This document shows positions 1 through 64,000 of a stretch of 64,000 nucleotides of DNA, piece after piece (within the stretch, counting starts at the first letter, position 1; each line of letters begins with the position of its first letter). A program made the position numbers and the translations under genes. The stretch comes from Mangrovibacterium lignilyticum. Lineage in GTDB: Bacteria; Bacteroidota; Bacteroidia; Bacteroidales; Prolixibacteraceae. The notes beneath the pieces were generated by a model, which made no database searches, was not told where the DNA came from, and saw only the letters and a program-made list of their open reading frames with translations. The stretch spans positions 861-64,860 of the forward strand of contig NZ_WKLH01000006.1 of NCBI RefSeq assembly GCF_010882175.1. The letters are read 5' to 3'.

Positions 1-1278
1 GGCTGTACAGTTGTCTGTTGCTGTTGCCATACCGGATTCGCCGTCGAACTCACAGTCTACGATCATATCCTCTGGACAGCTGATTACTGGTGCTTCGTCA
101 TCTTTAACTGTAATCATCTGCTCACAGCTGGATGAGTTGCCGGCACAGTCGGTAGCGGTCCACGTACGGGTAATCATGCCCAGTCCGCAGTCATCCAAAT
201 CGGATGAATCTACATAACCAATCACGATGTCGCCTTCGGCTGTACAGTTGTCTGTTGCTGTTGCCATACCGGATTCGCCGTCGAACTCACAGTCTACGAT
301 CATATCCTCTGGACAGCTGATTACTGGTGCTTCGTCATCTTTAACTGTAATCATCTGCTCGCAGCTGGATGAATTACCGGCGCAGTCGGTTGCGGTCCAT
401 GTGCGGGTGATCATACCCAGGCCACAGTCATCCAATGCAGGTGAATCGACATAACCGATCACGATGTCGCCTTCGGCGGTACAGTTATCTGTTGCTGTTG
501 CCATACCGGATTCGCCGTCGAACTCACAGTCTACGATCATATCGGCAGGACAGCTTATTACCGGTGCTTCGTCATCTTTTACTGTGATCATCTGCTCGCA
601 GCTGGATGAATTGCCGGCACAGTCGGTAGCGGTCCATGTGCGGGTGATCATGCCCAGGCCGCAGTCATCCAATGCAGGTGAATCGACATAACCAATCACG
701 ATGTCGCCTTCTGCGGTACAGTTATCGGTGGCTGTTGCCATGCCTGATTCACCGTCGAACTCACAATCAACGATCATATCGGCAGGACAGCTTATTACCG
801 GTGCTTCGTCATCTTTTACTGTGATCATCTGCTCGCAGCTGGATGAATTGCCGGCACAGTCGGTAGCGGTCCACGTACGGGTAATCATGCCCAGTCCGCA
901 GTCATCCAGGTCGGATGAATCTACATAACCAATCACGATGTCGCCTTCTGCAGTACAGTTATCGGTGGCTGTAGCCATGCCTGATTCACCGTCGAACTCA
1001 CAATCAACGATCATATCGGCAGGACAGCTGATAACAGGTGCTTCGTCATCTTTTACTGTGATCATCTGCTCGCAGCTGGATGAATTGCCGGCACAGTCGG
1101 TAGCGGTCCACGTACGGGTAATCATGCCCAGTCCGCAGTCATCCAAATCGGATGAATCTACATAACCAATCACGATGTCGCCTTCGGCGGTACAGTTGTC
1201 TGTTGCTGTTGCCATGCCGGATTCGCCGTCGAACTCACAGTCTACGATCATATCGGCTGGACAGCTGATTACCGGTGC
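1..1278. repeat. Tandem 237-bp coding repeat array
   Basis: Period 237 bases (79 codons). Equivalent points recur at 227, 464, 701 and 938, with partial units at both ends. Units differ by only scattered, mostly synonymous changes (for example aaatcggat versus aatgcaggt, tctggaca versus gcaggaca). The array runs off the left edge. High DNA identity suggests recent expansion or gene conversion, and may collapse in short-read assemblies. Confidence 0.95.
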
Positions 1279-2985
1279 TGTAGTATCTACAACACTAATT
1301 GTTTGAGATGCACTAACACTGTTACCACATGCATCAGTAGCAGTCCAAGTACGAACGATAGTGTATACGCTGGCACAATCCGTTCCAATGATCTCTTCTC
1401 CATCGTATGCAATATCAACCTCTGCATCACAATTATCGGTTGCACTTGCATTGCCTACTTCAGGTATTGCATCACATTCTACGGTTACATCTTCTGGAAC
1501 TGTCAATTCAGGTGCAACCAAATCCGCCAAGATAGTAAATGTTGCTCCGCAAGAGTCCATCTTCCCACAATAATCTACTGCTTTAATCCAATGCGTTACT
1601 GTGAATCCGCAGGAAGCACCTTCGGGAAGATCTTCCGGCAAATCAGTATCACCGCTTGTTACAGTAACGGGCTCATAGTCGTTCCCTGTTCCTTCTTCAT
1701 AGGCAAACTGAACTCTCCAGGCATCCCACATGGCCTCCAGATCAGTGTCACCACAGGAGTCGTATTCTTCATCGCCCGGACATTGAACAACCGGAGGATT
1801 ACTCAACACATTAACTTGGGCAGGTGGTCCCGGAAAGTCTTTCAACTCTGCAGTTCCGGATTCACCGGATGTTCTGGTGCGGGTAAAAACTGTCGCAATA
1901 CCAAAACAAGGGTTGATAACCTCATCGAAGAAGGCACTTAAATTTATAGCGCCCTCACACCACTGATTAACATCGTAATAGGGAAGAACTCCGGAATACC
2001 CTATTCCACCGTTGCTTCCGGGAAGCTCAACATACTCGGCGTTTCCAAATGCTGGAAAATGCACGTAGGTTTTCTCCGTATTTACTGTGGCTAAAATATC
2101 CCCATGTACAAAATCGTTATTTATAACATACTGATAGGTTCCGCCCACGTTCTCCCAGATCAGAACAATAACATTGGCTACCGGTCCACCGTTTGTGAAT
2201 TCAACGGTAACCAAAATATCGCCTGGTGTACGACCACCAGTTGCCGGGTCAGCATCGGAAACAAATTTTCCATAATAATAGCCACCATTATCCTGCCCGA
2301 CAGTATCCATATAAAATGGCATTTGCAGGAACTCAAAGTCGATATAGCTACTACCATTGGTTACTTGCCGGTCGGCAGCCCAGGAAACCCATAGGTCGTC
2401 GGGATTACCCCATTCGCCGTTAATTCCCTGTATACCAGGATTACCCCGAGTAAATATTACACCTGCATTTTGGATCTCATTTTTGTTCGGATTCGACCCA
2501 ACACCCCATTCATAAGTATTAGGATTATCGTCGATCTTATTCGAACCAATAAAAATCGTCGGATCCTTATTCGTAATATCATCAATGTACCGAACAACCG
2601 TGTAATCATTCACACCGGGATAACTGTTTTCCGATACATCAAAATAGGGAGGAGCCGCGATCTGCAAAATATCAAATACACCGCCACCCTCGCCTGGGTA
2701 CACTAGATCCCAGTAGAAGATATCTCCAGCCGTCCCGTAATTTTGCGGAAAGCCGGAGGTGTTATCAGTTTCACCGAATACGTGATTCGCGTACGCATTA
2801 CCATCAATCGCCGTACCATTCGTCGGAGCCATTACAGGTGCTATACCCTGTATATTTCCCGTTGTTTGTGCGATCGACGTTTTCGGTATTACCATCGCTG
2901 CTAACATTATTAAAGGCATAAGAATGCCATAACGCCAACATCGGTAGTAACGCCTTGTTTTCGTAAAAAAGTAGATTTTCATCAT
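1..2985 (-). CDS. Large secreted repeat protein (HYR/Ig-like repeats), C-terminus outside window
   Basis: The frame is open from ATG at 2985 to the window edge, giving 995 codons with no stop. Residues 1-40 form a signal peptide (basic start, hydrophobic core, then SIAQ). Residues about 45-380 are a globular region with no family I can name. From about residue 390 the protein consists of Cys-containing beta repeats of the HYR/Ig-like type: two divergent units, then at least five nearly identical 79-residue units with conserved ATDNC, RTWTATD and CAGNSSSCEQ stretches. Such proteins in Bacteroidota are usually exported to the surface, often by the type IX system, where they act in adhesion or matrix. 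The C-terminal sorting domain that would show this lies outside the window. A promoter and a shared upstream element lie 170-225 bases upstream. Function is unknown; the secreted repeat architecture is well supported. Confidence 0.85.
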   Translation of the reverse strand, partial: MMKIYFFTKTRRYYRCWRYGILMPLIMLAAMVIPKTSIAQTTGNIQGIAPVMAPTNGTAIDGNAYANHVFGETDNTSGFPQNYGTAGDIFYWDLVYPGEGGGVFDILQIAAPPYFDVSENSYPGVNDYTVVRYIDDITNKDPTIFIGSNKIDDNPNTYEWGVGSNPNKNEIQNAGVIFTRGNPGIQGINGEWGNPDDLWVSWAADRQVTNGSSYIDFEFLQMPFYMDTVGQDNGGYYYGKFVSDADPATGGRTPGDILVTVEFTNGGPVANVIVLIWENVGGTYQYVINNDFVHGDILATVNTEKTYVHFPAFGNAEYVELPGSNGGIGYSGVLPYYDVNQWCEGAINLSAFFDEVINPCFGIATVFTRTRTSGESGTAELKDFPGPPAQVNVLSNPPVVQCPGDEEYDSCGDTDLEAMWDAWRVQFAYEEGTGNDYEPVTVTSGDTDLPEDLPEGASCGFTVTHWIKAVDYCGKMDSCGATFTILADLVAPELTVPEDVTVECDAIPEVGNASATDNCDAEVDIAYDGEEIIGTDCASVYTIVRTWTATDACGNSVSASQTISVVDTTAPVISCPADMIVDCEFDGESGMATATDNCTAEGDIVIGYVDSSDLDDCGLGMITRTWTATDCAGNSSSCEQMITVKDDEAPVISCPADMIVDCEFDGESGMATATDNCTAEGDIVIGYVDSSDLDDCGLGMITRTWTATDCAGNSSSCEQMITVKDDEAPVISCPADMIVDCEFDGESGMATATDNCTAEGDIVIGYVDSPALDDCGLGMITRTWTATDCAGNSSSCEQMITVKDDEAPVISCPADMIVDCEFDGESGMATATDNCTAEGDIVIGYVDSPALDDCGLGMITRTWTATDCAGNSSSCEQMITVKDDEAPVISCPEDMIVDCEFDGESGMATATDNCTAEGDIVIGYVDSSDLDDCGLGMITRTWTATDCAGNSSSCEQMITVKDDEAPVISCPEDMIVDCEFDGESGMATATDNCTA

Positions 2986-3432
2986 ACTAAGACTTTAGGT
3001 TTGAAGAGTTTTATGGTATTGATTAACCATACTGATTCTAATGGGAAAAACCCATATCCTTTTCGTTGAGAAAAGGAAGTTGCTTTTAAAATAATTTCCA
3101 CTAAAATTTGGAACTTCGGTAGAGAGTAGCAGGCTTTCGAGCCTGGGAAAATCGAAAAAAAAGGTAGATGAAAACCAAACTGAATTCAATCCGGAATATT
3201 CCGTATATTTTAACATGACAACGGACAACTACAATACATAACAAAACAAGACAAAACGACACAACAAGCTAATCTACTGCACATTGAAAACACATCGGTA
3301 AACTTTTCACAATAACAAGAACAACAACAACAAATAGGGAACAAGCTGGGAATCAGCTTTTCAGGATAAAAAATATATTCTATTCAGGAAAGGAAGAAGA
3401 TGTTTGTACAAACATGGAAATTGACAACGCAA
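2986..3432. other. Intergenic region with 5' leader and palindrome
   Basis: No gene is supported in these 447 bases. They hold a promoter-like element for the repeat protein (3159-3210), an apparent untranslated leader of about 165 bases down to 2986, and a perfect 16-bp palindrome (atgtttgtacaaacat) at 3400-3415 just past the end of the hotdog-protein gene. A short minus-strand frame at 2995-3228 overlaps the promoter element and looks like chance. Confidence 0.6.
3159..3210 (-). promoter_or_regulatory. Promoter plus upstream element of the repeat-protein gene
   Basis: Read on the minus strand, TTG (3189-3187), 20 bases, then TACCTTTT (3166-3159) fits the Bacteroidota -33/-7 consensus. Directly upstream, 3190-3210 holds an inverted-repeat element (plus strand tccggaatattccgtatat). 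The same arrangement with the same 20-base spacing precedes the hotdog gene. Confidence 0.65.
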
Positions 3433-4308
3433 TTAAGAATGATTTTCTGATTTAACACCCTTTACTTCAAATTCGACACTGGAGATAATTTCGTCACCGA
3501 CTTTAGCTTCGGCTGTCACCAAAATAACACCACGAGAAATCCGTTTGCTAATGCGCCCCACAAAGGCCACCGATTCTCCGTGAAACGCCAATCGATAAGC
3601 TCGAATTGAAGTTCGGGGACTGATCATCTTATCGTAGCCTGGGAAAAATTTTTTATACAGGGCAAATCCTAGTTCCCGAAATAAATCACCGATTACAGCA
3701 ACGGGCAAAGCCGGATAATTTTTAAAATGCCCTTCACATTCCGAGCCAACAATTGTGCCGTAATCTGCACTGATCCGGTCTCCTTTAAACACCAGGTTGG
3801 TCAGGCGCCTCCGATTCCGGTACGGACTTTCAACAGCCGGGATTTCTTCATCTAGTTTGAAGTTTTCATAAAACTTTGTAAAAACCGCCGGGCTCATAAT
3901 CATGTACTCAACTTCTGCAGTAAACAACACCGCATTGTGCTCATCCAAAATTTCACCGTAAATTTTACCCTTTCTTTTTTCAGCCAGAACCGGAATAGCA
4001 TAGGCTATAAAATGATTCGACTCGGATATGTGTGAGGTTTTTCGTTCCAAAACAGCGTGAACAGCCAGGTAATAATGCCTTCTTTTGTGGTGAAAACCAT
4101 ATGCCAGTGCAATAGATCCCAAAATTGCCAAATGTCTGCCACACTCCGCTCCCCCCATCGGGCCTCCTTCATCGGGATCTAAATACTCATTGTAAACTTT
4201 GGCCTTTATTCCACCATACTCCATTAATTCCAAGTTCTGTAAAATATTGTATGGTTTTTCAACCATAATCAATTCATCCAATTTTATCTCGACATTACTC
4301 TTTTCCAT
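3433..4308 (-). CDS. Putative double-hotdog-fold protein
   Basis: 291 residues from ATG 4308; a TTG at 4320 in the same frame is less likely. The protein appears to be two hotdog-like halves. The first, about residues 35-160, has the helix region PMGGAECGRHLAILGSIALA. The second, about 185-285, has GHFKNYPALPVAVIGDLFREL, which resembles the central-helix motif of FabZ/AfsA-type dehydratases and thioesterases (HFP.P.vPg...le). The C-terminal strands (TSIRAYRLAFHG, GVILVTAEAKVGDEII) also fit that fold. Hotdog proteins act on acyl-CoA or acyl-ACP thioesters, but no catalytic residue can be assigned with confidence. There is no signal peptide, so it is cytoplasmic. It shares a promoter element with the neighbouring repeat protein. 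Fold assignment is by eye. Confidence 0.6.
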   Translation of the reverse strand: MEKSNVEIKLDELIMVEKPYNILQNLELMEYGGIKAKVYNEYLDPDEGGPMGGAECGRHLAILGSIALAYGFHHKRRHYYLAVHAVLERKTSHISESNHFIAYAIPVLAEKRKGKIYGEILDEHNAVLFTAEVEYMIMSPAVFTKFYENFKLDEEIPAVESPYRNRRRLTNLVFKGDRISADYGTIVGSECEGHFKNYPALPVAVIGDLFRELGFALYKKFFPGYDKMISPRTSIRAYRLAFHGESVAFVGRISKRISRGVILVTAEAKVGDEIISSVEFEVKGVKSENHS

Positions 4309-4463
4309 ATTCGATCTCAAAAAGGCATTAACAACGAGTGTATTTTACTGCTTGAAATAAGCTAAAAGCGATTCCCTGAATTTTTACATTTGAAAAATTA
4401 CCACTACAGGATTGACAATTCGTTATCTCATGAAGCTTAATCACTTAAAGCTTAAACCAAGAA

Positions 4464-4515
4464 AAAAGGTAGATGATAAATTCAGTTTATTCAATCAGTA
4501 AAATTCCGGATATTC
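4464..4515 (-). promoter_or_regulatory. Promoter plus upstream element of the hotdog gene
   Basis: Minus strand TTG (4494-4492), 20 bases, TACCTTTT (4471-4464), preceded by the shared element at 4495-4515 (plus strand tcagtaaaattccggatat). The -7 region and flank (plus strand aaaaaaggtagatga) match the repeat-protein promoter almost base for base. Confidence 0.65.
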
Positions 4516-4555
4516 AAATCGTCCATCCGCATCTGATTCAGCGTTGTAGAAGGAC

Positions 4556-5209
4556 TTAAATAATAAGTCGGTTGTGGAAGGCGTATTTTACCATTTCTGC
4601 GGTGGACTTCAACCTTAACTTGGTCAAAATATTCTTCTTATGCGTTTCTACTGTTCTCGGGCTGATAAACAATCTTTCACCGATTTCCTTATAAGTGAGC
4701 CCTTGACAAAACAGTTTCAAAATCGAGATCTCCCGATCTGTTAGCGTGTTTTTCTTCCGTAATACATTGGAGTTTTGTTTGCCGGATGGGGAAATTTCTT
4801 TCAACCATTTTTGCATCTCCTTTGGAAGATAGTTAGAACCTGCCAATACTTTCCGGATTGCTTCCTTTAAGTCCTCTGGTGTTTCATTTTCAAAAACGAA
4901 ACCCTTAACCCCTAACTTCACATGATCAGTAAAACAATCAGAATATTGCATACTGGTTAGCAAAATGACCGGCAAATCGGGAACAGCCCGCATAATCTTG
5001 CGAAGCAATTGAATACCACCGTTATCACAATGTAGAATATCCACTAATAGGACATCAGGCGAACCGGTTTTTAACTCCGGCAATAGCTCCTTTAAGGCAT
5101 TCGAAATGGCTGTGATTTCAAACTGATCTTTTTCCGACAACACGGATATTAATCCAGAACTAAACAAACTGTAACTTTCATAAATTGCAAGTCTTACAGG
5201 CCTTCTCAT
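4556..5209 (-). CDS. LuxR/NarL-family response regulator, degenerate receiver
   Basis: 217 residues from ATG 5209; a strong Shine-Dalgarno, unusual here, at 5225-5218 supports this start over GTG 5218. N-terminal receiver domain about 5-120: the phosphoacceptor is Asp57 (LLVDIL) and Thr85 is kept, but the usual N-terminal acidic pair is Glu11-Ser12 and the conserved Lys is replaced by Glu107 (GFVFENE). C-terminal LuxR-type HTH about 155-217 (LTDREISILKLF ... SPRTVETHKKNIL). It should bind DNA and control transcription; the altered acidic pocket raises doubt about normal Mg2+-dependent phosphorylation. No kinase is adjacent. Its own upstream region carries the element found before the repeat and hotdog genes, which suggests one small regulon including autoregulation (inference). 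Confidence 0.85.
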   Translation of the reverse strand: MRRPVRLAIYESYSLFSSGLISVLSEKDQFEITAISNALKELLPELKTGSPDVLLVDILHCDNGGIQLLRKIMRAVPDLPVILLTSMQYSDCFTDHVKLGVKGFVFENETPEDLKEAIRKVLAGSNYLPKEMQKWLKEISPSGKQNSNVLRKKNTLTDREISILKLFCQGLTYKEIGERLFISPRTVETHKKNILTKLRLKSTAEMVKYAFHNRLII

Positions 5210-5217
5210 AAAATACA

Positions 5218-5225
5218 CCCTCCTC
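5218..5225 (-). promoter_or_regulatory. Strong Shine-Dalgarno (GAGGAGGG)
   Basis: Minus strand GAGGAGGG lies 8 bases upstream of ATG 5209. Such sequences are rare before Bacteroidota genes, and this one decides the start of the first LuxR regulator. Confidence 0.7.
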
Positions 5226-5342
5226 TAGTTAGTAAGTCTCAGTAATATTTACTTGTTTGTTTAGTACACTGTACCCACACCAAGGTTGTTGATGTGTTTT
5301 CTATTTGAAGTGCCAGTTTTCACTTCATGATTGAATGGGACT

Positions 5343-5412
5343 GCAAGTTACAACAATCGCACCCCCAATTTCAATCCGTAAAATTCCGCATCCGTATCCG
5401 TGAAATCACGGA
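5343..5412 (-). promoter_or_regulatory. Shared element and weak promoter of the first LuxR gene
   Basis: The shared element is at 5375-5393 (plus strand tccgtaaaattccgcat), followed on the minus strand by TTG (5374-5372), 21 bases and a weak -7 box TAACTTGC (5350-5343). A further inverted repeat, TCCGTGA-AA-TCACGGA, sits at 5397-5412. Confidence 0.5.
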
Positions 5413-5458
5413 TTATTTGAAACCAGAAATTATTGGAAAATAATTAAACGGAAAGTCG

Positions 5459-6106
5459 CTATTCAACCAGTCTGGCGCGCATAGCATATTTTACAAGGTC
5501 GACCTGGGTAGTCAGGTTCAATTTGTCAAGCATATTATTTTTGTGCGATTCAACGGTTCGGGGACTAATGGATAAGATATTCGCGATTTGTTTGTAAGAG
5601 TTTCCTTCGGCGATTAACTTTAACACTTGCTTTTCTCGGGGGCTGAGTCCCAGTAACTCAGTTTTTTGAATATTTACTTTGTGTAAATGTTCAAAAACTT
5701 TGCTAACCATTCGGGTGGTGGGCATCTCAAAATAAGTTTCACCACCAACGACGCAATTAATTGCTGTTATCAAATCGTCCCAGGAACTTTCTTTCCAGAT
5801 TATCCCCCTAACCCCTAGCATAACAGCATCCAATACGGCTCCCTCACTTGATCCCACAGCCAGAGCAACCACCAACACACCCGGAAATTTATCTCTAAGA
5901 TTTTTGAGTATTGATACGACATCATCCTGCGGCAGCATCAAATCCAGCAACACGATATTAGGAATTTCTTCCTTCAATACCGAGTATAGTTCACCAGAAT
6001 TCGATGCTTCGCCAACCACCTCAAACCGCTTGTCTTCTTTAAACAACATTTCTAAGCCCCTTCGCAATATGTGGTAATCACCTACAATTACGATCCTCTT
6101 TTTCAC
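5459..6106 (-). CDS. LuxR/NarL-family response regulator, degenerate receiver
   Basis: 215 residues from GTG 6106, which places the receiver domain at the usual position; a GTG at 6190 would add 28 residues. Receiver about 2-118: Asp55 (LLDLML) and Lys106 (GIIWKES) are kept, but the acidic pair is Gly9-Asp10 and the conserved Thr/Ser is Ala84. LuxR-type HTH about 150-213 (LSPREKQVLKLI ... SPRTVESHKNNML). It is a paralogue of the neighbouring regulator and likely acts with it. No kinase gene is adjacent; two orphan kinases occur elsewhere in the window (16 and 37 kb), but pairing with them is only a guess. A copy of the shared element lies at 6117-6137, just upstream of this start. Confidence 0.8.
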   Translation of the reverse strand: MKKRIVIVGDYHILRRGLEMLFKEDKRFEVVGEASNSGELYSVLKEEIPNIVLLDLMLPQDDVVSILKNLRDKFPGVLVVALAVGSSEGAVLDAVMLGVRGIIWKESSWDDLITAINCVVGGETYFEMPTTRMVSKVFEHLHKVNIQKTELLGLSPREKQVLKLIAEGNSYKQIANILSISPRTVESHKNNMLDKLNLTTQVDLVKYAMRARLVE

Positions 6107-6116
6107 AAACTTAATA

Positions 6117-6137
6117 TACGGAAAATTCCGGATATAG
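6117..6137 (-). promoter_or_regulatory. Fourth copy of the shared LuxR-region element
   Basis: Plus strand tacggaaaattccggatat, an inverted repeat CGGAA-AA-TTCCG. On the minus strand it is followed by TAAGTTTG (6113-6106), a good -7 match that overlaps the GTG start. If the real start were 6190 the element would be intragenic. Confidence 0.45.
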
Positions 6138-6174
6138 TTAATCTGCCTGGAATATAAAATCTGCGCTTTATAGG

Positions 6175-6202
6175 TTGAAATGAATTTCACTTATTAAATT
6201 TG
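6175..6202 (+). promoter_or_regulatory. Probable recR promoter
   Basis: TTG (6175-6177), 17 bases, TAAATTTG (6195-6202). The -7 box is a perfect TAnnTTTG; the spacing is a little short. The first recR ATG is 26 bases downstream. Confidence 0.5.
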
Positions 6203-6227
6203 GGCACAATTAAAATTGCAAAAGGGT

Positions 6228-6854
6228 ATGATGACAGAAAAGTTTCCTTCTCGATTATTGGAAAACGCGGTGAACGAATTTTCCAAATTACCGGGAATCG
6301 GACGAAAAACCGCTTTGCGCCTTGTCTTACATTTACTGAAACAAGAAACGACGGATGTCGAAATCTTTGGAAATAGCATTATTCAGGCGCGAACCGAAAT
6401 TAAGCATTGCAAAATTTGCCACAATATTTCGGATCACGAGGTGTGCAACATCTGCAGCCAGCCTGACCGGACCGGGGAAATTATCTGCGTCGTTGAAACT
6501 ATTCGCGATGTTATGGCGATTGAGAATACCCGTCAGTTCATTGGATTGTACCACGTTTTAGGAGGAATTATTTCTCCCATGGACGGAGTTGGGCCGGCTG
6601 ATTTGGAAATCAATTCATTGATTGAACGAGTTCGCGACGGCAATGTCAGTGAAATAATCCTGGCCCTCAGTACTACGATGGAGGGTGATACAACCAACTT
6701 TTACATTTATAAAAAGCTGAAGGACTTCAAAGTCAAAATTTCAACCCTCGCACGCGGGGTCTCCATTGGCGATGAGCTTGAATATGCCGATGAACTCACA
6801 CTCGGCCGCTCTATTAAAAACAGGATGGATTTCGAAAGTTCCTTGTCTCAATAA
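6228..6854 (+). CDS. recR: Recombination mediator protein RecR
   Basis: RecR works with RecO/RecF to load RecA at single-strand gaps during recombinational repair. 208 residues from ATG 6228 (a second ATG follows at 6231). N-terminal helix-hairpin-helix region [20 protein letters not shown] at about 16-35; Cys4 zinc finger CKIC ... CNIC at about 57-75; Toprim domain from about 83 ([17 protein letters not shown]) with the DGVGP loop. Length and motif order are those of canonical RecR. It is first in a run with the glycosyltransferase and GNAT genes (gap of 9 bases), probably co-transcribed. Confidence 0.97.
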
Positions 6855-6863
6855 AAGCGGAGT

Positions 6864-8813
6864 ATGAAACTATCTGTCATCATCGTCAACTTTAATGTCA
6901 AACATTTCCTGGAGCAATGTCTAATTTCAGTCGATAAAGCGTTGAAGGGAATCGATGGTGAAATTATTGTAGTCGACAACAACTCGGTAGATGGTTCTTG
7001 CCGGATGATTCTTGAAAAGTTTCCGGCAGTCAAACTAATTAAAAATGACACCAACACCGGATTCTCAAAGGCAAACAACCAAGGCATTCAGCAGGCCAAG
7101 GGTGAATATATTTTACTCCTGAACCCGGATACCCTGGTCGAACAAGATTGCTTCACCAAGTGTCTGGCCTTTATGGATAAAAATCCGAAAGCCGGTGCTC
7201 TTGGGGTAAAAATGATAGATGGCAAAGGCGATTTTCTCCCCGAATCGAAACGCGGACTTCCAACTCCATGGGTGGCCTTCTGTAAAATTTTCGGACTAAC
7301 CAAAATCTTTCCCCACTCCAAAAAATTTGCACGTTATTACTTGGGCCATCTACCTGAAGAGTCCGTAAATGAAGTTGAAATTTTAGCCGGTGCATTCATG
7401 TTTCTTCGCCAGTCAACACTTGAAAAAACGGGACTCCTGGACGAGACTTTTTTCATGTATGGTGAAGACATTGATCTTTCCTATCGAATTACGCTCCAAG
7501 GATTTAAAAACTACTATTTCCCGAAAACAACCATTGTTCATTACAAAGGAGAAAGCACAAAAAAAGGCAGCTTGAACTATGTAAAAATGTTCTACAAAGC
7601 CATGCTCATTTTCTCGAAAAAACATTTTTCAAACCGGCAAACAGGGCTATTTAATTTTACAATCAATCTGGCAATCTACATTCGGGCGCTACTATCAGCC
7701 ACCAACCGTGTTTTCACAGCCGTTTTTCTCCCACTATTAGACGCATTATTTATATTTCTGGGATTTTACATATTGATCCCGCTTTGGGAAACATTTCAGT
7801 TTGAAGCCGGTCATTTTCCACCTGAATTTCTACAGCTAATGGTTCCAATTTACGCAGCAATCTGGCTGATATGTAACACCCTGCTGGGAGCCTATTCAAA
7901 ACCAATATCCCTGAAAAAATTGGTACAGGGGATTCTTGCCGGTAGCTTAGGAATCATGCTGACTTATTCATTTCTGGATGAAAGTTGGCGTTTTTCACGC
8001 GCCCTTATTTTGTTGGGGTCAACGTGGGCTTTCATAAGTCTACCATTGGTACGTTTTCTGCTAAATAAATCCGCGAATCCGGCGTTCAAGCTGAAAGGCT
8101 ATAAGCCTAAAAAGATTTTATTGATGGCAACTCCCGATGAAGCAACACGAATTGAAACGCTGCTTCAAGGCAGCAACACCCGATTTGAATTAACAGGCTT
8201 CATTTCGCCGAATGAGGAATTACCGGGATCAGAATACCTGGGAAAATATTCCCAAATCCGGGAAATCGTTCAAGTTCACAAACCCGATGAACTTATTTTC
8301 AGCGGGAAAGATGTTTCGTCCGGTGAGATTATCGACTACATGCTCGACCTGAACAAAGAAGCCGTACACTTTAAAATTGCTCCGCCTGAAAGTCTGGCAA
8401 TCATTGGCAGCCATTCGCCAAAGTTCTCAGGCGAACTACTTCAAATTGAAGCCAATCCACTTTCCGGGAAATTCAATCAATTGCTAAAACGGTGGCTCGA
8501 TCTGAAAGTGGCTATTCTATTATTGCTTTTATATCCGGTTTTGTTCTGGACATTCACAAACCCAAAGGGACTGCGAGATAATTGTCGGGCAGTTCTTTCC
8601 GGACAAAAAACATGGATTGGATTTGCCAATCCCCCCGAAAGCGACTTTCATTTACCCAAAATAAAACCGGGCATTTTAACGCCTTCCAGCCCGCAGGAGA
8701 AAAGCTTGAGTGCGGCAAAAAAACTGGAGAAAGATCGGCTGTATGCCAAAAATTACCGACTTTTGACTGATCTGGAATTTATATTTCGAAACTGGAAAAA
8801 CCTGGGACAATGA
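6864..8813 (+). CDS. GT2 glycosyltransferase fused to a polyprenyl-sugar-transferase-like membrane region
   Basis: 649 residues. Residues 1-270 are a family 2 glycosyltransferase of the rhamnosyltransferase-like group: SVIIVNFNV, VDNNSVDGS, the metal-binding LLNPDTLV, and the acceptor region YGEDIDLSYR. Residues about 290-405 hold four or five membrane segments. About 410-530 is a Rossmann-like domain resembling the CoA-binding_3 region of undecaprenyl-phosphate sugar phosphotransferases, and about 545-600 contains one more membrane helix (KRWLDLKVAILLLLLYPVLFW) like the start of the PHPT transferase domain, but the catalytic part is missing. It likely transfers a sugar to a surface glycan at the cytoplasmic membrane. 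The C-terminal half looks non-catalytic and may anchor or regulate. It overlaps the following GNAT gene by ATGA. Confidence 0.85.
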   Translation: MKLSVIIVNFNVKHFLEQCLISVDKALKGIDGEIIVVDNNSVDGSCRMILEKFPAVKLIKNDTNTGFSKANNQGIQQAKGEYILLLNPDTLVEQDCFTKCLAFMDKNPKAGALGVKMIDGKGDFLPESKRGLPTPWVAFCKIFGLTKIFPHSKKFARYYLGHLPEESVNEVEILAGAFMFLRQSTLEKTGLLDETFFMYGEDIDLSYRITLQGFKNYYFPKTTIVHYKGESTKKGSLNYVKMFYKAMLIFSKKHFSNRQTGLFNFTINLAIYIRALLSATNRVFTAVFLPLLDALFIFLGFYILIPLWETFQFEAGHFPPEFLQLMVPIYAAIWLICNTLLGAYSKPISLKKLVQGILAGSLGIMLTYSFLDESWRFSRALILLGSTWAFISLPLVRFLLNKSANPAFKLKGYKPKKILLMATPDEATRIETLLQGSNTRFELTGFISPNEELPGSEYLGKYSQIREIVQVHKPDELIFSGKDVSSGEIIDYMLDLNKEAVHFKIAPPESLAIIGSHSPKFSGELLQIEANPLSGKFNQLLKRWLDLKVAILLLLLYPVLFWTFTNPKGLRDNCRAVLSGQKTWIGFANPPESDFHLPKIKPGILTPSSPQEKSLSAAKKLEKDRLYAKNYRLLTDLEFIFRNWKNLGQ

Positions 8814-9337
8814 CTCAATCTACCCTCGAATACGGAAAAATAAGCCTTCGCCCACTGGAAACGGAAGACTTGGAATTGCTTTACCAATGGGAGAACGATT
8901 CGTCCGTTTGGCAAGTTAGCAACACGCTGACTCCTTTCTCGCGGTTCATCCTGAGACAATACATCGAAGAATCTCATCGCGATATTTACGAGGCAAAACA
9001 GCTCCGCCTCATCATTCAAAACAAAGAGCGAGAGCCCGTTGGAGCAATCGATTTGTTCGACTTTGAACCCTACCACCAACGAGCCGGAATCGGAATTTTA
9101 ATTTACGCCACCGAAGATCGCCAAAAAGGCTATGCCTCCGATGCACTGCAGCTAATGTGCTGTTATGCCAAAGAAATTCTGGGCATCCATCAGCTTTATG
9201 CCAATATCGGAGCCAATAATCCAACAAGCGTTGGCTTGTTCGAAAAGTGTGGGTTTCAACTTTCAGGCACAAAAAAAGACTGGCTAAAATTACCCGACGG
9301 GTGGATTGATGAATATTTCTTCCAACGAATTTTATAA
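8810..9337 (+). CDS. GNAT-family N-acetyltransferase (RimJ/RimL-like)
   Basis: 175 residues starting inside the ATGA overlap with the glycosyltransferase stop, so translational coupling is likely. The layout is that of GNAT_3/RimL-like acetyltransferases: ISLRPLETEDLELLYQWEND at the start, a central strand pair (RAGIGILIYATEDRQKGYASDALQLMCCYA, the acetyl-CoA pyrophosphate loop in variant form), and the C-terminal NPTSVGLFEKCGFQLSG motif. It would transfer an acetyl group from acetyl-CoA to an amine; the substrate (protein N-terminus, polyamine or amino sugar) cannot be told. Linkage to a sugar-handling enzyme makes an amino-sugar substrate possible. Confidence 0.88.
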   Translation: MTQSTLEYGKISLRPLETEDLELLYQWENDSSVWQVSNTLTPFSRFILRQYIEESHRDIYEAKQLRLIIQNKEREPVGAIDLFDFEPYHQRAGIGILIYATEDRQKGYASDALQLMCCYAKEILGIHQLYANIGANNPTSVGLFEKCGFQLSGTKKDWLKLPDGWIDEYFFQRIL

Positions 9338-9802
9338 ATTTCCCCCGGAACAAAGGTCACTAAATGATGGTACTTCCTGAAAAAAGCGGTAGTTTTTGGC
9401 GTCAAAATCGACCTGACAGCAATAGTGGGTCATGCCATTCGAAACAATTAAAAAAGGTACTTCGAAAGTGAGGTTATAACGCGCAATCTGGTCAAACGTT
9501 TTTTGCGTAATTTTTACCTCAGGCGCTTTAAACTCCACAATCAGCAGGGGTTTCCCTAACTTGCCGAAAACCAACAAATCGGCCCTGAATTGATTTTGAT
9601 TGAGTTTCAGTCCGGTTTCAATAGCCATCAGCGAAGCCGGAAACTTCTTTTCTTCTACTAAATATCGAATAAAATTTTGGCGCACCCACTCCTCGGGCGT
9701 CAATACCAAATACTTTTTCCGAATTTCATCAAAGATTTGAGTTTTCGCATCAACTTGCTTGGTGCGGAATGAATATGTTGGTAAATTTAGCTGTATCGAC
9801 AT
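9332..9802 (-). CDS. Small HsdR_N-like nuclease-fold protein (PD-(D/E)XK)
   Basis: 156 residues, resembling only the N-terminal domain of type I restriction R subunits. The PD-(D/E)XK core is visible as RADLLVFGK followed by PLLIVEFKAP, giving an Asp, a Glu and a Lys in the right order. No helicase domain or HsdM/HsdS partner is nearby. Similar stand-alone proteins are common in Bacteroidota genomes and their role is unknown; DNA binding or nicking is possible. It is convergent with the GNAT gene, overlapping by 6 bases, and divergent from the AMP nucleosidase gene. Confidence 0.8.
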   Translation of the reverse strand: MSIQLNLPTYSFRTKQVDAKTQIFDEIRKKYLVLTPEEWVRQNFIRYLVEEKKFPASLMAIETGLKLNQNQFRADLLVFGKLGKPLLIVEFKAPEVKITQKTFDQIARYNLTFEVPFLIVSNGMTHYCCQVDFDAKNYRFFQEVPSFSDLCSGGNL

Positions 9803-9821
9803 TTTAAACTATGCAAAGTTG

Positions 9822-9829
9822 TACTTTTG
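9822..9829 (+). promoter_or_regulatory. Possible -7 box for the AMP nucleosidase gene
   Basis: TACTTTTG matches TAnnTTTG. No convincing -33 TTG at the expected distance. The start codon is 67 bases downstream. Confidence 0.35.
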
Positions 9830-9895
9830 TGAATCTGAACCGAAAACGGATACATTCAGATCTTATCCAAAAATGCAAAAATATATTGATTGCGC

Positions 9896-10666
9896 ATGAA
9901 GACAAAGAAAGAGATTGTAGACAATTGGCTCCCCCGATATACTGGCAGAAAACTCGAAGATTTTGGTAAATACATCCTACTGACAAACTTTCAGCTGTAT
10001 GTTGAGATGTTTGCTGAGCAATTCGACGTTCCGGTTTTTGGAGAAGAAAAAAATATGCCCAGCGCAACTGCTCAAGATATGACCATCATCAATTTTGGGA
10101 TGGGTAGTCCGAATGCAGCAACGGTCATGGACCTGTTGAGCGCCATTATGCCGCAAGCAGTCCTTTTTTTGGGGAAATGCGGCGGGCTGAAAAAGAAAAA
10201 TAAATTGGGCGATATGATTCTTCCCATCGCAGCCATTCGCAGCGAAGGAACATCGAACGACTATTTACCCGCCGAGGTTCCTGCTCTTCCGGCCTTTAAC
10301 CTCCAGCGAGCAGTTTCCACCGCGGTTCGTGAAAACCAAATGGATTACTGGACGGGGGTTGTCTTTACGACTAACCGCCGGGTTTGGGAATTTGATGAAC
10401 GTTTCAAAAAATACCTAAAAAAAACCAGGGCCATGGCCATTGATATGGAAACGGCGACTATTTTCACAGTTGGCTTTGCAAACAAAATCCCAACCGGAGC
10501 CCTTTTATTGGTTTCCGACCAACCCATGATCTCAACCGGAATAAAAACGGACGTAAGTGATCAACGGGTGACAACCAATTTTGTGGAAAAACACATTAAA
10601 ATAGGCATTGAGGCGCTAATCGAAATAAAAACCAATGGCCGTTCAGTAAAACACCTGAAATTTTAA
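9896..10666 (+). CDS. amn: AMP nucleosidase
   Basis: 256 residues from ATG 9896 (TTG 9890 is in frame but unlikely). It hydrolyses AMP to adenine and ribose-5-phosphate, adjusting adenylate pools in the cytoplasm. It is the short Bacteroidota-type enzyme without the long N-terminal regulatory domain of the E. coli protein. The nucleoside-phosphorylase fold is shown by FGMGSPNAATVMDLLS, VLFLGKCGGLKKK, the MAIDMETATIFTVGF substrate region and LLLVSDQPM. It heads a run of four genes (holA, rhomboid, class IV aminotransferase homologue) with gaps of 18, 7 and 26 bases. Confidence 0.92.
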   Translation: MKTKKEIVDNWLPRYTGRKLEDFGKYILLTNFQLYVEMFAEQFDVPVFGEEKNMPSATAQDMTIINFGMGSPNAATVMDLLSAIMPQAVLFLGKCGGLKKKNKLGDMILPIAAIRSEGTSNDYLPAEVPALPAFNLQRAVSTAVRENQMDYWTGVVFTTNRRVWEFDERFKKYLKKTRAMAIDMETATIFTVGFANKIPTGALLLVSDQPMISTGIKTDVSDQRVTTNFVEKHIKIGIEALIEIKTNGRSVKHLKF

Positions 10667-10684
10667 ATCCTCCAAAAACAGACT

Positions 10685-11683
10685 ATGACCTTTGACGATA
10701 TTCTGGATAATCTGAAGAAAAAGATTTATCACCCCATTTATTTTCTGATGGGGGAAGAAAGTTATTTTATTGATCAAATTTCGGACTACATCACCCGGCA
10801 TGTTTTGACAGAGGCCGAAAAGGGATTCAATCAGCATGTTTTATATGGAAAAGACACAGATATTGACACGATCATTACTCATGCCCGCCGTTTCCCAATG
10901 ATGGCTAATCACCAGGTAATTATTGTTCGTGAAGCACAGAATATCAAAAAGATTGAGGATTTGGAAGCCTATGCCAAACATCCTTTAAATTCGACTATCC
11001 TGGTTTTAAACTACAAGTACAAAACCATAGACAAGCGGAAAACCTTCAGCAAGCTGATTGCTAAAAATGGTGTTTTATTCGAATCCAAGAAGATCTACGA
11101 CAACCAGTTACCCGATTGGATCAAGGGCTACCTCGCCAGAAGAAACTACACAATCGTGCCACAGGCTTCAATGTTATTGGCTGAGTACCTTGGAACCAAC
11201 CTCAGCAAGGTGTCGAACGAACTGGACAAACTGATCATCAGCCTTCCGGAAAATACGAAAATCACACCGGATCATATTGAAAAGAATATCGGGATCAGCA
11301 AAGACTACAACATTTTCGAACTACAGAATGCACTGGGGGAACGCAATGTTTTAAAGAGCAATCAAATTATTAACTACTTTGCTTCGAATCAAAACGCAAA
11401 CCCGTTCCCAAGAACAATTTCAAGCTTGTATCAGTTTTATATGAAAATTCTGACGTATCATTTTCTTGATGACAAATCGCAAAATGCCGCAGCTGCAAGT
11501 CTCGGGGTACATCCGTTCTTTGTGAAATCGTATATTGCAGCAGCGAAACAATTTCCGATCAAAAAGGTCGTTGAAATCATATCAACTCTACGCGAGTTCG
11601 ATATGAAATCCAAAGGGCTTGGAAATGTTTCATCAAGCACTGGCGATCTGCAAAAAGAGATGATTTACAAAATCTTACATTAG
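10685..11683 (+). CDS. holA: DNA polymerase III subunit delta
   Basis: 332 residues, the usual HolA length. Delta opens the beta sliding clamp within the clamp loader. The N-terminus (PIYFLMGEESYFIDQISDYI) is the degenerate P-loop region of HolA, followed by FPMMANHQVIIVREAQ and the NSTILVLNYKYKTIDKRKTFSKLI segment. The C-terminal helical collar region ends with SSTGDLQKEMIYKILH. It is co-directional with the AMP nucleosidase and rhomboid genes and likely shares their transcript. Confidence 0.95.
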   Translation: MTFDDILDNLKKKIYHPIYFLMGEESYFIDQISDYITRHVLTEAEKGFNQHVLYGKDTDIDTIITHARRFPMMANHQVIIVREAQNIKKIEDLEAYAKHPLNSTILVLNYKYKTIDKRKTFSKLIAKNGVLFESKKIYDNQLPDWIKGYLARRNYTIVPQASMLLAEYLGTNLSKVSNELDKLIISLPENTKITPDHIEKNIGISKDYNIFELQNALGERNVLKSNQIINYFASNQNANPFPRTISSLYQFYMKILTYHFLDDKSQNAAAASLGVHPFFVKSYIAAAKQFPIKKVVEIISTLREFDMKSKGLGNVSSSTGDLQKEMIYKILH

Positions 11684-11690
11684 AATCTAT

Positions 11691-12296
11691 ATGACAATAA
11701 TTATAATCGCAATAACCTGCTTGGTGTCTATCATGGCATTCAGCAGACCTGAGCTGGTGGAAAAACTTCAGTTCAATGCCAGCAAAATAGTGCACCAGCG
11801 GGAATATTTCCGACTTATTTCGCATGGCTTTGTACATGCAAACTGGGAGCATCTGTTGGTCAACATGATCGTTCTGTATTCGTTTGGACAGGCTATTGAA
11901 ATGTATTTTTCAGTCTTCGGAAGAATGGCCAATGCTTATTTTCTTATGCTCTATTTTGGCGGCATGCTAGCGTCCAACTTGTATGCATTGATTAAACATC
12001 GCAACAACTTCTACTACAATGCTGTCGGAGCTTCCGGAGCGGTTTCTGCTATTTTGTTTGCGGCCATCTTTTTCGATCCCTGGGATTCAATTTACTTTTT
12101 CGGGATCATACCAATTCCAGGAATTGCTTTCGCGTTGCTCTACCTCATCTACTCCTACTATATGAGCAGAAAACAAAAAGACAACATCGCCCACGACGCT
12201 CACTTTCTGGGTGCCCTTTTCGGATTTATTTTTCCTATTCTTATAAACTACAATTACTTTCAGATATTTCTCGATAAACTATTTCGGGTTATTTAA
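11691..12296 (+). CDS. Rhomboid-family intramembrane serine protease
   Basis: 201 residues with six predicted membrane helices. The catalytic Ser115 lies in GASG and the partner His171 in AHFLGALFGF; the conserved loop HANWEHLLVNM (with His and Asn) is near residue 50. Rhomboids cleave transmembrane segments of substrate proteins within the membrane. The substrate here is unknown. It is the short bacterial form without an extra soluble domain, placed 7 bases after holA. Confidence 0.93.
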   Translation: MTIIIIAITCLVSIMAFSRPELVEKLQFNASKIVHQREYFRLISHGFVHANWEHLLVNMIVLYSFGQAIEMYFSVFGRMANAYFLMLYFGGMLASNLYALIKHRNNFYYNAVGASGAVSAILFAAIFFDPWDSIYFFGIIPIPGIAFALLYLIYSYYMSRKQKDNIAHDAHFLGALFGFIFPILINYNYFQIFLDKLFRVI

Positions 12297-12322
12297 CGAC
12301 CGGAGCAACGCAGTATATTAGC

Positions 12323-13138
12323 ATGGCCTACATCCTTTACGATGGAAATTTTTATTCACCGGAAGAACACATTTTCTCCCCGACACAACTTGACAACTTG
12401 TTGTTTCGGGATGAGCTGAAAGTGATCAAAAGCAACATCCTATTTTGGGAAGATCATCTGAAATTACTGAGCCTTTGTTTTCAGCTTTTTAAAATCGACA
12501 AGCCAACGCTGCTAGCCAATAATGGAAAGGAATTAAAGCGCCAGATTGAACGGAGTTTGGTGAAGAACAAATATTACAGAAGTGCAAAAATCCGAATCTC
12601 CTTTTTCAAACAACAGGACTCTGTTAGCTATTTAATTCAACTCTCGGCATCGCCTGAAACAGACTATGTTTTACATCCTGAGGGATTTGAAATTTGCTTG
12701 TTCAAACAAATCACGAAATCTGACTCTCCACTTTCATCACTTGTCATTGGCTCACAAAACTTATGGGAAATAGCTTTTGCTCTGCAAGAAGATGAAAAAA
12801 TCATCCCCGTGATCCTAAATAATGAACATTGTTTGCTTGAAACTCCCGGAGCGAATCTCTTCATCCTGAATGGACAAACGATAATAACACCACATCCAAC
12901 AACCGGTGCTTACATCAATCCGGCAAAACGCATTATTCAACAAATAGCTGGAAAAATCCGCCTGAACTTCAAGGAAGTGGAATCGATTTACGAAGAAGAT
13001 TTAATCAATGCATCGGAAGTTTTTCTGGCGGACGATATTCGGGGAGTGCAATTTGTGAGAGCTTTTGGAATGACGCGTTATTACAAAAAACAGTCGATGG
13101 CTATTTCTGAAGAATTCAACCGACTACTAATTCATTGA
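12323..13138 (+). CDS. Class IV aminotransferase homologue lacking the PLP lysine
   Basis: 271 residues. The overall layout matches PabC/branched-chain aminotransferases of fold type IV: an N-terminal strand MAYILYDGNFYS, a FWEDHLKLLSL helix, the LLETPGANLFIL segment (equivalent to E..xN.F) and TPHPTTGAYINPAKRIIQQ. In the position of the Schiff-base lysine (PLSGLKTGN in active enzymes) this protein has PLSSLVIGS, with Val141, and the usual YGDGLFET loop is replaced by LLFRDELKV. It probably cannot carry out ordinary transamination or ADC lyase chemistry and may be a non-catalytic relative. It is last in the amn-holA run and convergent with yqgE, overlapping by 12 bases. Confidence 0.8.
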   Translation: MAYILYDGNFYSPEEHIFSPTQLDNLLFRDELKVIKSNILFWEDHLKLLSLCFQLFKIDKPTLLANNGKELKRQIERSLVKNKYYRSAKIRISFFKQQDSVSYLIQLSASPETDYVLHPEGFEICLFKQITKSDSPLSSLVIGSQNLWEIAFALQEDEKIIPVILNNEHCLLETPGANLFILNGQTIITPHPTTGAYINPAKRIIQQIAGKIRLNFKEVESIYEEDLINASEVFLADDIRGVQFVRAFGMTRYYKKQSMAISEEFNRLLIH

Positions 13139-13720
13139 CGGATTTTCCGGGAAGTGTTCCCACATCAGGTATTTCCCTCCGATATTACGGACAATTTCTA
13201 ACCACATTTTCTTTTTCCGCTCAATATCCATCACTTTTTGCTCTTCAATTTCGGAAACCAACCAGCTGTTTTCCTCCAACTCTTCTTCTAACTGGCCGCT
13301 ATCCCACCCTGAATAGCCCATAAAAAAGCGAACATCACCGGGTTTCACCATCCCCAGCCTGATTTTGTTTTTCAACTCTTCAAAGTCACCACCCCAATAT
13401 AAATTATCCTTGATATGAATACTTCCTGAGATTTCATCTCCTAAAGAGTGGATAAAGTAGATTGAATCGGTACTAACCGGGCCGCCAATATAGATCTCAG
13501 CGTCGAAATCAGGAAAATCTGGAATGATCTCATTGATCGGATAATCAACCTTTTTATTTAAAATGAATCCCACGGCTCCTTTTTCGCTGTGAGCTACCAA
13601 CAATATGACCGAACGGTTGAAGTAGCTTCCCGGCAAAAATGGTTCCGCAACCAAAATCCGCCCCTTCTTTGGTTCGACATGATTGGTTTCAATTTTAAAT
13701 ATGTTGATATTCAGCTTCAT
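13127..13720 (-). CDS. YqgE/AlgH family protein (UPF0301)
   Basis: 197 residues from ATG 13720 (a TTG at 13759 is in frame but poorer). Family hallmarks are GRILVAEPFLPGSYFNRSVILLVAHSEKGAVGFILNK near the start and IYIGGPVSTDSIYFIHSL in the middle, then FFMGYSGWDSGQLEEELEENSWLV. The family is widespread and structurally known, but its biochemical role is unsettled. It is cytoplasmic, as there is no signal or membrane segment. Convergent with the aminotransferase homologue. Confidence 0.93.
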   Translation of the reverse strand: MKLNINIFKIETNHVEPKKGRILVAEPFLPGSYFNRSVILLVAHSEKGAVGFILNKKVDYPINEIIPDFPDFDAEIYIGGPVSTDSIYFIHSLGDEISGSIHIKDNLYWGGDFEELKNKIRLGMVKPGDVRFFMGYSGWDSGQLEEELEENSWLVSEIEEQKVMDIERKKKMWLEIVRNIGGKYLMWEHFPENPSMN

Positions 13721-13861
13721 AATTTGAATCAATTTAAAGAAAAAACTTTGATATATCAAAAATTAAAAAGCTAGTTTCGACATAAACCGTTTAAGATTTA
13801 CAATTTTATAACCGTTTGGTTACAAAATCCACATATTAATACAGGCGGGAAAGCTTGAAAG

Positions 13862-14158
13862 TTACTCAACCACTACAAAAACATCTTCATTTTCTTTGCG
13901 CATCAAAAATTGTTCGCGTGCAAATTTCTCTAAATTCTTTTGGTTGGTCTGTAGTTCCTGAATCTTCGTTTGGTCGGCTTCAATCTTCTCTTCGAGGAAC
14001 TCCTTCTGCTTAATTAGTTGTTGCAGTTTGGCTTTATTCTGAAAATGCTGCACCAAATTATGCTCGTTAATGAGGAGAATATAAATAAAAAAAAGCACGG
14101 AAGTAATCCCCCACTTTGTCAATAATTTTCCCCGAACCCATTTTGGCATCTTAATCAT
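13862..14158 (-). CDS. Septum formation initiator family protein (DivIC/FtsB-like)
   Basis: 98 residues from ATG 14158 (alternative MPKW start 9 bases later). A single membrane helix (WGITSVLFFIYILLINE) about residues 17-33 is followed by a coiled coil (about 38-80) rich in K/E/Q, then the conserved end KFAREQFLMRKENEDVFVV. Such proteins bridge FtsQ and FtsL in the divisome at midcell. Reading the longer frame from 14203 would add an unlikely polar tail. Lies downstream of pruA but beyond a strong terminator. Confidence 0.88.
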   Translation of the reverse strand: MIKMPKWVRGKLLTKWGITSVLFFIYILLINEHNLVQHFQNKAKLQQLIKQKEFLEEKIEADQTKIQELQTNQKNLEKFAREQFLMRKENEDVFVVVE

Positions 14159-14201
14159 AGCAGCACAATTGTTATCTCGCAAAAATAGTGAGTCTGAGAA
14201 C

Positions 14202-14234
14202 AAAAAAAAAGGAGATGCATAAAATCATCTCCTT
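14202..14234 (-). terminator. Rho-independent terminator after pruA
   Basis: Minus strand AAGGAGATG, loop ATTTTATG, CATCTCCTT, then at least seven T. Perfect 9-bp stem placed 24 bases past the pruA stop. Confidence 0.9.
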
Positions 14235-14257
14235 CATATTGTAATAAATTTTGGGTC

Positions 14258-15895
14258 TTATTCTTTTTCCGCCAAAAAGCTCGGATACATATAATCTTTT
14301 GGAGAAACAAAAGTTTCCTTAACCGTACGAATAGAGGTCCAACGAATCATGTTGAATACTGAACCTGCTTTATCGTTTGTACCTGATCCGCGCGAACCGC
14401 CAAAAGGCTGTTGTCCAACGACTGCACCGGTTGGTTTATCGTTAATATAGAAGTTACCCGATGAGTTTTCAAGGAACTTGGTAATCTTTTCAATATTGTA
14501 ACGATCCTGAGAAAATACAGCACCGGTCAGTGCGTAAATTGAAGTTTGATCCAATACCTTCAATGTTTCATCCATCTTCTCGTCTTCGTAAACATAGACA
14601 GTCAAAACAGGCCCGAATAATTCTTCAACCATGGTTTCATAATCCGGCTTTTTAGCCAAAATTACAGTTGGCTCGACATAATAACCGACCGATTTATCGC
14701 AGTTACCACCAAAAATAACTTCTGCGTCAGCGCTCTTCCTCGCACCGTCAATAAAAGAAGCCAATTTATCGAATGATTTTTCATCGATAACAGCATTCAT
14801 AAAGTTGGTAAAATCTTCAACCGGCCCCATTTTAACGGTAGCCAACATTTTACCAAAACGTTCGCGAACATCTTCCCAAATACTTTCAGGAACATATACA
14901 CGCGATGCGGCAGAACATTTTTGGCCCTGGTATTCAAATGCACCACGCAACATCCCCACAGCAAGAGCCTGTGGATCTGCCGTTGGATCGGCAAAAATGA
15001 AATCCTTACCTCCGGTTTCACCAACGATACGCGGATATGATTTATACTTATAAATATTTTCACCTATTGTTTTCCAAATACTTTGGAAGACAGCTGTTGA
15101 TCCGGTGAAGTGAATTCCTGCAAATTCAGGATGACTGAAAATAATGTCTCCGGCAACCGGACCTGAAACGTAAACCAGGTTAATGACGCCAGCGGGCAAA
15201 CCGGCTTCCTGTAAAATCTCCATAATTACTGCAGCAGAATAGATTGCGGTGTTTGAAGGCTTCCAAACAGCTACGTTCCCCATCATTGCTGGAGCACTCG
15301 GTAAGTTTCCGGCAATCGACGTAAAGTTGAAAGGAGTCAGGGCAAAAACAAAACCTTCCAATGGACGATATTCATTGTAATTCCAAATTCCGGCAGCTGA
15401 TTCCGGTTGCATTTCATAAATATCAATCATACATTTTACACCGAAGCGGAAAAAGTCAGCCATTTCACAAGCCGCATCGATCTCTGCCTGGAAAGCATTT
15501 TTCGACTGCCCGAGCATTGTCGCAGCATTCATTTTGTCGCGATATGGTCCAACAAGCAAATCAGCGGCTTTCAGGAAAATTGCAGCACGATGCTGCCAAG
15601 CCATGTTCGCCCATTCTTTTTTTGCTTCCAATGCAGCATCAATAGCCATCTGCACGTGCGACGCATCACCTTCATAATAATACCCTAAGGTATGTTTATG
15701 ATCGTGCGGTGGCGCAATCCGCTTGCGACGATCTGTTGTCACTTCTCTTCCTCCGATAATCATCGGAAGCTCCATCTCCTCTGACCTCAATTCGGCTAAT
15801 TTAGCCTGTAAACTTTTTCTTTCGGGTGATCCCGGAGCATAACTCCTTACCGGCTCGTTTTTCGCTACCGGCACATTAAAGATTCCTTTTGGCAT
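14258..15895 (-). CDS. pruA: L-glutamate gamma-semialdehyde dehydrogenase (P5C dehydrogenase)
   Basis: 545 residues, full length for the monofunctional enzyme. It oxidises glutamate-5-semialdehyde to glutamate with NAD+, the second step of proline breakdown. The catalytic Glu lies in IVGETGGKDFIF and the catalytic Cys in YQGQKCSAASRVYVP; the NAD-binding region has VWKPSNTAIYSA and HFTGSTAVFQ, and the C-terminal FYINDKPTGAVVGQQPFGGSRGSGTNDKAG is typical. The partner proline dehydrogenase is at 55126, about 40 kb away, so the pathway is split here. A minus-strand TAGTTTTG at 15958-15951 could be its -7 box. Confidence 0.97.
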   Translation of the reverse strand: MPKGIFNVPVAKNEPVRSYAPGSPERKSLQAKLAELRSEEMELPMIIGGREVTTDRRKRIAPPHDHKHTLGYYYEGDASHVQMAIDAALEAKKEWANMAWQHRAAIFLKAADLLVGPYRDKMNAATMLGQSKNAFQAEIDAACEMADFFRFGVKCMIDIYEMQPESAAGIWNYNEYRPLEGFVFALTPFNFTSIAGNLPSAPAMMGNVAVWKPSNTAIYSAAVIMEILQEAGLPAGVINLVYVSGPVAGDIIFSHPEFAGIHFTGSTAVFQSIWKTIGENIYKYKSYPRIVGETGGKDFIFADPTADPQALAVGMLRGAFEYQGQKCSAASRVYVPESIWEDVRERFGKMLATVKMGPVEDFTNFMNAVIDEKSFDKLASFIDGARKSADAEVIFGGNCDKSVGYYVEPTVILAKKPDYETMVEELFGPVLTVYVYEDEKMDETLKVLDQTSIYALTGAVFSQDRYNIEKITKFLENSSGNFYINDKPTGAVVGQQPFGGSRGSGTNDKAGSVFNMIRWTSIRTVKETFVSPKDYMYPSFLAEKE

Positions 15896-15950
15896 AGCTT
15901 TTTTTTATTATAATTATTATTGTATTTTTAAGTTGTTAAGCTTTGAATCA

Positions 15951-15958
15951 CAAAACTA
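15951..15958 (-). promoter_or_regulatory. Possible pruA -7 box
   Basis: Minus strand TAGTTTTG fits TAnnTTTG, 55 bases upstream of the start. No TTG is seen at the -33 position. Confidence 0.35.
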
Positions 15959-16081
15959 AACATTCAGTAAAACCTAATCCATAATAAAAATCAGCTTTCA
16001 AAAAATCTATGGATTATCTGCTACTGAAAATTATTAGGAATTAAAAATTATTATATTTAGGCGCATCTTTTAAGAGTATTC

Positions 16082-18166
16082 ATGCTGAAACCGAAAATTC
16101 ACTTAATCTCAAAGCTAATTTCTTTTAATTCGAGCGAAGAAAAACGAAGAATAATCGGCTTATACCTGGTTTATGTTTCGGGATTCTTTTTCGGTCTGTA
16201 CAGTTTAATTACGGGGCTTTTAGGAAACCTTAATTACTCTTGCATTCCTGGAGATGTCTCGCTAATTGCTATGGCTATCATCGGTGTTTATTGCCTTCGC
16301 GGAAGCCGGATTAACGCTGCAATCAACAGTATTTTCCTGGTAATTTTTCCGATCTATTTTTATTTCATTTCGGCCGTCTACGCGATCATGCCCATTCACC
16401 TGACCATTCAGTTTACACTATGGTCAACCATATTAAGCTTACTGGTTTTGTTGTTTTTCAGCAATAACCGAATAAAGATCTCGATTTTCTTTCTCTTAAG
16501 TGTTATTGCTCTTTCGTTACACGTGCTTGAAGCAAATCGGTTCGACCAAATCTTATCATTCTACTGGAATTCAAACGAATTCGTCCTTAACCCTCTAATT
16601 GTTCTCGCAATCGCTTATTTTATTTGTTTCATCACTGCATGGAGCTTCGAATTAAACATGAGGGAACTTAGGGAGAAAACGGACAAAACAGAAAATCGCA
16701 TAGAACAAACACTCAGAAAGTTGCAACAAGGTTTTTTACTTTTAAAAATCAACCGGGACGAGCGAGGATCTGCAGTTAATCTGGAAGTAAAAAGAGTAAA
16801 CCTGGCTTTCGAAAACCTTTTTAAGATCAACTCGCGGGAGGTTCGAAATGTCGATGCAGATGTCATCTTTCCCAAGATTTTCAGAAACTCTTTCGACTGG
16901 AATAACTTCTTTTTATTCTCGAAAAAAAATAAAACGGAGTTCTTCATTGAGCACTTAAATAAATGGGTGGAATTAACAACTCTGTCGCCACAGAAAGACT
17001 ATATCGCCTGTTTATTTCACGACATCAGCGCCAAGCAAAATACAATTGTCAGCTTAAAAGAGAGCAGGAAAAGATACAAGGTACTACTCGAAGCGATACC
17101 CGATCTTTTTTTCATTATCGATAAGGACGGTATTTATGTTGATTTTGTGATCAAAGACTCTGAGCTCATTCAAATTAATGCTGATGACATTATCGGCAAC
17201 TCGATTTTCGAGGTTGGCTTTTCAGAAAAAATGTCCCGCAAGATTTTCCAATATATTCAGGATGCTATTCGATTTGACTCGATTGAAACAATTGAATACG
17301 CCCTCGAGGTTGAGAAAGGAACAGCCATGTTTGAAATGCGGATTGCCAAATTGGATGACAATTCGGTTATTTCGATCGCCCGGGATATCACAAAACGGAA
17401 AATGGCTGAAATCAGGCTGGAAGAAGCCAAGCAAAAAGCGGAAGAAGCCGACCAACTAAAATCAGCCTTCCTGGCCAATATCTCGCACGAAATACGAACG
17501 CCAATGAATGCGATTATTGGCTTTTCGCGAATGATTGGTTCGCCGGATTTTGACTTGGAGGAAAAGAACCGGTTTATTGACATCATCATTAGCAATGGTC
17601 GCCTGCTTATGGAAATGATTAACGATATGATCAGCATTTCCAAAATTGAAAGCAAGCAGGTGGTTGTTCACAAAGGTTTTTGCAAAATAAACGATCTGTT
17701 GGTCGACCTTTACCGGGAATACAGCATTGAAGTCAGCAACAAACCTGTTCGGCTGAAATTGAGCAATGAAAATGCCAATCCCAAATTTGGTGTTTCGACT
17801 GACCGCTACTTGCTGGGAGAGATTCTGAAAAAACTGATTGACAATGCTATTAAATTCACCCACGAAGGTGAGATTGAATTTGGCTATCAAATGCTTGGGA
17901 AAGAACGTCTGAAATTTTTTATTCGCGATACCGGCATTGGAATTGACAAACAAAACCTGGAACGAATCTTCGACCGCTTCCATCAAATTGACAATACAAA
18001 ATCGAGAAAGTACGAGGGTACCGGATTAGGACTTGCCATTGCCCAACATTATGCCATTGTTTTGGGTGGAAAAATTGAAGTGCAGTCGGAAGTCGACAAA
18101 GGTTCAACCTTTGCATTCAGCATCCCGTTTGAAAACGGCGATGGGATGTTGAAAGTCGTCCGCTAG
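16082..18166 (+). CDS. Membrane PAS sensor histidine kinase (orphan)
   Basis: 694 residues. Six membrane helices lie at about 25-200, then a short coiled coil (MRELREKTDKTENRIEQTL), one PAS-like domain (about 205-320) and a clearer PAS domain (about 330-450, LLEAIPDLFFIIDKDGIYVDF). HisKA carries the phospho-acceptor His469 in FLANISHEIRTPMNAIIGF, and the HATPase domain follows with DNAIKFTHEG, RDTGIGIDKQNLERIFDRFHQ and GTGLGLAI. There is no receiver domain, and no response regulator is adjacent. The signal is unknown. It is convergent with the plug-protein gene, overlapping by 4 bases. Confidence 0.93.
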   Translation: MLKPKIHLISKLISFNSSEEKRRIIGLYLVYVSGFFFGLYSLITGLLGNLNYSCIPGDVSLIAMAIIGVYCLRGSRINAAINSIFLVIFPIYFYFISAVYAIMPIHLTIQFTLWSTILSLLVLLFFSNNRIKISIFFLLSVIALSLHVLEANRFDQILSFYWNSNEFVLNPLIVLAIAYFICFITAWSFELNMRELREKTDKTENRIEQTLRKLQQGFLLLKINRDERGSAVNLEVKRVNLAFENLFKINSREVRNVDADVIFPKIFRNSFDWNNFFLFSKKNKTEFFIEHLNKWVELTTLSPQKDYIACLFHDISAKQNTIVSLKESRKRYKVLLEAIPDLFFIIDKDGIYVDFVIKDSELIQINADDIIGNSIFEVGFSEKMSRKIFQYIQDAIRFDSIETIEYALEVEKGTAMFEMRIAKLDDNSVISIARDITKRKMAEIRLEEAKQKAEEADQLKSAFLANISHEIRTPMNAIIGFSRMIGSPDFDLEEKNRFIDIIISNGRLLMEMINDMISISKIESKQVVVHKGFCKINDLLVDLYREYSIEVSNKPVRLKLSNENANPKFGVSTDRYLLGEILKKLIDNAIKFTHEGEIEFGYQMLGKERLKFFIRDTGIGIDKQNLERIFDRFHQIDNTKSRKYEGTGLGLAIAQHYAIVLGGKIEVQSEVDKGSTFAFSIPFENGDGMLKVVR

Positions 18167-19467
18167 TTCAAGCTCGTTAATTCCTGAAAACCAACCAACT
18201 GATCATATCGACCGGATTGCCTTTTGTAATAGACAAAAATCTGGTAATCATTTTCCGTTTCATAAAAGCTTCCTTCTAAAACAGATTCTTCGGCTTTCCG
18301 CTCACCTTCAGGAACATAAACATATTGATAATTGTAATATCCTTGCTTCAGCAAAAGCGCCAGTTCATATTCCTTTGTTTCTGCATTCCAGGTCATTTCA
18401 TTACTCGCATTGGTCGCCCTGTCAGTCAGTGCGCCAAAAACATGTACTGAGCCGCCAACCAATGGCACAGGAACCGCCAGCGTAAAATGGACGAAGCCAT
18501 AATCGCACTCCGTATCCGGATCCTGAATGCGATCCTGACTTTCAACCGTATAATTGCCATTCATTTCACGGTAAAAGAAATACTTTTTGTTCGACCGAAT
18601 TTGATCTGTCAGCAGAGTCACGTGGTAGTATGGCTGGTACTGCTCGACAGCCGCAACGTTTTCGCCATTGTACTCCCACGAACGAATGTCGAAATAGCGA
18701 TACTCATTTCCACCGGCGAACACATTTTCCTTGTCATAATCATAGACCAATTCGTTCTTCCGTACAAACAGTGGTTTTAAGCCCCGAATTGCATTGTCCG
18801 ACCGGCGGTTTTTCATCACAACAATTTTAACTTCCTGAAAAGGATCGTCCAGTTTAAGTTGCCCGGGAAATATGCTGAAATCAACTTCCTGATTATCCCC
18901 CTTATAGGGATCAAAAGTCGCCCGCTTTACCGTTCCCGAAACTTCTACTTTAGTTTCCAAAACGTAGAACCGACGTGTTAAAATAACTTTGTCGCGATCG
19001 TTTCCTTCATACACAATCAAAACATAATTACCCGAATACCTGAGTTCCACCCGATCATTCGGAATCAGCAACTGGTAATTGGTGTACTTCATGGTTGTAT
19101 TGAAGCTCAGCGCATAATCTTCAAGTGGATTTTCAAAAAACCCGCCCAAATATTCACTCTGAATAAGGAACGATTCGTGCCAGTCGGCATCACATTGCAA
19201 AATAGTGTAGCTATAGCTTTTCGTGTCACCCGATAGATCATCAAATTTCAACAGTAGCTGGTCATCGTTTCCCAGCTTCAAAATCGGCATCGAAAGCTGA
19301 TCTCCTTTCTGGAACAATTGAACTGACTTAATTTCGGAATTAAAAACAGCATCCTCAAAAGTGGGCTCTTGCCCCGATTGTGCCCAAGAATTTAATGATA
19401 AAATAATGCTTCCAAAAAGAAGTGTCAAAGCGCGAAAAAGTTGCTTTATCGATCTAAAACCAGCCAT
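18163..19467 (-). CDS. Type IX secretion system plug protein (DUF5103)
   Basis: 434 residues with a signal peptide ending near SWAQS (about residue 30). The body matches the DUF5103 family, later named the T9SS plug protein, which occludes the periplasmic opening of the SprA translocon. Characteristic stretches include NSEIKSVQLFQKGDQLSMPILKL at the start, YSYTILQCDADWHES, YLGGFFENPLEDYALSFNT, an RRFYVLE strand and the C-terminal YNYQYVYVPEG with a YEFENDY-like segment (YETENDYQIFVYYK). It is a single-gene unit on the minus strand. Its presence implies that the organism has a T9SS, which would suit the secreted repeat protein at the left edge. Confidence 0.88.
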   Translation of the reverse strand: MAGFRSIKQLFRALTLLFGSIILSLNSWAQSGQEPTFEDAVFNSEIKSVQLFQKGDQLSMPILKLGNDDQLLLKFDDLSGDTKSYSYTILQCDADWHESFLIQSEYLGGFFENPLEDYALSFNTTMKYTNYQLLIPNDRVELRYSGNYVLIVYEGNDRDKVILTRRFYVLETKVEVSGTVKRATFDPYKGDNQEVDFSIFPGQLKLDDPFQEVKIVVMKNRRSDNAIRGLKPLFVRKNELVYDYDKENVFAGGNEYRYFDIRSWEYNGENVAAVEQYQPYYHVTLLTDQIRSNKKYFFYREMNGNYTVESQDRIQDPDTECDYGFVHFTLAVPVPLVGGSVHVFGALTDRATNASNEMTWNAETKEYELALLLKQGYYNYQYVYVPEGERKAEESVLEGSFYETENDYQIFVYYKRQSGRYDQLVGFQELTSLN

Positions 19468-19576
19468 ATTCGAAGTCTTTTTGATGAGTTTAACCTACTG
19501 AAGTAAAAAACAGTTCAGCAAGATTGTATATCGTGTTAATCAATTGATTGATCCATTTGAAGTTTATAAACAAAGA

Positions 19577-19608
19577 TTGTGAAAAGTTTTTAATAATAAT
19601 TACTTTTG
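19577..19608 (+). promoter_or_regulatory. Promoter of the nqr operon
   Basis: TTG (19577-19579), 21 bases, TACTTTTG (19601-19608). A near-perfect Bacteroidota promoter with the predicted start of transcription about 30 bases before the nqrA ATG. Confidence 0.75.
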
Positions 19609-19643
19609 CTACCCTTAAAAATCTAAAACAACAAGGGATTACA

Positions 19644-20996
19644 ATGTCAAAGCATTTTAAACTAAAACGCGGATTGGATATCCGGTTGAAAGGTGCTGCC
19701 GAGGCCGTTCTCGAGAACGCTCCTGCTCCGACGACCGTGGCCCTTAAGCCAATCGATTTTCCAGGCTTAACTCCAAAATTAAGTGTGAAGGCTGAGGCCC
19801 AGGTAAAAGCTGGTGATGCCCTGTTTTTCGACAAATACAATCCTGAAATTTTCTTCACTTCCCCTGTTAGTGGAACAGTAAAAGCTGTTAACCGCGGGGA
19901 GCGTCGTAAAATTCTGGAGGTTGTTGTTGAAGCAGACGGTAAAAATGAATTCGCTTCATTTACCAAAGCTGACCCCCTGAAACTTAATCGGGACCAAATT
20001 ACCGGGCAACTGCTAACCAGTGGCCTTTGGCCATTCTTCAAACAACGTCCTTACGGAACGTTAGCTAAACCAAGTGATCAACCAAAAAATATCTTCATTT
20101 CGGGGTTCGACTCAAGTCCTTTGGCTCCTGATTTTGAATTTATTTTTAAAAACGACATTGCTGCCATTCAAACCGGGATCAATGCATTGAGCAAATTAAC
20201 TGACGGCAAAGTTTATCTGGGTTTGTCAGACAAAACTGCCAATAGCATTTTCAGTGGTTTGAAAAATGTGGAAGTAAATACCTTCAGCGGGCCTCACCCG
20301 GCTGGCAACGTTGGTATTCAAATCCACAAAGTAGGTCCGATCAATAAAGGCGAACTTGTTTGGACGATCTCCATTCAGGCGGTTGCATACATCGGCCGTT
20401 TATTTGAAACCGGAAAACTCGATTTAAGCAAAACAATTGCTTTAGCCGGTTCTGAGGTTAAAGCGCCAAAATATCTCAAAACTATCCATGGTGCCGAAAT
20501 CGGTTCATTGGTAAAGGGTAAAACCAAACAGGAAGGTACAGAACGCATCATCAGCGGTAATGTATTAACCGGACGTAAAGTCGAAGCAGATGATTACCTG
20601 GGCTATTTTGCACAGCAAATCACTGTTATTCCTGAAGGTGACCATTACGAATTTATGGGATGGGCCGAACCCGGTTTTGGGAAATACTCTGCATCAAAAG
20701 CATTCTTCTCCAGTTTATTCCCGAAAAAAGAATATGTGCTGGATGCCAATATGAACGGTGGCGAACGCGCCTTTGTATTGTCCGGACAATACGAGAAATT
20801 CCTGCCGATGGACATTTTGCCTGTATATCTGATTAAAGCAATCATGGCAAACGACATCGACAAGATGGAACAACTTGGTATTTATGAAGTGGTAGAAGAA
20901 GATCTAGCGCTGTGTGAATATGCCTGTACTTCGAAAATCAAAGTTCAGGAAATTTTACGCGAAGGTCTGGATACCATGGTTAAAGAAGTGGGATAA
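19644..20996 (+). CDS. nqrA: Na+-translocating NADH:quinone reductase subunit A
   Basis: 450 residues from ATG 19644; upstream in-frame codons from 19548 contain the promoter and are not translated. NqrA is the peripheral cytoplasmic subunit that contributes to quinone binding. The start KHFKLKRGLDIRLKGAA is the family signature, followed by the biotinyl-like region with FFTSPVSGTVKAVNRGERRKI and GLWPFFKQRPYG. First gene of nqrABCDEF, with gaps of 25, 19, 6, 26 and 19 bases between the six genes. The complex pumps Na+ while passing electrons from NADH to quinone. Confidence 0.98.
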   Translation: MSKHFKLKRGLDIRLKGAAEAVLENAPAPTTVALKPIDFPGLTPKLSVKAEAQVKAGDALFFDKYNPEIFFTSPVSGTVKAVNRGERRKILEVVVEADGKNEFASFTKADPLKLNRDQITGQLLTSGLWPFFKQRPYGTLAKPSDQPKNIFISGFDSSPLAPDFEFIFKNDIAAIQTGINALSKLTDGKVYLGLSDKTANSIFSGLKNVEVNTFSGPHPAGNVGIQIHKVGPINKGELVWTISIQAVAYIGRLFETGKLDLSKTIALAGSEVKAPKYLKTIHGAEIGSLVKGKTKQEGTERIISGNVLTGRKVEADDYLGYFAQQITVIPEGDHYEFMGWAEPGFGKYSASKAFFSSLFPKKEYVLDANMNGGERAFVLSGQYEKFLPMDILPVYLIKAIMANDIDKMEQLGIYEVVEEDLALCEYACTSKIKVQEILREGLDTMVKEVG

Positions 20997-21021
20997 ACGA
21001 TTGCTTTAAAAAAGAAATTCA

Positions 21022-22185
21022 ATGAAAGCGATAAGAAATTTTTTCGAAAAAACGAAGCCTCATGTTCAGAAAGGCGCCAAATATCATTGGCTGCATTCGA
21101 CACATGATGCGGTTTTCACGCTATTTTTCGTACAGAAGAATACGTCTAAATCGGGAACTCATATTCACGATTTTATCGATCTGAAAAGAACCATGGGAAT
21201 TGTTGTTCTCGCGTTGGTTCCTGCACTGCTTTTCGGCATGTACAATGTAGGTTACCAACATTTTGGTGCCCTTGGTGAGTTGGGAACAGCTGGCCTTATG
21301 GACATGTTCCTTTTTGGTCTGCTAAAAGTATTACCGATCATCATTGTTTCTTATGGTGTTGGTTTGGGTATCGAATTTATTTTCGCCCAATTCCGCGGCC
21401 ACGAGGTGAATGAAGGATTCCTGGTATCGGGTCTGTTGATCCCGATGGTAATGCCCGTAAATACGCCTTTATGGATGATTGCAATTGCGGTTGCCTTTGC
21501 AGTAATCTTTGGTAAAGAGGTCTTCGGTGGTACCGGAATGAACATCTGGAATCCGGCACTTATAGCACGTGCGTTCCTGTTCTTTGCATATCCGGGACAA
21601 ATGTCCGGTGATTCAGTTTGGATCTCAGCATCAGGAGTCGACAAAATGGTTGACGGGTTTACCGGTGCTACACCAATGGCATTGGCTGCAGCCGGCCATA
21701 CCGATGCACTTAACACCTGGCATGCATTTGTTGGTTTAATTCCCGGATCAATCGGTGAGACCTCAACAATTGCCATTCTGATTGGTGCTTTGGTACTGAT
21801 TGTAACTGGAATCGGAAGCTGGAGAATTATGCTATCGACTGTCTTAGGTGGGTTATTCATGGGTATCCTTTTGAATATCTTCGCTGGTGACAATACATAC
21901 ATGGCGCTGCCTTTCTACGATCACCTGATCATTGGTGGTTTTGCATTTGGTGCTGTATTTATGGCTACCGATCCTGTATCGGGTTCACAAACTGTAAAAG
22001 GAAAATGGATTTACGGATTCCTGATTGGTGTGCTCGCTATCCTGATTCGTGTCGTAAACCCGGCTTACCCGGAAGGCGTGATGTTAGCCATTCTATTGAT
22101 GAACACCTTTGCACCTCTGATTGACCACTATGTTGTGGAAAGCAACATCAAACGGCGGTTGAAACGGGCAAAAGCAACTATTTAA
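21022..22185 (+). CDS. nqrB: Na+-translocating NADH:quinone reductase subunit B
   Basis: 387 residues with about ten membrane helices. NqrB binds FMN covalently through a phosphoester to Thr; the site is Thr217 in GFTGATPMALAA. It also holds riboflavin and forms part of the Na+ path. Other visible family features are HDAVFTLFFVQKNTSKSG, LIPMVMPVNTPLWMIA and MATDPVSGSQTVKGKWIYG. FMN attachment needs ApbE, which is encoded at 37887. Confidence 0.98.
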   Translation: MKAIRNFFEKTKPHVQKGAKYHWLHSTHDAVFTLFFVQKNTSKSGTHIHDFIDLKRTMGIVVLALVPALLFGMYNVGYQHFGALGELGTAGLMDMFLFGLLKVLPIIIVSYGVGLGIEFIFAQFRGHEVNEGFLVSGLLIPMVMPVNTPLWMIAIAVAFAVIFGKEVFGGTGMNIWNPALIARAFLFFAYPGQMSGDSVWISASGVDKMVDGFTGATPMALAAAGHTDALNTWHAFVGLIPGSIGETSTIAILIGALVLIVTGIGSWRIMLSTVLGGLFMGILLNIFAGDNTYMALPFYDHLIIGGFAFGAVFMATDPVSGSQTVKGKWIYGFLIGVLAILIRVVNPAYPEGVMLAILLMNTFAPLIDHYVVESNIKRRLKRAKATI

Positions 22186-22204
22186 CCTACAAAGACTACG
22201 ACAA

Positions 22205-22900
22205 ATGGACAGGAATAGTAATGTTTATACATTTATATATGCCTCAGCAATGGTTATTTTGGTAGCTGCAGTTCTTTCAATTGCTGCTTTCAACCTAAAA
22301 CCATTTCAAGCTAAGAATATTGAAATTGAGAAAAAGCAAAACATTCTCGCTTCTGTTAACATTGCGGCAAATGCCACAAATGCAGAACAGATCTACAACG
22401 AGAAAATTGTAAACTCTTATGTTGTCAACGCGAAAGGCGAACAAGTTGATGGAAACGCCTTTACTGTTGATATGAAAAAAGAACGTGCCAAGAAAGTTGA
22501 AGATCGTGCTTTACCGGTTTTCGAATGCGAAATCGACGGAAACATTAAATATATTTTACCACTGTACGGTGCCGGACTGTGGGGGCCAATTTGGGGATAT
22601 ATTTCATTGGATAGCGACATGAATACCATTTACGGTGCAACTTTCGACCACCAGGGGGAAACTCCCGGATTAGGTGCTGAAATTGCAACGAAAGCTTTTC
22701 AAGAGCAATTCAAAGGCAAAACGATCTTTGATAACGACGGTAAATTATACTCAATCATTGTTGCGAAATCAAACGAAACAGCTCCTGCAGAACACAAAGT
22801 AGATGCTATTTCGGGTGGTACAATTACCTCTAAAGGTTTGCAGTCGATGGTTGAAGAAGATCTGAACGCGTACAAAGCATTTTTCAACCAGAAAAAATAG
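22205..22900 (+). CDS. nqrC: Na+-translocating NADH:quinone reductase subunit C
   Basis: 231 residues with one N-terminal membrane helix (about 10-32) and a periplasmic FMN-binding domain. Flavinylation site Thr206 in DAISGGTITS; the usual Ala two residues... position of SGAT is Gly here (SGGT), a small variation. YGAGLWGPIWGYISLD and HQGETPGLGAEI are family signatures. Accepts electrons across the membrane and passes them to NqrB. Maturation depends on ApbE. Confidence 0.97.
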   Translation: MDRNSNVYTFIYASAMVILVAAVLSIAAFNLKPFQAKNIEIEKKQNILASVNIAANATNAEQIYNEKIVNSYVVNAKGEQVDGNAFTVDMKKERAKKVEDRALPVFECEIDGNIKYILPLYGAGLWGPIWGYISLDSDMNTIYGATFDHQGETPGLGAEIATKAFQEQFKGKTIFDNDGKLYSIIVAKSNETAPAEHKVDAISGGTITSKGLQSMVEEDLNAYKAFFNQKK

Positions 22901-22906
22901 AAGAAG

Positions 22907-23557
22907 ATGAGCGAGAAAGAAGCATTATTTTCAAAGAAAAACCTGGGACTTTTAAGTAACCCGCTAAACAGCGACAACCCGATTACCGTTCAGGTTTTGG
23001 GTATTTGTTCGGCCTTGGCGGTAACTGCCCAGTTAAAACCGGCGATTGTTATGGCGATAGCTGTAACTGCAGTAGTCGCTTTTGCCAACGTGATTATTTC
23101 ACTTTTGCGCAACACCATCCCTAACCGGATTCGGATCATCGTTCAGCTGGTTGTCATTGCAGCTTTGGTAATCCTGGTAGACCAGGTACTGAAAGCCTTT
23201 GTGTACGACGTGAGCAAGCAATTATCAGTATTTGTGGGTTTGATTATTACCAACTGTATCCTAATGGGACGTTTGGAGGCTTTCGCTTTGGGTAACAAGC
23301 CATGGCCTTCTCTACTCGATGGTATTGGTAACGGTGCCGGATATGGAGCAATCCTTGTTATTATTGGTTTCTTCCGCGAATTACTAGGGTCAGGAAGTTT
23401 GTTTGGATACAAATTAATTCCTGAAAGCTGGTACATCGCCAATGGTGGTTTCTACTCTAACAATGGGATGATGATTTTGCCTCCAATGGCCCTGATTACC
23501 GTAGGTGTAATCATCTGGGTACAGCGCAGCAAAAACCGGAAATTAATTGAAGACTAA
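22907..23557 (+). CDS. nqrD: Na+-translocating NADH:quinone reductase subunit D
   Basis: 216 residues with six membrane helices in the NqrD/RnfE fold. The paired half-repeat motif [19 protein letters not shown] and [20 protein letters not shown] are characteristic; their Cys residues help hold the intramembrane iron centre shared with NqrE. Starts 6 bases after nqrC, and is co-translated in the operon. Confidence 0.97.
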
Positions 23558-23583
23558 TCTGGAAATCAAACATTCATTACGAT

Positions 23584-24201
23584 ATGGAAAATCTGATTAA
23601 TTTATTTGTCAAATCGATCTTCATTGAAAACATGGTATTCGCATACTTCCTGGGTATGTGTTCTTACTTGGCTGTTTCAAAATCAGTGAAGACCGCTACC
23701 GGTTTGGGTGCTGCCGTAATCTTCGTGTTAGCAATCACACTTCCGGTTAACTACTTGCTTGAAAACTACATCCTGAAAGAAGGCGCCATGGCTTGGTTAG
23801 GACCTCAATTTGCTGATGTTGACCTAAGCTTTTTATCTTTTATCATGTTCATCGCTGTTATCGCGTCAATGGTACAGTTGGTTGAGATGATTGTTGAGAA
23901 ATTTGCGCCGGTTCTATACACTCAGTTAGGTATCTTCCTCCCGTTGATTGCCGTCAACTGCGCCATCCTCGGGGGATCACTCTTTATGCAGCAAAAAGCC
24001 TTTAACAACATCGCCGAAGCAACAACATACGGGTTAGGATCCGGTATTGGTTGGTTCTTAGCGATCGTAGGTATTGCTGCAATCCGCGAAAAAATTAAAT
24101 ATTCTCAGGTTCCTGCACCCCTGCGTGGATTAGGTATCACGTTTATCGTGACCGGATTGATGGGGTTGGCGTTCATGGGATTCATGGGAATTAAACTATA
24201 A
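23584..24201 (+). CDS. nqrE: Na+-translocating NADH:quinone reductase subunit E
   Basis: 205 residues with six membrane helices, the inverted partner of NqrD. Characteristic stretches are [21 protein letters not shown] and [21 protein letters not shown], which carry the Cys residues of the [2Fe-2S] centre lying in the membrane between NqrD and NqrE. It relays electrons between NqrF and NqrC. Confidence 0.97.
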
Positions 24202-24220
24202 ACGACTAAAATTGAGTACT

Positions 24221-25492
24221 ATGATATTGTTAGCATCTCAATCAACAGTTGTCCTGACCAGCGTAATCATCTTCTTGTTGGTGATTATTCTGTTAGTTGG
24301 AATCCTGTTGTTTGTTAAAAAGAAATTAACCCCATCCGGATCCGTTAAGATTAATATCAACGACGGTTACATGGAAATGGAGACTGAGCCGGGCAGCACA
24401 TTGCTGTCAACGCTTAGCAACAATAAAGTAATCCTGCCATCGGCTTGTGGTGGTGGTGGTACTTGTGGGATGTGCCGTTGCCAGGTTACTGGAGGAGGTG
24501 GATCTATTCTGCCTACTGAAACCGGATTCTTTACCAGAAAAGAACAAGCCGACAATTGGCGCTTGGGCTGCCAGGTAAAGGTGAAAGAAAACATGGACGT
24601 TCACATTCACCAGGAAGTTCTTGGAGTGAAAAAATGGGAATGCGAAGTGGTTTCAAACAGCAACGTGGCTACCTATATTAAAGAGTTCGTGGTGAAATTG
24701 CCGGAAGGCGAAACACTGGACTTCAAATCGGGTGGTTACATTCAGATTGATGTTCCTAAAATCGATGTTGACTTCAAAGACATGGAGGTCGATGACGAAT
24801 TTCGCCCTGAGTGGGAACAATATGGTTTGTTTGACCTGAAAATGAAAAACCCGGAGCCAACATTCCGTGCTTATTCAATGGCCAACCACCCTGCTGAAGG
24901 AAACATCGTGATGCTGAACATTCGTATTGCAACTCCTCCTTTCGACCGTGTTAACGGTGGTTTCACGAAAGTAAATCCAGGAGTTTGTTCTTCATTTATT
25001 TTCTCTCGCAAACCAGGTGATAAAGTAACCATCTCAGGTCCTTTCGGTGAATTCTTCCTGAAAGATAACGACAGCGAAATGATGTTTATTGGTGGTGGAG
25101 CCGGTATGGCGCCTATGCGCTCTCACTTGTTCCATTTATTTCACACCGTGAAAGAAACCAAGAAAAACGTGACTTTCTGGTATGGAGCACGTTCATGGAG
25201 AGAAGTATTCTACTACGAACAGTTCAAAGAGATTGAGGAAAAATTCCCTAATTTCAAATTCTACCTGGCTCTTGACCGTCAAGACCCGGAAGCTGATAAA
25301 TTGGACATTAAATACAAAACAGGCTTTGTACACAACGTCATTTACGACAACTACCTGAGACAACATGAAGAGCCGGAAGAAATCGACTTCTACATGTGTG
25401 GTCCTCCGATGATGAACGCAGCAGTACAAAAAATGCTTTACGACCTGGGCGTTCCTGACGAAAACGTTCTGTTCGACGACTTCGGAAGCTAA
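24221..25492 (+). CDS. nqrF: Na+-translocating NADH:quinone reductase subunit F
   Basis: 423 residues from ATG 24221 (TTG 24212 is an unlikely extension). It takes electrons from NADH through FAD to a [2Fe-2S] cluster. One N-terminal membrane helix; ferredoxin domain with Cys76, Cys82, Cys85 (ACGGGGTCGMC) and a later LGC; FAD-binding RAYSMANHP; NADH-binding GGGAGMAPMRSH; and the C-terminal YMCGPPMMNAAV. Last gene of the nqr operon, followed after about 20 bases by a strong terminator that separates it from the polyferredoxin operon. Confidence 0.98.
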   Translation: MILLASQSTVVLTSVIIFLLVIILLVGILLFVKKKLTPSGSVKININDGYMEMETEPGSTLLSTLSNNKVILPSACGGGGTCGMCRCQVTGGGGSILPTETGFFTRKEQADNWRLGCQVKVKENMDVHIHQEVLGVKKWECEVVSNSNVATYIKEFVVKLPEGETLDFKSGGYIQIDVPKIDVDFKDMEVDDEFRPEWEQYGLFDLKMKNPEPTFRAYSMANHPAEGNIVMLNIRIATPPFDRVNGGFTKVNPGVCSSFIFSRKPGDKVTISGPFGEFFLKDNDSEMMFIGGGAGMAPMRSHLFHLFHTVKETKKNVTFWYGARSWREVFYYEQFKEIEEKFPNFKFYLALDRQDPEADKLDIKYKTGFVHNVIYDNYLRQHEEPEEIDFYMCGPPMMNAAVQKMLYDLGVPDENVLFDDFGS

Positions 25493-25513
25493 TCCCTTAT
25501 CCGATATATATGA

Positions 25514-25544
25514 AGAGCTGTTCCATTGGAGCAGCTCTTTTTTT
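25514..25544 (+). terminator. Rho-independent terminator of the nqr operon
   Basis: AGAGCTGTTCC, loop ATT, GGAGCAGCTCT (11-bp stem with one G-U pair), then a T run. Confidence 0.92.
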
Positions 25545-25645
25545 GTCTACTCTCGTCTACTAATTTAGATTAAATAACAATAAAATCCTTTTAGTAGGGT
25601 TGATCACTTTCTTGCAGGATATATAGGTAAACGAAATACCGCAAG

Positions 25646-26032
25646 ATGATCAAAAAGTCGATTCTTAAATCCCTCATGCTGCTCTTCCTTTTGATGTTGG
25701 TTCAACAATCAAAGGCTTGTGAGGTGGAGATCAAAATACTCGGAGAGCAACAGGTCGAATTATACAAGCCTGGTGAAATTATTATTGTAGAAGTAACAAT
25801 CGTCAATACACATCGCGATTGCAGTGAACCCATCGACCATACTAAAATACTAACCGAAGGATGTAAAGTAACTGCTGCCACCCCATGGAAAGAAATAAAA
25901 GCCTGCACCTATGTCCGAAAATTGAAAATACAGATATCTGCTGATGGTGGTACCCAGCTACAGTTAGTTTGCAAAAGGAGCTGCGATAAAGACGGCGGCT
26001 TCGGCAAGTTAATCTTAGCAAAAAAATCCTGA
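25646..26032 (+). CDS. Small secreted Cys-rich protein, first gene of the polyferredoxin operon
   Basis: 128 residues. Signal peptide to about Ala24 (LMLLFLLMLVQQSKA), so the mature protein would start at Cys25; the lipobox is not canonical. Cysteines at 25, 59, 73, 87, 109 and 113. A beta-rich core follows the pattern PGEIIIVEVT ... C ... KACTYVRKLKIQI ... LVC. I do not recognise a named family. It is clearly related to the fifth protein of this operon (29645-30052): the GE/GD-I-VEVT strand, the order of three Cys (59/65, 87/92, 109/112) and the spacing match. Being first in the operon and exported, it could bind a metal, a cluster or a substrate for the exported redox proteins. The next gene starts 2 bases after its stop. 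Confidence 0.8.
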   Translation: MIKKSILKSLMLLFLLMLVQQSKACEVEIKILGEQQVELYKPGEIIIVEVTIVNTHRDCSEPIDHTKILTEGCKVTAATPWKEIKACTYVRKLKIQISADGGTQLQLVCKRSCDKDGGFGKLILAKKS

Positions 26033-26034
26033 TT

Positions 26035-27327
26035 ATGGCTTCCTTCTACCAACTATGCCATATTCCGGTTGTTCTCATCGGATCACTAACCAATGAATTT
26101 CTAAATTCAGGATCATCGCTCTGTGGTGCTTGTAGCGAATGCGCTCCAACCGGCAATACAGAACCATTTTTGCCTTTTGCTGAATTCCCCTTCTTCTTAA
26201 TAGTCGTCGCTACCGCTTCCCTACTTCTTTTCAAGAAAAAAATCCTTGCGCGATTTTTATGGGCTATGGGCGTAACAATCTTTATCGGTCTGTCAATCTG
26301 TTTAACCAATAATCAGCAAACCGCACAGGAGCCCTTTCCTGTGTTAGCATTGGCCGCCCAAAACAATGAAGCTTTAGCAGAAACCGAATCAATAACTGAA
26401 GTTGAAAATGGTGATTTTACTGATGACGAGTTTGCCGCAGTAAATGAATTCGACGAATTTGTGAGCGTCGACAATTCGGAATTTGGATCAATTGAGGAAT
26501 TTGAATCGAATCAACAGCAACTGAATTCAACAGCGGATACAAAAGCTTTGATTCGTGTGGCAATAGCCCTGCTGCTTACAATAATCTCTGGCATTGCAGT
26601 CCGCTTTCAACAAGGTCTAAAATATCGATGGTTTATTTTACTTGGTTCACTCGTATATCTGGGGTTCTACAGCTCAGGGTGTCCCTGTATGATTTCAAGC
26701 TTTCAGAACCTGATTTTATTACTGCTTGGAGTACCGATCGTATGGACGACAACTATTTGGATTCTGGGGCTGATTGTGCTGACTTATTTCTTCGGAAAAG
26801 TTTGGTGTGGCTGGGTCTGCCACCTGGGCGCATTTCAGGAATTTCTGTACAAACCGACTAAACTTACGTTCTTAAAATCGTCCAAAAGCCAAAAATTTCT
26901 ACGAATACTCCAGTACGTCTGTCTTTGTATCTTAATAATACAACTTCTCGTCACCAAGACAAACCTTTTTATAAAAATTGATCCGTTTAAAGTAGCGTTT
27001 AACCTGCTTTCTGTAAATACAACCGGCTATGTGCTACTGGCAATACTACTGATCAGCTCTCTACTCTCCTATCGTCCGTTTTGCAGGGGATTCTGTCCGA
27101 TCGGATTAATTCTGGGCTGGGTGACAAGGATCCCCGGAGCATCAAAACTTCAAATTAGCTCAAGTTGTAAAAGCTGTGCAAAATGTGAGAAGCAATGCGA
27201 CTCTCAAGCCATTAATCAATCGGCAAATGGTTTTTCTATTCAACAAGAGAGCTGTATTCTCTGCGGCGAATGTATGGACGAGTGTCGCTTCCAATCCATC
27301 GGGTTTACCCACAAACAAACCAATTAA
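26035..27327 (+). CDS. NosR/NapH-like membrane 4Fe-4S protein
   Basis: 430 residues. The C-terminal half is the NapH/NosR-type polyferredoxin membrane module: CGWVCHLGAFQEF at 258-270, a second CRGFCPIGLILGW, then two CxxCxxCxxxC ferredoxin motifs (CKSCAKCEKQC and CILCGECMDEC). About seven membrane helices in total. Unlike plain NapH there is an N-terminal extension with CGACSEC (Cys30/33/36), two extra helices and a strongly acidic loop at about 93-168, plus GCPC before one helix. Relatives take electrons from quinol or a cytoplasmic donor and hand them to exported redox partners. Here the natural partner is the Tat polyferredoxin two genes on. Overall function is inferred. Confidence 0.85.
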   Translation: MASFYQLCHIPVVLIGSLTNEFLNSGSSLCGACSECAPTGNTEPFLPFAEFPFFLIVVATASLLLFKKKILARFLWAMGVTIFIGLSICLTNNQQTAQEPFPVLALAAQNNEALAETESITEVENGDFTDDEFAAVNEFDEFVSVDNSEFGSIEEFESNQQQLNSTADTKALIRVAIALLLTIISGIAVRFQQGLKYRWFILLGSLVYLGFYSSGCPCMISSFQNLILLLLGVPIVWTTTIWILGLIVLTYFFGKVWCGWVCHLGAFQEFLYKPTKLTFLKSSKSQKFLRILQYVCLCILIIQLLVTKTNLFIKIDPFKVAFNLLSVNTTGYVLLAILLISSLLSYRPFCRGFCPIGLILGWVTRIPGASKLQISSSCKSCAKCEKQCDSQAINQSANGFSIQQESCILCGECMDECRFQSIGFTHKQTN

Positions 27328-27330
27328 ACA

Positions 27331-28614
27331 ATGAGAACGGTAAAAACAAAATATCTGAAAAGATTGACCATCGCAGGGCTAACGCTGCTATGCATTGGCA
27401 ACAAAGAGGCAAATGCCCAGTGGGAGTGTTGCAGCCATCTTTCAGCCAACATCAAGCCGCTTTACGAAGGATCAGCACTATGCTGGGGAGCCGAAGTGGC
27501 GGGCAGTGGCGGTTACCTTACCGACAGCTACATCGCCAATAGCATGGGTTTTCTGGGGCTTGAACTTTCATCTAATCATTTTCAATTCTACGCTGAAGGC
27601 GGTATAAAGTATTGGTACAAAAATGACAGGGAACTTGGGAACACGTTTAGCTCGAACAGATTCGGATTGCGCGATCTGTCAGCAAATTATTTTAGCAATA
27701 ATTTTTCCATCCACTTGGGTTTACAACAAATAAAAACCGACGACTTTTTCCTGGTGAACGAGCGCGGGACAGGGCTGACCCTCCAATACAACCAAAATAA
27801 CAGCAATGTTCAACTGGCAGCTGGAACGGTAACAAAAGACTTTTCGAGAAACGGAATCTTTTGCACCACAGCATACATTTACGATCTGATACCAGTTAGA
27901 ACTATGCCCGCCGGAAATAGCTGGGGTGACACCAACTTTGCAAGCTTCTCCTTTCTTAGAACGATCAACCATAAAAAGCAATCGACAGCTGACCCGGCAT
28001 TCGACGAATTTCAGGAGTTTAGCCCAATTGAGGAAAATTCCACAAATACCTCCTTCGGAGTGGAGTCCTACGGGGTTACTTTGTATTCGGAATTTGGAAG
28101 TTATTACGACCACCAGAGTTGGTATGCCGCGATACACACAACCATAAACCTCGGACATATCGCCAACTTGAGAGCAGAATCCGCTTACCAAGGCGTTACT
28201 GATAACCAATCGCTATTACTGTATTTGCAACTTGAGAAAGACCTAGCATGGTCAATCAATCAAAGTTCAACGATCCAGTTGCTATATCTCGGCCAGTTCG
28301 AAATTGATGAGAACGCTCAAGTTCTACCTCGCTTTTCAAACCTATTTTTAGGCGAAGTATTCAGAATGGATTTGGTGGATCTACCGCTATTTAACGCTTC
28401 ACTAAAACATCAATTTTCAGCAAGTCAACTTAGCCTGAAATTACAATATACCCGGCAAATGAAAGGCTCGAACATGCGAGAGCTCGATTTTTCCATCGGC
28501 AAGTTTTTCCTAAAAAAACATCTTCGACTAACTGCACTGAGCGGCATTATGAACTCCGATGAGCTAACAGAGCAAGCGACATTAGGCCGACTCGAAATGC
28601 GTATTTTCTTTTAA
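27331..28614 (+). CDS. Outer-membrane beta-barrel protein of the polyferredoxin operon
   Basis: 427 residues with a signal peptide (about 1-29, ending EANAQ). The body is a run of amphipathic strands with alternating aromatic and polar residues (FQFYAEGGIKYWY, SIHLGLQQIKTDD, WYAAIHTTINLG, IQLLYLGQFEID), and the last residues RLEMRIFF give the terminal Phe used for BAM-dependent insertion. A CC pair sits just after the signal cleavage point (WECCSH). No named family. In an operon with an exported polyferredoxin, a barrel could house or dock that protein at the outer membrane, as MtrB does for multihaem cytochromes; this is inference. Gaps to neighbours are 3 and 10 bases. Confidence 0.8.
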   Translation: MRTVKTKYLKRLTIAGLTLLCIGNKEANAQWECCSHLSANIKPLYEGSALCWGAEVAGSGGYLTDSYIANSMGFLGLELSSNHFQFYAEGGIKYWYKNDRELGNTFSSNRFGLRDLSANYFSNNFSIHLGLQQIKTDDFFLVNERGTGLTLQYNQNNSNVQLAAGTVTKDFSRNGIFCTTAYIYDLIPVRTMPAGNSWGDTNFASFSFLRTINHKKQSTADPAFDEFQEFSPIEENSTNTSFGVESYGVTLYSEFGSYYDHQSWYAAIHTTINLGHIANLRAESAYQGVTDNQSLLLYLQLEKDLAWSINQSSTIQLLYLGQFEIDENAQVLPRFSNLFLGEVFRMDLVDLPLFNASLKHQFSASQLSLKLQYTRQMKGSNMRELDFSIGKFFLKKHLRLTALSGIMNSDELTEQATLGRLEMRIFF

Positions 28615-28624
28615 ACCACTACCC

Positions 28625-29644
28625 ATGAAAACAAATACAAGAAGAAAATTTATCCAGCAATCCCTGCTGCTCGTTGGAACAGCTGCTTTAGGGGCCCGAT
28701 TTCTAAGTTCGTGCGATGGAAGTTTCTACAAAGGCCTGCGTGTTGTAACTTCTGATTGCACATCCTGCGGAGACTGTCTGGATGTATGTGCGTACAATGC
28801 CATCAGCCTGGAAGAGGCTTCCTACTCTATCGATACGTTCCTTTGCACCGAATGTAAAGCCTGTGTTCCCGTCTGCTCAGTCGAGGCGATCAGCATTCCC
28901 GGAGTTACATACTCGATCAGCTCCGGCAATTGCACAGCCTGCGAGAAATGTGAAGATGCCTGCCCCGAAAATGCCATCACGATCGATGTTTCAACGTCTG
29001 AAAGCAGCTATTCAATTTCCAGCAGCGGATGTGTCGGTTGCGGCGATTGCGTTACGGCCTGTATCAATGAAGGTAATGCCATCAGCTATGTTCGATCTGT
29101 TTATTCAGTAGGGAATAACTGCCACGGTTGCGTCCAGCGCTGTTCCTCCGCATGCAGCTACGGAGCAATTTCTAAAGTCAACGGAAAATCCTCAATCAAC
29201 ACATCCAAGTGTACCAAATGTGGAAAGTGTCTTTCTGCCTGCCCCCACAATGCTATTTCCAAAGCTTACGTCACAATTAACTCATCGACTTGTACAAACT
29301 GTGGCAGCTGTTATTCGGCTTGTACCCACAACGCTGTAAATAAAAGTACCACTGGCAGTACAAGCCGGATTACAACAATCGACCAAACGCATTGCACCCA
29401 GTGTGGAGATTGTTACGCTGTTTGCCAGGAAGATGCCATTATCGTTAGTTCAAGCGATGTCAGCGAACCAACAATCGACGAGGAGTTGTGCACCAGTTGC
29501 GGTGACTGTATAACGGCGTGCAGCTCTGCAAATGCAATTATTGTTGATGGCTCGCCCGCCAGCATTGATCAGGAGAACTGTATGCTCTGCGAAAAATGTA
29601 TCACTACCTGTACATATGATGCCATCGTTTATATACCCGAATAA
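28625..29644 (+). CDS. Tat-exported lipoprotein polyferredoxin with ten 4Fe-4S motifs
   Basis: 339 residues. A twin-arginine signal (TRRKFIQQSLLLVGTAALG) leads to a lipobox-like FLSSC with Cys30, so export is in the folded state, with probable lipid anchoring. After that come ten Cys motifs about every 30 residues, starting at Cys45, 74, 103, 136, 166, 196, 223, 257, 289 and 319. Nine are CxxCxxCxxxC; the fifth is CxxCxxxCxxxC. Each is followed by the usual ferredoxin strand (NAIS, DAII). In bacterial-type ferredoxins paired motifs bind two [4Fe-4S] clusters, so up to ten clusters are possible. No catalytic domain is present: it looks like an electron wire or capacitor outside the cytoplasm. 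Polyferredoxins such as MvhB are cytoplasmic; an exported one beside an outer-membrane barrel is unusual. Confidence 0.92.
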   Translation: MKTNTRRKFIQQSLLLVGTAALGARFLSSCDGSFYKGLRVVTSDCTSCGDCLDVCAYNAISLEEASYSIDTFLCTECKACVPVCSVEAISIPGVTYSISSGNCTACEKCEDACPENAITIDVSTSESSYSISSSGCVGCGDCVTACINEGNAISYVRSVYSVGNNCHGCVQRCSSACSYGAISKVNGKSSINTSKCTKCGKCLSACPHNAISKAYVTINSSTCTNCGSCYSACTHNAVNKSTTGSTSRITTIDQTHCTQCGDCYAVCQEDAIIVSSSDVSEPTIDEELCTSCGDCITACSSANAIIVDGSPASIDQENCMLCEKCITTCTYDAIVYIPE

Positions 29645-30052
29645 ATGCCGACAAAAAGCAAACATATTGCCACCGTGCTGGCGCTGCTAATATTTATGGC
29701 CGGAGCTGTTTTAGGAGGCTCATTGACCGCCAACCCTATCGTCTACAAGTTTCAAATCATAAAAGGTGGAAAAGCTTGTTATACGAACGGTGATAGTCTG
29801 CTTATCGCTGTTACCGCAAAACAGAAAGGAAACAGCTGCCTGGACGGAGTTGAAAAAACCCGCCTTTTCTATAAAGGTTTCAAATTGGTCCATCAACAGA
29901 GCTGGGCAGACAACAACTGTGGTGTTTGGACAAAAATAGTACAACTCATCGTCACAGGTGCCGAAAATAAGAAGGCCTGCATAACTGCTTTCAGACAAAC
30001 AGATTCAGGGACGATAGCAGAAACATTCACACTAAATACCGATTCAAAATGA
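29645..30052 (+). CDS. Small secreted Cys protein, paralogue of the operon's first gene
   Basis: 135 residues with an N-terminal membrane/signal segment (IATVLALLIFMAGAVLGG). Cysteines at 45, 65, 92 and 112. The beta-rich body NGDSLLIAVTAKQ ... SC ... NNCGVWTKIVQLIV ... KACIT lines up with the 25646 protein, three Cys being in common. It starts immediately after the polyferredoxin stop (TAA then ATG) and its end overlaps the permease start by ATGA, so translation of the three is coupled. Function unknown; a duplicated partner protein of the exported electron-transfer proteins is a reasonable guess. Confidence 0.78.
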   Translation: MPTKSKHIATVLALLIFMAGAVLGGSLTANPIVYKFQIIKGGKACYTNGDSLLIAVTAKQKGNSCLDGVEKTRLFYKGFKLVHQQSWADNNCGVWTKIVQLIVTGAENKKACITAFRQTDSGTIAETFTLNTDSK

Positions 30053-31068
30053 GCTTTTTAAATACAAATGGATTGACGGTTCAAAAGCCGGGAAAAATCA
30101 ACTTCTACAAAGTAACAGTTTGGTTGGTTCTACTCCTTCTTCTGACAGACACCGTCTATTCGAGCTGGTACGGGATTCATTACCATACCCGCGAAAAATG
30201 TATCATATATCGCTTTCTTCCGTCCTGGCTGTTCATGATCAATGAATATCTGGTAGAATTGTTTTTGATTGTGGTAGCAGGGAGCTTCGCTGGAACAATT
30301 GTAGAAAAGTATTTTTCAAAATACAGGAGATTTCTACCACAAAATCAGCTTTCTGCATTCCTGTACGCCTCTGTCATTCCGGTTTGCTCATGCAGTGCCA
30401 TCCCCCTGATCGAAACGATGAAATCGCGTCTTCCATTGCGTACCATCATAACTTTTGTAATGGCTGCGCCATTGCTAAACCCCTACATTCTGTTTCTCTC
30501 CTGGTCGATATTGGGTGTTTGGTATACCGCCCTTAGAATTGCTGGTTCTTTCCTCATCGCGATAATTACCGGATGGGCCGTTGAAATTGCATACCATAAA
30601 ATGAGAAAGCCGGAAATTGGCATTTATAAAAGCTGCAAGCCATCAACGTGCTCGGTCACTGCGGGGAAAGATGTTTATCAAAAAACCTGGCAATTAGTGG
30701 GCAAAATAGCACCCTTCATTTTAATTGCCGGCATACTGGGATTGACCTTTGAACTACTCGAACCACTAAAACTGATTGACAATTTATCATTACACAATAA
30801 TTTTCTTAGCCTCATCGTTATCACCGCCATCGGTACTGCTATCTATTTATGCAACGGTGCTGATATTCTGTTTTTGGCCCCATTGCTTCAATACACCGAT
30901 TTGGGAGCTGGCGGAGCAATCGCTTTTTCACTCAGTTCAACAGCCGTCTGCGCAAGTTCCATTATTATGTTATCACGGTTCATCGGAAAGCGACTCACAT
31001 CAATCCTAGTCCTGACCACCATCCTAATTATCTTGATCTTTAGCTTCACAATCAACCTGTTTTCCTAA
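30049..31068 (+). CDS. ArsP/DUF318-type permease, last gene of the polyferredoxin operon
   Basis: 339 residues with eight or more membrane helices. The signature PVCSCSAIPL at 111-120 followed by PLRTIITFVMAAPLLNPYIL is typical of the PF03773 permease family. Some members (ArsP) export trivalent organoarsenicals; most have no known substrate. A cytoplasmic loop carries KSCKPSTCS, a possible metal or thiol site, and a later half-repeat has YLCNGADILFLAPLL. The start overlaps the previous gene by 4 bases. Its place in a redox operon suggests that the exported system either handles a metalloid/thiol compound or needs a transported component, but the sequence does not decide. Confidence 0.82.
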   Translation: MSFLNTNGLTVQKPGKINFYKVTVWLVLLLLLTDTVYSSWYGIHYHTREKCIIYRFLPSWLFMINEYLVELFLIVVAGSFAGTIVEKYFSKYRRFLPQNQLSAFLYASVIPVCSCSAIPLIETMKSRLPLRTIITFVMAAPLLNPYILFLSWSILGVWYTALRIAGSFLIAIITGWAVEIAYHKMRKPEIGIYKSCKPSTCSVTAGKDVYQKTWQLVGKIAPFILIAGILGLTFELLEPLKLIDNLSLHNNFLSLIVITAIGTAIYLCNGADILFLAPLLQYTDLGAGGAIAFSLSSTAVCASSIIMLSRFIGKRLTSILVLTTILIILIFSFTINLFS

Positions 31069-31150
31069 CAGACCTGCAATAAAACTCCTGATTTTTGCGA
31101 TATTAAGAAATATTAATAAGCTAAACTTAAGCGAATTAGAAATGATTTAT

Positions 31151-31158
31151 TAAGTTTG
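31151..31158 (+). promoter_or_regulatory. Possible -7 box before the L,D-transpeptidase gene
   Basis: TAAGTTTG fits TAnnTTTG, 17 bases before the ATG; no good -33 TTG. It suggests the transpeptidase is a separate unit from the preceding operon. Confidence 0.35.
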
Positions 31159-31174
31159 TTGCAGTTGAAATAGT

Positions 31175-31861
31175 ATGACAAGAGTATCGATTTTTTTCGC
31201 ATTAGCCCTATTAGTTTTTATAAGTCCTTTTATTTTGAGCCCTGAGAATAATGGCTCGAATGATAGCGCTATGCCTACCAACTCCGTTGACACACTCTAT
31301 ACCCGTTACAACAGCTTAAACCTGAGCGGAAAACTACCCTACCCAATCTTTGCCAGAGCGATGGGCGGATTTCATGCTTTTCATTTCAAAAACAACCAGA
31401 TTCTAACAATCATTGACTTTACCAAGGTATCCACAGAAAGACGATGTTATGTGATTGATTTAAAAGCCAACAAACTACTCTTCGAAAGCTTGGTTGCTCA
31501 CGGTAAAAACTCAGGTGTGGATTATGCTCAAACTTTTTCAAACAAAGAACACTCACTAATGAGCAGTCCTGGATTCTACTCAACTGCAGAGACCTATTTG
31601 GGAAAACACGGCTATTCGTTGCGATTGGACGGATTGGAAAAAGGAATTAACGATCACGCCCGAACGCGAGCCATCGTGATTCATGGCGCTGATTATGTGA
31701 GTGAAAAGTTCATTCGAAAAATTGGCCGTTTGGGAAGAAGTTGGGGATGTCCGGCTCTGCCTTCAAACTTGAACAAGGAAATCATCGACTACATCAAAAA
31801 CGGAACCTGCCTGTACATTCACACGAATAACCAATCATACCTGGCACAATCCCCAATTTAA
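31175..31861 (+). CDS. Murein L,D-transpeptidase-like protein (YkuD_2 type)
   Basis: 228 residues with an N-terminal signal/anchor segment (FFALALLVFISPFIL). The catalytic domain belongs to the YkuD_2 group: an RAIVIHGADYV segment with the His, then LGRSWGCPALP with the catalytic Cys. Such enzymes act on peptidoglycan stem peptides in the periplasm, forming or trimming 3-3 crosslinks or attaching proteins. It is convergent with a second, larger L,D-transpeptidase, overlapping by 4 bases. Confidence 0.88.
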   Translation: MTRVSIFFALALLVFISPFILSPENNGSNDSAMPTNSVDTLYTRYNSLNLSGKLPYPIFARAMGGFHAFHFKNNQILTIIDFTKVSTERRCYVIDLKANKLLFESLVAHGKNSGVDYAQTFSNKEHSLMSSPGFYSTAETYLGKHGYSLRLDGLEKGINDHARTRAIVIHGADYVSEKFIRKIGRLGRSWGCPALPSNLNKEIIDYIKNGTCLYIHTNNQSYLAQSPI

Positions 31862-33576
31862 TTTGTTGATGTATTTTCGGCTTTCAAACTTGTTGGTTCT
31901 GTTGTATTCAGTTCCTCCAATACTTTCGCATCACGACTATAAATATCCCTGAAAAACCCGATTCCATTGCCTTCGTAGTAACCAGCCGTGAGATAAAGCA
32001 GTAGAACGTCAATGTCTTTCTCCGGAAATACCCGTATTGTTTTATGACTTTTAACGGTCGAGTCAATTTTCTCCCTTGTCCACTCCGTCCCTTCCAGTAA
32101 AACGACTGCTAAATCCAATGGATTTTGTGTTCGAATGCAACCATGACTAAACGCCCGTTCCTGCCTGTCAAATAAACTCTTTGAAGGAGTGTCGTGTAAA
32201 AAAACCGAATACTTGTTCGGGAAAATGAACTTGACAACACCTAATGAATTTCCCGCGCCAGGTTTTTGCCGAACCATGAAAGGAAAATTAGAAGGGCTGA
32301 TCTCCGCCCTATTCAAGGATGAATTGGCAACGATGTTACCGGAACGATCGATTAGCTCAAAATTGTTTCGATCGAGATACAATGAGTCTGACTTGATGTG
32401 CGGAATAATACTATTTTTAACGATTGAATAGGGCACAGTCCATGTCGGATTAAATTCAATGTAATGAAGCCTAGATTTAAAAACAGGCGTCTTGGTATAG
32501 GTCCTCCCAACTTGCACATTGGCAACAAACCGGGTAATATTATCTTCGATGTAATAAGCCTTAAATGCCGGGATATTTACTAGAATAAAACGGTTGCTTT
32601 TGTCAGACACCACCCAACGCAAGCGCTCCATGTTGACCCGTAGTTTGGCGATCCGCTCCTGCACCGTTTCGTTCAGGGCTTCAAATGTACCTTTGCCAAT
32701 AATTCCGTCCGGTGTCAAAGCATTTTTATGTTGAAACTGCTTTACATCGCTTACTAAATATTCATCATAAAGCGGGCTTAACAGATTCGTATCGCTACGA
32801 AGCTCTCCGGTTTTCAACAAACGTTCGCGAATCATGGGGACACGATCATCCTTGTCTCCCGGACTGACCACTTTTCCCCTTGGTATTACTCCCCAGCCGC
32901 CGGCATCTGCTATCTGCCGATAGTCAACCAACAAGGTCATATAATCCCTGTAAAGGATCATATCCGGTCTCAGCTCATGCAAGGCGTTAGATATCTCGCC
33001 CCGTGCAATCGCTTGCTCCAATTTGTAGGGAGCGTCTTCCATTATTTCCCGAAAACTATAGTTCCAATTCGGATCCAACGATTCAGGATCGACCTTCCCT
33101 TTCAGTAAATGATAAGCATACAGAAGAATCACGTCAGTCACTAAAATATCGAATTCGCCAACCCAATCATAATCAATTTCTCCCTCCGAAAGTTTTCCAC
33201 CAATCAAGCCAATGATATTTCGGAGTCTGTCAGCATGGTAGTCATTGGGAATTAGACCGTCTTGCCAAGACTGATGCAAGGCGTTAAGTGCATCTAACAA
33301 TACAGTATAATTGTCCCAGGCCGGCTTGTAGTCTCTGTTTTTGTAAAACTCCGGTAGTACGTTAGCCGAGAATATATATTCCCCCTCGATTTCCAAAATC
33401 TGCCCATCCTCCATTTTTTTTATCGCGCCTTGAATATGGAAGGCGATCTTGTCCTGACTGGAATAGATCTTTTTGTGAGCCTTCCGATTTTCGTCAACTT
33501 CAGCCTGAGCCATAGAGAATTCACTCGCCAAGGCAGAAAGAATAATGATCAGAAAATAACGGTATAACATAGACAT
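31858..33576 (-). CDS. L,D-transpeptidase (YcbB/LdtD-like)
   Basis: 572 residues with a signal peptide (YFLIIILSALASEFSMAQA). Domains in order: a scaffold region (about 50-250), a peptidoglycan-binding helical domain (about 255-310, VKQFQHKNALTPDGIIGKGTFEAL), and the YkuD catalytic domain (about 340-520) ending in FSHGCIRTQNP with the catalytic His-Gly-Cys. This is the layout of YcbB, which makes 3-3 peptidoglycan crosslinks in the periplasm. The extra C-terminal tail of about 50 residues is not assigned. Confidence 0.93.
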   Translation of the reverse strand: MSMLYRYFLIIILSALASEFSMAQAEVDENRKAHKKIYSSQDKIAFHIQGAIKKMEDGQILEIEGEYIFSANVLPEFYKNRDYKPAWDNYTVLLDALNALHQSWQDGLIPNDYHADRLRNIIGLIGGKLSEGEIDYDWVGEFDILVTDVILLYAYHLLKGKVDPESLDPNWNYSFREIMEDAPYKLEQAIARGEISNALHELRPDMILYRDYMTLLVDYRQIADAGGWGVIPRGKVVSPGDKDDRVPMIRERLLKTGELRSDTNLLSPLYDEYLVSDVKQFQHKNALTPDGIIGKGTFEALNETVQERIAKLRVNMERLRWVVSDKSNRFILVNIPAFKAYYIEDNITRFVANVQVGRTYTKTPVFKSRLHYIEFNPTWTVPYSIVKNSIIPHIKSDSLYLDRNNFELIDRSGNIVANSSLNRAEISPSNFPFMVRQKPGAGNSLGVVKFIFPNKYSVFLHDTPSKSLFDRQERAFSHGCIRTQNPLDLAVVLLEGTEWTREKIDSTVKSHKTIRVFPEKDIDVLLLYLTAGYYEGNGIGFFRDIYSRDAKVLEELNTTEPTSLKAENTSTN

Positions 33577-33873
33577 CGGATGACCATGAATAATTTAAAC
33601 TAGATATCTCGAATCTTCACGCTACTAAAAATATGGAATCCACCATTCAAATACAATGAAAGTAGCATAACTTATTGTTAACAATCCGATTCCTGTTCGC
33701 TGTATCAATCGCGGGGATAAACTGTTTTGAACAGGCTAATTCGAAGCTTTTAGACCACTGAATCGTAAAATTTTCGAGCTCTACATGTAACTATTCCCTT
33801 CAAAATATTGTAATTTTTGAAATAGCAACCAGTCACTGGAGTCATATTTCCTCGAACTACTAAGACAAAAGAT

Positions 33874-34515
33874 ATGGAAGAAAGTAAATTTGAGGCAAAA
33901 TTCTCGCAGAATAAAATCCTCGAAAACCTATCTAAAACAAACACTTATATTGCTATAAGCATCTATATCCTTGCTGCGACATTAGCATTTTACTTCGGGT
34001 ATAAGCATCTTGACATTCCACTGTCCACAAAATTTGGATTACTTTTTTTCGGGCTTTTCATTTTCTCGTTAACCGAATACCTTGTGCATCGCTATGTTTA
34101 CCACTTTCCGAAAATAGGTCCGTTCAGAAACCTGGCATATGACTTGCATGATTTCCATCATCATCACCCGAAAGACAAGAAGCGTCTTGCCATGCCAATA
34201 CCGGTTGCGGTGGTAATCGCTGTGGTTTTGGCAGCGCTTTTTGGGCTTACCATGGGAATCAAAGGGTTATTATTCTTTGCGGGATTTATGTTGGGGTATG
34301 CAGGGTACCTGTTGACGCACTATCTCATTCACATTCTAGGCCCGGTAAACCCGGTCATGCGCTATCTCTGGATTCATCATTCTATCCATCATTTTAAAGA
34401 TGACACGAAAGCATATGGCGTTTCGTCACCTCTGTGGGACTGGGTTTTCAGATCGATGCCGAGTAAAGAGCAAAGTCGTTTTATGACTGCAAGGGAAAAC
34501 AAAAAAGCAAGCTAG
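33874..34515 (+). CDS. Fatty-acid hydroxylase superfamily membrane protein
   Basis: 213 residues with four predicted membrane helices. The His clusters of the diiron hydroxylase/sterol desaturase family are present: HRYVYH, HDFHHHHPKDKK and HHSIHHF, with an additional HYLIHIL. These proteins use a di-metal site to hydroxylate lipids such as fatty acids, ceramides or carotenoids; the substrate here is unknown. In Bacteroidota, 2-hydroxylation of sphingolipid or membrane fatty acids is plausible. It stands alone. Confidence 0.88.
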   Translation: MEESKFEAKFSQNKILENLSKTNTYIAISIYILAATLAFYFGYKHLDIPLSTKFGLLFFGLFIFSLTEYLVHRYVYHFPKIGPFRNLAYDLHDFHHHHPKDKKRLAMPIPVAVVIAVVLAALFGLTMGIKGLLFFAGFMLGYAGYLLTHYLIHILGPVNPVMRYLWIHHSIHHFKDDTKAYGVSSPLWDWVFRSMPSKEQSRFMTARENKKAS

Positions 34516-34536
34516 CCTGTATTCTGCAGGAACCTT

Positions 34537-35547
34537 CTAGCCAGCTGCCTGACCTGTTTTTTCAAAATATTTCTGAACAACCATTAGGGAGATCAGGTTC
34601 TCCTGTTGTCTATTTTGAAATTGCTTTACGTAGTTGTTCGCATTTTGAACAATCTGTAATGCCTCGTCAGTATGCTCGATATAATATCTTAGCCGATCCT
34701 CCAAGTCACTGAAGTCGGGCTTAATCTCAACGTAGTGATAATTGGGAATCAAAGTTCCTTCCATGAACCATGTCTCGAACAAAGGTTTCGGCATAACTGC
34801 CAACGAATTAGACGACATAACCCATTTTAAATTTGTCGCTACATCGTACCCTTCAAGACACAATATAAATTTATAATCCAAATGCTCGCGTAGGCTCATT
34901 TTTTTCACCTGCCACTTATGACTGTTCTTATCGCTATTAATTTGCCCAATATTACAAAGTGGATGGTCAAAATACATCTCCAGAAACTTTCGCCGATGTT
35001 CTTGATGCGCATTCGACCGACCAACCAAATAATTTCTTTTTGAAGCGAAAGGCACCGGATCATTAATGAATAAAAAATGCCTCGCTTTATCTAAATTTAA
35101 AAGTACCGAGTTACTGTTATCTCCTTCAATAGGACGGCTTTTTGTAAAACTCGGCAGCTCAGGAACGTGCGTGATATCGCCAAACAAACAGTTGACATTT
35201 TTTGCAAAACTAAAGTATCGAAGATACTGGTAACTATCAAAAAAGTACACTCTCTGTCTATCCGGGAGCTTTAGGTTTTTCAACGGCTCTAGTTCTTCCT
35301 TGACAGACTTCTTTACCAGTTTATTGCAATAATCCACCCGGGAAATGATATAATCAGAACTGAACTTTTTGATTTGCTTCAACTTAAAAGGCAGCAAGAT
35401 TTGCAAAATAAAACGCGGAGTCAAAAATCTGAAGAAAACCTTGCAATAGTAATAAACTTTCAGGTTTTTATGCTTCAAATCCCAAAACTTAAAGGAGCGT
35501 TCTCTTCGTTTATCGTTATCTGTTAGATGGCTAATATTCTCAAACAT
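34537..35547 (-). CDS. Glycosyltransferase family 90 (LPS-type) protein
   Basis: 336 residues, no signal peptide. The C-terminal half has the CAP10/GT90 pattern: DYKFILCLEGYDVATNLKWVMSSNSLAVMPKPLFETWFMEGTL, then HYVEIKPDFSDLEDRLRYYIEH. In bacteria such enzymes add a sugar (often xylose or glucose) to lipopolysaccharide or capsule. The N-terminal third is basic and not assigned. It is monocistronic and tail-to-tail with the hydroxylase gene. Confidence 0.88.
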   Translation of the reverse strand: MFENISHLTDNDKRRERSFKFWDLKHKNLKVYYYCKVFFRFLTPRFILQILLPFKLKQIKKFSSDYIISRVDYCNKLVKKSVKEELEPLKNLKLPDRQRVYFFDSYQYLRYFSFAKNVNCLFGDITHVPELPSFTKSRPIEGDNSNSVLLNLDKARHFLFINDPVPFASKRNYLVGRSNAHQEHRRKFLEMYFDHPLCNIGQINSDKNSHKWQVKKMSLREHLDYKFILCLEGYDVATNLKWVMSSNSLAVMPKPLFETWFMEGTLIPNYHYVEIKPDFSDLEDRLRYYIEHTDEALQIVQNANNYVKQFQNRQQENLISLMVVQKYFEKTGQAAG

Positions 35548-35572
35548 TACAAGCTCTTTTTACTAGTTTTAC

Positions 35573-35603
35573 AAAAAAGCCACCTCCCAACGGAAAGTGG
35601 CTT
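35573..35603 (-). terminator. Rho-independent terminator after yebC
   Basis: Minus strand AAGCCACTTTCC, loop GTT, GGGAGGTGGCTT and a T run; 12-bp stem with two wobble pairs. Confidence 0.88.
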
Positions 35604-35623
35604 CATACGATCTTTTGCAAGGC

Positions 35624-36334
35624 CTAGGCGATGTTCGTGAAAACATGTTGAACGTCGTCATCCTCTTCAATCTTATCTAATAGTTTTTCAATATCTTCCA
35701 ACTGCTCGTCGGTAAACTCAACAGCAGTTGTTGGAATCCGCTTCAAAATAGATTTTGTCGCTTCAATTCCCTTATCTTCGAGCGCCTTCGATAGCGTTCC
35801 AAAACTGGTGTAGTCTCCGGTAGCATAAACAATATCCCCTTCAACTTCAATCTCTTCAAGACCCGCATCAATCAACTCAAATTCAAGCTCTTCGATATCG
35901 ACTCCTTCTTTTGCTTCAAACTCAAACACTGCTTTCCTCGAAAACATAAACTCCAACGACCCGGTAGGCACCAAACCACCACCAGACTTATTGAAATATG
36001 ATTTCACATTGGCTACAGTACGGGTCGTATTGTCGGTTGCACATTCGACAAATACCAATACACCATGCGGACCTTTACCTTCGTAGTTAACCTCTGTAAA
36101 ATCGGAGGCATCTTTTCCGGCAGCCCGTTTAATAGCTGAATCAATATTATCCTTTGGCATGTTTTGCGCCTTCGCATTTTGAATTGCTGTGCGCAACTTA
36201 GCATTCATATCCGGATCTTGTCCGCCTTCTTTTGCTGCCATTGTAATGGCTCTGGATAATTTCGGAAAAATCCGAGACATGTGGCCCCAACGCTTTTCTT
36301 TGGCTGCCCGGCGATATTCAAATGCTCTTCCCAC
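35624..36334 (-). CDS. YebC/PmpR family protein
   Basis: 236 residues. The start is GTG at 36334, since the conserved N-terminus [15 protein letters not shown] begins right there. Other family stretches are [61 protein letters not shown] and the [13 protein letters not shown] strand. Members have been described as transcription regulators and, more recently, as factors that rescue ribosomes stalled at proline stretches; the sequence does not separate these roles. Acts in the cytoplasm. Confidence 0.96.
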
Positions 36335-36429
36335 GGTATGATTTTATTTTAATGAATGACTTTATTTTAACGGCACAAAAATAAAAAATACTTCCTTGAC
36401 ATCCCCATTTTTTAGTGAAAATCACGTTG

Positions 36430-37755
36430 CTATCCCCTTTTATAAGGAATAGAAAAGTAAAATTCCGATCCTTCGAGGTACTTGGTTTTATACCAAATAG
36501 TGCCTCCCATCAATTCCACCAGTTTTTTAGACAAGTGCAAACCAATCCCAACGCCGCTTTCAATCGTATGATCTCTATTCTGAAACTTTACAAACAGATC
36601 AAAAATCTGCTCTTCAAATTCGGGCTTGATTCCCCTCCCGGTGTCCTTTACATAAAATATTAATTCAGATCCCTCCTGATAACAACCGAATAAAATCACT
36701 CCATGATCTGAGAACCGGTAAGAATTAGTTATCAAACAGCGCAAAACCTGAGAGACTCTAAGCTCGTCAGCGTAAATTTGTGAGTTTTCTAAATCAATCT
36801 TATAATCGAGCTTAACTTTGTGCTCACGGTCCACCGATGAATAAGCCTCAAAACCCGACTTAAAATCACTGAAAACTGACTTTAAGTCGAAAAATGTAGC
36901 ATGCAATTCCAACTGATTAACCTCCAATTTTGATAAGTCGATGATATCTTCAATTAAAAACAGCAACTGCTTCCCGTTTAAGTCGATCACTTTGTGAATT
37001 TTCTTGAGGTCCTCATCGCTGTAATTCATTTCCGGAATCATCGAAGTAAAACCTGCAATTACATTAAGCGGAGTGCGGACTTCATGAGATAGATTGGCCA
37101 AAAAAGAGGTTTTGAGTTGATCTGATTTTTTGGCCCGCTCATACTGAACAATATAATTTCGTTTTACAGACACAGCCATGAAAAAAGTCAAGATTATGGC
37201 AAAACAAACACCTGAGTAAACATCTAAAATCCGGGTTTTTTCGTCAGAGTAATTACCTACAATTCCGGGGAAATTATATTCAATCAGAAACAAGACACAA
37301 ACATTGACGAGACACAAAGAAACCAGAACAAAATAATTTTTTCGCTTCCAAATAAGGATGAAAAACACATAGATACCTATAATCAGGTTCAATGTAGGTC
37401 CTTGAGAACCAAAATTGAACAACCAGGATAGGTTGTAAAAGATGATTGCAATTAAAAAGATGACATGAATTAACCACTTGGGGAAAATTCCAAACCGGGC
37501 TGTCGAGAAACAAAAAGTTGAAACAATAAGCAACGCCAATGTAATAAGTCCAATATTATAAAGACCTAATACAAAATTCGATACCGTTGCAATAACTGAC
37601 ACGAAAACCACTGTCAAACAACCGACTATTGTCAGGCGCTGTTCAAATGTTCCTTCCTTATATTTTCCCAATACAACCTTCCCGGCTAAGTCGCGAAACC
37701 GTAGAAAATTGTTACTCATATGCACACAAGCAAAAAGGTTCTTAATAAAACCCAT
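36430..37755 (-). CDS. Membrane sensor histidine kinase (orphan)
   Basis: 441 residues. Six or so membrane helices fill about 40-200 (TIVGCLTVVFVSVIATVSNFVLG to VYSGVCFAIILTFFMAVSV), with no separate sensory domain, so sensing is probably in the membrane. HisKA has the phospho-acceptor His224 in FLANLSHEVRTPLNVIAGF; the HATPase domain has YVKDTGRGIKPEFEEQIFDLFVKF and GVGIGLHLSKKLVELMGG. No response regulator is adjacent. It could signal to one of the orphan LuxR regulators at 4.5-6.1 kb, but nothing in the sequence shows this. Confidence 0.92.
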   Translation of the reverse strand: MGFIKNLFACVHMSNNFLRFRDLAGKVVLGKYKEGTFEQRLTIVGCLTVVFVSVIATVSNFVLGLYNIGLITLALLIVSTFCFSTARFGIFPKWLIHVIFLIAIIFYNLSWLFNFGSQGPTLNLIIGIYVFFILIWKRKNYFVLVSLCLVNVCVLFLIEYNFPGIVGNYSDEKTRILDVYSGVCFAIILTFFMAVSVKRNYIVQYERAKKSDQLKTSFLANLSHEVRTPLNVIAGFTSMIPEMNYSDEDLKKIHKVIDLNGKQLLFLIEDIIDLSKLEVNQLELHATFFDLKSVFSDFKSGFEAYSSVDREHKVKLDYKIDLENSQIYADELRVSQVLRCLITNSYRFSDHGVILFGCYQEGSELIFYVKDTGRGIKPEFEEQIFDLFVKFQNRDHTIESGVGIGLHLSKKLVELMGGTIWYKTKYLEGSEFYFSIPYKRG

Positions 37756-37857
37756 TTAGAAGGGGATGAAATTAGTTAAATTACCATAACTGCAAATAGT
37801 ATTTGACAATAAAACTTATTTTCCAGCCTGTTTCCATTCGTCCTTCCAATTTTGCTC

Positions 37858-37865
37858 TATCTTTG
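37858..37865 (+). promoter_or_regulatory. Possible apbE -7 box
   Basis: TATCTTTG fits TAnnTTTG, 21 bases before the ATG at 37887. The -33 region is weak. Confidence 0.4.
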
Positions 37866-37886
37866 TCGCTTTAAACGTTGAAGGAT

Positions 37887-38912
37887 ATGAAATCTCAAAT
37901 TACATTTCTTATAGTTTTTGTGGCGTTTGTTTTCAATTCGTGCAGTCCCAAACAAGCTTACATCCAAAATGAAGGTCAAATTTTCGGAACAACTTATCAT
38001 ATTACCTACGAGAGTCCGGAAGGCGAAGACCTGCATGAGGGCATTAAAAGTGTGATGGACGAACTGAACAAGTCGTTATCAACATACGATCCGACTTCGG
38101 TCATCTCCAAAGTAAATACAAATCAACCAACTGAACTGGATAACTACTTTCTCACTGTTTTCAAAAAGGCTGAAGAAGTTTCAAAAATTACCGGGGGAGC
38201 ATTCGACATTACGGTTGCACCAATGGTAAACGTATGGGGCTTTGGATTCAAAAACAAAGAAAATGTAACGACCGAATTAATCGACTCACTCAAACAATTG
38301 GTGGGTTATACCAAGGTCAAACGAGAGGACGGTAAAATTGTAAAAGAACACCCAAATACCATGCTCGATTGCAGCGCTATTGCCAAAGGCTATGGCGTTG
38401 ATGTGGTAGCCGCATACATACGCGACAACGGTTGTAAAAACTACATGGTTGAAATTGGAGGCGAAGTTGATGCGTTCGGGCTGAATCCCAAAGGAAAAGC
38501 ATGGAGCATTGGAATCAGTAAGCCCGATGAAGACAGTTTCTTCAAAGAACAACAATTACAGGCTATTGTGAATTTAAAAGACAAAGCACTGGCAACATCC
38601 GGAAACTACCGGAATTTTTATGTTGAAGGTGGCCAAAAATTTGCCCACACGATTAATCCGCATACCGGCTACCCGGTACAGCACAGTCTGCTAAGCACAA
38701 CAGTACTGGCCGACAGCTGCATGACCGCCGATGCTTATGCAACCGCTTTTATGGTTTTGGGATTGGAAAAATCGATTGAAATAGCCAACGCAGTTCCTGA
38801 AATAGAAGTCTATTTTATATATGCTGACGAAAACGGCGATTATAAATCCTATTTCTCCGAAGGCTTCAAATCATTACTACAGGAAGAATTCAATTCCGAT
38901 CAAAAAGAATAA
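37887..38912 (+). CDS. apbE: FAD:protein FMN transferase (ApbE lipoprotein)
   Basis: 341 residues from ATG 37887. Lipoprotein signal with FVFNSC, so it faces the periplasm. ApbE attaches FMN to Thr of exported flavoproteins, above all NqrB and NqrC, both encoded in this window. Visible features are FGTTYHITYE at the start, the FDITVAPMVNVWGFGF segment, DCSAIAKGYGVDVVA, GNYRNFY, HTINPHTGYPV and the Mg-binding TADAYATAFMVLG. The neighbour on the opposite strand is a small Cys-containing membrane protein that could belong to the same maturation task. Confidence 0.96.
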   Translation: MKSQITFLIVFVAFVFNSCSPKQAYIQNEGQIFGTTYHITYESPEGEDLHEGIKSVMDELNKSLSTYDPTSVISKVNTNQPTELDNYFLTVFKKAEEVSKITGGAFDITVAPMVNVWGFGFKNKENVTTELIDSLKQLVGYTKVKREDGKIVKEHPNTMLDCSAIAKGYGVDVVAAYIRDNGCKNYMVEIGGEVDAFGLNPKGKAWSIGISKPDEDSFFKEQQLQAIVNLKDKALATSGNYRNFYVEGGQKFAHTINPHTGYPVQHSLLSTTVLADSCMTADAYATAFMVLGLEKSIEIANAVPEIEVYFIYADENGDYKSYFSEGFKSLLQEEFNSDQKE

Positions 38913-38931
38913 AAAAGCTGACTAACAGCTT
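38911..38931 (-). terminator. Short terminator-like hairpin between apbE and the small Cys protein
   Basis: Minus strand AAGCTG, loop TTAGT, CAGCTT then TTTT. The stem overlaps the stop codon of the minus-strand gene. Six-base stem only. Confidence 0.5.
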
Positions 38932-39170
38932 CCCGGCTCATCATTGATCAATGAAAGTTGCTTAAAGCTAAGTTCCTTGCGGGCTTTAGCCTGTTCCATT
39001 TTATCGAAAGTTTGAGCACAGGTAACCCCACGTTCTTTCATGTGTGGATTTGCCCCAATATGCAGGTTTGGGAATTCTCCCTTTTTCTCTGTCAGGATTT
39101 TAATCGCTAAGCCAGCAAAAGCAATAGCAACTAAAACAATAGCAACTAAAAATACGATTAAGAAATTCAT
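38922..39170 (-). CDS. Small single-pass membrane protein with Cys motif beside apbE
   Basis: 82 residues: one N-terminal membrane helix (about 2-25, FLIVFLVAIVLVAIAFAGLAIKI), then a polar tail with IGANPHMKERGVTCAQTFDK and a C-terminal GSC. The type of protein is common in Bacteroidota and is usually left as membrane or secreted protein. Its shape (short, one helix, Cys in the tail) and its place beside apbE recall NqrM, the small factor that helps build the iron centre of Na+-NQR, but NqrM has four clustered Cys and here there are only two. A role in NQR maturation is a hypothesis. A minus-strand TAAGTTTG (39200-39193) inside a TTTGTGGCCACAAA palindrome lies just upstream. Confidence 0.75.
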   Translation of the reverse strand: MNFLIVFLVAIVLVAIAFAGLAIKILTEKKGEFPNLHIGANPHMKERGVTCAQTFDKMEQAKARKELSFKQLSLINDEPGSC

Positions 39171-39182
39171 CTTTTTACCTTT

Positions 39183-39200
39183 TTTGTGGCCACAAACTTA
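39183..39200 (-). promoter_or_regulatory. Palindrome and -7-like box upstream of the small Cys protein
   Basis: A perfect 14-bp palindrome TTTGTGGCCACAAA (39183-39196) overlaps minus-strand TAAGTTTG (39200-39193), a fit to TAnnTTTG. This may be a promoter with an overlapping operator. Confidence 0.4.
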
Positions 39201-39376
39201 ATCAAAAACGATCATTTTTGTGGCAGTCTGTTTCGTATAAAAACAAAGAAAAGAACGACTTGTTTCACTTTCCCCCAAAAGAAGGCGCAAAGCCCAACTA
39301 TATTTCGGAACATTCTTAGTATTTTTAAGGTTGTAGCGCTTAGTTACACGATCAACACCCCATTGAAAAAAAGTGT

Positions 39377-39766
39377 ATGGAAAAACATGTTAAAATTATT
39401 GCGATTCTTTATTTAGTCCTGAGTTTTCTGGGACTTATCCTCGCCTTTTTTCTTTATTACGTTCTTAATCTGGTTGGCCATATTACTGACGATCCTCAAG
39501 CCGGAATGGTTCTGTCTATCGTTACTCAGGTTTTAACAGTAATTTTGGTGGCCTCTGCTATTCCTGGAATTATCGGAGGTTTGGCTTTATTAAGATTTAA
39601 AGAATGGGGCCGCATCCTGATTATTATTATTTCAATCATCAACCTGCTGAATTTTCCCTTAGGAACAGCTTTAGGGATTTACTCGATCTGGGCTCTTGTT
39701 CACCGGGAAACATTGCCATTGTTCAATAAGGATCAAATTGAATCTGCCGAAACCAATCAACCGTGA
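39377..39766 (+). CDS. Four-helix integral membrane protein of unknown function
   Basis: 129 residues almost entirely of hydrophobic segments: about 6-30, 45-75 (QVLTVILVASAIPGIIGGLALL) and 83-112 (two short helices), with KEWGRILIIIISIINLL resembling the DUF4064/DUF4149-like small membrane proteins that carry a conserved W-(A/G)-R motif. No catalytic residues. Its end overlaps the acylphosphatase start (GTGA), so the two are translationally coupled. Confidence 0.75.
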   Translation: MEKHVKIIAILYLVLSFLGLILAFFLYYVLNLVGHITDDPQAGMVLSIVTQVLTVILVASAIPGIIGGLALLRFKEWGRILIIIISIINLLNFPLGTALGIYSIWALVHRETLPLFNKDQIESAETNQP

Positions 39767-40044
39767 GTGCTCGTAAATTGCACCATATGGTTATTGTTGG
39801 CCGCGTTCAAGGCGTCGGATTTCGATACTTTGTGCGGCTAAAAGCCAATGAGCTCAATTTGGGTGGTTGGGTTAGAAATAAAATGGACGGAAGCGTTGAA
39901 CTGGAAGTTGAAGGACACGACGATACCGTTGGAATTTTCGTCGATTTGTTAAAAATCGGCAATGGATACAGCCGGGTTGACCGTATTTTTCGATCCGAAT
40001 TACCTAAACTGCAGGAATACCAATCGTTTTTCGTGAAATACTAA
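39763..40044 (+). CDS. Acylphosphatase
   Basis: 93 residues from GTG 39763, which overlaps the previous stop. It hydrolyses carboxyl-phosphate bonds such as acetyl phosphate. The signature GRVQGVGFRYFVRLKA contains the catalytic Arg, and LGGWVRNKMDGSVELEVEG contains the catalytic Asn. This GTG gives the usual distance (about 13 residues) to the GRVQGVGFR motif; an ATG at 39787 would cut the first strand. Confidence 0.94.
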   Translation: MSARKLHHMVIVGRVQGVGFRYFVRLKANELNLGGWVRNKMDGSVELEVEGHDDTVGIFVDLLKIGNGYSRVDRIFRSELPKLQEYQSFFVKY

Positions 40045-40242
40045 AAAGCTGTGAGCTACTGGCATAGAGCACGGTGCCCAAATTTCAGTATTTCGCAGAT
40101 AATTTCTGATTTTAAGAGATGGATGCCTCCTTTATCAACAAACGTTCAAATTTTAGATCCAACCCACCCAAAACAACATTGGCACTAAATCAGCGTTAAA
40201 GGTTTACTAAACGTACCAAATAACAACTCCAACAGTATCCCT

Positions 40243-41667
40243 ATGAACTACCACATGAGCCCCGGACAATTTCGGGAAGAAGGAAAAAAACTGATCGATT
40301 GGATTGCAGATTACTACGAACAAGTTGAAAAATATCCTGTTTTGTCGCAAGTTGAGCCAGGCGAAATTAGTAAACAGCTTCCGGATCAAGCGCCGGAAAA
40401 AGGAGAAGAATTCTCAACGGTGATGAAAGACGTGGAGCAGATTATCATGCCTGGTATCACCCATTGGCAATCACCCAACTTCTTTGCTTATTTTCAGTCG
40501 AATAATTCGTTCCCGTCAATCTTGGGGGATCTGCTTTCTTCGGGGCTCGGTGTACAGGGCATGCTGTGGGCAACCAGTCCGGCCTGCACCGAACTGGAAA
40601 CCAAGGTGATGGACTGGCTGGTGGATTTGATGGGACTGCCCAAACACTTTAAAAGCACGGAAAGTGGTGGCGGGGTCATCCAGGATACAGCTTCAAGTGC
40701 GGTGTTAGCTGCTTTGCTGGCTGCCCGCGAACGTAAAATGGATTTCGACTGCAACAAAACCGGCGATAACTCTGGCCTGGTTGCTTACATTTCAACCCAA
40801 ACGCACTCGTCGGTTGAGAAGGGAGTGAAAGTGATGGGATTGGGTACCGACCGATTACGCCGCATCGATGTGGACGAAAAATTTGCTCTGCGCCCCGATC
40901 TGTTGGAGCACCAAATTATGGACGATTTGGCAGCTGGATTGAAACCATTTTTTGTATGCGCAACAATCGGAACGACCTCATCCAATGCTGTTGACCCGAC
41001 CGAAGCCATTGGCAAAATATGCCGCAAATACAACATTTGGCTGCATGTTGACGCGGCTATGTCGGGAACAGCCGCCTTACTCCCCGACTACCGACAATAT
41101 TTCGAAGGTTTGGAGCTGGCCGACAGTTATGCCTTCAACCCTCACAAGTGGATGTTCACCAATTTTGATTGTGATTGTTTTTGGGTGGCCGATAAGACCG
41201 TGCTGATTAAAACGCTCAGCATCCTACCGGAATATTTAAAAAATGAAGCCACAGAAAAAGGAGCCGTCATTGATTACCGCGACTGGCATGTGCAACTAGG
41301 ACGCCGCTTTCGCTCGCTGAAGCTTTGGTTTGTCCTGCGCCACTATGGAGCGGAGGGATTGCGCTACCACATTAACCAGCACATCGAACTGGCTCAACAA
41401 TTTACAAAATGGGTTAAGGAATCAGATCAGTTTGAATTATTGAATGAACCACCTTTCAACCTAGTTCTTTTTCGCCACAATAAGGGGAATGAGTTTAACA
41501 AACAGCTGATGGACAGCCTCAACAAAGACGGTAAAATTTACCTGACGCACACCGTATTGAACGAAACATTCTGGCTGCGGATGAGCATTGGGCAAACCCA
41601 AACCGAAGGGAGTCATGTACTGGAAGCATGGCGCCTACTCAACGAAAAAGCGGAAGAACTGAAGTAA
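40243..41667 (+). CDS. Pyridoxal-dependent group II amino acid decarboxylase (aromatic type)
   Basis: 474 residues, the standard length of aromatic L-amino-acid decarboxylases. It would decarboxylate an aromatic amino acid such as tryptophan, tyrosine or phenylalanine to the amine. The PLP lysine is in AFNPHKWMFTNFDC; HVDAAMSGTAALLP holds the PLP-ring Asp, and CATIGTTSSNAVDP and THSSVEKGVKVMGLG are family features. N-terminus SPGQFREEGKKLIDWIADYYE is typical. Substrate choice cannot be read by eye. It is a single-gene unit. Confidence 0.93.
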   Translation: MNYHMSPGQFREEGKKLIDWIADYYEQVEKYPVLSQVEPGEISKQLPDQAPEKGEEFSTVMKDVEQIIMPGITHWQSPNFFAYFQSNNSFPSILGDLLSSGLGVQGMLWATSPACTELETKVMDWLVDLMGLPKHFKSTESGGGVIQDTASSAVLAALLAARERKMDFDCNKTGDNSGLVAYISTQTHSSVEKGVKVMGLGTDRLRRIDVDEKFALRPDLLEHQIMDDLAAGLKPFFVCATIGTTSSNAVDPTEAIGKICRKYNIWLHVDAAMSGTAALLPDYRQYFEGLELADSYAFNPHKWMFTNFDCDCFWVADKTVLIKTLSILPEYLKNEATEKGAVIDYRDWHVQLGRRFRSLKLWFVLRHYGAEGLRYHINQHIELAQQFTKWVKESDQFELLNEPPFNLVLFRHNKGNEFNKQLMDSLNKDGKIYLTHTVLNETFWLRMSIGQTQTEGSHVLEAWRLLNEKAEELK

Positions 41668-41730
41668 TCCCGGCAAGCAATTAATGTTCACCGGTAAAAT
41701 TATAAACCTGGTCTTTAAAATCGTCAAACC

Positions 41731-42657
41731 ATGACCATCAATCTCTGCCAAACCAATAAACGAAAAACAGCTGTCCTAATTGCCTCCTTCATTTTGGGGC
41801 TGTTTGCCACCGTCTCTATCCAGGCGCAAACAAGAGTTGTTGCAGCCCAAGCGAAACTGGTCAAACTGGCTGGTAATTTCAAATTCACTGAAGGCCCGGC
41901 GGTTGACAAAGCTGGTAACATCTATTTCACCGACCAGCCCAACGATCGGATCATGAAATGGAGTACCAAAGATCAACTGAGTACCTTCATGCAACCTTGC
42001 GGTCGCGCAAATGGTCTCTATTTCGACAAACAAGGAAACCTTTTGGCCTGTGCTGACGAAAAAAACGAACTTTGGTCTATCGACCCCACAGGCATAAAAA
42101 CAGTACTCGTTGACAACTATGCCAATAAACTACTTAATGGCCCAAACGATCTTTGGGTGAACCCACTCGACAGCTCCACCTACTTTACCGATCCGCTTTA
42201 TGAACGGGATTATTGGAACCGAGGACCGATGGAACAGGATGGCCAACACGTGTATTTGCTTTCTTCCAACCGGAAAAATCTGAAACCGGTGTTTACCGAC
42301 CTTAAACAGCCCAATGGAATAGTTGGAACACCTGACGGAAAAACCTTGTATGTTGCTGATATTGGCTCCGGCCAAACCTTTGCATTCAACATTCAACCCG
42401 ACGGATCGCTAACAGACAAGCGCCTTTTTTGCACCATGGGATCCGACGGAATGACCATCGACAATGAAGGGAATGTCTATCTCACAGGAAACGGAGTTAC
42501 CGTTTTCAACAAAGAAGGAATGCAAATTGACACGATACCGGTTCCCGAAGCCTGGACTGCAAATGTTTGCATCGGGGGGAAAGACAAACACACGCTTTTT
42601 ATTACAGCAAGCACCGGTCTTTATGCCATTCGTCTGCGTACAGGAGCTGCAGAATAG
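41731..42657 (+). CDS. SMP-30/gluconolactonase-like secreted protein
   Basis: 308 residues with a signal peptide (about 1-33, ending SIQAQT). A six-bladed propeller of the SMP-30/LRE family: FKFTEGPAVDKAGNIYFTDQPNDRIMKW, LLNGPNDLWVNPLDSSTYFTDPLY, LKQPNGIVGTPDGKTLYVADIG and DGMTIDNEGNVYLTGNGVTVF carry the Glu, Asn and Asp residues that bind the catalytic metal. Members are periplasmic lactonases that open sugar lactones such as gluconolactone. The exact lactone is unknown. Confidence 0.9.
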   Translation: MTINLCQTNKRKTAVLIASFILGLFATVSIQAQTRVVAAQAKLVKLAGNFKFTEGPAVDKAGNIYFTDQPNDRIMKWSTKDQLSTFMQPCGRANGLYFDKQGNLLACADEKNELWSIDPTGIKTVLVDNYANKLLNGPNDLWVNPLDSSTYFTDPLYERDYWNRGPMEQDGQHVYLLSSNRKNLKPVFTDLKQPNGIVGTPDGKTLYVADIGSGQTFAFNIQPDGSLTDKRLFCTMGSDGMTIDNEGNVYLTGNGVTVFNKEGMQIDTIPVPEAWTANVCIGGKDKHTLFITASTGLYAIRLRTGAAE

Positions 42658-42680
42658 GACACAGCAACTGGTTATTTACT

Positions 42681-42713
42681 AAAAAAACAAGCCCCTCGAT
42701 TTGAACGAGGGGC
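42681..42713 (-). terminator. Rho-independent terminator after the qorB-like gene
   Basis: GCCCCTCG, loop of 7, CGAGGGGC. On the minus strand it is followed by TTGTTTTTTT, so it serves the qorB-like gene; it could also slow plus-strand transcription from the SMP-30 gene. Confidence 0.85.
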
Positions 42714-42741
42714 CTCCATTGTTTTCATGACTTTGCTAGTT

Positions 42742-43584
42742 TCATAATGCTTGAGCTACAGCATCGGCTAATGAGGTTGTTGGTCGGCCGATCAATATAG
42801 AAAGTTGATTGCCTTCGTCATACAAATCACCTTTTGATGCACCGGTATCCCAACTGGCAATTGCTCCTGCAAAAAATTCAGGCAACCCAAAACCTTTCAA
42901 AGCCTCAGCATAATCAGCTTCCGGTAAATTCATATAAGGAATATCTTTCCCTGTTTGACGGGAAATCTCAGCAGCCAAATCAGCCAAAGTATAAGCTTCG
43001 TCTCCTGACAATTCATACACTTTTCCTTCGTGTCCCTCACCAGCTAAAACAACTGCAGCAGCTTCTGCAAAATCAGCACGAACTGCCGACGAGATCTTGC
43101 CATCCCCCGCACTGCCCGCAAAGGCTCCACCTGCCAAAGCACCGGCAACAGAACCCGTATAGTTCTCAGTATACCAACCATTACGCAAAATAGTATAAGC
43201 AATTCCTGAAGATTTCAATGCTTCTTCAGTTGCTACATGTTCGCCTGCCAAATTCAACGAAGATGTATCGGCGTGCAGTAAACTGGTATATACAATCCAT
43301 TTCACGCCCGCTGCTTTTGCCGCTTCAATCACGTTGGCATGCTGCTCAGCTCGCTTTCCAATTTCATTGCTTGATATCAACAACAGTTTGTCGATTCCCG
43401 CCAGTGATTCTGGCAATGCTTCCGGTTTCGAGTAATCGAATGTACGGGCGTCAACACCCAAACTTGCTGCTTTCTCGGGTGTGCGCACCAATGCAATAAT
43501 GTCTTCAACGGCTACTTTCGTTTTTAACTTCTCAACAACTAACTGACCTAGCTGACCCGTTGCTCCTGTAATTCCGATTTTCAT
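42742..43584 (-). CDS. NmrA-like NAD(P)H:quinone oxidoreductase (QorB-like)
   Basis: 280 residues. Rossmann fold with GITGATGQLGQLVVEKL at the start, then an atypical SDR body as in QorB/YtfG (VKWIVYTSLLHADTSSLNLAGEHVATEEALKSSGIAYTILRNGWYTENY). It reduces quinones with NADPH and protects against electrophiles. The divergent neighbour is an HxlR regulator with a Cys near its N-terminus, the same pairing as QorB/QorR, which supports this identification. Preceded by a clear promoter with direct repeats. Confidence 0.92.
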   Translation of the reverse strand: MKIGITGATGQLGQLVVEKLKTKVAVEDIIALVRTPEKAASLGVDARTFDYSKPEALPESLAGIDKLLLISSNEIGKRAEQHANVIEAAKAAGVKWIVYTSLLHADTSSLNLAGEHVATEEALKSSGIAYTILRNGWYTENYTGSVAGALAGGAFAGSAGDGKISSAVRADFAEAAAVVLAGEGHEGKVYELSGDEAYTLADLAAEISRQTGKDIPYMNLPEADYAEALKGFGLPEFFAGAIASWDTGASKGDLYDEGNQLSILIGRPTTSLADAVAQAL

Positions 43585-43640
43585 GTCTAATTCTTTTATA
43601 AGTGTTAATTACCAAACTCTATTTGCTTCCTATTAGTTCT

Positions 43641-43690
43641 TTAGTTACTTTTGGATAGTCAAAGATATTTAGTTAGTTACTACCAAACAA
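43641..43690 (-). promoter_or_regulatory. qorB-like promoter with HxlR operator repeats
   Basis: Minus strand TTG (43690-43688), 20 bases, TATCTTTG (43667-43660). Two plus-strand direct repeats TTAGTTACT at 43641-43649 and 43673-43681 are 32 bases apart (three helical turns): one between the -33 and -7 boxes and one near the start of transcription. This suits repression by the divergent HxlR protein. Confidence 0.7.
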
Positions 43691-43750
43691 GAACGAACTA
43701 AAAAGTCACCCGGTTACCTGGAAGTTAGAAATGTTTATTTACAGCGATTT

Positions 43751-44119
43751 ATGACGGAAATAAAAATGAAAAAATATAGTAACGTTGAAAGTTGCCCGGT
43801 TCGAAATGTTATCGACCGGATTGGAGACAAGTGGTCGATGTTGGTTTTACTGGTATTGGAAGAAGGTGATGTCATGCGTTTTTCAGAGATTCATAAAACC
43901 ATAGAAACGATTTCGCAAAAAATGTTGACTGTTACCCTGAAAGCCCTCGAAGCCGACGGACTGATTAACCGGGAGGTTTATCCACAAATCCCGCCAAAGG
44001 TTGAATACAAATTAACCGAGCGTGGAAAAAGCCTGCTACCTCACCTCCACAGCCTGGTAAGTTGGGCTGCGGAAAACATGGGAGGCATCAAAGAATCGCG
44101 GAAGTTATTTGCTTCTTAA
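43751..44119 (+). CDS. HxlR-family transcriptional regulator (QorR/YodB-like)
   Basis: 122 residues. The HxlR winged-helix pattern is complete: NVESCPVRNVIDRIGDKWSMLVLLVLEEG at the start, FSEIHKTIETISQKMLTVTLKALEADGLINRE in the recognition region, and VEYKLTERGKSLLPHLHSLVSWA at the end. The Cys before PVRNVIDRIGDKW is where YodB/QorR sense quinones and diamide by thiol chemistry. Divergent to the quinone oxidoreductase gene, with TTAGTTACT repeats between them. An alternative ATG at 43766 exists. Confidence 0.93.
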   Translation: MTEIKMKKYSNVESCPVRNVIDRIGDKWSMLVLLVLEEGDVMRFSEIHKTIETISQKMLTVTLKALEADGLINREVYPQIPPKVEYKLTERGKSLLPHLHSLVSWAAENMGGIKESRKLFAS

Positions 44120-44199
44120 GCTGAACTACAAAAACAGCTTCGTTTTCCTGGCGCCAGGTCCAAACATCCGGACAAATAAAAGGCTCGTTATACGGGCTT

Positions 44200-44943
44200 C
44201 TACTTCAGCAGCTCTCCCAAAAACAAAAGCGTGTGGTTCCACGCGCGTGTCGCCATCAACTCATTGTATTCCCCGGATGCGGGATTGGTAAAGGTGTGTC
44301 CGCAGTTGGCGTAGGTAATAATTTGCCAATCGGCCCCGCCTTCGTTCATTTCCTTCACAAGATTATCGTAATCCTCACGAGTCACCGAGCGATCTTCGGC
44401 CGGGTTCTCGACCAGAACTTTGGTTTTGATCGGCCCATTTTCCCGATCCGAAGCTTTGCGCAATCCACCGTGGATCGAAACAACGCCTTTTACATCAAAT
44501 CCACCGCGAGCCGTCTCCAAAGCGCCGGTTCCGCCAAAACAGTAGCCAATAACAGCGATCTTAGCCGGATCGGCTCCCGCTTTGATGAGCTGTTCCAACG
44601 CAAGTCCGATTCGCTTTTGGTATGCCTCATAATCTGTTTTGTAGTGGGTGGCAATTTTCGCAGCTTCACCATTGTCAGAAGGGATATTACCTTTTCCATA
44701 AATATCGGCAACAAAAGCAATGTAGCCTTCTTGCTCCAAATTAAGCGCTGCTGTCCGCGCCTCGTCGTCAATTCCCTTCCACGCCGGGAGAATCAATACT
44801 CCCGGAAGATCGTCGCCGGCATTAGAAGTAACCAGTCCGTTTAATTCCTGCTCACCGTCGGCGTATTGTACAGGTTGAAGCGATTGTGCTCCTACAGTTC
44901 CTACAAGTCCCATAAATAGAAGAATTATTGAAAATTTTCTCAT
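44200..44943 (-). CDS. Secreted dienelactone hydrolase family protein
   Basis: 247 residues with a signal peptide ending GAQS (about residue 20). Alpha/beta hydrolase of the dienelactone hydrolase group: the nucleophile Cys in VIGYCFGGTGALE, a KTKVLVENPAEDRSV region near the acid position (the acid Asp is likely in AED), and the catalytic His in ANCGHTFTNP. It would open a lactone or cleave an ester in the periplasm; the substrate is unknown. The upstream region carries a long-looped inverted repeat (45016-45058). Confidence 0.9.
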   Translation of the reverse strand: MRKFSIILLFMGLVGTVGAQSLQPVQYADGEQELNGLVTSNAGDDLPGVLILPAWKGIDDEARTAALNLEQEGYIAFVADIYGKGNIPSDNGEAAKIATHYKTDYEAYQKRIGLALEQLIKAGADPAKIAVIGYCFGGTGALETARGGFDVKGVVSIHGGLRKASDRENGPIKTKVLVENPAEDRSVTREDYDNLVKEMNEGGADWQIITYANCGHTFTNPASGEYNELMATRAWNHTLLFLGELLK

Positions 44944-45087
44944 CGTCTAAAATTTTAGTTTAACAAATTTCAGGGCTACACCTGGCTGAGTTGTTTTGAC
45001 CTACCTACTATAACAGCCGTGAAGTCATCCTGTTTTACAGCCCGGAAAATTTCACGGCTATTAAATGACCAGTCAATAAACCCAAGT

Positions 45088-46116
45088 TTATTCCCCTCCC
45101 TTCATCTTAAAACCAAAGCGGTAATTGTACGAAAGCAACAATGATTTTCGGTTCCCGAAAACACCAGCTTCAACGCGAAATTGATGATGTTTGTCAAATT
45201 GGTATTGCCCCCCGATCAACATATTCCATTCCTGCTTCGGCTGTTTCCGAATCCGGTAGTTGATCATTCCGGAACCGTCAGCTTCACCAAGTTTGTTCAT
45301 GATAGGCGTCAATATCTTATCGGCCAAAACCTTTTGAGGAAGGCTTGCTTCGTTGTCATACCAAGTCCAATACTGCTCAACAATTTCATCTCTTCGGTCC
45401 CAGGTTTCCGAGGGCAACAGATCGTACAAGCCGATGCTGCCTTCAGTTACCCCTCCCATTTTTATGCGCATTGCTCCGGCCCACAATGCGATGTTCGATT
45501 CGGGAGCTTTGGCTAGTTTAAATGCCTTTCCTATTCGAAACGAAAAATTCTTCGTCTTCACCGGATCTTTAAAGTTCGACATATTGGTCCAAACCCAGTT
45601 ACCGTCCAGCACGAAGAAGAATTTCCCGAGACCGCCGGCTCCCGTTAGGCCAAATCCATAGCTTGTTCCGCTAAGTTCGGCTACTGTTTTCATCGTCACC
45701 GGGTAAGTTAATTCAACCGTTGTTTCGGCCCAGGTTTTCCCAAAGATTCCATACACATCAAGGAAGGGCAATACCCATAAATCGGGTCGAATATTAAGTG
45801 AAGTTACCCGGGCATTCAACTCACCAAACTCGATAAGATCGCCAAGATCCGTCAAGGGGATGTCCGGCAGTACGCCATCAGTCAACCCTACCCCAATTTC
45901 GGTGATTTCAATATCTTGCTTCGCCGCAAAAAAGTTCAGCATTCCTCCCCATGGATAGGGAATATCAAAGCCTTTCTCATACGCTTTTGCTCCCAGCAAC
46001 GGAAACCGATAAGGATACCCGGCTTTTATGGTGTCGCCGGGCTGCAACTGCGAATACTGGCCAAATACACTGATTGCGGAAATTGATACAAGAATAAAAA
46101 CAAGTAATTTTTTCAT
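45088..46116 (-). CDS. Outer-membrane beta-barrel protein, unknown function
   Basis: 342 residues with a signal peptide (LLVFILVSISAISVFGQ). The mature part is a chain of amphipathic strands (SYGFGLTGAGGLGKFFFVLDGNWVW, NFSFRIGKAF, IALWAGAMRIKMGG, EWNMLIGGQYQF, SLLLSYNYRFGFKM) typical of a small barrel. A GLYDLLP segment and an acidic-aromatic helix lie inside. No named family. It precedes the gene for dienelactone hydrolase on the same strand by about 140 bases. Confidence 0.75.
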   Translation of the reverse strand: MKKLLVFILVSISAISVFGQYSQLQPGDTIKAGYPYRFPLLGAKAYEKGFDIPYPWGGMLNFFAAKQDIEITEIGVGLTDGVLPDIPLTDLGDLIEFGELNARVTSLNIRPDLWVLPFLDVYGIFGKTWAETTVELTYPVTMKTVAELSGTSYGFGLTGAGGLGKFFFVLDGNWVWTNMSNFKDPVKTKNFSFRIGKAFKLAKAPESNIALWAGAMRIKMGGVTEGSIGLYDLLPSETWDRRDEIVEQYWTWYDNEASLPQKVLADKILTPIMNKLGEADGSGMINYRIRKQPKQEWNMLIGGQYQFDKHHQFRVEAGVFGNRKSLLLSYNYRFGFKMKGGE

Positions 46117-46195
46117 ATGTCCTTCTTAAGGTTTATTAGGTCATCCCTGAAAAAAACTTCAAAATAAGTTAGCCACTTCTGCTGAAACAACAAAA

Positions 46196-47437
46196 CTAGA
46201 AGACTTCGTTGATGCCAAAGTAGAAGCCTCCGGCCCCATACCGACCAAGGGCATAATCCAAATTCAGATTGGCTCGCGACTTCTTATTAATCATCACACG
46301 CAACCCAACGCCGTATGCATAATCGAGGTATTTGAACAAATTGATATCGGCCATTCGGTTGTTTGCGCTGATGGTGTTCACAAAGAGTACCCCTCCAAAA
46401 GTCTCCTGCTGTTTCTGAAGGGGAAAGCGGTATTCAAGTTCGCCATAAACAAGATCCTCTCCGCGAAACCGCCCTTGCGTGTAGGCTCGCCCTGAACGGC
46501 CAAACTGGTCCCATCCGACAGCCGGCAAGTCCATATACGGCACCTCTCCGGAGCTAACAAACCAACCGTAAGTCCAAAATCCGATCAGATGTCGCGGTCG
46601 ATCCGGATCAAGATGCAGATAATCGCGGTATTCCAACCATAAAAGCGACGAGCTCTTGTCGCTGCCCAAAAATTTCGGATTCACCCGGAGATTGGCAAAA
46701 ACGTATCGTCCGCTGTAAGGATTTACCGCATTGTCCCGACTATCATATAACGCGTTCAGCGAAATGCCGGAAAGCACGTACTTTTCAGGTGAAAACCCAT
46801 TTTTTGTTTGATAGGCATAATGGCTGGTAATCACTGGCTCATCCGCTTCCAAATCAAGCAGGTTGTCTTCTATTTTTGAATGAATGTCGAGATGGTAGCC
46901 CAGCCCCAGAAAATAGCGGCTATCCTCAATGCGTTTCAAAACCGTTTCATGAATTCGGAGGTAATTGAAATCCATCAATTGGGCATCGGGTATAGGGGAG
47001 CTGAACAAGCCGTCCTGGTATTCAATCCCCAGTCCGACCGGTTTCCCCGACTGAGGTCCCGTTCCCAGGCCATAGGTTGGCGCCGACGAAATAAAATACC
47101 GCCAGTCGCCCATCAGGTTCCAACTGTCGCCGGCTAAAAATACATTTGTTTTGGCTGTAAAAAGGAATTGCTTTTTAGTTGTGTAGATCAATGTGCCTAA
47201 GCCCGACGAAATACTGGTATTCTCCCTGTTCCCCATAAACCAAGTGGCGCCCGGTGCTACACCAAACAACCATCCGTTGGTCGGGTTGTAAGCAATGGCC
47301 GGAAGCGGAATTATCGAAAGGTTCTTTTCTTTAGCCGTTATATCGTCCTTTTCCTCGGCTGATACGGCAATCGAAACAAGAAACAGTAAAATGAACGGGA
47401 AAAGCATTTTGGTTGAGATCGTTTCCATTCTGACCAT
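46196..47437 (-). CDS. BamA/TamA-family (D15-like) outer membrane protein
   Basis: 413 residues from ATG 47437 (ATG at 47428 or 47407 also possible; a TTG at 47470 is unlikely). Signal peptide ends near AVSAEE. It is a barrel-only member of the Omp85 surface-antigen group: no POTRA domain; SLNALYDSRDNAVNPYSGRYVFANLRV and GRFRGEDLVYGELEYRFPL (the conserved RGF-type loop plus E-R) are diagnostic, and the last residue is Phe. Such short proteins may act in lipid or protein handling at the outer membrane; patatin-associated forms also exist. Role unknown. Confidence 0.88.
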   Translation of the reverse strand: MVRMETISTKMLFPFILLFLVSIAVSAEEKDDITAKEKNLSIIPLPAIAYNPTNGWLFGVAPGATWFMGNRENTSISSGLGTLIYTTKKQFLFTAKTNVFLAGDSWNLMGDWRYFISSAPTYGLGTGPQSGKPVGLGIEYQDGLFSSPIPDAQLMDFNYLRIHETVLKRIEDSRYFLGLGYHLDIHSKIEDNLLDLEADEPVITSHYAYQTKNGFSPEKYVLSGISLNALYDSRDNAVNPYSGRYVFANLRVNPKFLGSDKSSSLLWLEYRDYLHLDPDRPRHLIGFWTYGWFVSSGEVPYMDLPAVGWDQFGRSGRAYTQGRFRGEDLVYGELEYRFPLQKQQETFGGVLFVNTISANNRMADINLFKYLDYAYGVGLRVMINKKSRANLNLDYALGRYGAGGFYFGINEVF

Positions 47438-47594
47438 TTTCAAGGGTGAATCAATTTTTGTTGACAACAACAGATAGTAATTTACGACATTCTCTACAAA
47501 GAAACCCCAAAAGCCGGATTAGCTCCTTGTCAACCAGGATGGACTAACGAACTGTCGTTAGGAGGTTCGCAGGCTTTGCCAGCAGGCAAAATGC

Positions 47595-47752
47595 TCACTG
47601 TAGCACAAAATTAACGGGCACCGTATAGGAGATCCCGGCCGGCAGCTTATGTCTTTTGCCGGGACACCACTGCGGCAGATCGACAACCATCAGAAGACCG
47701 TTCTTGTCTAAATCGAAGTCGACAGACTTTTCAATTTTTGCCCGCTCAACAA
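47595..47752 (-). pseudogene. Remnant of a TonB C-terminal domain (partial duplicate)
   Basis: Minus-strand frame ending in TGA (47597-47595) encodes about 52 residues (ERAKIEKSVDFDLDKNG ... LPAGISYTVPVNFVLQ) closely matching the last 52 residues of the TonB-like protein at 48046-48777. No start, signal or upstream domain remains; homology stops at about 47752, just past the DUF2007 gene end. It is a decayed duplicate. Confidence 0.85.
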
Positions 47753-47769
47753 CTAAAAAGTTACCCCGA

Positions 47770-48012
47770 TTACAACGAATCCAGTTCCTGAACCAAATCC
47801 CGAATTATGGGCTTTGCTTTTTCAAGGTCTTTTTTTTGAATATAGAGGTCGGCTGCCGATGGAACTCCTCCGGAAAAGCCGGCCATGATTCCCGAGTTGA
47901 AATCATTCTGGATTAACGACGAAATACCTTGTTTATCCAACTCCGCTTTCAATAAGGCTGCGATCAATTCACCTCCTGTGAACACGATAATCATACTATT
48001 CTCTTGTGACAT
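47770..48012 (-). CDS. DUF2007 family small protein
   Basis: 80 residues. Typical of DUF2007 (putative signal-transducing protein): MIIVFTGGELIAALLKAELDKQGISSLIQNDFNSGI followed by AADLYIQKKDLEKAKPIIRDL, a ferredoxin-like alpha/beta fold. The family's biochemical role is unknown. It sits 33 bases behind the TonB-like gene and directly ahead of the TonB remnant, so it lies between the two copies of the duplicated end. Confidence 0.85.
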   Translation of the reverse strand: MSQENSMIIVFTGGELIAALLKAELDKQGISSLIQNDFNSGIMAGFSGGVPSAADLYIQKKDLEKAKPIIRDLVQELDSL

Positions 48013-48045
48013 ATTTTGTTGCTTTAGAATGAATACTCCTGTAAC

Positions 48046-48777
48046 TTACTTAAGGACAAAATTAATGGGCACCGTATAAGAGATCCGGGCCGGCAGGTTA
48101 TGTCTTGTTCCCGGAATCCATTGCGGCATAGCGACCACCACCCGAAGAGCTTCCTTGTCTAAATCGGAATCGACGGACTTTTCAATCCGTGCACGCTCAA
48201 CAAATCCGTCGGTATCAATAAAGAATTTCACGTACACTTTGCCCTCCATACCTGCATACTGAGCCTGTTTTGGGTAACGTACATTTTGCGCGATGTAGCG
48301 TCGTAGTCCCAGCTCACCGCCTTTGAACTCGGCCATTTCCATTATCTGCCGTTCTTCTTCAACTTTGCTGCCGTCGGCATTCCAGAATGTAAATTCAACC
48401 GCAACGCCTTCCTTATACCATTCCTGCGAACTTAAACTTCCATCTTCACGGTACCACTTCCATTCGCCATCGAACTCATCCGTCTCATACCGGCCTTCGT
48501 AATAAACACGGCCATTTTCATAAAAATATTGAAAGTAGCCGTGCTTCTTTTTTAACTTCTTTGTTTTGTAGGAACCCGACATCTGAAGGGTTCCGTTCCT
48601 GTAGTAATCTTTGACTGTCCAGTTTCGATGTTCTCCTTGCGCCGCTTTGCGAAAGTAAACGGCATTTGCCTGGTCTGTTTCTTTCCAATGCCGGTCGAAA
48701 TACGACACGATGGTGTCTTGCGATTGTACCGCCTGAACGGTAATAAGAAGTAAAAAGGTAAACAGTAACTGTTTCAT
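48046..48777 (-). CDS. TonB-C-terminal-domain protein with MORN-like repeats
   Basis: 243 residues from ATG 48777 (TTG 48879 is an unlikely extension). Signal peptide ends near AVQSQ. The middle (about 50-135) has repeats of the YwqK/MORN kind (YYRNGTLQMSGSYK, YENGRVYYEGRYE, WYREDGSLSSQEWYKEG). The last 85 residues are a TonB C-terminal domain (YPKQAQYAGMEGKVYVKFFIDTDGFVERARIEKS ... MPQWIPG). No cytoplasmic-membrane anchor other than the signal is seen, so it is probably a periplasmic or outer-membrane-associated protein rather than an ExbB/D-driven TonB. Confidence 0.85.
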   Translation of the reverse strand: MKQLLFTFLLLITVQAVQSQDTIVSYFDRHWKETDQANAVYFRKAAQGEHRNWTVKDYYRNGTLQMSGSYKTKKLKKKHGYFQYFYENGRVYYEGRYETDEFDGEWKWYREDGSLSSQEWYKEGVAVEFTFWNADGSKVEEERQIMEMAEFKGGELGLRRYIAQNVRYPKQAQYAGMEGKVYVKFFIDTDGFVERARIEKSVDSDLDKEALRVVVAMPQWIPGTRHNLPARISYTVPINFVLK

Positions 48778-48971
48778 CGTTTGGTTGAGTTTGTAGTTTA
48801 GTAGCTCTGCCAGTTTTTCCGGCTGAATTTTGCCTTCGCGACGCCCGGGCGAATTCAGTTGATCGAAACGATTACTCAAGATAATAACTTTTCATAATAC
48901 CCGCATCAGCAATTCTGTTAAATTAATAACGAATAATGCACACTTTTCTGAACACTCTCCCTGCTTTTGTT

Positions 48972-49273
48972 TGCCAACTTTAGGTACAGGGGCTCTAACC
49001 CTGTTTTTTATCGTTCGAACCTTGGGGATGATGTCTCTCCCTCACTTTTTAAACCCACCAACCTGCTTTTTTAACCCGCCAACCCGGGGTACGGAGGCTC
49101 TAACCCTCTTTTTTATCATTCAAACCTTGGGGATGATGTCTCTCCCCCACTTTTTTAAGGCGCCAACCTGCTTTTTTGACCCGCCAACCCGGGGTACGGA
49201 GGCTCTAACCCTCTTTTTTATCGTTCTAACCCGGGGAATAGCGTCTCTAACCTGGTTTTTGAGGCACTACCCG
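48972..49273. repeat. 105-bp intergenic minisatellite made of 21-bp subunits
   Basis: Period 105 bases: ggtac recurs at 48983, 49088 and 49193. Each unit can be cut into five 21-bp subunits of related pattern (..ctaaccctcttttttat.., ..ccgccaacccggggtacgg..), so it is a higher-order repeat, with alternating pyrimidine-T and G-rich ends. The open frame through it (48971-49390) arises because 105 and 21 are multiples of three; it has no plausible protein. Confidence 0.85.
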
Positions 49274-49284
49274 GTCTGTAGCAG

Positions 49285-49315
49285 CAAAAAAGGCCCGCCT
49301 TTATGGCGAAGCCTT
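49285..49315 (-). terminator. Terminator after the 107-residue protein gene
   Basis: Minus strand AAGGCTTCGCC, loop ATAAA, GGCGGGCCTT, then TTTT. Placed 19 bases past the stop codon. Confidence 0.8.
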
Positions 49316-49333
49316 CTATTTTCATCAGGGGTC

Positions 49334-49657
49334 CTAGTTATTCCGGAACTGGCGCAACTTGTGCACCAACTCGTTGTCCTTTCCCAGTAAACCTTCAACC
49401 AGGTTTACCAACGACGAAGCATCGTCGTAGGCTACCTTCAAAGCTTCGTTAGAGACTTTTGTCGCTTTCAATGCTGCAGCTTGCGCTTTTTGCTGAGCAA
49501 CTTCTGCATCAACCGATGTATCCGACTCAGTACCGAGTTGGCTAATTCGATCAACAGGGTCAAAACCGGCAGCGATAAGGGCCGCTGACTCATCCTCGAT
49601 TGTCTTTTTCACATGAATAATAAAATCGCGTTTCTCTTTTTCATTTAAATTTGCCAT
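49334..49657 (-). CDS. Small hypothetical cytoplasmic helical protein
   Basis: 107 residues, not recognised. Charged and Ala-rich helices (NLNEKEKRDFIIHVKKTIEDES; AEVAQQKAQAAALKATKVSNEALKVAYDDASSLVNLVEGLLGKDNELVHKLRQFRN) suggest a helical bundle or coiled coil. No signal or membrane segment. It has its own terminator and lies next to the minisatellite. Confidence 0.7.
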   Translation of the reverse strand: MANLNEKEKRDFIIHVKKTIEDESAALIAAGFDPVDRISQLGTESDTSVDAEVAQQKAQAAALKATKVSNEALKVAYDDASSLVNLVEGLLGKDNELVHKLRQFRNN

Positions 49658-50207
49658 AACAATTCAGAATTAACTATTAAAAACTGGCCCATGCGGGCTT
49701 TTAGCAATCGTTTCGAAAATAGTCTGCTGATTTTATCATTCTGGTAAGTGCGTCCTGCGTTATCATTGCTTTCGAATCCCGAACATAGCGGGAAAAAGCG
49801 GGGCTCCCCATGTCTACTACCATTTATTCGTCCTGTCAATCTTTCTTGTTTTCAGCAACTAAGAATCAACCTTAATTATGATATACAAATTACGACGCAT
49901 TAATTAAAACAGCAGCAAATAGTAAGCATAATTTCACGAACGAGCTGTTTTGAATGGGTTACCCCCCTTGTTGGCTTAACGAAGGAACCCGAACACCCGA
50001 TTTACAAGTCTAAAAGAAGCCGTTATTTGGAGCTTATTACCACATATCGATCGCTATTGACGTGGAAAACGGCAGACGTCAGTCCAAATTCCCGGCACTT
50101 GCTATGTCTGAAAGAGGGATAAGAAACACTGAGCCGGGTTCGTTGATACAGGAAACTGTCCCCCACAGCATTCAAACATGCCAAACAGAGGACTTACCGG
50201 CACGACT
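49658..50207. other. Gene-free intergenic stretch
   Basis: 550 bases with no frame of protein-like composition and no RNA gene that I can recognise. It lies between the start of the 107-residue protein gene and the terminator of the LVIVD operon. Promoter elements for the small gene are probably near 49660-49720, but none is convincing. Confidence 0.5.
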
Positions 50208-50258
50208 AAAAATCGCCCTGCCGATTCGGTGTTCTTAACAACCGGACCAGCAGGGCGA
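50208..50258 (-). terminator. Long-stem terminator of the LVIVD-protein operon
   Basis: Minus strand TCGCCCTGC ... CCGG, loop of about 12 bases, TCGG ... GCAGGGCGA, then TTTTT (50212-50208). Perfect outer 9 bp, inner 4 bp with one wobble, and a 4-base internal mismatch. Confidence 0.78.
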
Positions 50259-50280
50259 CACTTCGATTCGTGGCTGGCGA

Positions 50281-51564
50281 TTACAGCTGGCCAGTCACAT
50301 AAATCTCCGAAAGCAGCTGAATATTTTGAATATCGCTGTAATCATACAGGCGGAATCCCTGATCGCCAATCGCAAACAGGTAGTTGCCCATGGGGATCAC
50401 ATCCAGCATCTGAATATCGTTAAAATGAGCCAGCATATGACTGCTAATTGTTAAGGGGTCGGCTGCATTGTAAACCTTCAGCCCGTCCTCACCATCGCAA
50501 ATAAATAACAGCTCATCATCGATCCCGAGGCCCCGAGGGCTGTACATCGGGTAGCTGGCAATCTGCTGCAGGCTGCTGTAGTTGTTGCTCATGCGCACCA
50601 CATCGAGCCGGTTGACCGAGCGGCCACACCAGCCTCCATCGTGCAGCGTTACGTAGGCCAGGTCGTTTTGTACCACCACGGGGTCGCAACTGGTAATGTG
50701 GGTATATTGGGTCAGGTACGACGGATTAGCCGGCACCTCCAGGCTGAAGATCGCCATCCCACTCATCGTTCCCAGGAAAAGATGGGCATCGTATATAAAC
50801 ATGGTTTCCACTCCCCATCCGGCACTTTGCTCGCTCATCTTCACTGGATGTTCCAGATCGTCAATTTTAAACGTGTACAAGGTATAGTCGTTCACCGTAT
50901 ACAGATAATCGTCGTACAAGCCAAAGCGGGCCATGGAGCCACCGACTCCAAACGCCGAACCATCGCCGCCTACTCCGCCACTAATACTTCCCGCATCGGT
51001 CGCCATTTCAGCATAACTGTCGTAATAATAAATCGGGTAGTCGCGCTGTTCAATCCGTTCGCGCACTTCTTTCACCTGCCAGCCAACCACCACACCTTTC
51101 TCCTGGTCAACTTCCCCAACACGGTAGTCCGTGTCATACTCTGGAATGGTGTAGGGGAAGATATCCTCAATCCGCCCCACTTCCTGAATATTGCTCAAGT
51201 CCGACACATCAATCGCCACCAAGTCGACATAACTGTCAGCATAAAGTACATTCTCCTTAATGGCAATATCCACATTCCCCGGAATGGTAATAAAGGTCAC
51301 CTCAACCGGATCAGCCGGATTGGCAACATTATACACATGCACCCCTCCCAGCTGTTCGTTAATGAAGATGTAATTGTCCTTGAAGTAAATCTTTCCGGGC
51401 TTCACCAACGGATGACTGTCCTCGGTGCCTATGGCCGTGCGCAACTCGTCGTAAGTCATATACACCGGTGCATTTGCCATATAAGTTTCGTAAACCTTAT
51501 CCTCGCAGCCCATCAGACTGACCAGGGCGAACAAAAAGAAAATATATCGAATAGGTGTTTTCAT
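50281..51564 (-). CDS. LVIVD-repeat surface lipoprotein
   Basis: 427 residues. Lipoprotein signal with LMGCED (Cys about 20). The body has LVIVD/beta-propeller repeats: GGVHVYNVANPADPVEV, VDLVAIDVSDLSNIQEVG, YTFKIDDLEHPVKM, AIFSLEVPANPSYL, GLKVYNAADPLTI and FRLYDYSDIQNIQLL, about seven blades. Such proteins in Bacteroidota are cell-surface or periplasmic and of unknown function. The barrel gene 12 bases upstream is surely co-transcribed. Confidence 0.88.
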   Translation of the reverse strand: MKTPIRYIFFLFALVSLMGCEDKVYETYMANAPVYMTYDELRTAIGTEDSHPLVKPGKIYFKDNYIFINEQLGGVHVYNVANPADPVEVTFITIPGNVDIAIKENVLYADSYVDLVAIDVSDLSNIQEVGRIEDIFPYTIPEYDTDYRVGEVDQEKGVVVGWQVKEVRERIEQRDYPIYYYDSYAEMATDAGSISGGVGGDGSAFGVGGSMARFGLYDDYLYTVNDYTLYTFKIDDLEHPVKMSEQSAGWGVETMFIYDAHLFLGTMSGMAIFSLEVPANPSYLTQYTHITSCDPVVVQNDLAYVTLHDGGWCGRSVNRLDVVRMSNNYSSLQQIASYPMYSPRGLGIDDELLFICDGEDGLKVYNAADPLTISSHMLAHFNDIQMLDVIPMGNYLFAIGDQGFRLYDYSDIQNIQLLSEIYVTGQL

Positions 51565-51576
51565 GTTTTTAAGGTT

Positions 51577-52332
51577 TTAGTTGAATAATAGGCCCAGGTG
51601 AAAGCTGAGGCGATTGTAATTGGCTTCCAGCTTGTAATGATTATCGCCATCGTAATTCGTCTGGCTGTAGCGGTAGCCCACCGATAATGACAAACCGAAA
51701 TGTGGGCTCAGGTAGCTGATGAAACCCACCGAGGGATTCAGCATCAGTCCACCTTTGGCATCCAGCTCCTGGTTGTAGTAGGGATAATAATTGTAATAAG
51801 GCAGGTACACATCGTCCATCAGGCGCTCAATCTTCACATGCCGCTCCAAAGGAACCAGGTAACCGGCTTTCATACTCACAAAGGGGGTGAACTCCGATTT
51901 CCGAAGATGATATTCCAGGTTGACAAAGGCAGGCAAATACGACTCTTCGAGGAAGTCGACACCCACGCCCGGACCAACATACAGTCCGTCTATTAATTTG
52001 AAGTTGGCTGAAAAATCGAAGGAGAAGGGTGTATTCTTCTGGTTGTTGGCACTACCGACCAGCACCCCAAATGAAGCCCGGGCAAACCAGCTCTGCTCGG
52101 TATCTTCCGTGCCATACGCCGGAAGCGTTGTGGCAATACTATCGATCTCCGAGCGCTTAAACACCCAGGTGTTTCGGGCCGACTGAATGGCCATGTTTTG
52201 ATCGTCGTACTCAATCACCCGCCCTTTGACAACAGAGCCGTTTTTGAGATACACCGTTTGTTTCCTGATTTTCTGTGCCGAAGAAATTCCGACCAAGAAT
52301 AGCATACATAACAGCAAGCTTATCGTTTTCAT
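51577..52332 (-). CDS. Outer-membrane beta-barrel protein with N-terminal SH3-like region
   Basis: 251 residues. Signal peptide ends GISSAQ. Residues about 22-70 (VYLKNGSVVKGRVIEYDDQNMAIQSARNTWVFKRSEIDSI) look like a small Sm/SH3-like beta fold seen at the start of several Bacteroidota barrels. The rest is strands of an eight-stranded barrel (VSMKAGYLVPLE, GLSLSVGYRYSQTNYDG, RLSFHLGLLFN). First gene of a two-gene operon with the LVIVD lipoprotein, which suggests a surface pair. Confidence 0.8.
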   Translation of the reverse strand: MKTISLLLCMLFLVGISSAQKIRKQTVYLKNGSVVKGRVIEYDDQNMAIQSARNTWVFKRSEIDSIATTLPAYGTEDTEQSWFARASFGVLVGSANNQKNTPFSFDFSANFKLIDGLYVGPGVGVDFLEESYLPAFVNLEYHLRKSEFTPFVSMKAGYLVPLERHVKIERLMDDVYLPYYNYYPYYNQELDAKGGLMLNPSVGFISYLSPHFGLSLSVGYRYSQTNYDGDNHYKLEANYNRLSFHLGLLFN

Positions 52333-52563
52333 AAATATACAGTTAGAGATTCTAGTAACAGTATGATGAATGAATCCGGTGAGGGTTGCGTCTTTTAGTT
52401 AATAATTTTAATTAAATATCATTACCAATCTTTTAGCCCCGACACACTACAATAAAAACACCGTGTTACGTTTACGATCATGCAAGCTAAAAGATTACAA
52501 ATTCACACCGAGCAGGGATGTCCGGCTTACTTTTTCCTTTTCGCCAGGTTCTCTTTCATTTGC

Positions 52564-52848
52564 TTAACCACGCAGTTTTACATCTTTCCAATTCCACCAT
52601 TTTAACAAGTCAGGATCCCGTTTCTCCGAATCAGTATTCGCAAAATACACCGCACATCTGAAAACGTATAAAACACACCGGTCCTGAACAGTCCCGGCAA
52701 ACGTATTTGAAAGGGCATAAAGAACTTCAGGATCTTTACCGATTAGATCGTTTACCGAGTTTATTCCAATATTGACCAGATCAGTAGCCAGGGATTTCCC
52801 AACACCCGGTATCTGCATTAAATCTTTCAAGGCTGCTTTGTTTTCCAT
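52564..52848 (-). CDS. Cdd1-like helix-hairpin-helix protein
   Basis: 94 residues. Helix-hairpin-helix motif LKDLMQIPGVGKSLATDLVNIGINSVNDLIGKDPEVLY, then the Cys-containing end DRCVLYVFRCAVYFANT and KWWNWKD, as in the Pathogenicity locus Cdd1 family. The family is presumed to bind DNA; role unknown. Monocistronic with about 230 bases of unassigned sequence downstream to the barrel start. Confidence 0.88.
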   Translation of the reverse strand: MENKAALKDLMQIPGVGKSLATDLVNIGINSVNDLIGKDPEVLYALSNTFAGTVQDRCVLYVFRCAVYFANTDSEKRDPDLLKWWNWKDVKLRG

Positions 52849-52992
52849 CCGTTCAGATTTAAGTTATCGCGTTCGTAAAATTCGCCAAAGCGATTAAAAG
52901 TATGTTGAGAGGTAATTTACTACATTCCTTGAAAAATAGCCAAAATCAGGAGACATTAACGAGCCATTTTTTGAAAAGGTCGGATCCCCTCT

Positions 52993-54162
52993 TTAACCCT
53001 TCAATTCAGAATAAGCCTCATTCAGGTCCTGAAAGGCATAAAAGCGCGGATGCGAGAAATTCAGAAATTTCAAAATTTTAAAGGCATTGAAATATTGAAA
53101 GAAGCGCTTTTTGAAGGCTGGTAAAGAGGCGCTGTTCCGCTGAATATCGGCCAAGGCTTCCGAAAAACGATCGTCCTGCAAAAACGATTGAACCGCTGCC
53201 GGGACTTGCACCCCTTCCCACCCGGACTGGAACAAGTCCGGAACCAGCTTGAAAAACTGCATTAAATCGACAAAAGCCATGAAAGCATAAGTTTCGCTGA
53301 GGCTTTCATCGCCATCAACCCATTTTTGCAAACTCGGCCCGGTACCAAAAGGCACCCTGTTCGACAGCCGTGCTGAAGGATACACACAGGTTGAATTAAT
53401 TTCGGCAATGGGCCCCATTGCTGTAAGCTTGTGCAGAAAATAGAAATCTTCACCTGCCTTGCGTTTGCTCATTCCGCCCTGCTTCACATAGGCATCGGCA
53501 CGAACAGCAAAGGCCGAACCAATAGTATAAATCGCATTTGGATAACCGGTAAACGCCAACGCCTGCTTGTAATAATGCAGGTAAGTTTCGTAAAGTTGCA
53601 TCCCTTGGCGATGCCGTTCGTTTGTCAGTTCATCAAGCCGGTGTTGAAAACGAATCGTGGCGCCCACGGTTTTGTCTGAGGCTTGGAAAGCTTGTTGAAT
53701 TTCAAGGAAGTAATTTTTGTTTACCAAGGTATCAGCATCCAGCGATACGACAATTCCGTCGGCTTTATCGCAGGTTGCAAAGCGGCGGATCGCTTCATCC
53801 ATCCCGGTTTTTCGGGCTATCCCGGCCCCGGCATGTTTGCGGGGGAAAGGCTCCGGACGCAGCACATGCAAATCAAACAGACAGTCTGGATGATCTGTTC
53901 TCCACTGTTCAAGTTCCTTTACTGTTAACTCATTCTGAGCATGAATTTCGGTGCTTGCAGTTTCACTTTCATTCACCACCAGCAGCACTTCAACCGAGCC
54001 TTTAGGTGGTTTACAAGCCGCTAAACTATCGATAGTATTAATCAGTTCCGCTTCGTCACATACCGGAATGACTACGATCATCTCCAAATCAGGATGCGGT
54101 GGACGTTCAATGAAAGGCTCACAGGTAATATTTCGGTCGATATAGCGATTGGCAAAGCTCAT
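52993..54162 (-). CDS. Family A/2 glycosyltransferase
   Basis: 389 residues, GT-A fold. LEMIVVIPVCDEAELINTIDSL opens the nucleotide-binding domain, VVSLDADTLV is the metal-binding DXD region, and GMSKRKAGEDFYFLHKLTAMG contains the acceptor-side Glu-Asp. The C-terminal helical region (about 300-389) is unassigned. No membrane helix. It could glycosylate a lipid or surface glycan; the acceptor is unknown. Downstream of ompH-like but separated from it by a terminator. Confidence 0.88.
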   Translation of the reverse strand: MSFANRYIDRNITCEPFIERPPHPDLEMIVVIPVCDEAELINTIDSLAACKPPKGSVEVLLVVNESETASTEIHAQNELTVKELEQWRTDHPDCLFDLHVLRPEPFPRKHAGAGIARKTGMDEAIRRFATCDKADGIVVSLDADTLVNKNYFLEIQQAFQASDKTVGATIRFQHRLDELTNERHRQGMQLYETYLHYYKQALAFTGYPNAIYTIGSAFAVRADAYVKQGGMSKRKAGEDFYFLHKLTAMGPIAEINSTCVYPSARLSNRVPFGTGPSLQKWVDGDESLSETYAFMAFVDLMQFFKLVPDLFQSGWEGVQVPAAVQSFLQDDRFSEALADIQRNSASLPAFKKRFFQYFNAFKILKFLNFSHPRFYAFQDLNEAYSELKG

Positions 54163-54179
54163 ATCGGAAAAATAAGGAT

Positions 54180-54206
54180 AAAAAAAATCCGGGCAAAACC
54201 CGGATT
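54180..54206 (-). terminator. Rho-independent terminator after the OmpH-like gene
   Basis: Minus strand AATCCGGG, loop TTTTG, CCCGGATT, then TTTTTT; perfect 8-bp stem. Confidence 0.9.
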
Positions 54207-54229
54207 CTCATTTATCAGTTGTGTGCTTC

Positions 54230-54826
54230 TTATTTGCTTTCTTTCGCATATTGAGCATTCATCGCAGTCAACACCTCTTTAGTAATATTGTGCGCTTCGT
54301 CGCCAATTAAAATACCGCTTGAATTGAAAATGTAAGCGTATTTCCGGTCAACGTTGTAACTTTTCAAATAGGCCATCAAGCTGTCAACCAGTTGTTGGTT
54401 GTTGGTATTTTGCATTTCAGCCAGCTTCGTTGATAATTCCTGATCCAGTTTCAAAATTTCCTGTTCTTCGTTCACCAAACGATCGCGTTCCTGCACAGCA
54501 CGTTCTTCAGTTAAAAATCCACCACGTTGTATTTTCTCCTGAAAAGCGGCAGCTTGTTCTTCAAATTTTGAACGGCGGGCTGCATACTCTTTCGTATAAG
54601 CTTCCTGGTTTTTGGTAAACTCGTCGTGTAGCTGCTGAGCCAAATCATAGTTTACGATCAGCGAATCAACTTTCACATATGCGATTTTCAGGTCAGTTAA
54701 TTGAGCAGAACCTTTAACCAAAACATCTCCAGGTGTCGAACTTTTGCCCGATGTAAAATGCAACACGTAGATAACAATAACTGCAACCACCAAAACGAGG
54801 TTTAAGATCAATGAAGAATTTTTCAT
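54230..54826 (-). CDS. OmpH/Skp-family periplasmic chaperone-like protein
   Basis: 198 residues from ATG 54826 (GTG 54847 is less likely). One N-terminal membrane/signal helix (SLILNLVLVVAVIVIYVLHF), then a short strand LKIAYVKVDSLIVNYDL and a long coiled coil (about 60-150, rich in K/E/Q) that forms the tentacles of Skp-like chaperones, ending YAYIFNSSGILIGDEAHNITKEVLTAMN. Skp holds unfolded outer-membrane proteins in the periplasm. The hydrophobic N-terminus lacks a clear cleavage site, so it may stay anchored. Confidence 0.92.
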   Translation of the reverse strand: MKNSSLILNLVLVVAVIVIYVLHFTSGKSSTPGDVLVKGSAQLTDLKIAYVKVDSLIVNYDLAQQLHDEFTKNQEAYTKEYAARRSKFEEQAAAFQEKIQRGGFLTEERAVQERDRLVNEEQEILKLDQELSTKLAEMQNTNNQQLVDSLMAYLKSYNVDRKYAYIFNSSGILIGDEAHNITKEVLTAMNAQYAKESK

Positions 54827-55125
54827 GTGTATTTGTTTGTTTTTCACAGGAAATCAGGCAAGTAGTTGTTTGTACTTCTTCCTCCCACAATTTTCCCTCT
54901 TTTTTTATTATTCAATTAATCGGAGCCAAAAATAAAAATTTAAAATTAGGAATTCGTCCATTAGTTGAATATTTTTCCTGAAGACGTTAAATAACATCTT
55001 CAAGTTTGAAACCTGCAAAAAGTCATACGATTTGGCTGATAAAGGTCATTGACAATTGGTGCCTCCGCATACTACTTTTATCGTGGTAGAATAACGCTTT
55101 AACAACTAATAGACAAACAAAGAAG

Positions 55126-56037
55126 ATGATCAACAAAGTCATTGCTCAAGTACTTCCTTATATGCCGGAAAAGTTAATCTGGCAATTTTCGAAGAGGTAT
55201 ATTGCCGGCGAAACAATGGAGGATGGTATTGCAGTTGCCCGCCAATTGAATGATGAAGGAGTACAAGTAACCATGGATTTGCTGGGTGAGTTTATCACCA
55301 ATCTGCAACAAGCCGAAGACAACAAAAACCAATACCTGCAAATTATCGAACGATTTACGTCGGAAGACATTAAAGGAAATTTCTCGCTGAAACCTTCGAT
55401 GTTTGGCTTGTTGCTTGACAAAGAAGTCTGCTACCAACACATTCGCGAAATCGTTCAAAAAGCGAAAGATTGTAACAGTTTTGTGCGGGTCGACATGGAA
55501 GACTCTCAATGCGTTGATATTGAAATAGACATCTTTTACAAACTGAAAGCTGAATTTTCGGGCTATGTCGGACTAGTTGTTCAAGCTTACCTACGCCGCA
55601 CACTGAACGACCTGACTCATTTGGCCAACCTGCCATCGAATGGTCATCCGCTCAACTTCCGGCTGTGTAAAGGCATCTATATTGAACCGGCAGAGATTGC
55701 TTACAAAGAATACCAGTCGGTTCGCGATCATTACCTGGAAGACCTGGAATACATGTTTAAAAATAAAATGTTTGTGGGAATTGCCACACACGACAAATTT
55801 CTGGTTGACCGCGCGATTGAACTGATTGTAAAATACCAGGTTCCTCACAACATGTACGAATTTCAGATGCTATTCGGTGTTACGCCTGACTTGCGGAAAA
55901 TGATTGTCGATCAGGGCCACCGAATGCGTGTTTATGTTCCTTTTGGAAAAGAATGGTTCGGATATTCAACCCGCCGGTTGAAAGAAAATCCGAAAATTGC
56001 CAGTCATATTATAAAAGCATTGTTTTTTAGGGGTTAA
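55126..56037 (+). CDS. Proline dehydrogenase
   Basis: 303 residues, the short monofunctional PRODH. It oxidises proline to P5C with FAD and passes electrons to quinone. The TIM-barrel family features are VRVDMEDSQCVDIEIDIFYKL, LRRTLNDLTHL, NFRLCKGIYIEPAEIAYKE, IATHDKFLVDRAIEL, YEFQMLFGVTPDLRKM and the end RVYVPFGKEWFGYSTRRLKENP. Its partner pruA is about 40 kb away. A terminator follows at 56055. Confidence 0.95.
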   Translation: MINKVIAQVLPYMPEKLIWQFSKRYIAGETMEDGIAVARQLNDEGVQVTMDLLGEFITNLQQAEDNKNQYLQIIERFTSEDIKGNFSLKPSMFGLLLDKEVCYQHIREIVQKAKDCNSFVRVDMEDSQCVDIEIDIFYKLKAEFSGYVGLVVQAYLRRTLNDLTHLANLPSNGHPLNFRLCKGIYIEPAEIAYKEYQSVRDHYLEDLEYMFKNKMFVGIATHDKFLVDRAIELIVKYQVPHNMYEFQMLFGVTPDLRKMIVDQGHRMRVYVPFGKEWFGYSTRRLKENPKIASHIIKALFFRG

Positions 56038-56054
56038 TTTAGAAAAGGGGATAT

Positions 56055-56087
56055 GGAGAGGAATTGGTTTCTCTCCTTCCTTTTTTA
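56055..56087 (+). terminator. Rho-independent terminator after proline dehydrogenase
   Basis: GGAGAGGAA, loop TTGG, TTTCTCTCC (9-bp stem with one wobble), then TTCCTTTTTT. Confidence 0.75.
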
Positions 56088-56657
56088 TCGTCTCAGAATT
56101 AACTCCGACAGCGGTCGCTTCGGTACATGATGAATTCCTTCCTCGTCGCGCCAATATTTGAAATCGCCCTCTTGCATTTCCTCCAACACAACTTTTTCAA
56201 CCGGCTTTCCCAAAGCCAGCACCATCAAAATTTGATACCGTTCCGAAATTGCGAAGCAGTCAGCCACAGCTTTCTTATTGACTGAAGCAATCATACAACC
56301 GCCATAACCAGCCTCAACGGCTCCCAACAAAATACTTTGTGCTGCGATACCGTCGTCACAAAAGTAGTTGGACGCAATGTCCATATCGTTTACCATGATA
56401 ATATAAGCAGAAGGACGTTCGCCAGGCTCAGGGCCTTTCCAGTCCTTCAGATAACCGGCCCAGCCCAAGTGCGAAAATAGTTTGGAGCAGCCGTCCTTAT
56501 CCGTTACAAAAATGTACTTCAGCGGTTGTTCATTGCGACCACTCGCTGAAAACCGGGCCAGCTCAATCCATTCGGTCAACTGTTTTTCGGTGATCCGCTC
56601 TTGCTCATTGAAGCGACGATAGCTGCGGTTTCGTTTGATTAAATCTTTGATCGACAT
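56085..56657 (-). CDS. Nitroreductase family protein
   Basis: 190 residues. FMN-binding nitroreductase fold: RRNRSYRRF-type start (IKRNRSYRRFNEQERITEKQLTEWIELARFSASGRNEQPLKYIFV), then the GIAAQSILLGAVEAGYGGCMIASV helix and the end VLALGKPVEKVVLEE. It would reduce nitro compounds, quinones or flavins with NAD(P)H; the physiological substrate is unknown. Convergent with proline dehydrogenase. Confidence 0.93.
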   Translation of the reverse strand: MSIKDLIKRNRSYRRFNEQERITEKQLTEWIELARFSASGRNEQPLKYIFVTDKDGCSKLFSHLGWAGYLKDWKGPEPGERPSAYIIMVNDMDIASNYFCDDGIAAQSILLGAVEAGYGGCMIASVNKKAVADCFAISERYQILMVLALGKPVEKVVLEEMQEGDFKYWRDEEGIHHVPKRPLSELILRR

Positions 56658-56719
56658 GTTTTTTCTTTCAAATTTACAAAAAGCATTTGTTTGAAATAAG
56701 CGAATTCCATGAACTTTTG

Positions 56720-56745
56720 TATGTTTGCATAACAGAACAGAACAC
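56720..56745 (+). promoter_or_regulatory. gntR -7 box followed by AGAAC operator
   Basis: TATGTTTG (56720-56727) fits TAnnTTTG; directly behind it AACAGAACAGAACAC (56731-56745) repeats the motif found at xylB, near the expected transcription start. This indicates autoregulation. No TTG at the ideal -33 distance. Confidence 0.6.
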
Positions 56746-56753
56746 TTTATCGC

Positions 56754-57749
56754 ATGAGCAAATTTAACTTCCAGATCGATCCGCTTTCAAACCAACTCAA
56801 ATTTCAGCAACTAGTCGATGCTGTTATTGATGCCATTAGTCAAAATCTCCTTCAGGTGGGTGACGTTTTGCCATCGGTTAACCAACTGGTCAAAGAAAGT
56901 TCCTTGTCGCGCGACACGGTTTTTAAGGCCTACGCAGAGTTGAAGAACCGGGGGATTGTTGAGTCAGTGCCCAACAAAGGCTACTTTGTTGCCAAAGCGA
57001 CGACTAAAGTGTTTTTGTTCCTCGATACGTTTAAAGCTTACAAAGAAGTACTGTACGGCTCATTTTTGGATAACCTCCCTGAGAATTTTTCCGTCGATTT
57101 GCACTTTCACCATTATAACATCGACATCTTTGAGAAAATCATCACCGAAAGCGTTGGCAAATACACGAAGTATGTTGTCATGAATTTCGATCATGAACGG
57201 ATTCCTGAGATTATTAAACAAATTCCGCCAAGCAAATTATTGGTAATCGACTGGCAAGTGCATACCATTTCTGAAGCCTCTTCAATTTACCAGGATTTTG
57301 GACAAGGCCTTTACGATTCTTTGAAAGCCCAGTTGCCGGTCATCAAAAAATACCAGCGTTTCACTTACCTGTATCCTGAATTTACCTACCACCCTGTTGA
57401 GTCTGTTACTTATTTCGAGAAGTTTTGCGAGGAAAATGGCATCAACTACCAAGTCCTGAAAAACTCGAAAAAACTCGACGTACAAACCGGCGACCTCTAC
57501 CTGTTGGTGAGCGACCGAACACTTTCACGCTTCCTCGATCAAAGTGCAGAACGCAACCTTGTCATCGGACAGGATGTGGGGGTCATCTCCTACAACGAAA
57601 CACCAATGAAGAAATATGTGAAAGACGGCATTAGCGTGATTTCAACCGACTTTGAACTAATGGGAAAAAAAGCGGCCGAATTTGTAACTACGGGAACACC
57701 AATTCATTTAATGATTCCGACCGTATTAAAAGTACGGGCATCGATGTAG
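56754..57749 (+). CDS. GntR-family regulator with sugar-binding C-terminal domain (xylose locus)
   Basis: 331 residues. Residues about 5-75 are the GntR winged helix (VGDVLPSVNQLVKESSLSRDTVFKAYAELKNRGIVESVPNKGYFV). The C-terminal 250 residues are a LacI/periplasmic-binding-protein-like effector domain (VISYNETPMKKYVKDGISVISTDFELMGKKAAEFV near the end). This fusion is typical of Bacteroidota regulators of sugar loci such as xylose or arabinose. It lies directly upstream of xylB, and AGAAC repeats occur before both genes, so it probably represses xylose use until an inducing sugar binds. Confidence 0.93.
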   Translation: MSKFNFQIDPLSNQLKFQQLVDAVIDAISQNLLQVGDVLPSVNQLVKESSLSRDTVFKAYAELKNRGIVESVPNKGYFVAKATTKVFLFLDTFKAYKEVLYGSFLDNLPENFSVDLHFHHYNIDIFEKIITESVGKYTKYVVMNFDHERIPEIIKQIPPSKLLVIDWQVHTISEASSIYQDFGQGLYDSLKAQLPVIKKYQRFTYLYPEFTYHPVESVTYFEKFCEENGINYQVLKNSKKLDVQTGDLYLLVSDRTLSRFLDQSAERNLVIGQDVGVISYNETPMKKYVKDGISVISTDFELMGKKAAEFVTTGTPIHLMIPTVLKVRASM

Positions 57750-57781
57750 GAAAATCTGCTCTACAACACACAAAATTCGTT

Positions 57782-57843
57782 TTGAAATAATTGACAACCA
57801 TCTAAATTTGCAGAACACATCAGAACAGAACGGACAAGAACAC
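57782..57843 (+). promoter_or_regulatory. xylB promoter and AGAAC operators
   Basis: TTG (57782-57784), 18 bases, TAAATTTG (57803-57810). Immediately behind are CAGAACA (57811-57817), CAGAACAGAAC (57821-57831) and ACAAGAACAC (57834-57843), the same motif as at the gntR start. Repressor binding here would cover the transcription start. Confidence 0.75.
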
Positions 57844-57867
57844 ATAACCAATAAATCACGCTAAAAA

Positions 57868-59352
57868 ATGTACCTACTTGGATTTGATATCGGCAGCTCT
57901 TCTGTAAAAGCTTCCATCATAAACGGCGACTCGGGCGAATGCCTGGCGTCTGCTTTCTACCCGAAACAGGAAATGAAAATTACGGCTGTCCAGTCAGGCT
58001 GGGCAGAGCAAGAACCCGAACAATGGTGGGCAAACCTAAAAATGGCTGTTGCCGAAGTGATGCAACAATCTGAGGTCAATCCTTCTGACATTGATTCAAT
58101 CGGAATTTCTTACCAAATGCACGGCTTGGTTGTGGTCGATAAAAACCAAAATGTTTTACGTCCTTCCATCATTTGGTGCGATAGCCGCGCTACCGGTATT
58201 GGCGAAAAAGCATTAAAAGAAATCGGCGAAGAAAAATGTCTGGAAAACTTATTGAACTCACCGGGAAACTTCACCGCTTCGAAACTGAAATGGGTAAAAG
58301 ACAATGAACCCGAATTATACGCAAAGATTGATAAAATCATGCTACCGGGTGACTATATTGCCATGAAACTTAGTGGCGAAATTAAGACAACAGCCGGTAA
58401 CCTTTCCGAAGGTATTCTTTGGAACTTCAAGGAAAATACTGTTGCCAAAATGTTGATTGACTATTACGGGTTCGAAGAAAGTTTCATTCCGGAAATAGTA
58501 CCGACCTTCTCGCTTCAAAGCGTCGTGAGTGAAGCAGCAGCTAAAGAAATGGGACTGGCTCCGGGCATTAAAATCAGCTATCGCGCCGGCGACCAACCCA
58601 ATAACGCTTTATCATTAAACGTGCTGAACCCGGGCGAAATTGCCACCACTGCCGGAACATCGGGTGTGGTTTACGGGGTAAGCGACGAAGTAAAATACGA
58701 TCCGAAATCACGGGTCAACACCTTCGCTCACGTCAACCATACTGCCGAAGCTAACCGCTTGGGAGTGCTGCTATGTATTAACGGAACAGGAATCCTGAAC
58801 TCGTGGCTAAACAAGCAAGTTGGTGGCGGAGCAATTTCTTACGAAGGCATGAACGAGGCTGCGTCGAAAGTAGCTATTGGCTCAGACGGAATTAGCATTC
58901 TGCCATTCGGAAACGGAGCCGAACGTGTGCTGGAAAACAAAAACCTGGGCTCAATCATGTCAGGTATCAGCTTCAATATTCACACTAATGCGCATCTTTT
59001 CCGCGCTGCACAGGAAGGAATTGTCTTCTCGTTCAAATACGGAATGGATATCATGAAAACCATCGGTATTGATGCTAAAGTCATTCGGGCCGGTAAAGCA
59101 AACATGTTCTTAAGCCCTATTTTCCGTGAAACATTGGCTGGTATATCCGGAGCAACCATTGAGCTTTACAACACCGACGGATCGGTAGGTGCTGCCCGCG
59201 GTGCCGGAATCGGTTCGGGATATTATAAATCACCTGCCGAAGCCTTTTCAAACTTAACCAAACTGGAAACGATTGAACCCAACTTAAACAAAAAAGCGGA
59301 ATACGAAGAAGCTTACGGCAACTGGAAAAGTATGCTGGAAAAATTCATTTAA
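57868..59352 (+). CDS. xylB: Xylulokinase
   Basis: 494 residues, FGGY kinase family. It phosphorylates D-xylulose to D-xylulose-5-phosphate with ATP. The N-terminal LGFDIGSSSVKASI is the phosphate loop, QEPEQWWANL and SYQMHGLVVVDKN are substrate-side motifs, WCDSRAT holds the conserved Asp/Arg, and the catalytic-base region is YRAGDQPNNALSLNVL. The C-terminal VIRAGKANMFLSPIFRETLAG and GAARGAGIGSG complete the family. Followed after 57 bases by xylA. Confidence 0.96.
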   Translation: MYLLGFDIGSSSVKASIINGDSGECLASAFYPKQEMKITAVQSGWAEQEPEQWWANLKMAVAEVMQQSEVNPSDIDSIGISYQMHGLVVVDKNQNVLRPSIIWCDSRATGIGEKALKEIGEEKCLENLLNSPGNFTASKLKWVKDNEPELYAKIDKIMLPGDYIAMKLSGEIKTTAGNLSEGILWNFKENTVAKMLIDYYGFEESFIPEIVPTFSLQSVVSEAAAKEMGLAPGIKISYRAGDQPNNALSLNVLNPGEIATTAGTSGVVYGVSDEVKYDPKSRVNTFAHVNHTAEANRLGVLLCINGTGILNSWLNKQVGGGAISYEGMNEAASKVAIGSDGISILPFGNGAERVLENKNLGSIMSGISFNIHTNAHLFRAAQEGIVFSFKYGMDIMKTIGIDAKVIRAGKANMFLSPIFRETLAGISGATIELYNTDGSVGAARGAGIGSGYYKSPAEAFSNLTKLETIEPNLNKKAEYEEAYGNWKSMLEKFI

Positions 59353-59409
59353 AAAGTACAGCAACATCGTGATCCGTTTCAAAATAAACAATTTAATATC
59401 AAGATAAAC

Positions 59410-60726
59410 ATGAGCACAAAAGTTTATTTCCCATCCGTGGAAAAAATCAAATTTGAAGGTAAAGACAGTAGAAATCCATTGGCATTCCGCTACTACAATC
59501 CAGAGAAAGTAGTTTATGGAAAAACAATGGCTGAGTGGTTTAAATTCTCAATGGCCTGGTGGCATACCTTATGTGCCGATGGTGGAGATCCATTTGGCGG
59601 TAAAACGCAAGACCACCCATGGGTTGGTGCCGCAGATGCCGTAGAAGCAGCCAAAAACAAAATGGATGCCGGGTTCGAGTTTATGCAAAAAATGGGAATC
59701 GAATACTATTGCTTCCACGATATTGATCTAGTTAACGAAGGCAACAGTATTGAAGAATACGAGGCTAATCTGAAAGCAATTGTTGAATATGCAAAAGAAA
59801 AGCAAGCTGAAACAGGTATTAAATTAATGTGGGGAACTGCTAACGTATTTTCAGCAGCTCGTTACATGAATGGTGCCAGTACAAATCCTAATTTTGATAC
59901 TGCTGCACGTGCCATACTTCAGATTAAAAACTCGATTGATGCAACAATTGCCTTAGGTGGTAAAGCCTACGTTTTCTGGGGAGGACGCGAAGGTTACATG
60001 TCGTTGTTAAACACCAATATGAAACGTGAAAAACAACACATGGGAACCATGTTAAAAATGGCTCGTGACTATGGTCGTTCGAAAGGTTTTACAGGAACAT
60101 TCCTGATTGAACCAAAACCAATGGAACCGATGAAACACCAGTACGATGTAGATACTGAAACAGTAATTGGTTTCTTAAAAGAATTCGGTTTAGAGAACGA
60201 TTTTAAAATTAATATCGAAGTAAACCACGCGACGTTAGCAGGTCACACATTCGAACACGAATTGCAATGTGCCGTTGATGCCGGTATGCTTGGAGCTATC
60301 GACGCCAACCGCGGTGATGTTCAAAATGGCTGGGATACTGACCAGTTCCCTGTTGATTTATTCGAAATGACTCAAGCCATGATGGTCGTGCTTAAAGGTG
60401 GTGGTATGCAAGGTGGTGGTACCAACTTTGATGCTAAAATCCGCCGTAACTCAACCGACTTAGACGATTTGTTCATCGCTCACATTGGTGCAATGGACGT
60501 AATGGCGCGTGCTTTGGAAACTGCAGCTGCAATTTTGGAAGATTCGCCATATGAAAAAATGATTGCCGATCGCTATGCTTCATACGATGCCGGAAAAGGT
60601 AAAGAGTTTGAAGACGGAAAGCTTTCATTCGAAGATGTTTATGATTACGCTAAAGCGAATGGCGAGCCAAAACAAATTAGCGGCAAGCAAGAATTGTATG
60701 AAGCAATTGTAAACATGTATATCTAA
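59410..60726 (+). CDS. xylA: Xylose isomerase
   Basis: 438 residues, the long group-II type. It interconverts D-xylose and D-xylulose in a divalent-metal-dependent TIM barrel. Conserved stretches seen are [13 protein letters not shown] (active-site His and Asp), [32 protein letters not shown] (metal-binding Glu), [19 protein letters not shown], and [20 protein letters not shown] with metal-binding Asp residues. It is co-transcribed with xylB. Confidence 0.97.
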
Positions 60727-60943
60727 AGCATGTTGAAATTGCATTCAGAATTTTTGCGAGTTTTAATCTCATGAAACGAGCCATAAACGTCATACATCTA
60801 TTATTAGACCATGAATAATTTGGCGAGTTTCATCCGTTGATATTCTAATTTGGAAAAGTGAGTCGAATACGAAGACTGCACTTAGTCAAGTTAAAAATCA
60901 AATAAATGAAATGATTTCATTTCTGAAATAAAATACTCAGAAT

Positions 60944-60989
60944 AACCCGGTTCGTGACTTTTGAAACGAATCGGGTTTATCTGTTTTTC
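60944..60989 (+). terminator. Terminator-like hairpin after xylA
   Basis: AACCCGGTTCGT, loop of 10, ACGAATCGGGTT (12-bp stem with one G-T pair), then a loose T-rich tail TATCTGTTTTT. It may be a partial terminator or attenuator between xylA and the transporter. Confidence 0.55.
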
Positions 60990-61016
60990 ATTGCCACACA
61001 AACCATAATAAAGATG

Positions 61017-61050
61017 GACGTTGCATTTTGCCCACACAACATGCAATGTC
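61017..61050 (+). promoter_or_regulatory. Leader hairpin ahead of the sugar porter gene
   Basis: GACGTTGCAT, loop of 14, ATGCAATGTC (10-bp stem, one wobble), ending 18 bases before the ATG. Confidence 0.45.
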
Positions 61051-61068
61051 AAAACAAACCAATCAACA

Positions 61069-62481
61069 ATGAAACAAAATAAATTCTTTATCATCGCTAT
61101 AACCATTGTAGCTACTCTTGGAGGTTTGCTATTTGGATACGATACAGCGGTAATTTCAGGTACAGTTGGTTCGCTCGACGCGTTTTTTATTCAGCCGCTG
61201 GGACTCAGCGAAACAGCAGCTAACTCGCAACTCGGTTTTATCGTATCAAGCGCCCTGATCGGCTGCATTATTGGCGGTATCTCCGGCGGATTAATCAGTT
61301 TAAAATTGGGCCGTAAAAACGGGTTGATCTTAGCGGCTATTTTATTCTTCATATCTGCCCTTGGATCTTCCTATCCCGAATTGTTCTTCCGCCCATTCGG
61401 CGAAGGCGATTACACTTTTTACTGGCATTTCATCATCTACCGAATTATCGGCGGAATCGGTGTGGGACTGGCATCAATGCTCTCTCCCATGTATATTGCC
61501 GAAATTTCTCCGGCCAACACCCGCGGTAAGCTTGTCTCATTCAACCAGTTTGCCATCATTTTCGGTATGTTGGTCGTGTATTTTGTAAATTATGCTATTG
61601 CCAGTCAAGGTGACGATAGCTGGTTGAACAATATCGGCTGGCGATACATGTTTGCATCGGAAATGATCCCGGCAGGCTTGTTCCTGTTCTTGCTGTTGTT
61701 CGTTCCGGAAACACCTCGCTACATGGCCTTAAAAGGCAATGATGAGAAAGCGCTACGTGTTTTGCAAAAAATAAATGGTCCGGAGCTAGGGTCTAAAGTT
61801 TTGGAGGAAATCAAACTTACATTGACAACAACGTCGGGAAAACTGTTCTCCTTTGGCTTTTTAATTGTCGTCATTGGCATCCTACTTTCAGCTTTCCAAC
61901 AATTTGTTGGAATCAATGTGGTGCTGTATTATGCTCCAGAAATCTTCAAGAACATGGGTTCGGGTACCGATACGGCCCTGTTGCAGACAATCATCGTAGG
62001 AATCATCAACCTGTCGTTTACGGTAGTGGCGATAATGACTGTCGATAAATTCGGAAGAAAGCCTTTGATGATTATTGGTGCTGTCGGAATGGCCTTCTTC
62101 ATGTTTGCACTCGGCTTCTCCTTCTTCTTCCAACAAATCGGAATTGGTGCTTTAATCTTCATGTTGGGTTATGTCGCTTGTTTTGCCGTAAGTTGGGGCC
62201 CCGTAGTTTGGGTTCTGTTGGCTGAAATCTTCCCGAATCGCATTCGCGGACGTGCCATGGCGGTGGCGGTGGCGGCTCAATGGATTTCAAATTACCTGGT
62301 TTCATGGACTTTCCCAATGATGAACAAAAGCAGTTTCCTGGTAAATAACTTCCACAACGGATTTGCTTATTGGATTTATGGCATCATGGGAATTCTGGCT
62401 GCCCTGTTCATGTGGAAATTCGTTCCTGAGACAAAAGGTAAAACACTGGAAGAAATGCAACACCTTTGGGAAAAAAAATAA
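61069..62481 (+). CDS. Sugar porter family MFS transporter (XylE-like D-xylose:H+ symporter)
   Basis: 470 residues from ATG 61069 (TTG 61021 extension would cover the leader hairpin and is unlikely). Twelve membrane helices. Sugar-porter motifs: GGLLFGYDTAVISG in helix 1, LGRKNG loop, RIIGGIGVGLASMLSPMYIAEISPANTRGKLVS, PETPRYMALKG after helix 6, FQQFVGINVVLYYAPEIF in helix 7, DKFGRKP, and PETKGKTLEEM at the end. In this locus D-xylose is the likely substrate. Confidence 0.95.
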   Translation: MKQNKFFIIAITIVATLGGLLFGYDTAVISGTVGSLDAFFIQPLGLSETAANSQLGFIVSSALIGCIIGGISGGLISLKLGRKNGLILAAILFFISALGSSYPELFFRPFGEGDYTFYWHFIIYRIIGGIGVGLASMLSPMYIAEISPANTRGKLVSFNQFAIIFGMLVVYFVNYAIASQGDDSWLNNIGWRYMFASEMIPAGLFLFLLLFVPETPRYMALKGNDEKALRVLQKINGPELGSKVLEEIKLTLTTTSGKLFSFGFLIVVIGILLSAFQQFVGINVVLYYAPEIFKNMGSGTDTALLQTIIVGIINLSFTVVAIMTVDKFGRKPLMIIGAVGMAFFMFALGFSFFFQQIGIGALIFMLGYVACFAVSWGPVVWVLLAEIFPNRIRGRAMAVAVAAQWISNYLVSWTFPMMNKSSFLVNNFHNGFAYWIYGIMGILAALFMWKFVPETKGKTLEEMQHLWEKK

Positions 62482-62546
62482 TCATTGAGTAACAACTGAA
62501 GTTAGTCGATATAATCAACTAACAATAACGATCCGCCAGTCGGATG

Positions 62547-62586
62547 AATAATAAAAGAGGGGCTTTAAAGCCCCTCTTTTATTATT
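62547..62586. terminator. Bidirectional terminator between sugar porter and small HTH gene
   Basis: A perfect 40-base palindrome with GAGGGGC/GCCCCTC core flanked by A and T runs, so it works on both strands for the convergent genes. Confidence 0.93.
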
Positions 62587-62758
62587 TGGCAGGTTCCCAG
62601 GCGCATCGCACCGGAGAAACAATCTTTCCTTCTTTCTTGAGTTGATTCATTGCTTTATCAACTTCTTTCCGGTCTAAACCGGTTGCAGTTACAATTTCAC
62701 CGGCTTTAACCGGTTTTCCGGCAGCAACCATGGCTGCCAAAACCTTTTCTGCACTCAT
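62582..62758 (-). CDS. Small winged-helix/HTH protein
   Basis: 58 residues from ATG 62758. VLAAMVAAGKPVKAGEIVTATGLDRKEVDKAMNQLKKEGKIVSPVRCAWEP is a compact HTH: three helices with a recognition helix (DRKEVDKAMNQLKKEG) and one Cys near the end. Small proteins of this form occur in Bacteroidota and archaea, without a known target. It begins 16 bases after the superoxide dismutase stop and is co-transcribed with it. Confidence 0.8.
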   Translation of the reverse strand: MSAEKVLAAMVAAGKPVKAGEIVTATGLDRKEVDKAMNQLKKEGKIVSPVRCAWEPAK

Positions 62759-62774
62759 TTCAGCCCATTGAAAA

Positions 62775-63350
62775 TTAGAAACGGCTCTCAACAACTTTCC
62801 AGTCCAAAACCTTGAAGAAGTCTTCAATATATTTTGGGCGGGCATTTTGCTTGTCCAGGTAATAAGCGTGCTCCCAAACATCGCAGGTCATCAGCGGAGT
62901 CAAACCGTCGGTCATTGGGTTCGCTGCATTTCCGGTTTGTACAATGCTTAGTTTCCCTTCAGCATCTTTCACTAACCATGCCCAACCTGATCCGAACAAA
63001 GTAGCTGCAGCCTTGCTAAAAGCTTCTTTAAAAGCATCAAATGATCCAAAAGAAGCCTCGACAGCTGCCTTTAAGTCGCCGCTTGGTTCTGTTGCAGGAG
63101 TAGCTGAAAACTGGAAGAAATAGAAGGTGTGGTTCCAAACCTGAGCACCATTATTGAAAATTCCACCCGCCGATTTTTTAACAATCGTTTCCAGATCTGC
63201 GTTTTCAAACTCAGTTCCGGGAACAAGTCCATTCAGGTTATTCACATAAGCCTGGTGGTGTTTGCCATAATGAAAATCCAATGTTTTTTCACTAATGTAT
63301 GGCTCCAATGCGTTTTTGGCGTAGGGTAACGCCGGTAATTCAAATGACAT
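62775..63350 (-). CDS. sodB: Iron-type superoxide dismutase
   Basis: 191 residues. It converts superoxide to oxygen and hydrogen peroxide in the cytoplasm. Metal ligands are His in FHYGKHHQAYV, His in QVWNHTFYFFQF, and Asp and His in CDVWEHAYYLD. SGWAWLV and the AQVWNHTFYFFQ region with a Fe-type Gln/His environment favour iron; a cambialistic enzyme cannot be excluded. The 5' leader contains a perfect 8-bp inverted repeat (63371-63397). Confidence 0.95.
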   Translation of the reverse strand: MSFELPALPYAKNALEPYISEKTLDFHYGKHHQAYVNNLNGLVPGTEFENADLETIVKKSAGGIFNNGAQVWNHTFYFFQFSATPATEPSGDLKAAVEASFGSFDAFKEAFSKAAATLFGSGWAWLVKDAEGKLSIVQTGNAANPMTDGLTPLMTCDVWEHAYYLDKQNARPKYIEDFFKVLDWKVVESRF

Positions 63351-63370
63351 AATTCAACATTTAAAAGTTA

Positions 63371-63397
63371 AACGATTCTCTTGTTTTTTGAATCGTT
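63371..63397 (-). promoter_or_regulatory. Inverted repeat upstream of sodB
   Basis: AACGATTC, 11 bases, GAATCGTT, lying 20-47 bases before the sodB start. It may be an operator or a leader hairpin. Confidence 0.4.
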
Positions 63398-63541
63398 AAA
63401 CATGAAGTTCGTTTAAATGTTTGAGAAATTATGCTCGATTAAAGCAATTTAAAGTGATTCCAAATAAAAGGAAACAATTACTGGGAGGCAACTATCATAA
63501 GATCAATTCCGTAATTAACCGAATAAAAAATCAAATACCTA

Positions 63542-64000
63542 CTAACAGAGTTTCACCACCACCCGTCCCCGACTTTTTTTAGTTAACATGAGTTGTATAT
63601 AACCGTCCAAACCTTCAAGATCGGTTTCGTGAATTAATTGCTCGCTAAAATCAATCTTCCACTCACAGGCCAACAGATTCCAGATTTCCTGACGCAACGG
63701 CATCGGACAATTTTGTGAATCGACCCCCAACAGGCTAACACCTTTCAATATGAAGGGATACACTGTCATGCTCAAATCTCCCGAACCAATATTACCGCAG
63801 CTCGCAACATTCCCCATCGGGCTACAGCCTTTAAGCAGCGTCGTCAGTGTATTGCCGCCAACGACATCAATAGCGCCCCCCCACAATGTCTTTAACATCG
63901 GTCGTCCCGATTGGTCGTCCGTTGTTTCCTTATTCACTTGCGATGAGGCTCCAAGGCTATTCATTTCGTCTTCGGTCATTCCCTCCGAACTGGCTGCAAT
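63542..64000 (-). CDS. YhdH/YhfP-family quinone oxidoreductase, N-terminal part outside window
   Basis: The frame is open to the right edge, giving the last 152 residues. It matches the C-terminal half of the YhdH/acryloyl-CoA reductase group of medium-chain dehydrogenases: MNSLGASSQVN after the dinucleotide fold, WGGAIDVVGGNTLTTLLKGCSPMGNVASCGNIGSGDLSMTVYPFILKGVSLLGVDSQNCPM, and the end GRVVVKL. It reduces acryloyl-CoA or quinone-like compounds with NADPH. Substrate unknown; the N-terminal residues cannot be seen. Confidence 0.9.
   Translation of the reverse strand: MAASSEGMTEDEMNSLGASSQVNKETTDDQSGRPMLKTLWGGAIDVVGGNTLTTLLKGCSPMGNVASCGNIGSGDLSMTVYPFILKGVSLLGVDSQNCPMPLRQEIWNLLACEWKIDFSEQLIHETDLEGLDGYIQLMLTKKSRGRVVVKLC

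Follow-up and report, generated by a model that had tools for sequence, protein, structure and literature searches.

In well-studied bacteria, haem proteins do the work of bringing electrons from the inner membrane to the outer one. The six-gene operon of Mangrovibacterium lignilyticum analyzed here (genes A to F) resembles MtrCAB in that an inner-membrane donor, a candidate periplasmic carrier, and a barrel with a lipoprotein redox chain are encoded in one operon. It differs from MtrCAB in that no haem or cytochrome family was found among the six proteins by Pfam, [4Fe-4S] clusters being predicted instead; its predicted 18-stranded barrel gives no MtrB_PioB match, and outward passage of electrons is only a candidate function here. 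Protein B shares with NapGH, NosR and PceC a Fer4_5 membrane core and a C-terminal ferredoxin domain. Unlike in those systems, the operon harbours no terminal reductase, and the partners of B are a barrel and a secreted Ig-like protein. NapG is described as a ferredoxin-type protein exported by the Tat route, and fusions of NapH with NapG exist (PMC5449189); protein D is likewise predicted to be Tat-exported and of ferredoxin type. Most flavinylated NapH-like members carry a periplasmic FMN-binding domain (PMC8238504), and B, with a linker bearing DEF repeats and without an FMN_bind match, differs from the systems as they are presented there. The nearest solved structures to D are the polyferredoxins MvhB, FwdF and RnfB, which also contain strings of [4Fe-4S] motifs, but D combines these with a Tat lipoprotein signal, a place in a barrel operon and up to 21 strict motifs. 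Permease F matches ArsP_1 (PF03773, 2.6e-24, 86.3 bits versus a cut-off of 32.3), in line with the ArsP-type permease of the preliminary description and as in ArsP, SO_0444 and SaoE, but its scores fall well short of what NCBIfam demands for SaoE (59 versus 325 bits) and SO_0444 (45 versus 300). A literature search for this gene set found no description, as the preliminary description had also held, and the set, which a group of gut and sediment bacteria carries, is seemingly undescribed.

Gene order and upstream context

The window, the whole stretch of 64,000 nucleotides that was analyzed, contains the following features:

21022-25492, + strand: nqrB to nqrF of a Na+-NQR, directly upstream and outside the operon (nqrB and nqrF above the cut-offs of the NCBIfam equivalogs)
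25512-25540, + strand: stem of a terminator-like hairpin, downstream of nqrF and upstream of gene A (13 pairs, then a T-rich tail; consensus match only)
25646-26032, + strand: gene A, ORF, secreted Cys protein
26035-27327, + strand: gene B, ORF, NapH/NosR-like membrane ferredoxin
27331-28614, + strand: gene C, ORF, predicted 18-stranded outer-membrane barrel
28625-29644, + strand: gene D, ORF, polyferredoxin and predicted Tat-exported lipoprotein, ten [4Fe-4S] motifs
29645-30052, + strand: gene E (A'), ORF, paralogue of A
30049-31068, + strand: gene F, ORF, ArsP_1-family permease

The ORF check reproduced the six co-directional genes first described, with their coordinates, strand and gaps of 2, 3, 10, 0 and -4 bases. 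Transcriptional read-through from the nqr genes is less likely, since the terminator-like hairpin precedes the operon. This hairpin is a pattern match only, because the region as a whole holds 8 such patterns versus 5.4 in shuffled sequence. The Na+-NQR is a possible electron source for the proteins encoded downstream.

Predicted properties of the six proteins

Protein A is modelled by AlphaFold as an Ig-like beta-sandwich (pLDDT 84.5). Cys25, His56, Cys59 and Cys113 are invariant in an alignment of 24 sequences, and a Sec-type signal was assigned by eye. An Fe-S cluster in A is unlikely because the protein looks Sec-exported; A probably is a periplasmic carrier or adaptor. The pI of the mature protein is above 7.5 in 21 of 24 sequences; L058, L015 and L064 have an acidic or nearly neutral A. 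The window copy has no Pfam match at E 1, and across all A members only weak matches were found (best 0.003 in 1 of 24, to Cupin_2); no solved structure is credibly related to A by sequence. A relationship with copper proteins was considered and set aside: AmoB and PmoB only rank 9 and 31 in the Foldseek list, in which no match has an E of 0.001 or less and further Ig-like folds stand equally high. The product of gene E is, as first proposed, a paralogue of A, be it a distant one (A-family profile match 6e-14, 14% identity). Of the four conserved site residues, A' keeps only Cys59 in the alignment.

Protein B passes the Pfam cut-offs for Fer4_5 (PF12801, 56.2 bits versus 22) and Fer4_6 (25.5 versus 25) and stays below the NCBIfam equivalog and subfamily cut-offs for NapH (68.7 versus 213 and 61.5 versus 234 bits). 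The earlier assignment as a NosR/NapH-like membrane ferredoxin thus holds, and by these scores B is NapH-like, not NapH. FMN_bind was not matched in B at E 0.1. The protein has an N-terminal CxxCxxC motif and a periplasmic linker with an acidic DEF repeat, which it has in common with a loop of barrel C. DEF occurs 5.4 times per 1000 amino acids in B and 6.1 times in C versus 0.23 in neighbouring ORFs, a more than 20-fold enrichment. A DEF comparison between loci used 22 rows in which C is present and 8 in which it is absent; L014, L017, L019, L020, L081 and L082 were left out as truncated or unclear, and L083, L086, L088 and L089 as another family.

The third gene had been described as encoding an outer-membrane barrel, and C is indeed modelled as a beta-barrel of 18 strands, at low confidence (pLDDT 59.6). 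Foldseek matches this weak model to MOMP (3e-9, TM ~0.46), OprD and AlgE. The predicted DEF loop lies between strands 8 and 9, and Cys33 and Cys178 are invariant in an alignment of 19 sequences. The suggestion of an MtrB-type barrel was rejected in view of the OprD/AlgE-like model and the lack of an MtrB_PioB match: the window copy has no Pfam match at 0.1, MtrB_PioB included, and MtrB_PioB, which served as the sole marker for haem-based routes, was not found in the genome by a search in which 0 of 14 control genomes exceed the cut-off and which therefore has no strong positive control. Across C members Pfam matches are weak (best 0.011 in 1 of 19), and no solved structure is credibly related by sequence.

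The window copy of D, a polyferredoxin by Pfam as well, contains exactly ten CxxCx2-3Cx3C motifs; across copies the predicted number of clusters ranges from 2 to ~22. The twin-arginine signal with a lipobox (RRKFIQ..LSSC) makes D a predicted Tat lipoprotein, which upholds the Tat-signal polyferredoxin of the preliminary description and adds the lipobox to it. By motif, the RR pair is present in 12 of 12 C-linked copies and a strict lipobox in 8 of these, the other four having Cys at a looser site. TatC is present in the genome. Long D proteins are acidic; two-motif forms are slightly basic. The gene content and predicted export signals agree with the initial view of the operon as an exported Fe-S electron-transfer set.

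Distribution in the order and the phylum

In 393 genomes of the order, 90 passed a B-profile threshold of 1e-25; the 28 with at least 206 bits were counted as having B and the 62 with at most 141 bits were set aside. All 365 genomes other than the 28 served for comparison. Nearly all of the 62 matches align to the middle of the model only. Those in G606 and G560 cover most of it, and neither genome has A or C. The set-aside loci L088 and L089, as well as L083 and L123, second copies in B genomes, belong to a different, PQQ-propeller cluster. By profile search A is present in 27/28 B genomes and 0/365 others, and C in 20/28 and 0/365 (Fisher test, ignoring kinship, 7e-41 and 2e-27). A weak C-like match in G015 (1.6e-7, no DEF) was excluded from the count, and L085/L013 and L056/L018, which by their length and their gene layout look like the same contigs, were each counted once. 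A and B are both present, on separate contigs, in six genomes. Across the phylum (392 genomes), a search with the B profile at 1e-20 gave, besides the genome itself, four matches of 76-107 bits, which were not accepted as B.

D was detected in 11 of the 20 C genomes and is located directly 3' of C in 13 distinct loci, with 2-27 bases between the two genes in 12 of these, for which the start calls leave a positive gap. In G502 and G782 it lies apart from C and also has a twin-arginine signal. A search at 1e-15 covered 24 chosen genomes, among which all eight with B but without C and all nine with C but without an adjacent or fetched D. D was detected in none of these eight (chance 0.008, kinship ignored) nor in these nine. 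At 1e-30 the D profile matched 8/334 genomes, all with C, and long-form D was found in no searched genome without C. Short D proteins elsewhere in the genomes are possible, because both thresholds may miss two-motif forms like those of G592 and G619. Seven of the nine C genomes without detected D form one clade of B in which a CPC motif is also lost. TetR and RND genes occur alongside in some genomes of this kind. The congener G001 (99% complete) lacks C.

All six genes are found together in seven loci, in two gene orders. The counts of A, B and C confirm the co-occurrence that the preliminary description had left to be checked, and since other genomes again have the genes together, also with blocks rearranged, their grouping is more than chance. 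They do not form one indivisible unit, as had been supposed: the set is layered, with an A-B core to which C, then D, and a separate A'-F block are added. A' adjoins F wherever F occurs among the loci compared, and the two move as a block. Transporters beside the core vary by locus and include ArsP_1 (with A' in seven loci), ZupT (L060), a TauE-like permease, an MMPL/HAE3-type exporter and ArsE/ArsG (in L080, ArsG with an ArsE-type thioredoxin). Four contexts have NQR or RNF genes as neighbours, and two related loci lie next to an NADH-dependent [FeFe] hydrogenase. ArsF, considered for the place of B's missing partner in G719, was not found in that genome and was set aside. It is present in G562 and G749.

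Possible functions of the module

The reading we favour, with a probability of roughly 0.55, is that of a Bacteroidales redox module connecting the inner membrane with the outer one, in which B would hand electrons to A, and A to C and D. Electrons would reach B either from quinol or at the ferredoxin domain on its cytoplasmic side, and would cross the membrane to the periplasm. The small, mostly basic A, with its invariant Cys-His-Cys-Cys, would accept or relay them, docking on acidic DEF repeats that would hang free from B and, in C, from the side facing the periplasm. With its 2 to ~22 clusters, D would act together with C at the outer membrane, conducting or storing electrons, ahead of a presumed final acceptor, and A' and F may be an accessory transporter pair. 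In favour of this module count the co-occurrence of A and C with B and the tracking of C by D. The DEF enrichment, the basic A and the acidic long D, as well as the NQR, RNF and hydrogenase neighbours and TatC, also speak for it. Simple charge docking is disfavoured because A is acidic or nearly neutral in three loci and two-motif D slightly basic. Against the module count the lack of a detected D in nine of 20 C genomes, the apparent Sec export of A, the variation of transporters between loci, the absence of C from G001 and the weak predicted model of C.

A special case of this module would be extracellular electron transfer. Here C and D would be the counterpart of a porin-cytochrome complex, leading electrons over Fe-S clusters across the outer membrane, either outward to an acceptor or inward from a donor. 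The close spacing of C and D, the predicted lipoprotein nature of D with up to ~22 clusters and the restriction of long D to genomes with C are consistent with it. However, by geometry only, an 18-stranded barrel has a backbone diameter of ~33 A versus ~48 A for 26 strands, leaving little room for a ferredoxin chain, and C persists without detected D; the proposal is tentative and rather unlikely. A shade more doubtful is its fullest form, a haem-free conduit from the inner membrane to the surface, in which D would sit on its own barrel and be fed by a basic carrier that acidic DEF tethers on either membrane would catch. As likely as extracellular electron transfer, and just as tentative, is a role in handling metals or metalloids: C would be a porin, as its predicted fold suggests, B, A and D would reduce a metal, metalloid or other soft substrate in the periplasm, and a neighbouring permease would carry the product in or out. 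The ArsP_1-A' pairs, ZupT and the ArsG/ArsE-type genes fit such a role, but these transporters differ from locus to locus, Pfam finds no catalytic subunit among the six proteins, and a wire of up to ~22 clusters seems disproportionate. It is improbable that B and D are a NapGH-like inner-membrane quinol dehydrogenase for a periplasmic enzyme, with C as a bystander. B does match NapH models, below cut-off, and NapG offers a Tat-exported ferredoxin-type precedent, known also fused to NapH (PMC5449189), but D tracks C and not B (detected in 0/8 genomes that have B but not C), and it is A and C that accompany B constantly. Iron corrosion by Prolixibacter was set aside as a physiological link; the title of one paper names nitrite as a cause.

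If true, the haem-free conduit would be the first extracellular electron transfer route on ferredoxin-type clusters. Even a cautious reading of the redox module yields a shared putative tether motif, two protein families (A and C) that Pfam does not credibly match, and predictions, testable in the laboratory, about the path by which NQR, RNF or ferredoxin may supply the cell envelope with reducing power. If electrons do reach the outer membrane on [4Fe-4S] clusters, genome screens that look for extracellular electron transfer by counting haem motifs would overlook one of its routes in Bacteroidales from sediments, guts and reactors.

The six genes and their surroundings

The A-F set is real and conserved, and is best read as an envelope redox module. 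In the window it comprises genes for a secreted Cys protein (A), a NapH/NosR-like membrane ferredoxin (B), a predicted outer-membrane barrel (C), a polyferredoxin (D), a paralogue of A (A', gene E) and an ArsP_1-family permease (F). Inspection of the sequence confirmed the six open reading frames at the places and with the gaps reported in the preliminary description.

25646-31068, + strand: operon A-B-C-D-A'-F
31175-33576: two L,D-transpeptidase-like genes, convergent with a 4-base overlap, 3' of the operon

Na+-NQR genes, of which nqrB and nqrF exceed the NCBIfam cut-off, lie directly upstream of the operon in the 5.6 Mb genome holding the window, with a terminator-like hairpin in between. 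ARAGORN called a tRNA-Arg at 23616-23696, inside nqrE; this is probably a false positive, because the position falls in a conserved coding gene. The first of the two downstream genes was named by Pfam, and the second we take to be L,D-transpeptidase-like from a sequence motif. The pair is also kept in the congener G003 (L084).

Distribution and gene order

Searches with the B protein in named genomes gave matches at eight loci. The best are in two Draconibacterium records and two MAGs, one of Sunxiuqinia and one labelled Bacteroidales, names that make Bacteroidales the probable order. Each of the three profiles, for B, A and C, was run against 393 genomes of the order, giving positives in 28, 27 and 20 genomes, respectively. 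The co-occurrence check proposed in the preliminary description came out in its favour: all 27 A genomes and all 20 C genomes also harbour B (Fisher tests 7e-41 for A with B and 2e-27 for C with B, kinship ignored). The sole B genome lacking A is G678, where B breaks off near a contig end. A and B are located on separate contigs in six genomes (G474, G502, G603, G682, G719 and G749), so linkage alone does not explain their co-occurrence. The A, B, C and D genes of G502 are spread over four contigs, although the assemblies concerned are fragmented. In the genus of the window, G002 and G003 have C and G001 does not. A weak C-like barrel (1.6e-7, 26% identity, no Asp-Glu-Phe-type repeat) was observed in the same taxonomic family, at L012 (G015:C1:973006-973920).

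Of the 20 genomes with C, 11 yielded D, which adjoins C in nine and is located elsewhere in G502 and G782, where it likewise carries a twin-arginine signal. The remaining nine, among which G509, G603 and G678 are less than 80% complete, gave no D, and neither did any of the eight B genomes without C, in searches able to miss two-motif forms of D. The long form of D was found in 8 of 334 genomes in a separate search, every one with C. When congeners and relatives selected by name are included, D lies directly 3' of C in 13 distinct loci. The claim that the six genes form one set held in part. All six were found in seven distinct loci (the window, G003, G002, L015, L016, G619 and G592; the G002 locus is on the same contig as L013, and F there is cut by the contig end), but no D was detected in nine of the 20 C genomes. 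Furthermore, the order is A'-F-A-B-C-D in L015 and L016 as opposed to A-B-C-D-A'-F, which makes A'-F a separate block.

Properties of the proteins

A carries a Sec-type signal, judged by eye, and the invariance of its Ala-Cys pair suggests cleavage directly before Cys25. No credible family match was found for 24 A members in Pfam. In an alignment of 24 sequences Cys25, His56, Cys59 and Cys113 are invariant. The model of A is a beta-sandwich (pLDDT 84.5) with Ig-like Foldseek neighbours, and its secondary structure places the invariant residues at strand ends; the four may form a joint site. Among four aligned A' copies, two from the window's genus and two from Draconibacterium, all have lost His56 and Cys113 and retained Cys59. 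Cys25 is missing in the first pair, and a nearby Cys persists in the second. The pI of mature A exceeds 7.5 in 21 of 24 proteins (exceptions L015, L058 and L064).

As read from its sequence, B has five membrane spans after a linker, with the N-terminus outside. In short versions of B a signal-like segment is followed at once by the linker with its acidic Asp-Glu-Phe-type repeat (DEF), which makes the linker periplasmic. Most B proteins of the tree carry a CPC motif. One clade of seven (support 100/100) lacks it, and D was not detected in any of the genomes of this clade; the B of L079 lacks it too and has CxxC instead, with D present in that locus. Among the matches to solved structures listed (60 of 114), the best stretch fell within the ferredoxin domain and not the membrane part.

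The model of C has 18 strands (pLDDT 59.6), with MOMP, OprD/Occ and AlgE as top Foldseek matches (TM about 0.45-0.5), and an alignment of 19 sequences shows Cys33 and Cys178 to be invariant. The DEF segment lies between modelled strands 8 and 9, which would be the periplasmic side if both ends of the barrel are periplasmic. DEF occurs 5.4 times per 1000 residues in B and 6.1 times in C, compared with a rate of 0.23 in the neighbouring ORFs (109,017 residues); single copies hold none to nine, some members lacking an exact DEF. It is commoner in B of genomes with C than without (22 versus 8, Mann-Whitney p 6e-4, kinship ignored). We infer that A docks on DEF.

D of the window has a twin-arginine signal and a lipobox, and is thus a predicted exported lipoprotein; TatC is present in the genome. 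It holds exactly ten [4Fe-4S] motifs, the number seen in D of the window type. Motif numbers go down to two (L061 and L065). D of L062, L066 and L069 has 66 cysteines and that of L079 has 80, the lipid one excluded, the latter with 19 strict CxxCxxC motifs; D of G782 has 92 in total and 21 strict motifs, about 22 clusters' worth. The long forms are acidic, unlike the two short ones.

Candidate electron donors, possible export and related clusters

NQR genes lie upstream of the operon in the window's genus, and in L019 B sits between nqrA and nqrB. L071 has RNF upstream, L073 has it about 3 kb downstream (RnfC exceeds the cut-off, RnfB models fall just under it), and an NADH-dependent [FeFe] hydrogenase adjoins L015 and L016. 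These neighbours fit low-potential donors, which is suggestive only. Several loci speak against a role purely in electron export. The clade of seven has C with no D detected; a TetR gene lies upstream in four of its loci (L063, L067, L071 and L074, order TetR-A-B-C) and an MMPL/HAE3-type exporter downstream in three of these, a different setting for the same core. ZupT lies 5' of A in L060, and B of L080 is followed by genes for ArsE and ArsG, all above cut-off, and a permease 5' of A in L075, presumably TauE-like, has an NCBIfam match under cut-off. In L080 (7546-9707) a divergent B stands next to the ArsE-type thioredoxin and ArsG permease; ArsF was not found in a search of that genome. A small protein with one CxxCH was observed near B in two genomes (L077:2205-2552 and L070:12700-13062).

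The window's genome has a second NapH-like cluster (G000:C9, L083:2876-17244), encoding PQQ-type propellers, a Tat ferredoxin, a NapH-like protein and NuoF-like and GltD-like flavoproteins. Such PQQ-propeller clusters also occur at L088, L089 and L123. For another 62 of the 393 genomes, matches of 103-141 bits were the sole ones to the B profile.

The preliminary description knew of no system with this gene set, and searches of openly licensed PMC papers likewise gave no description among the papers listed, an absence that is no proof. Related papers deal with flavinylated NapH-like systems (PMC8238504), NapH-NapG fusions (PMC5449189), NapH homologues in ANME (PMC9012536) and NQR evolution (PMC4014512). 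The envelope redox module is apparently undescribed so far. It is related to NapGH-type electron transfer, but differs in that it is predicted to reach on to the outer membrane.
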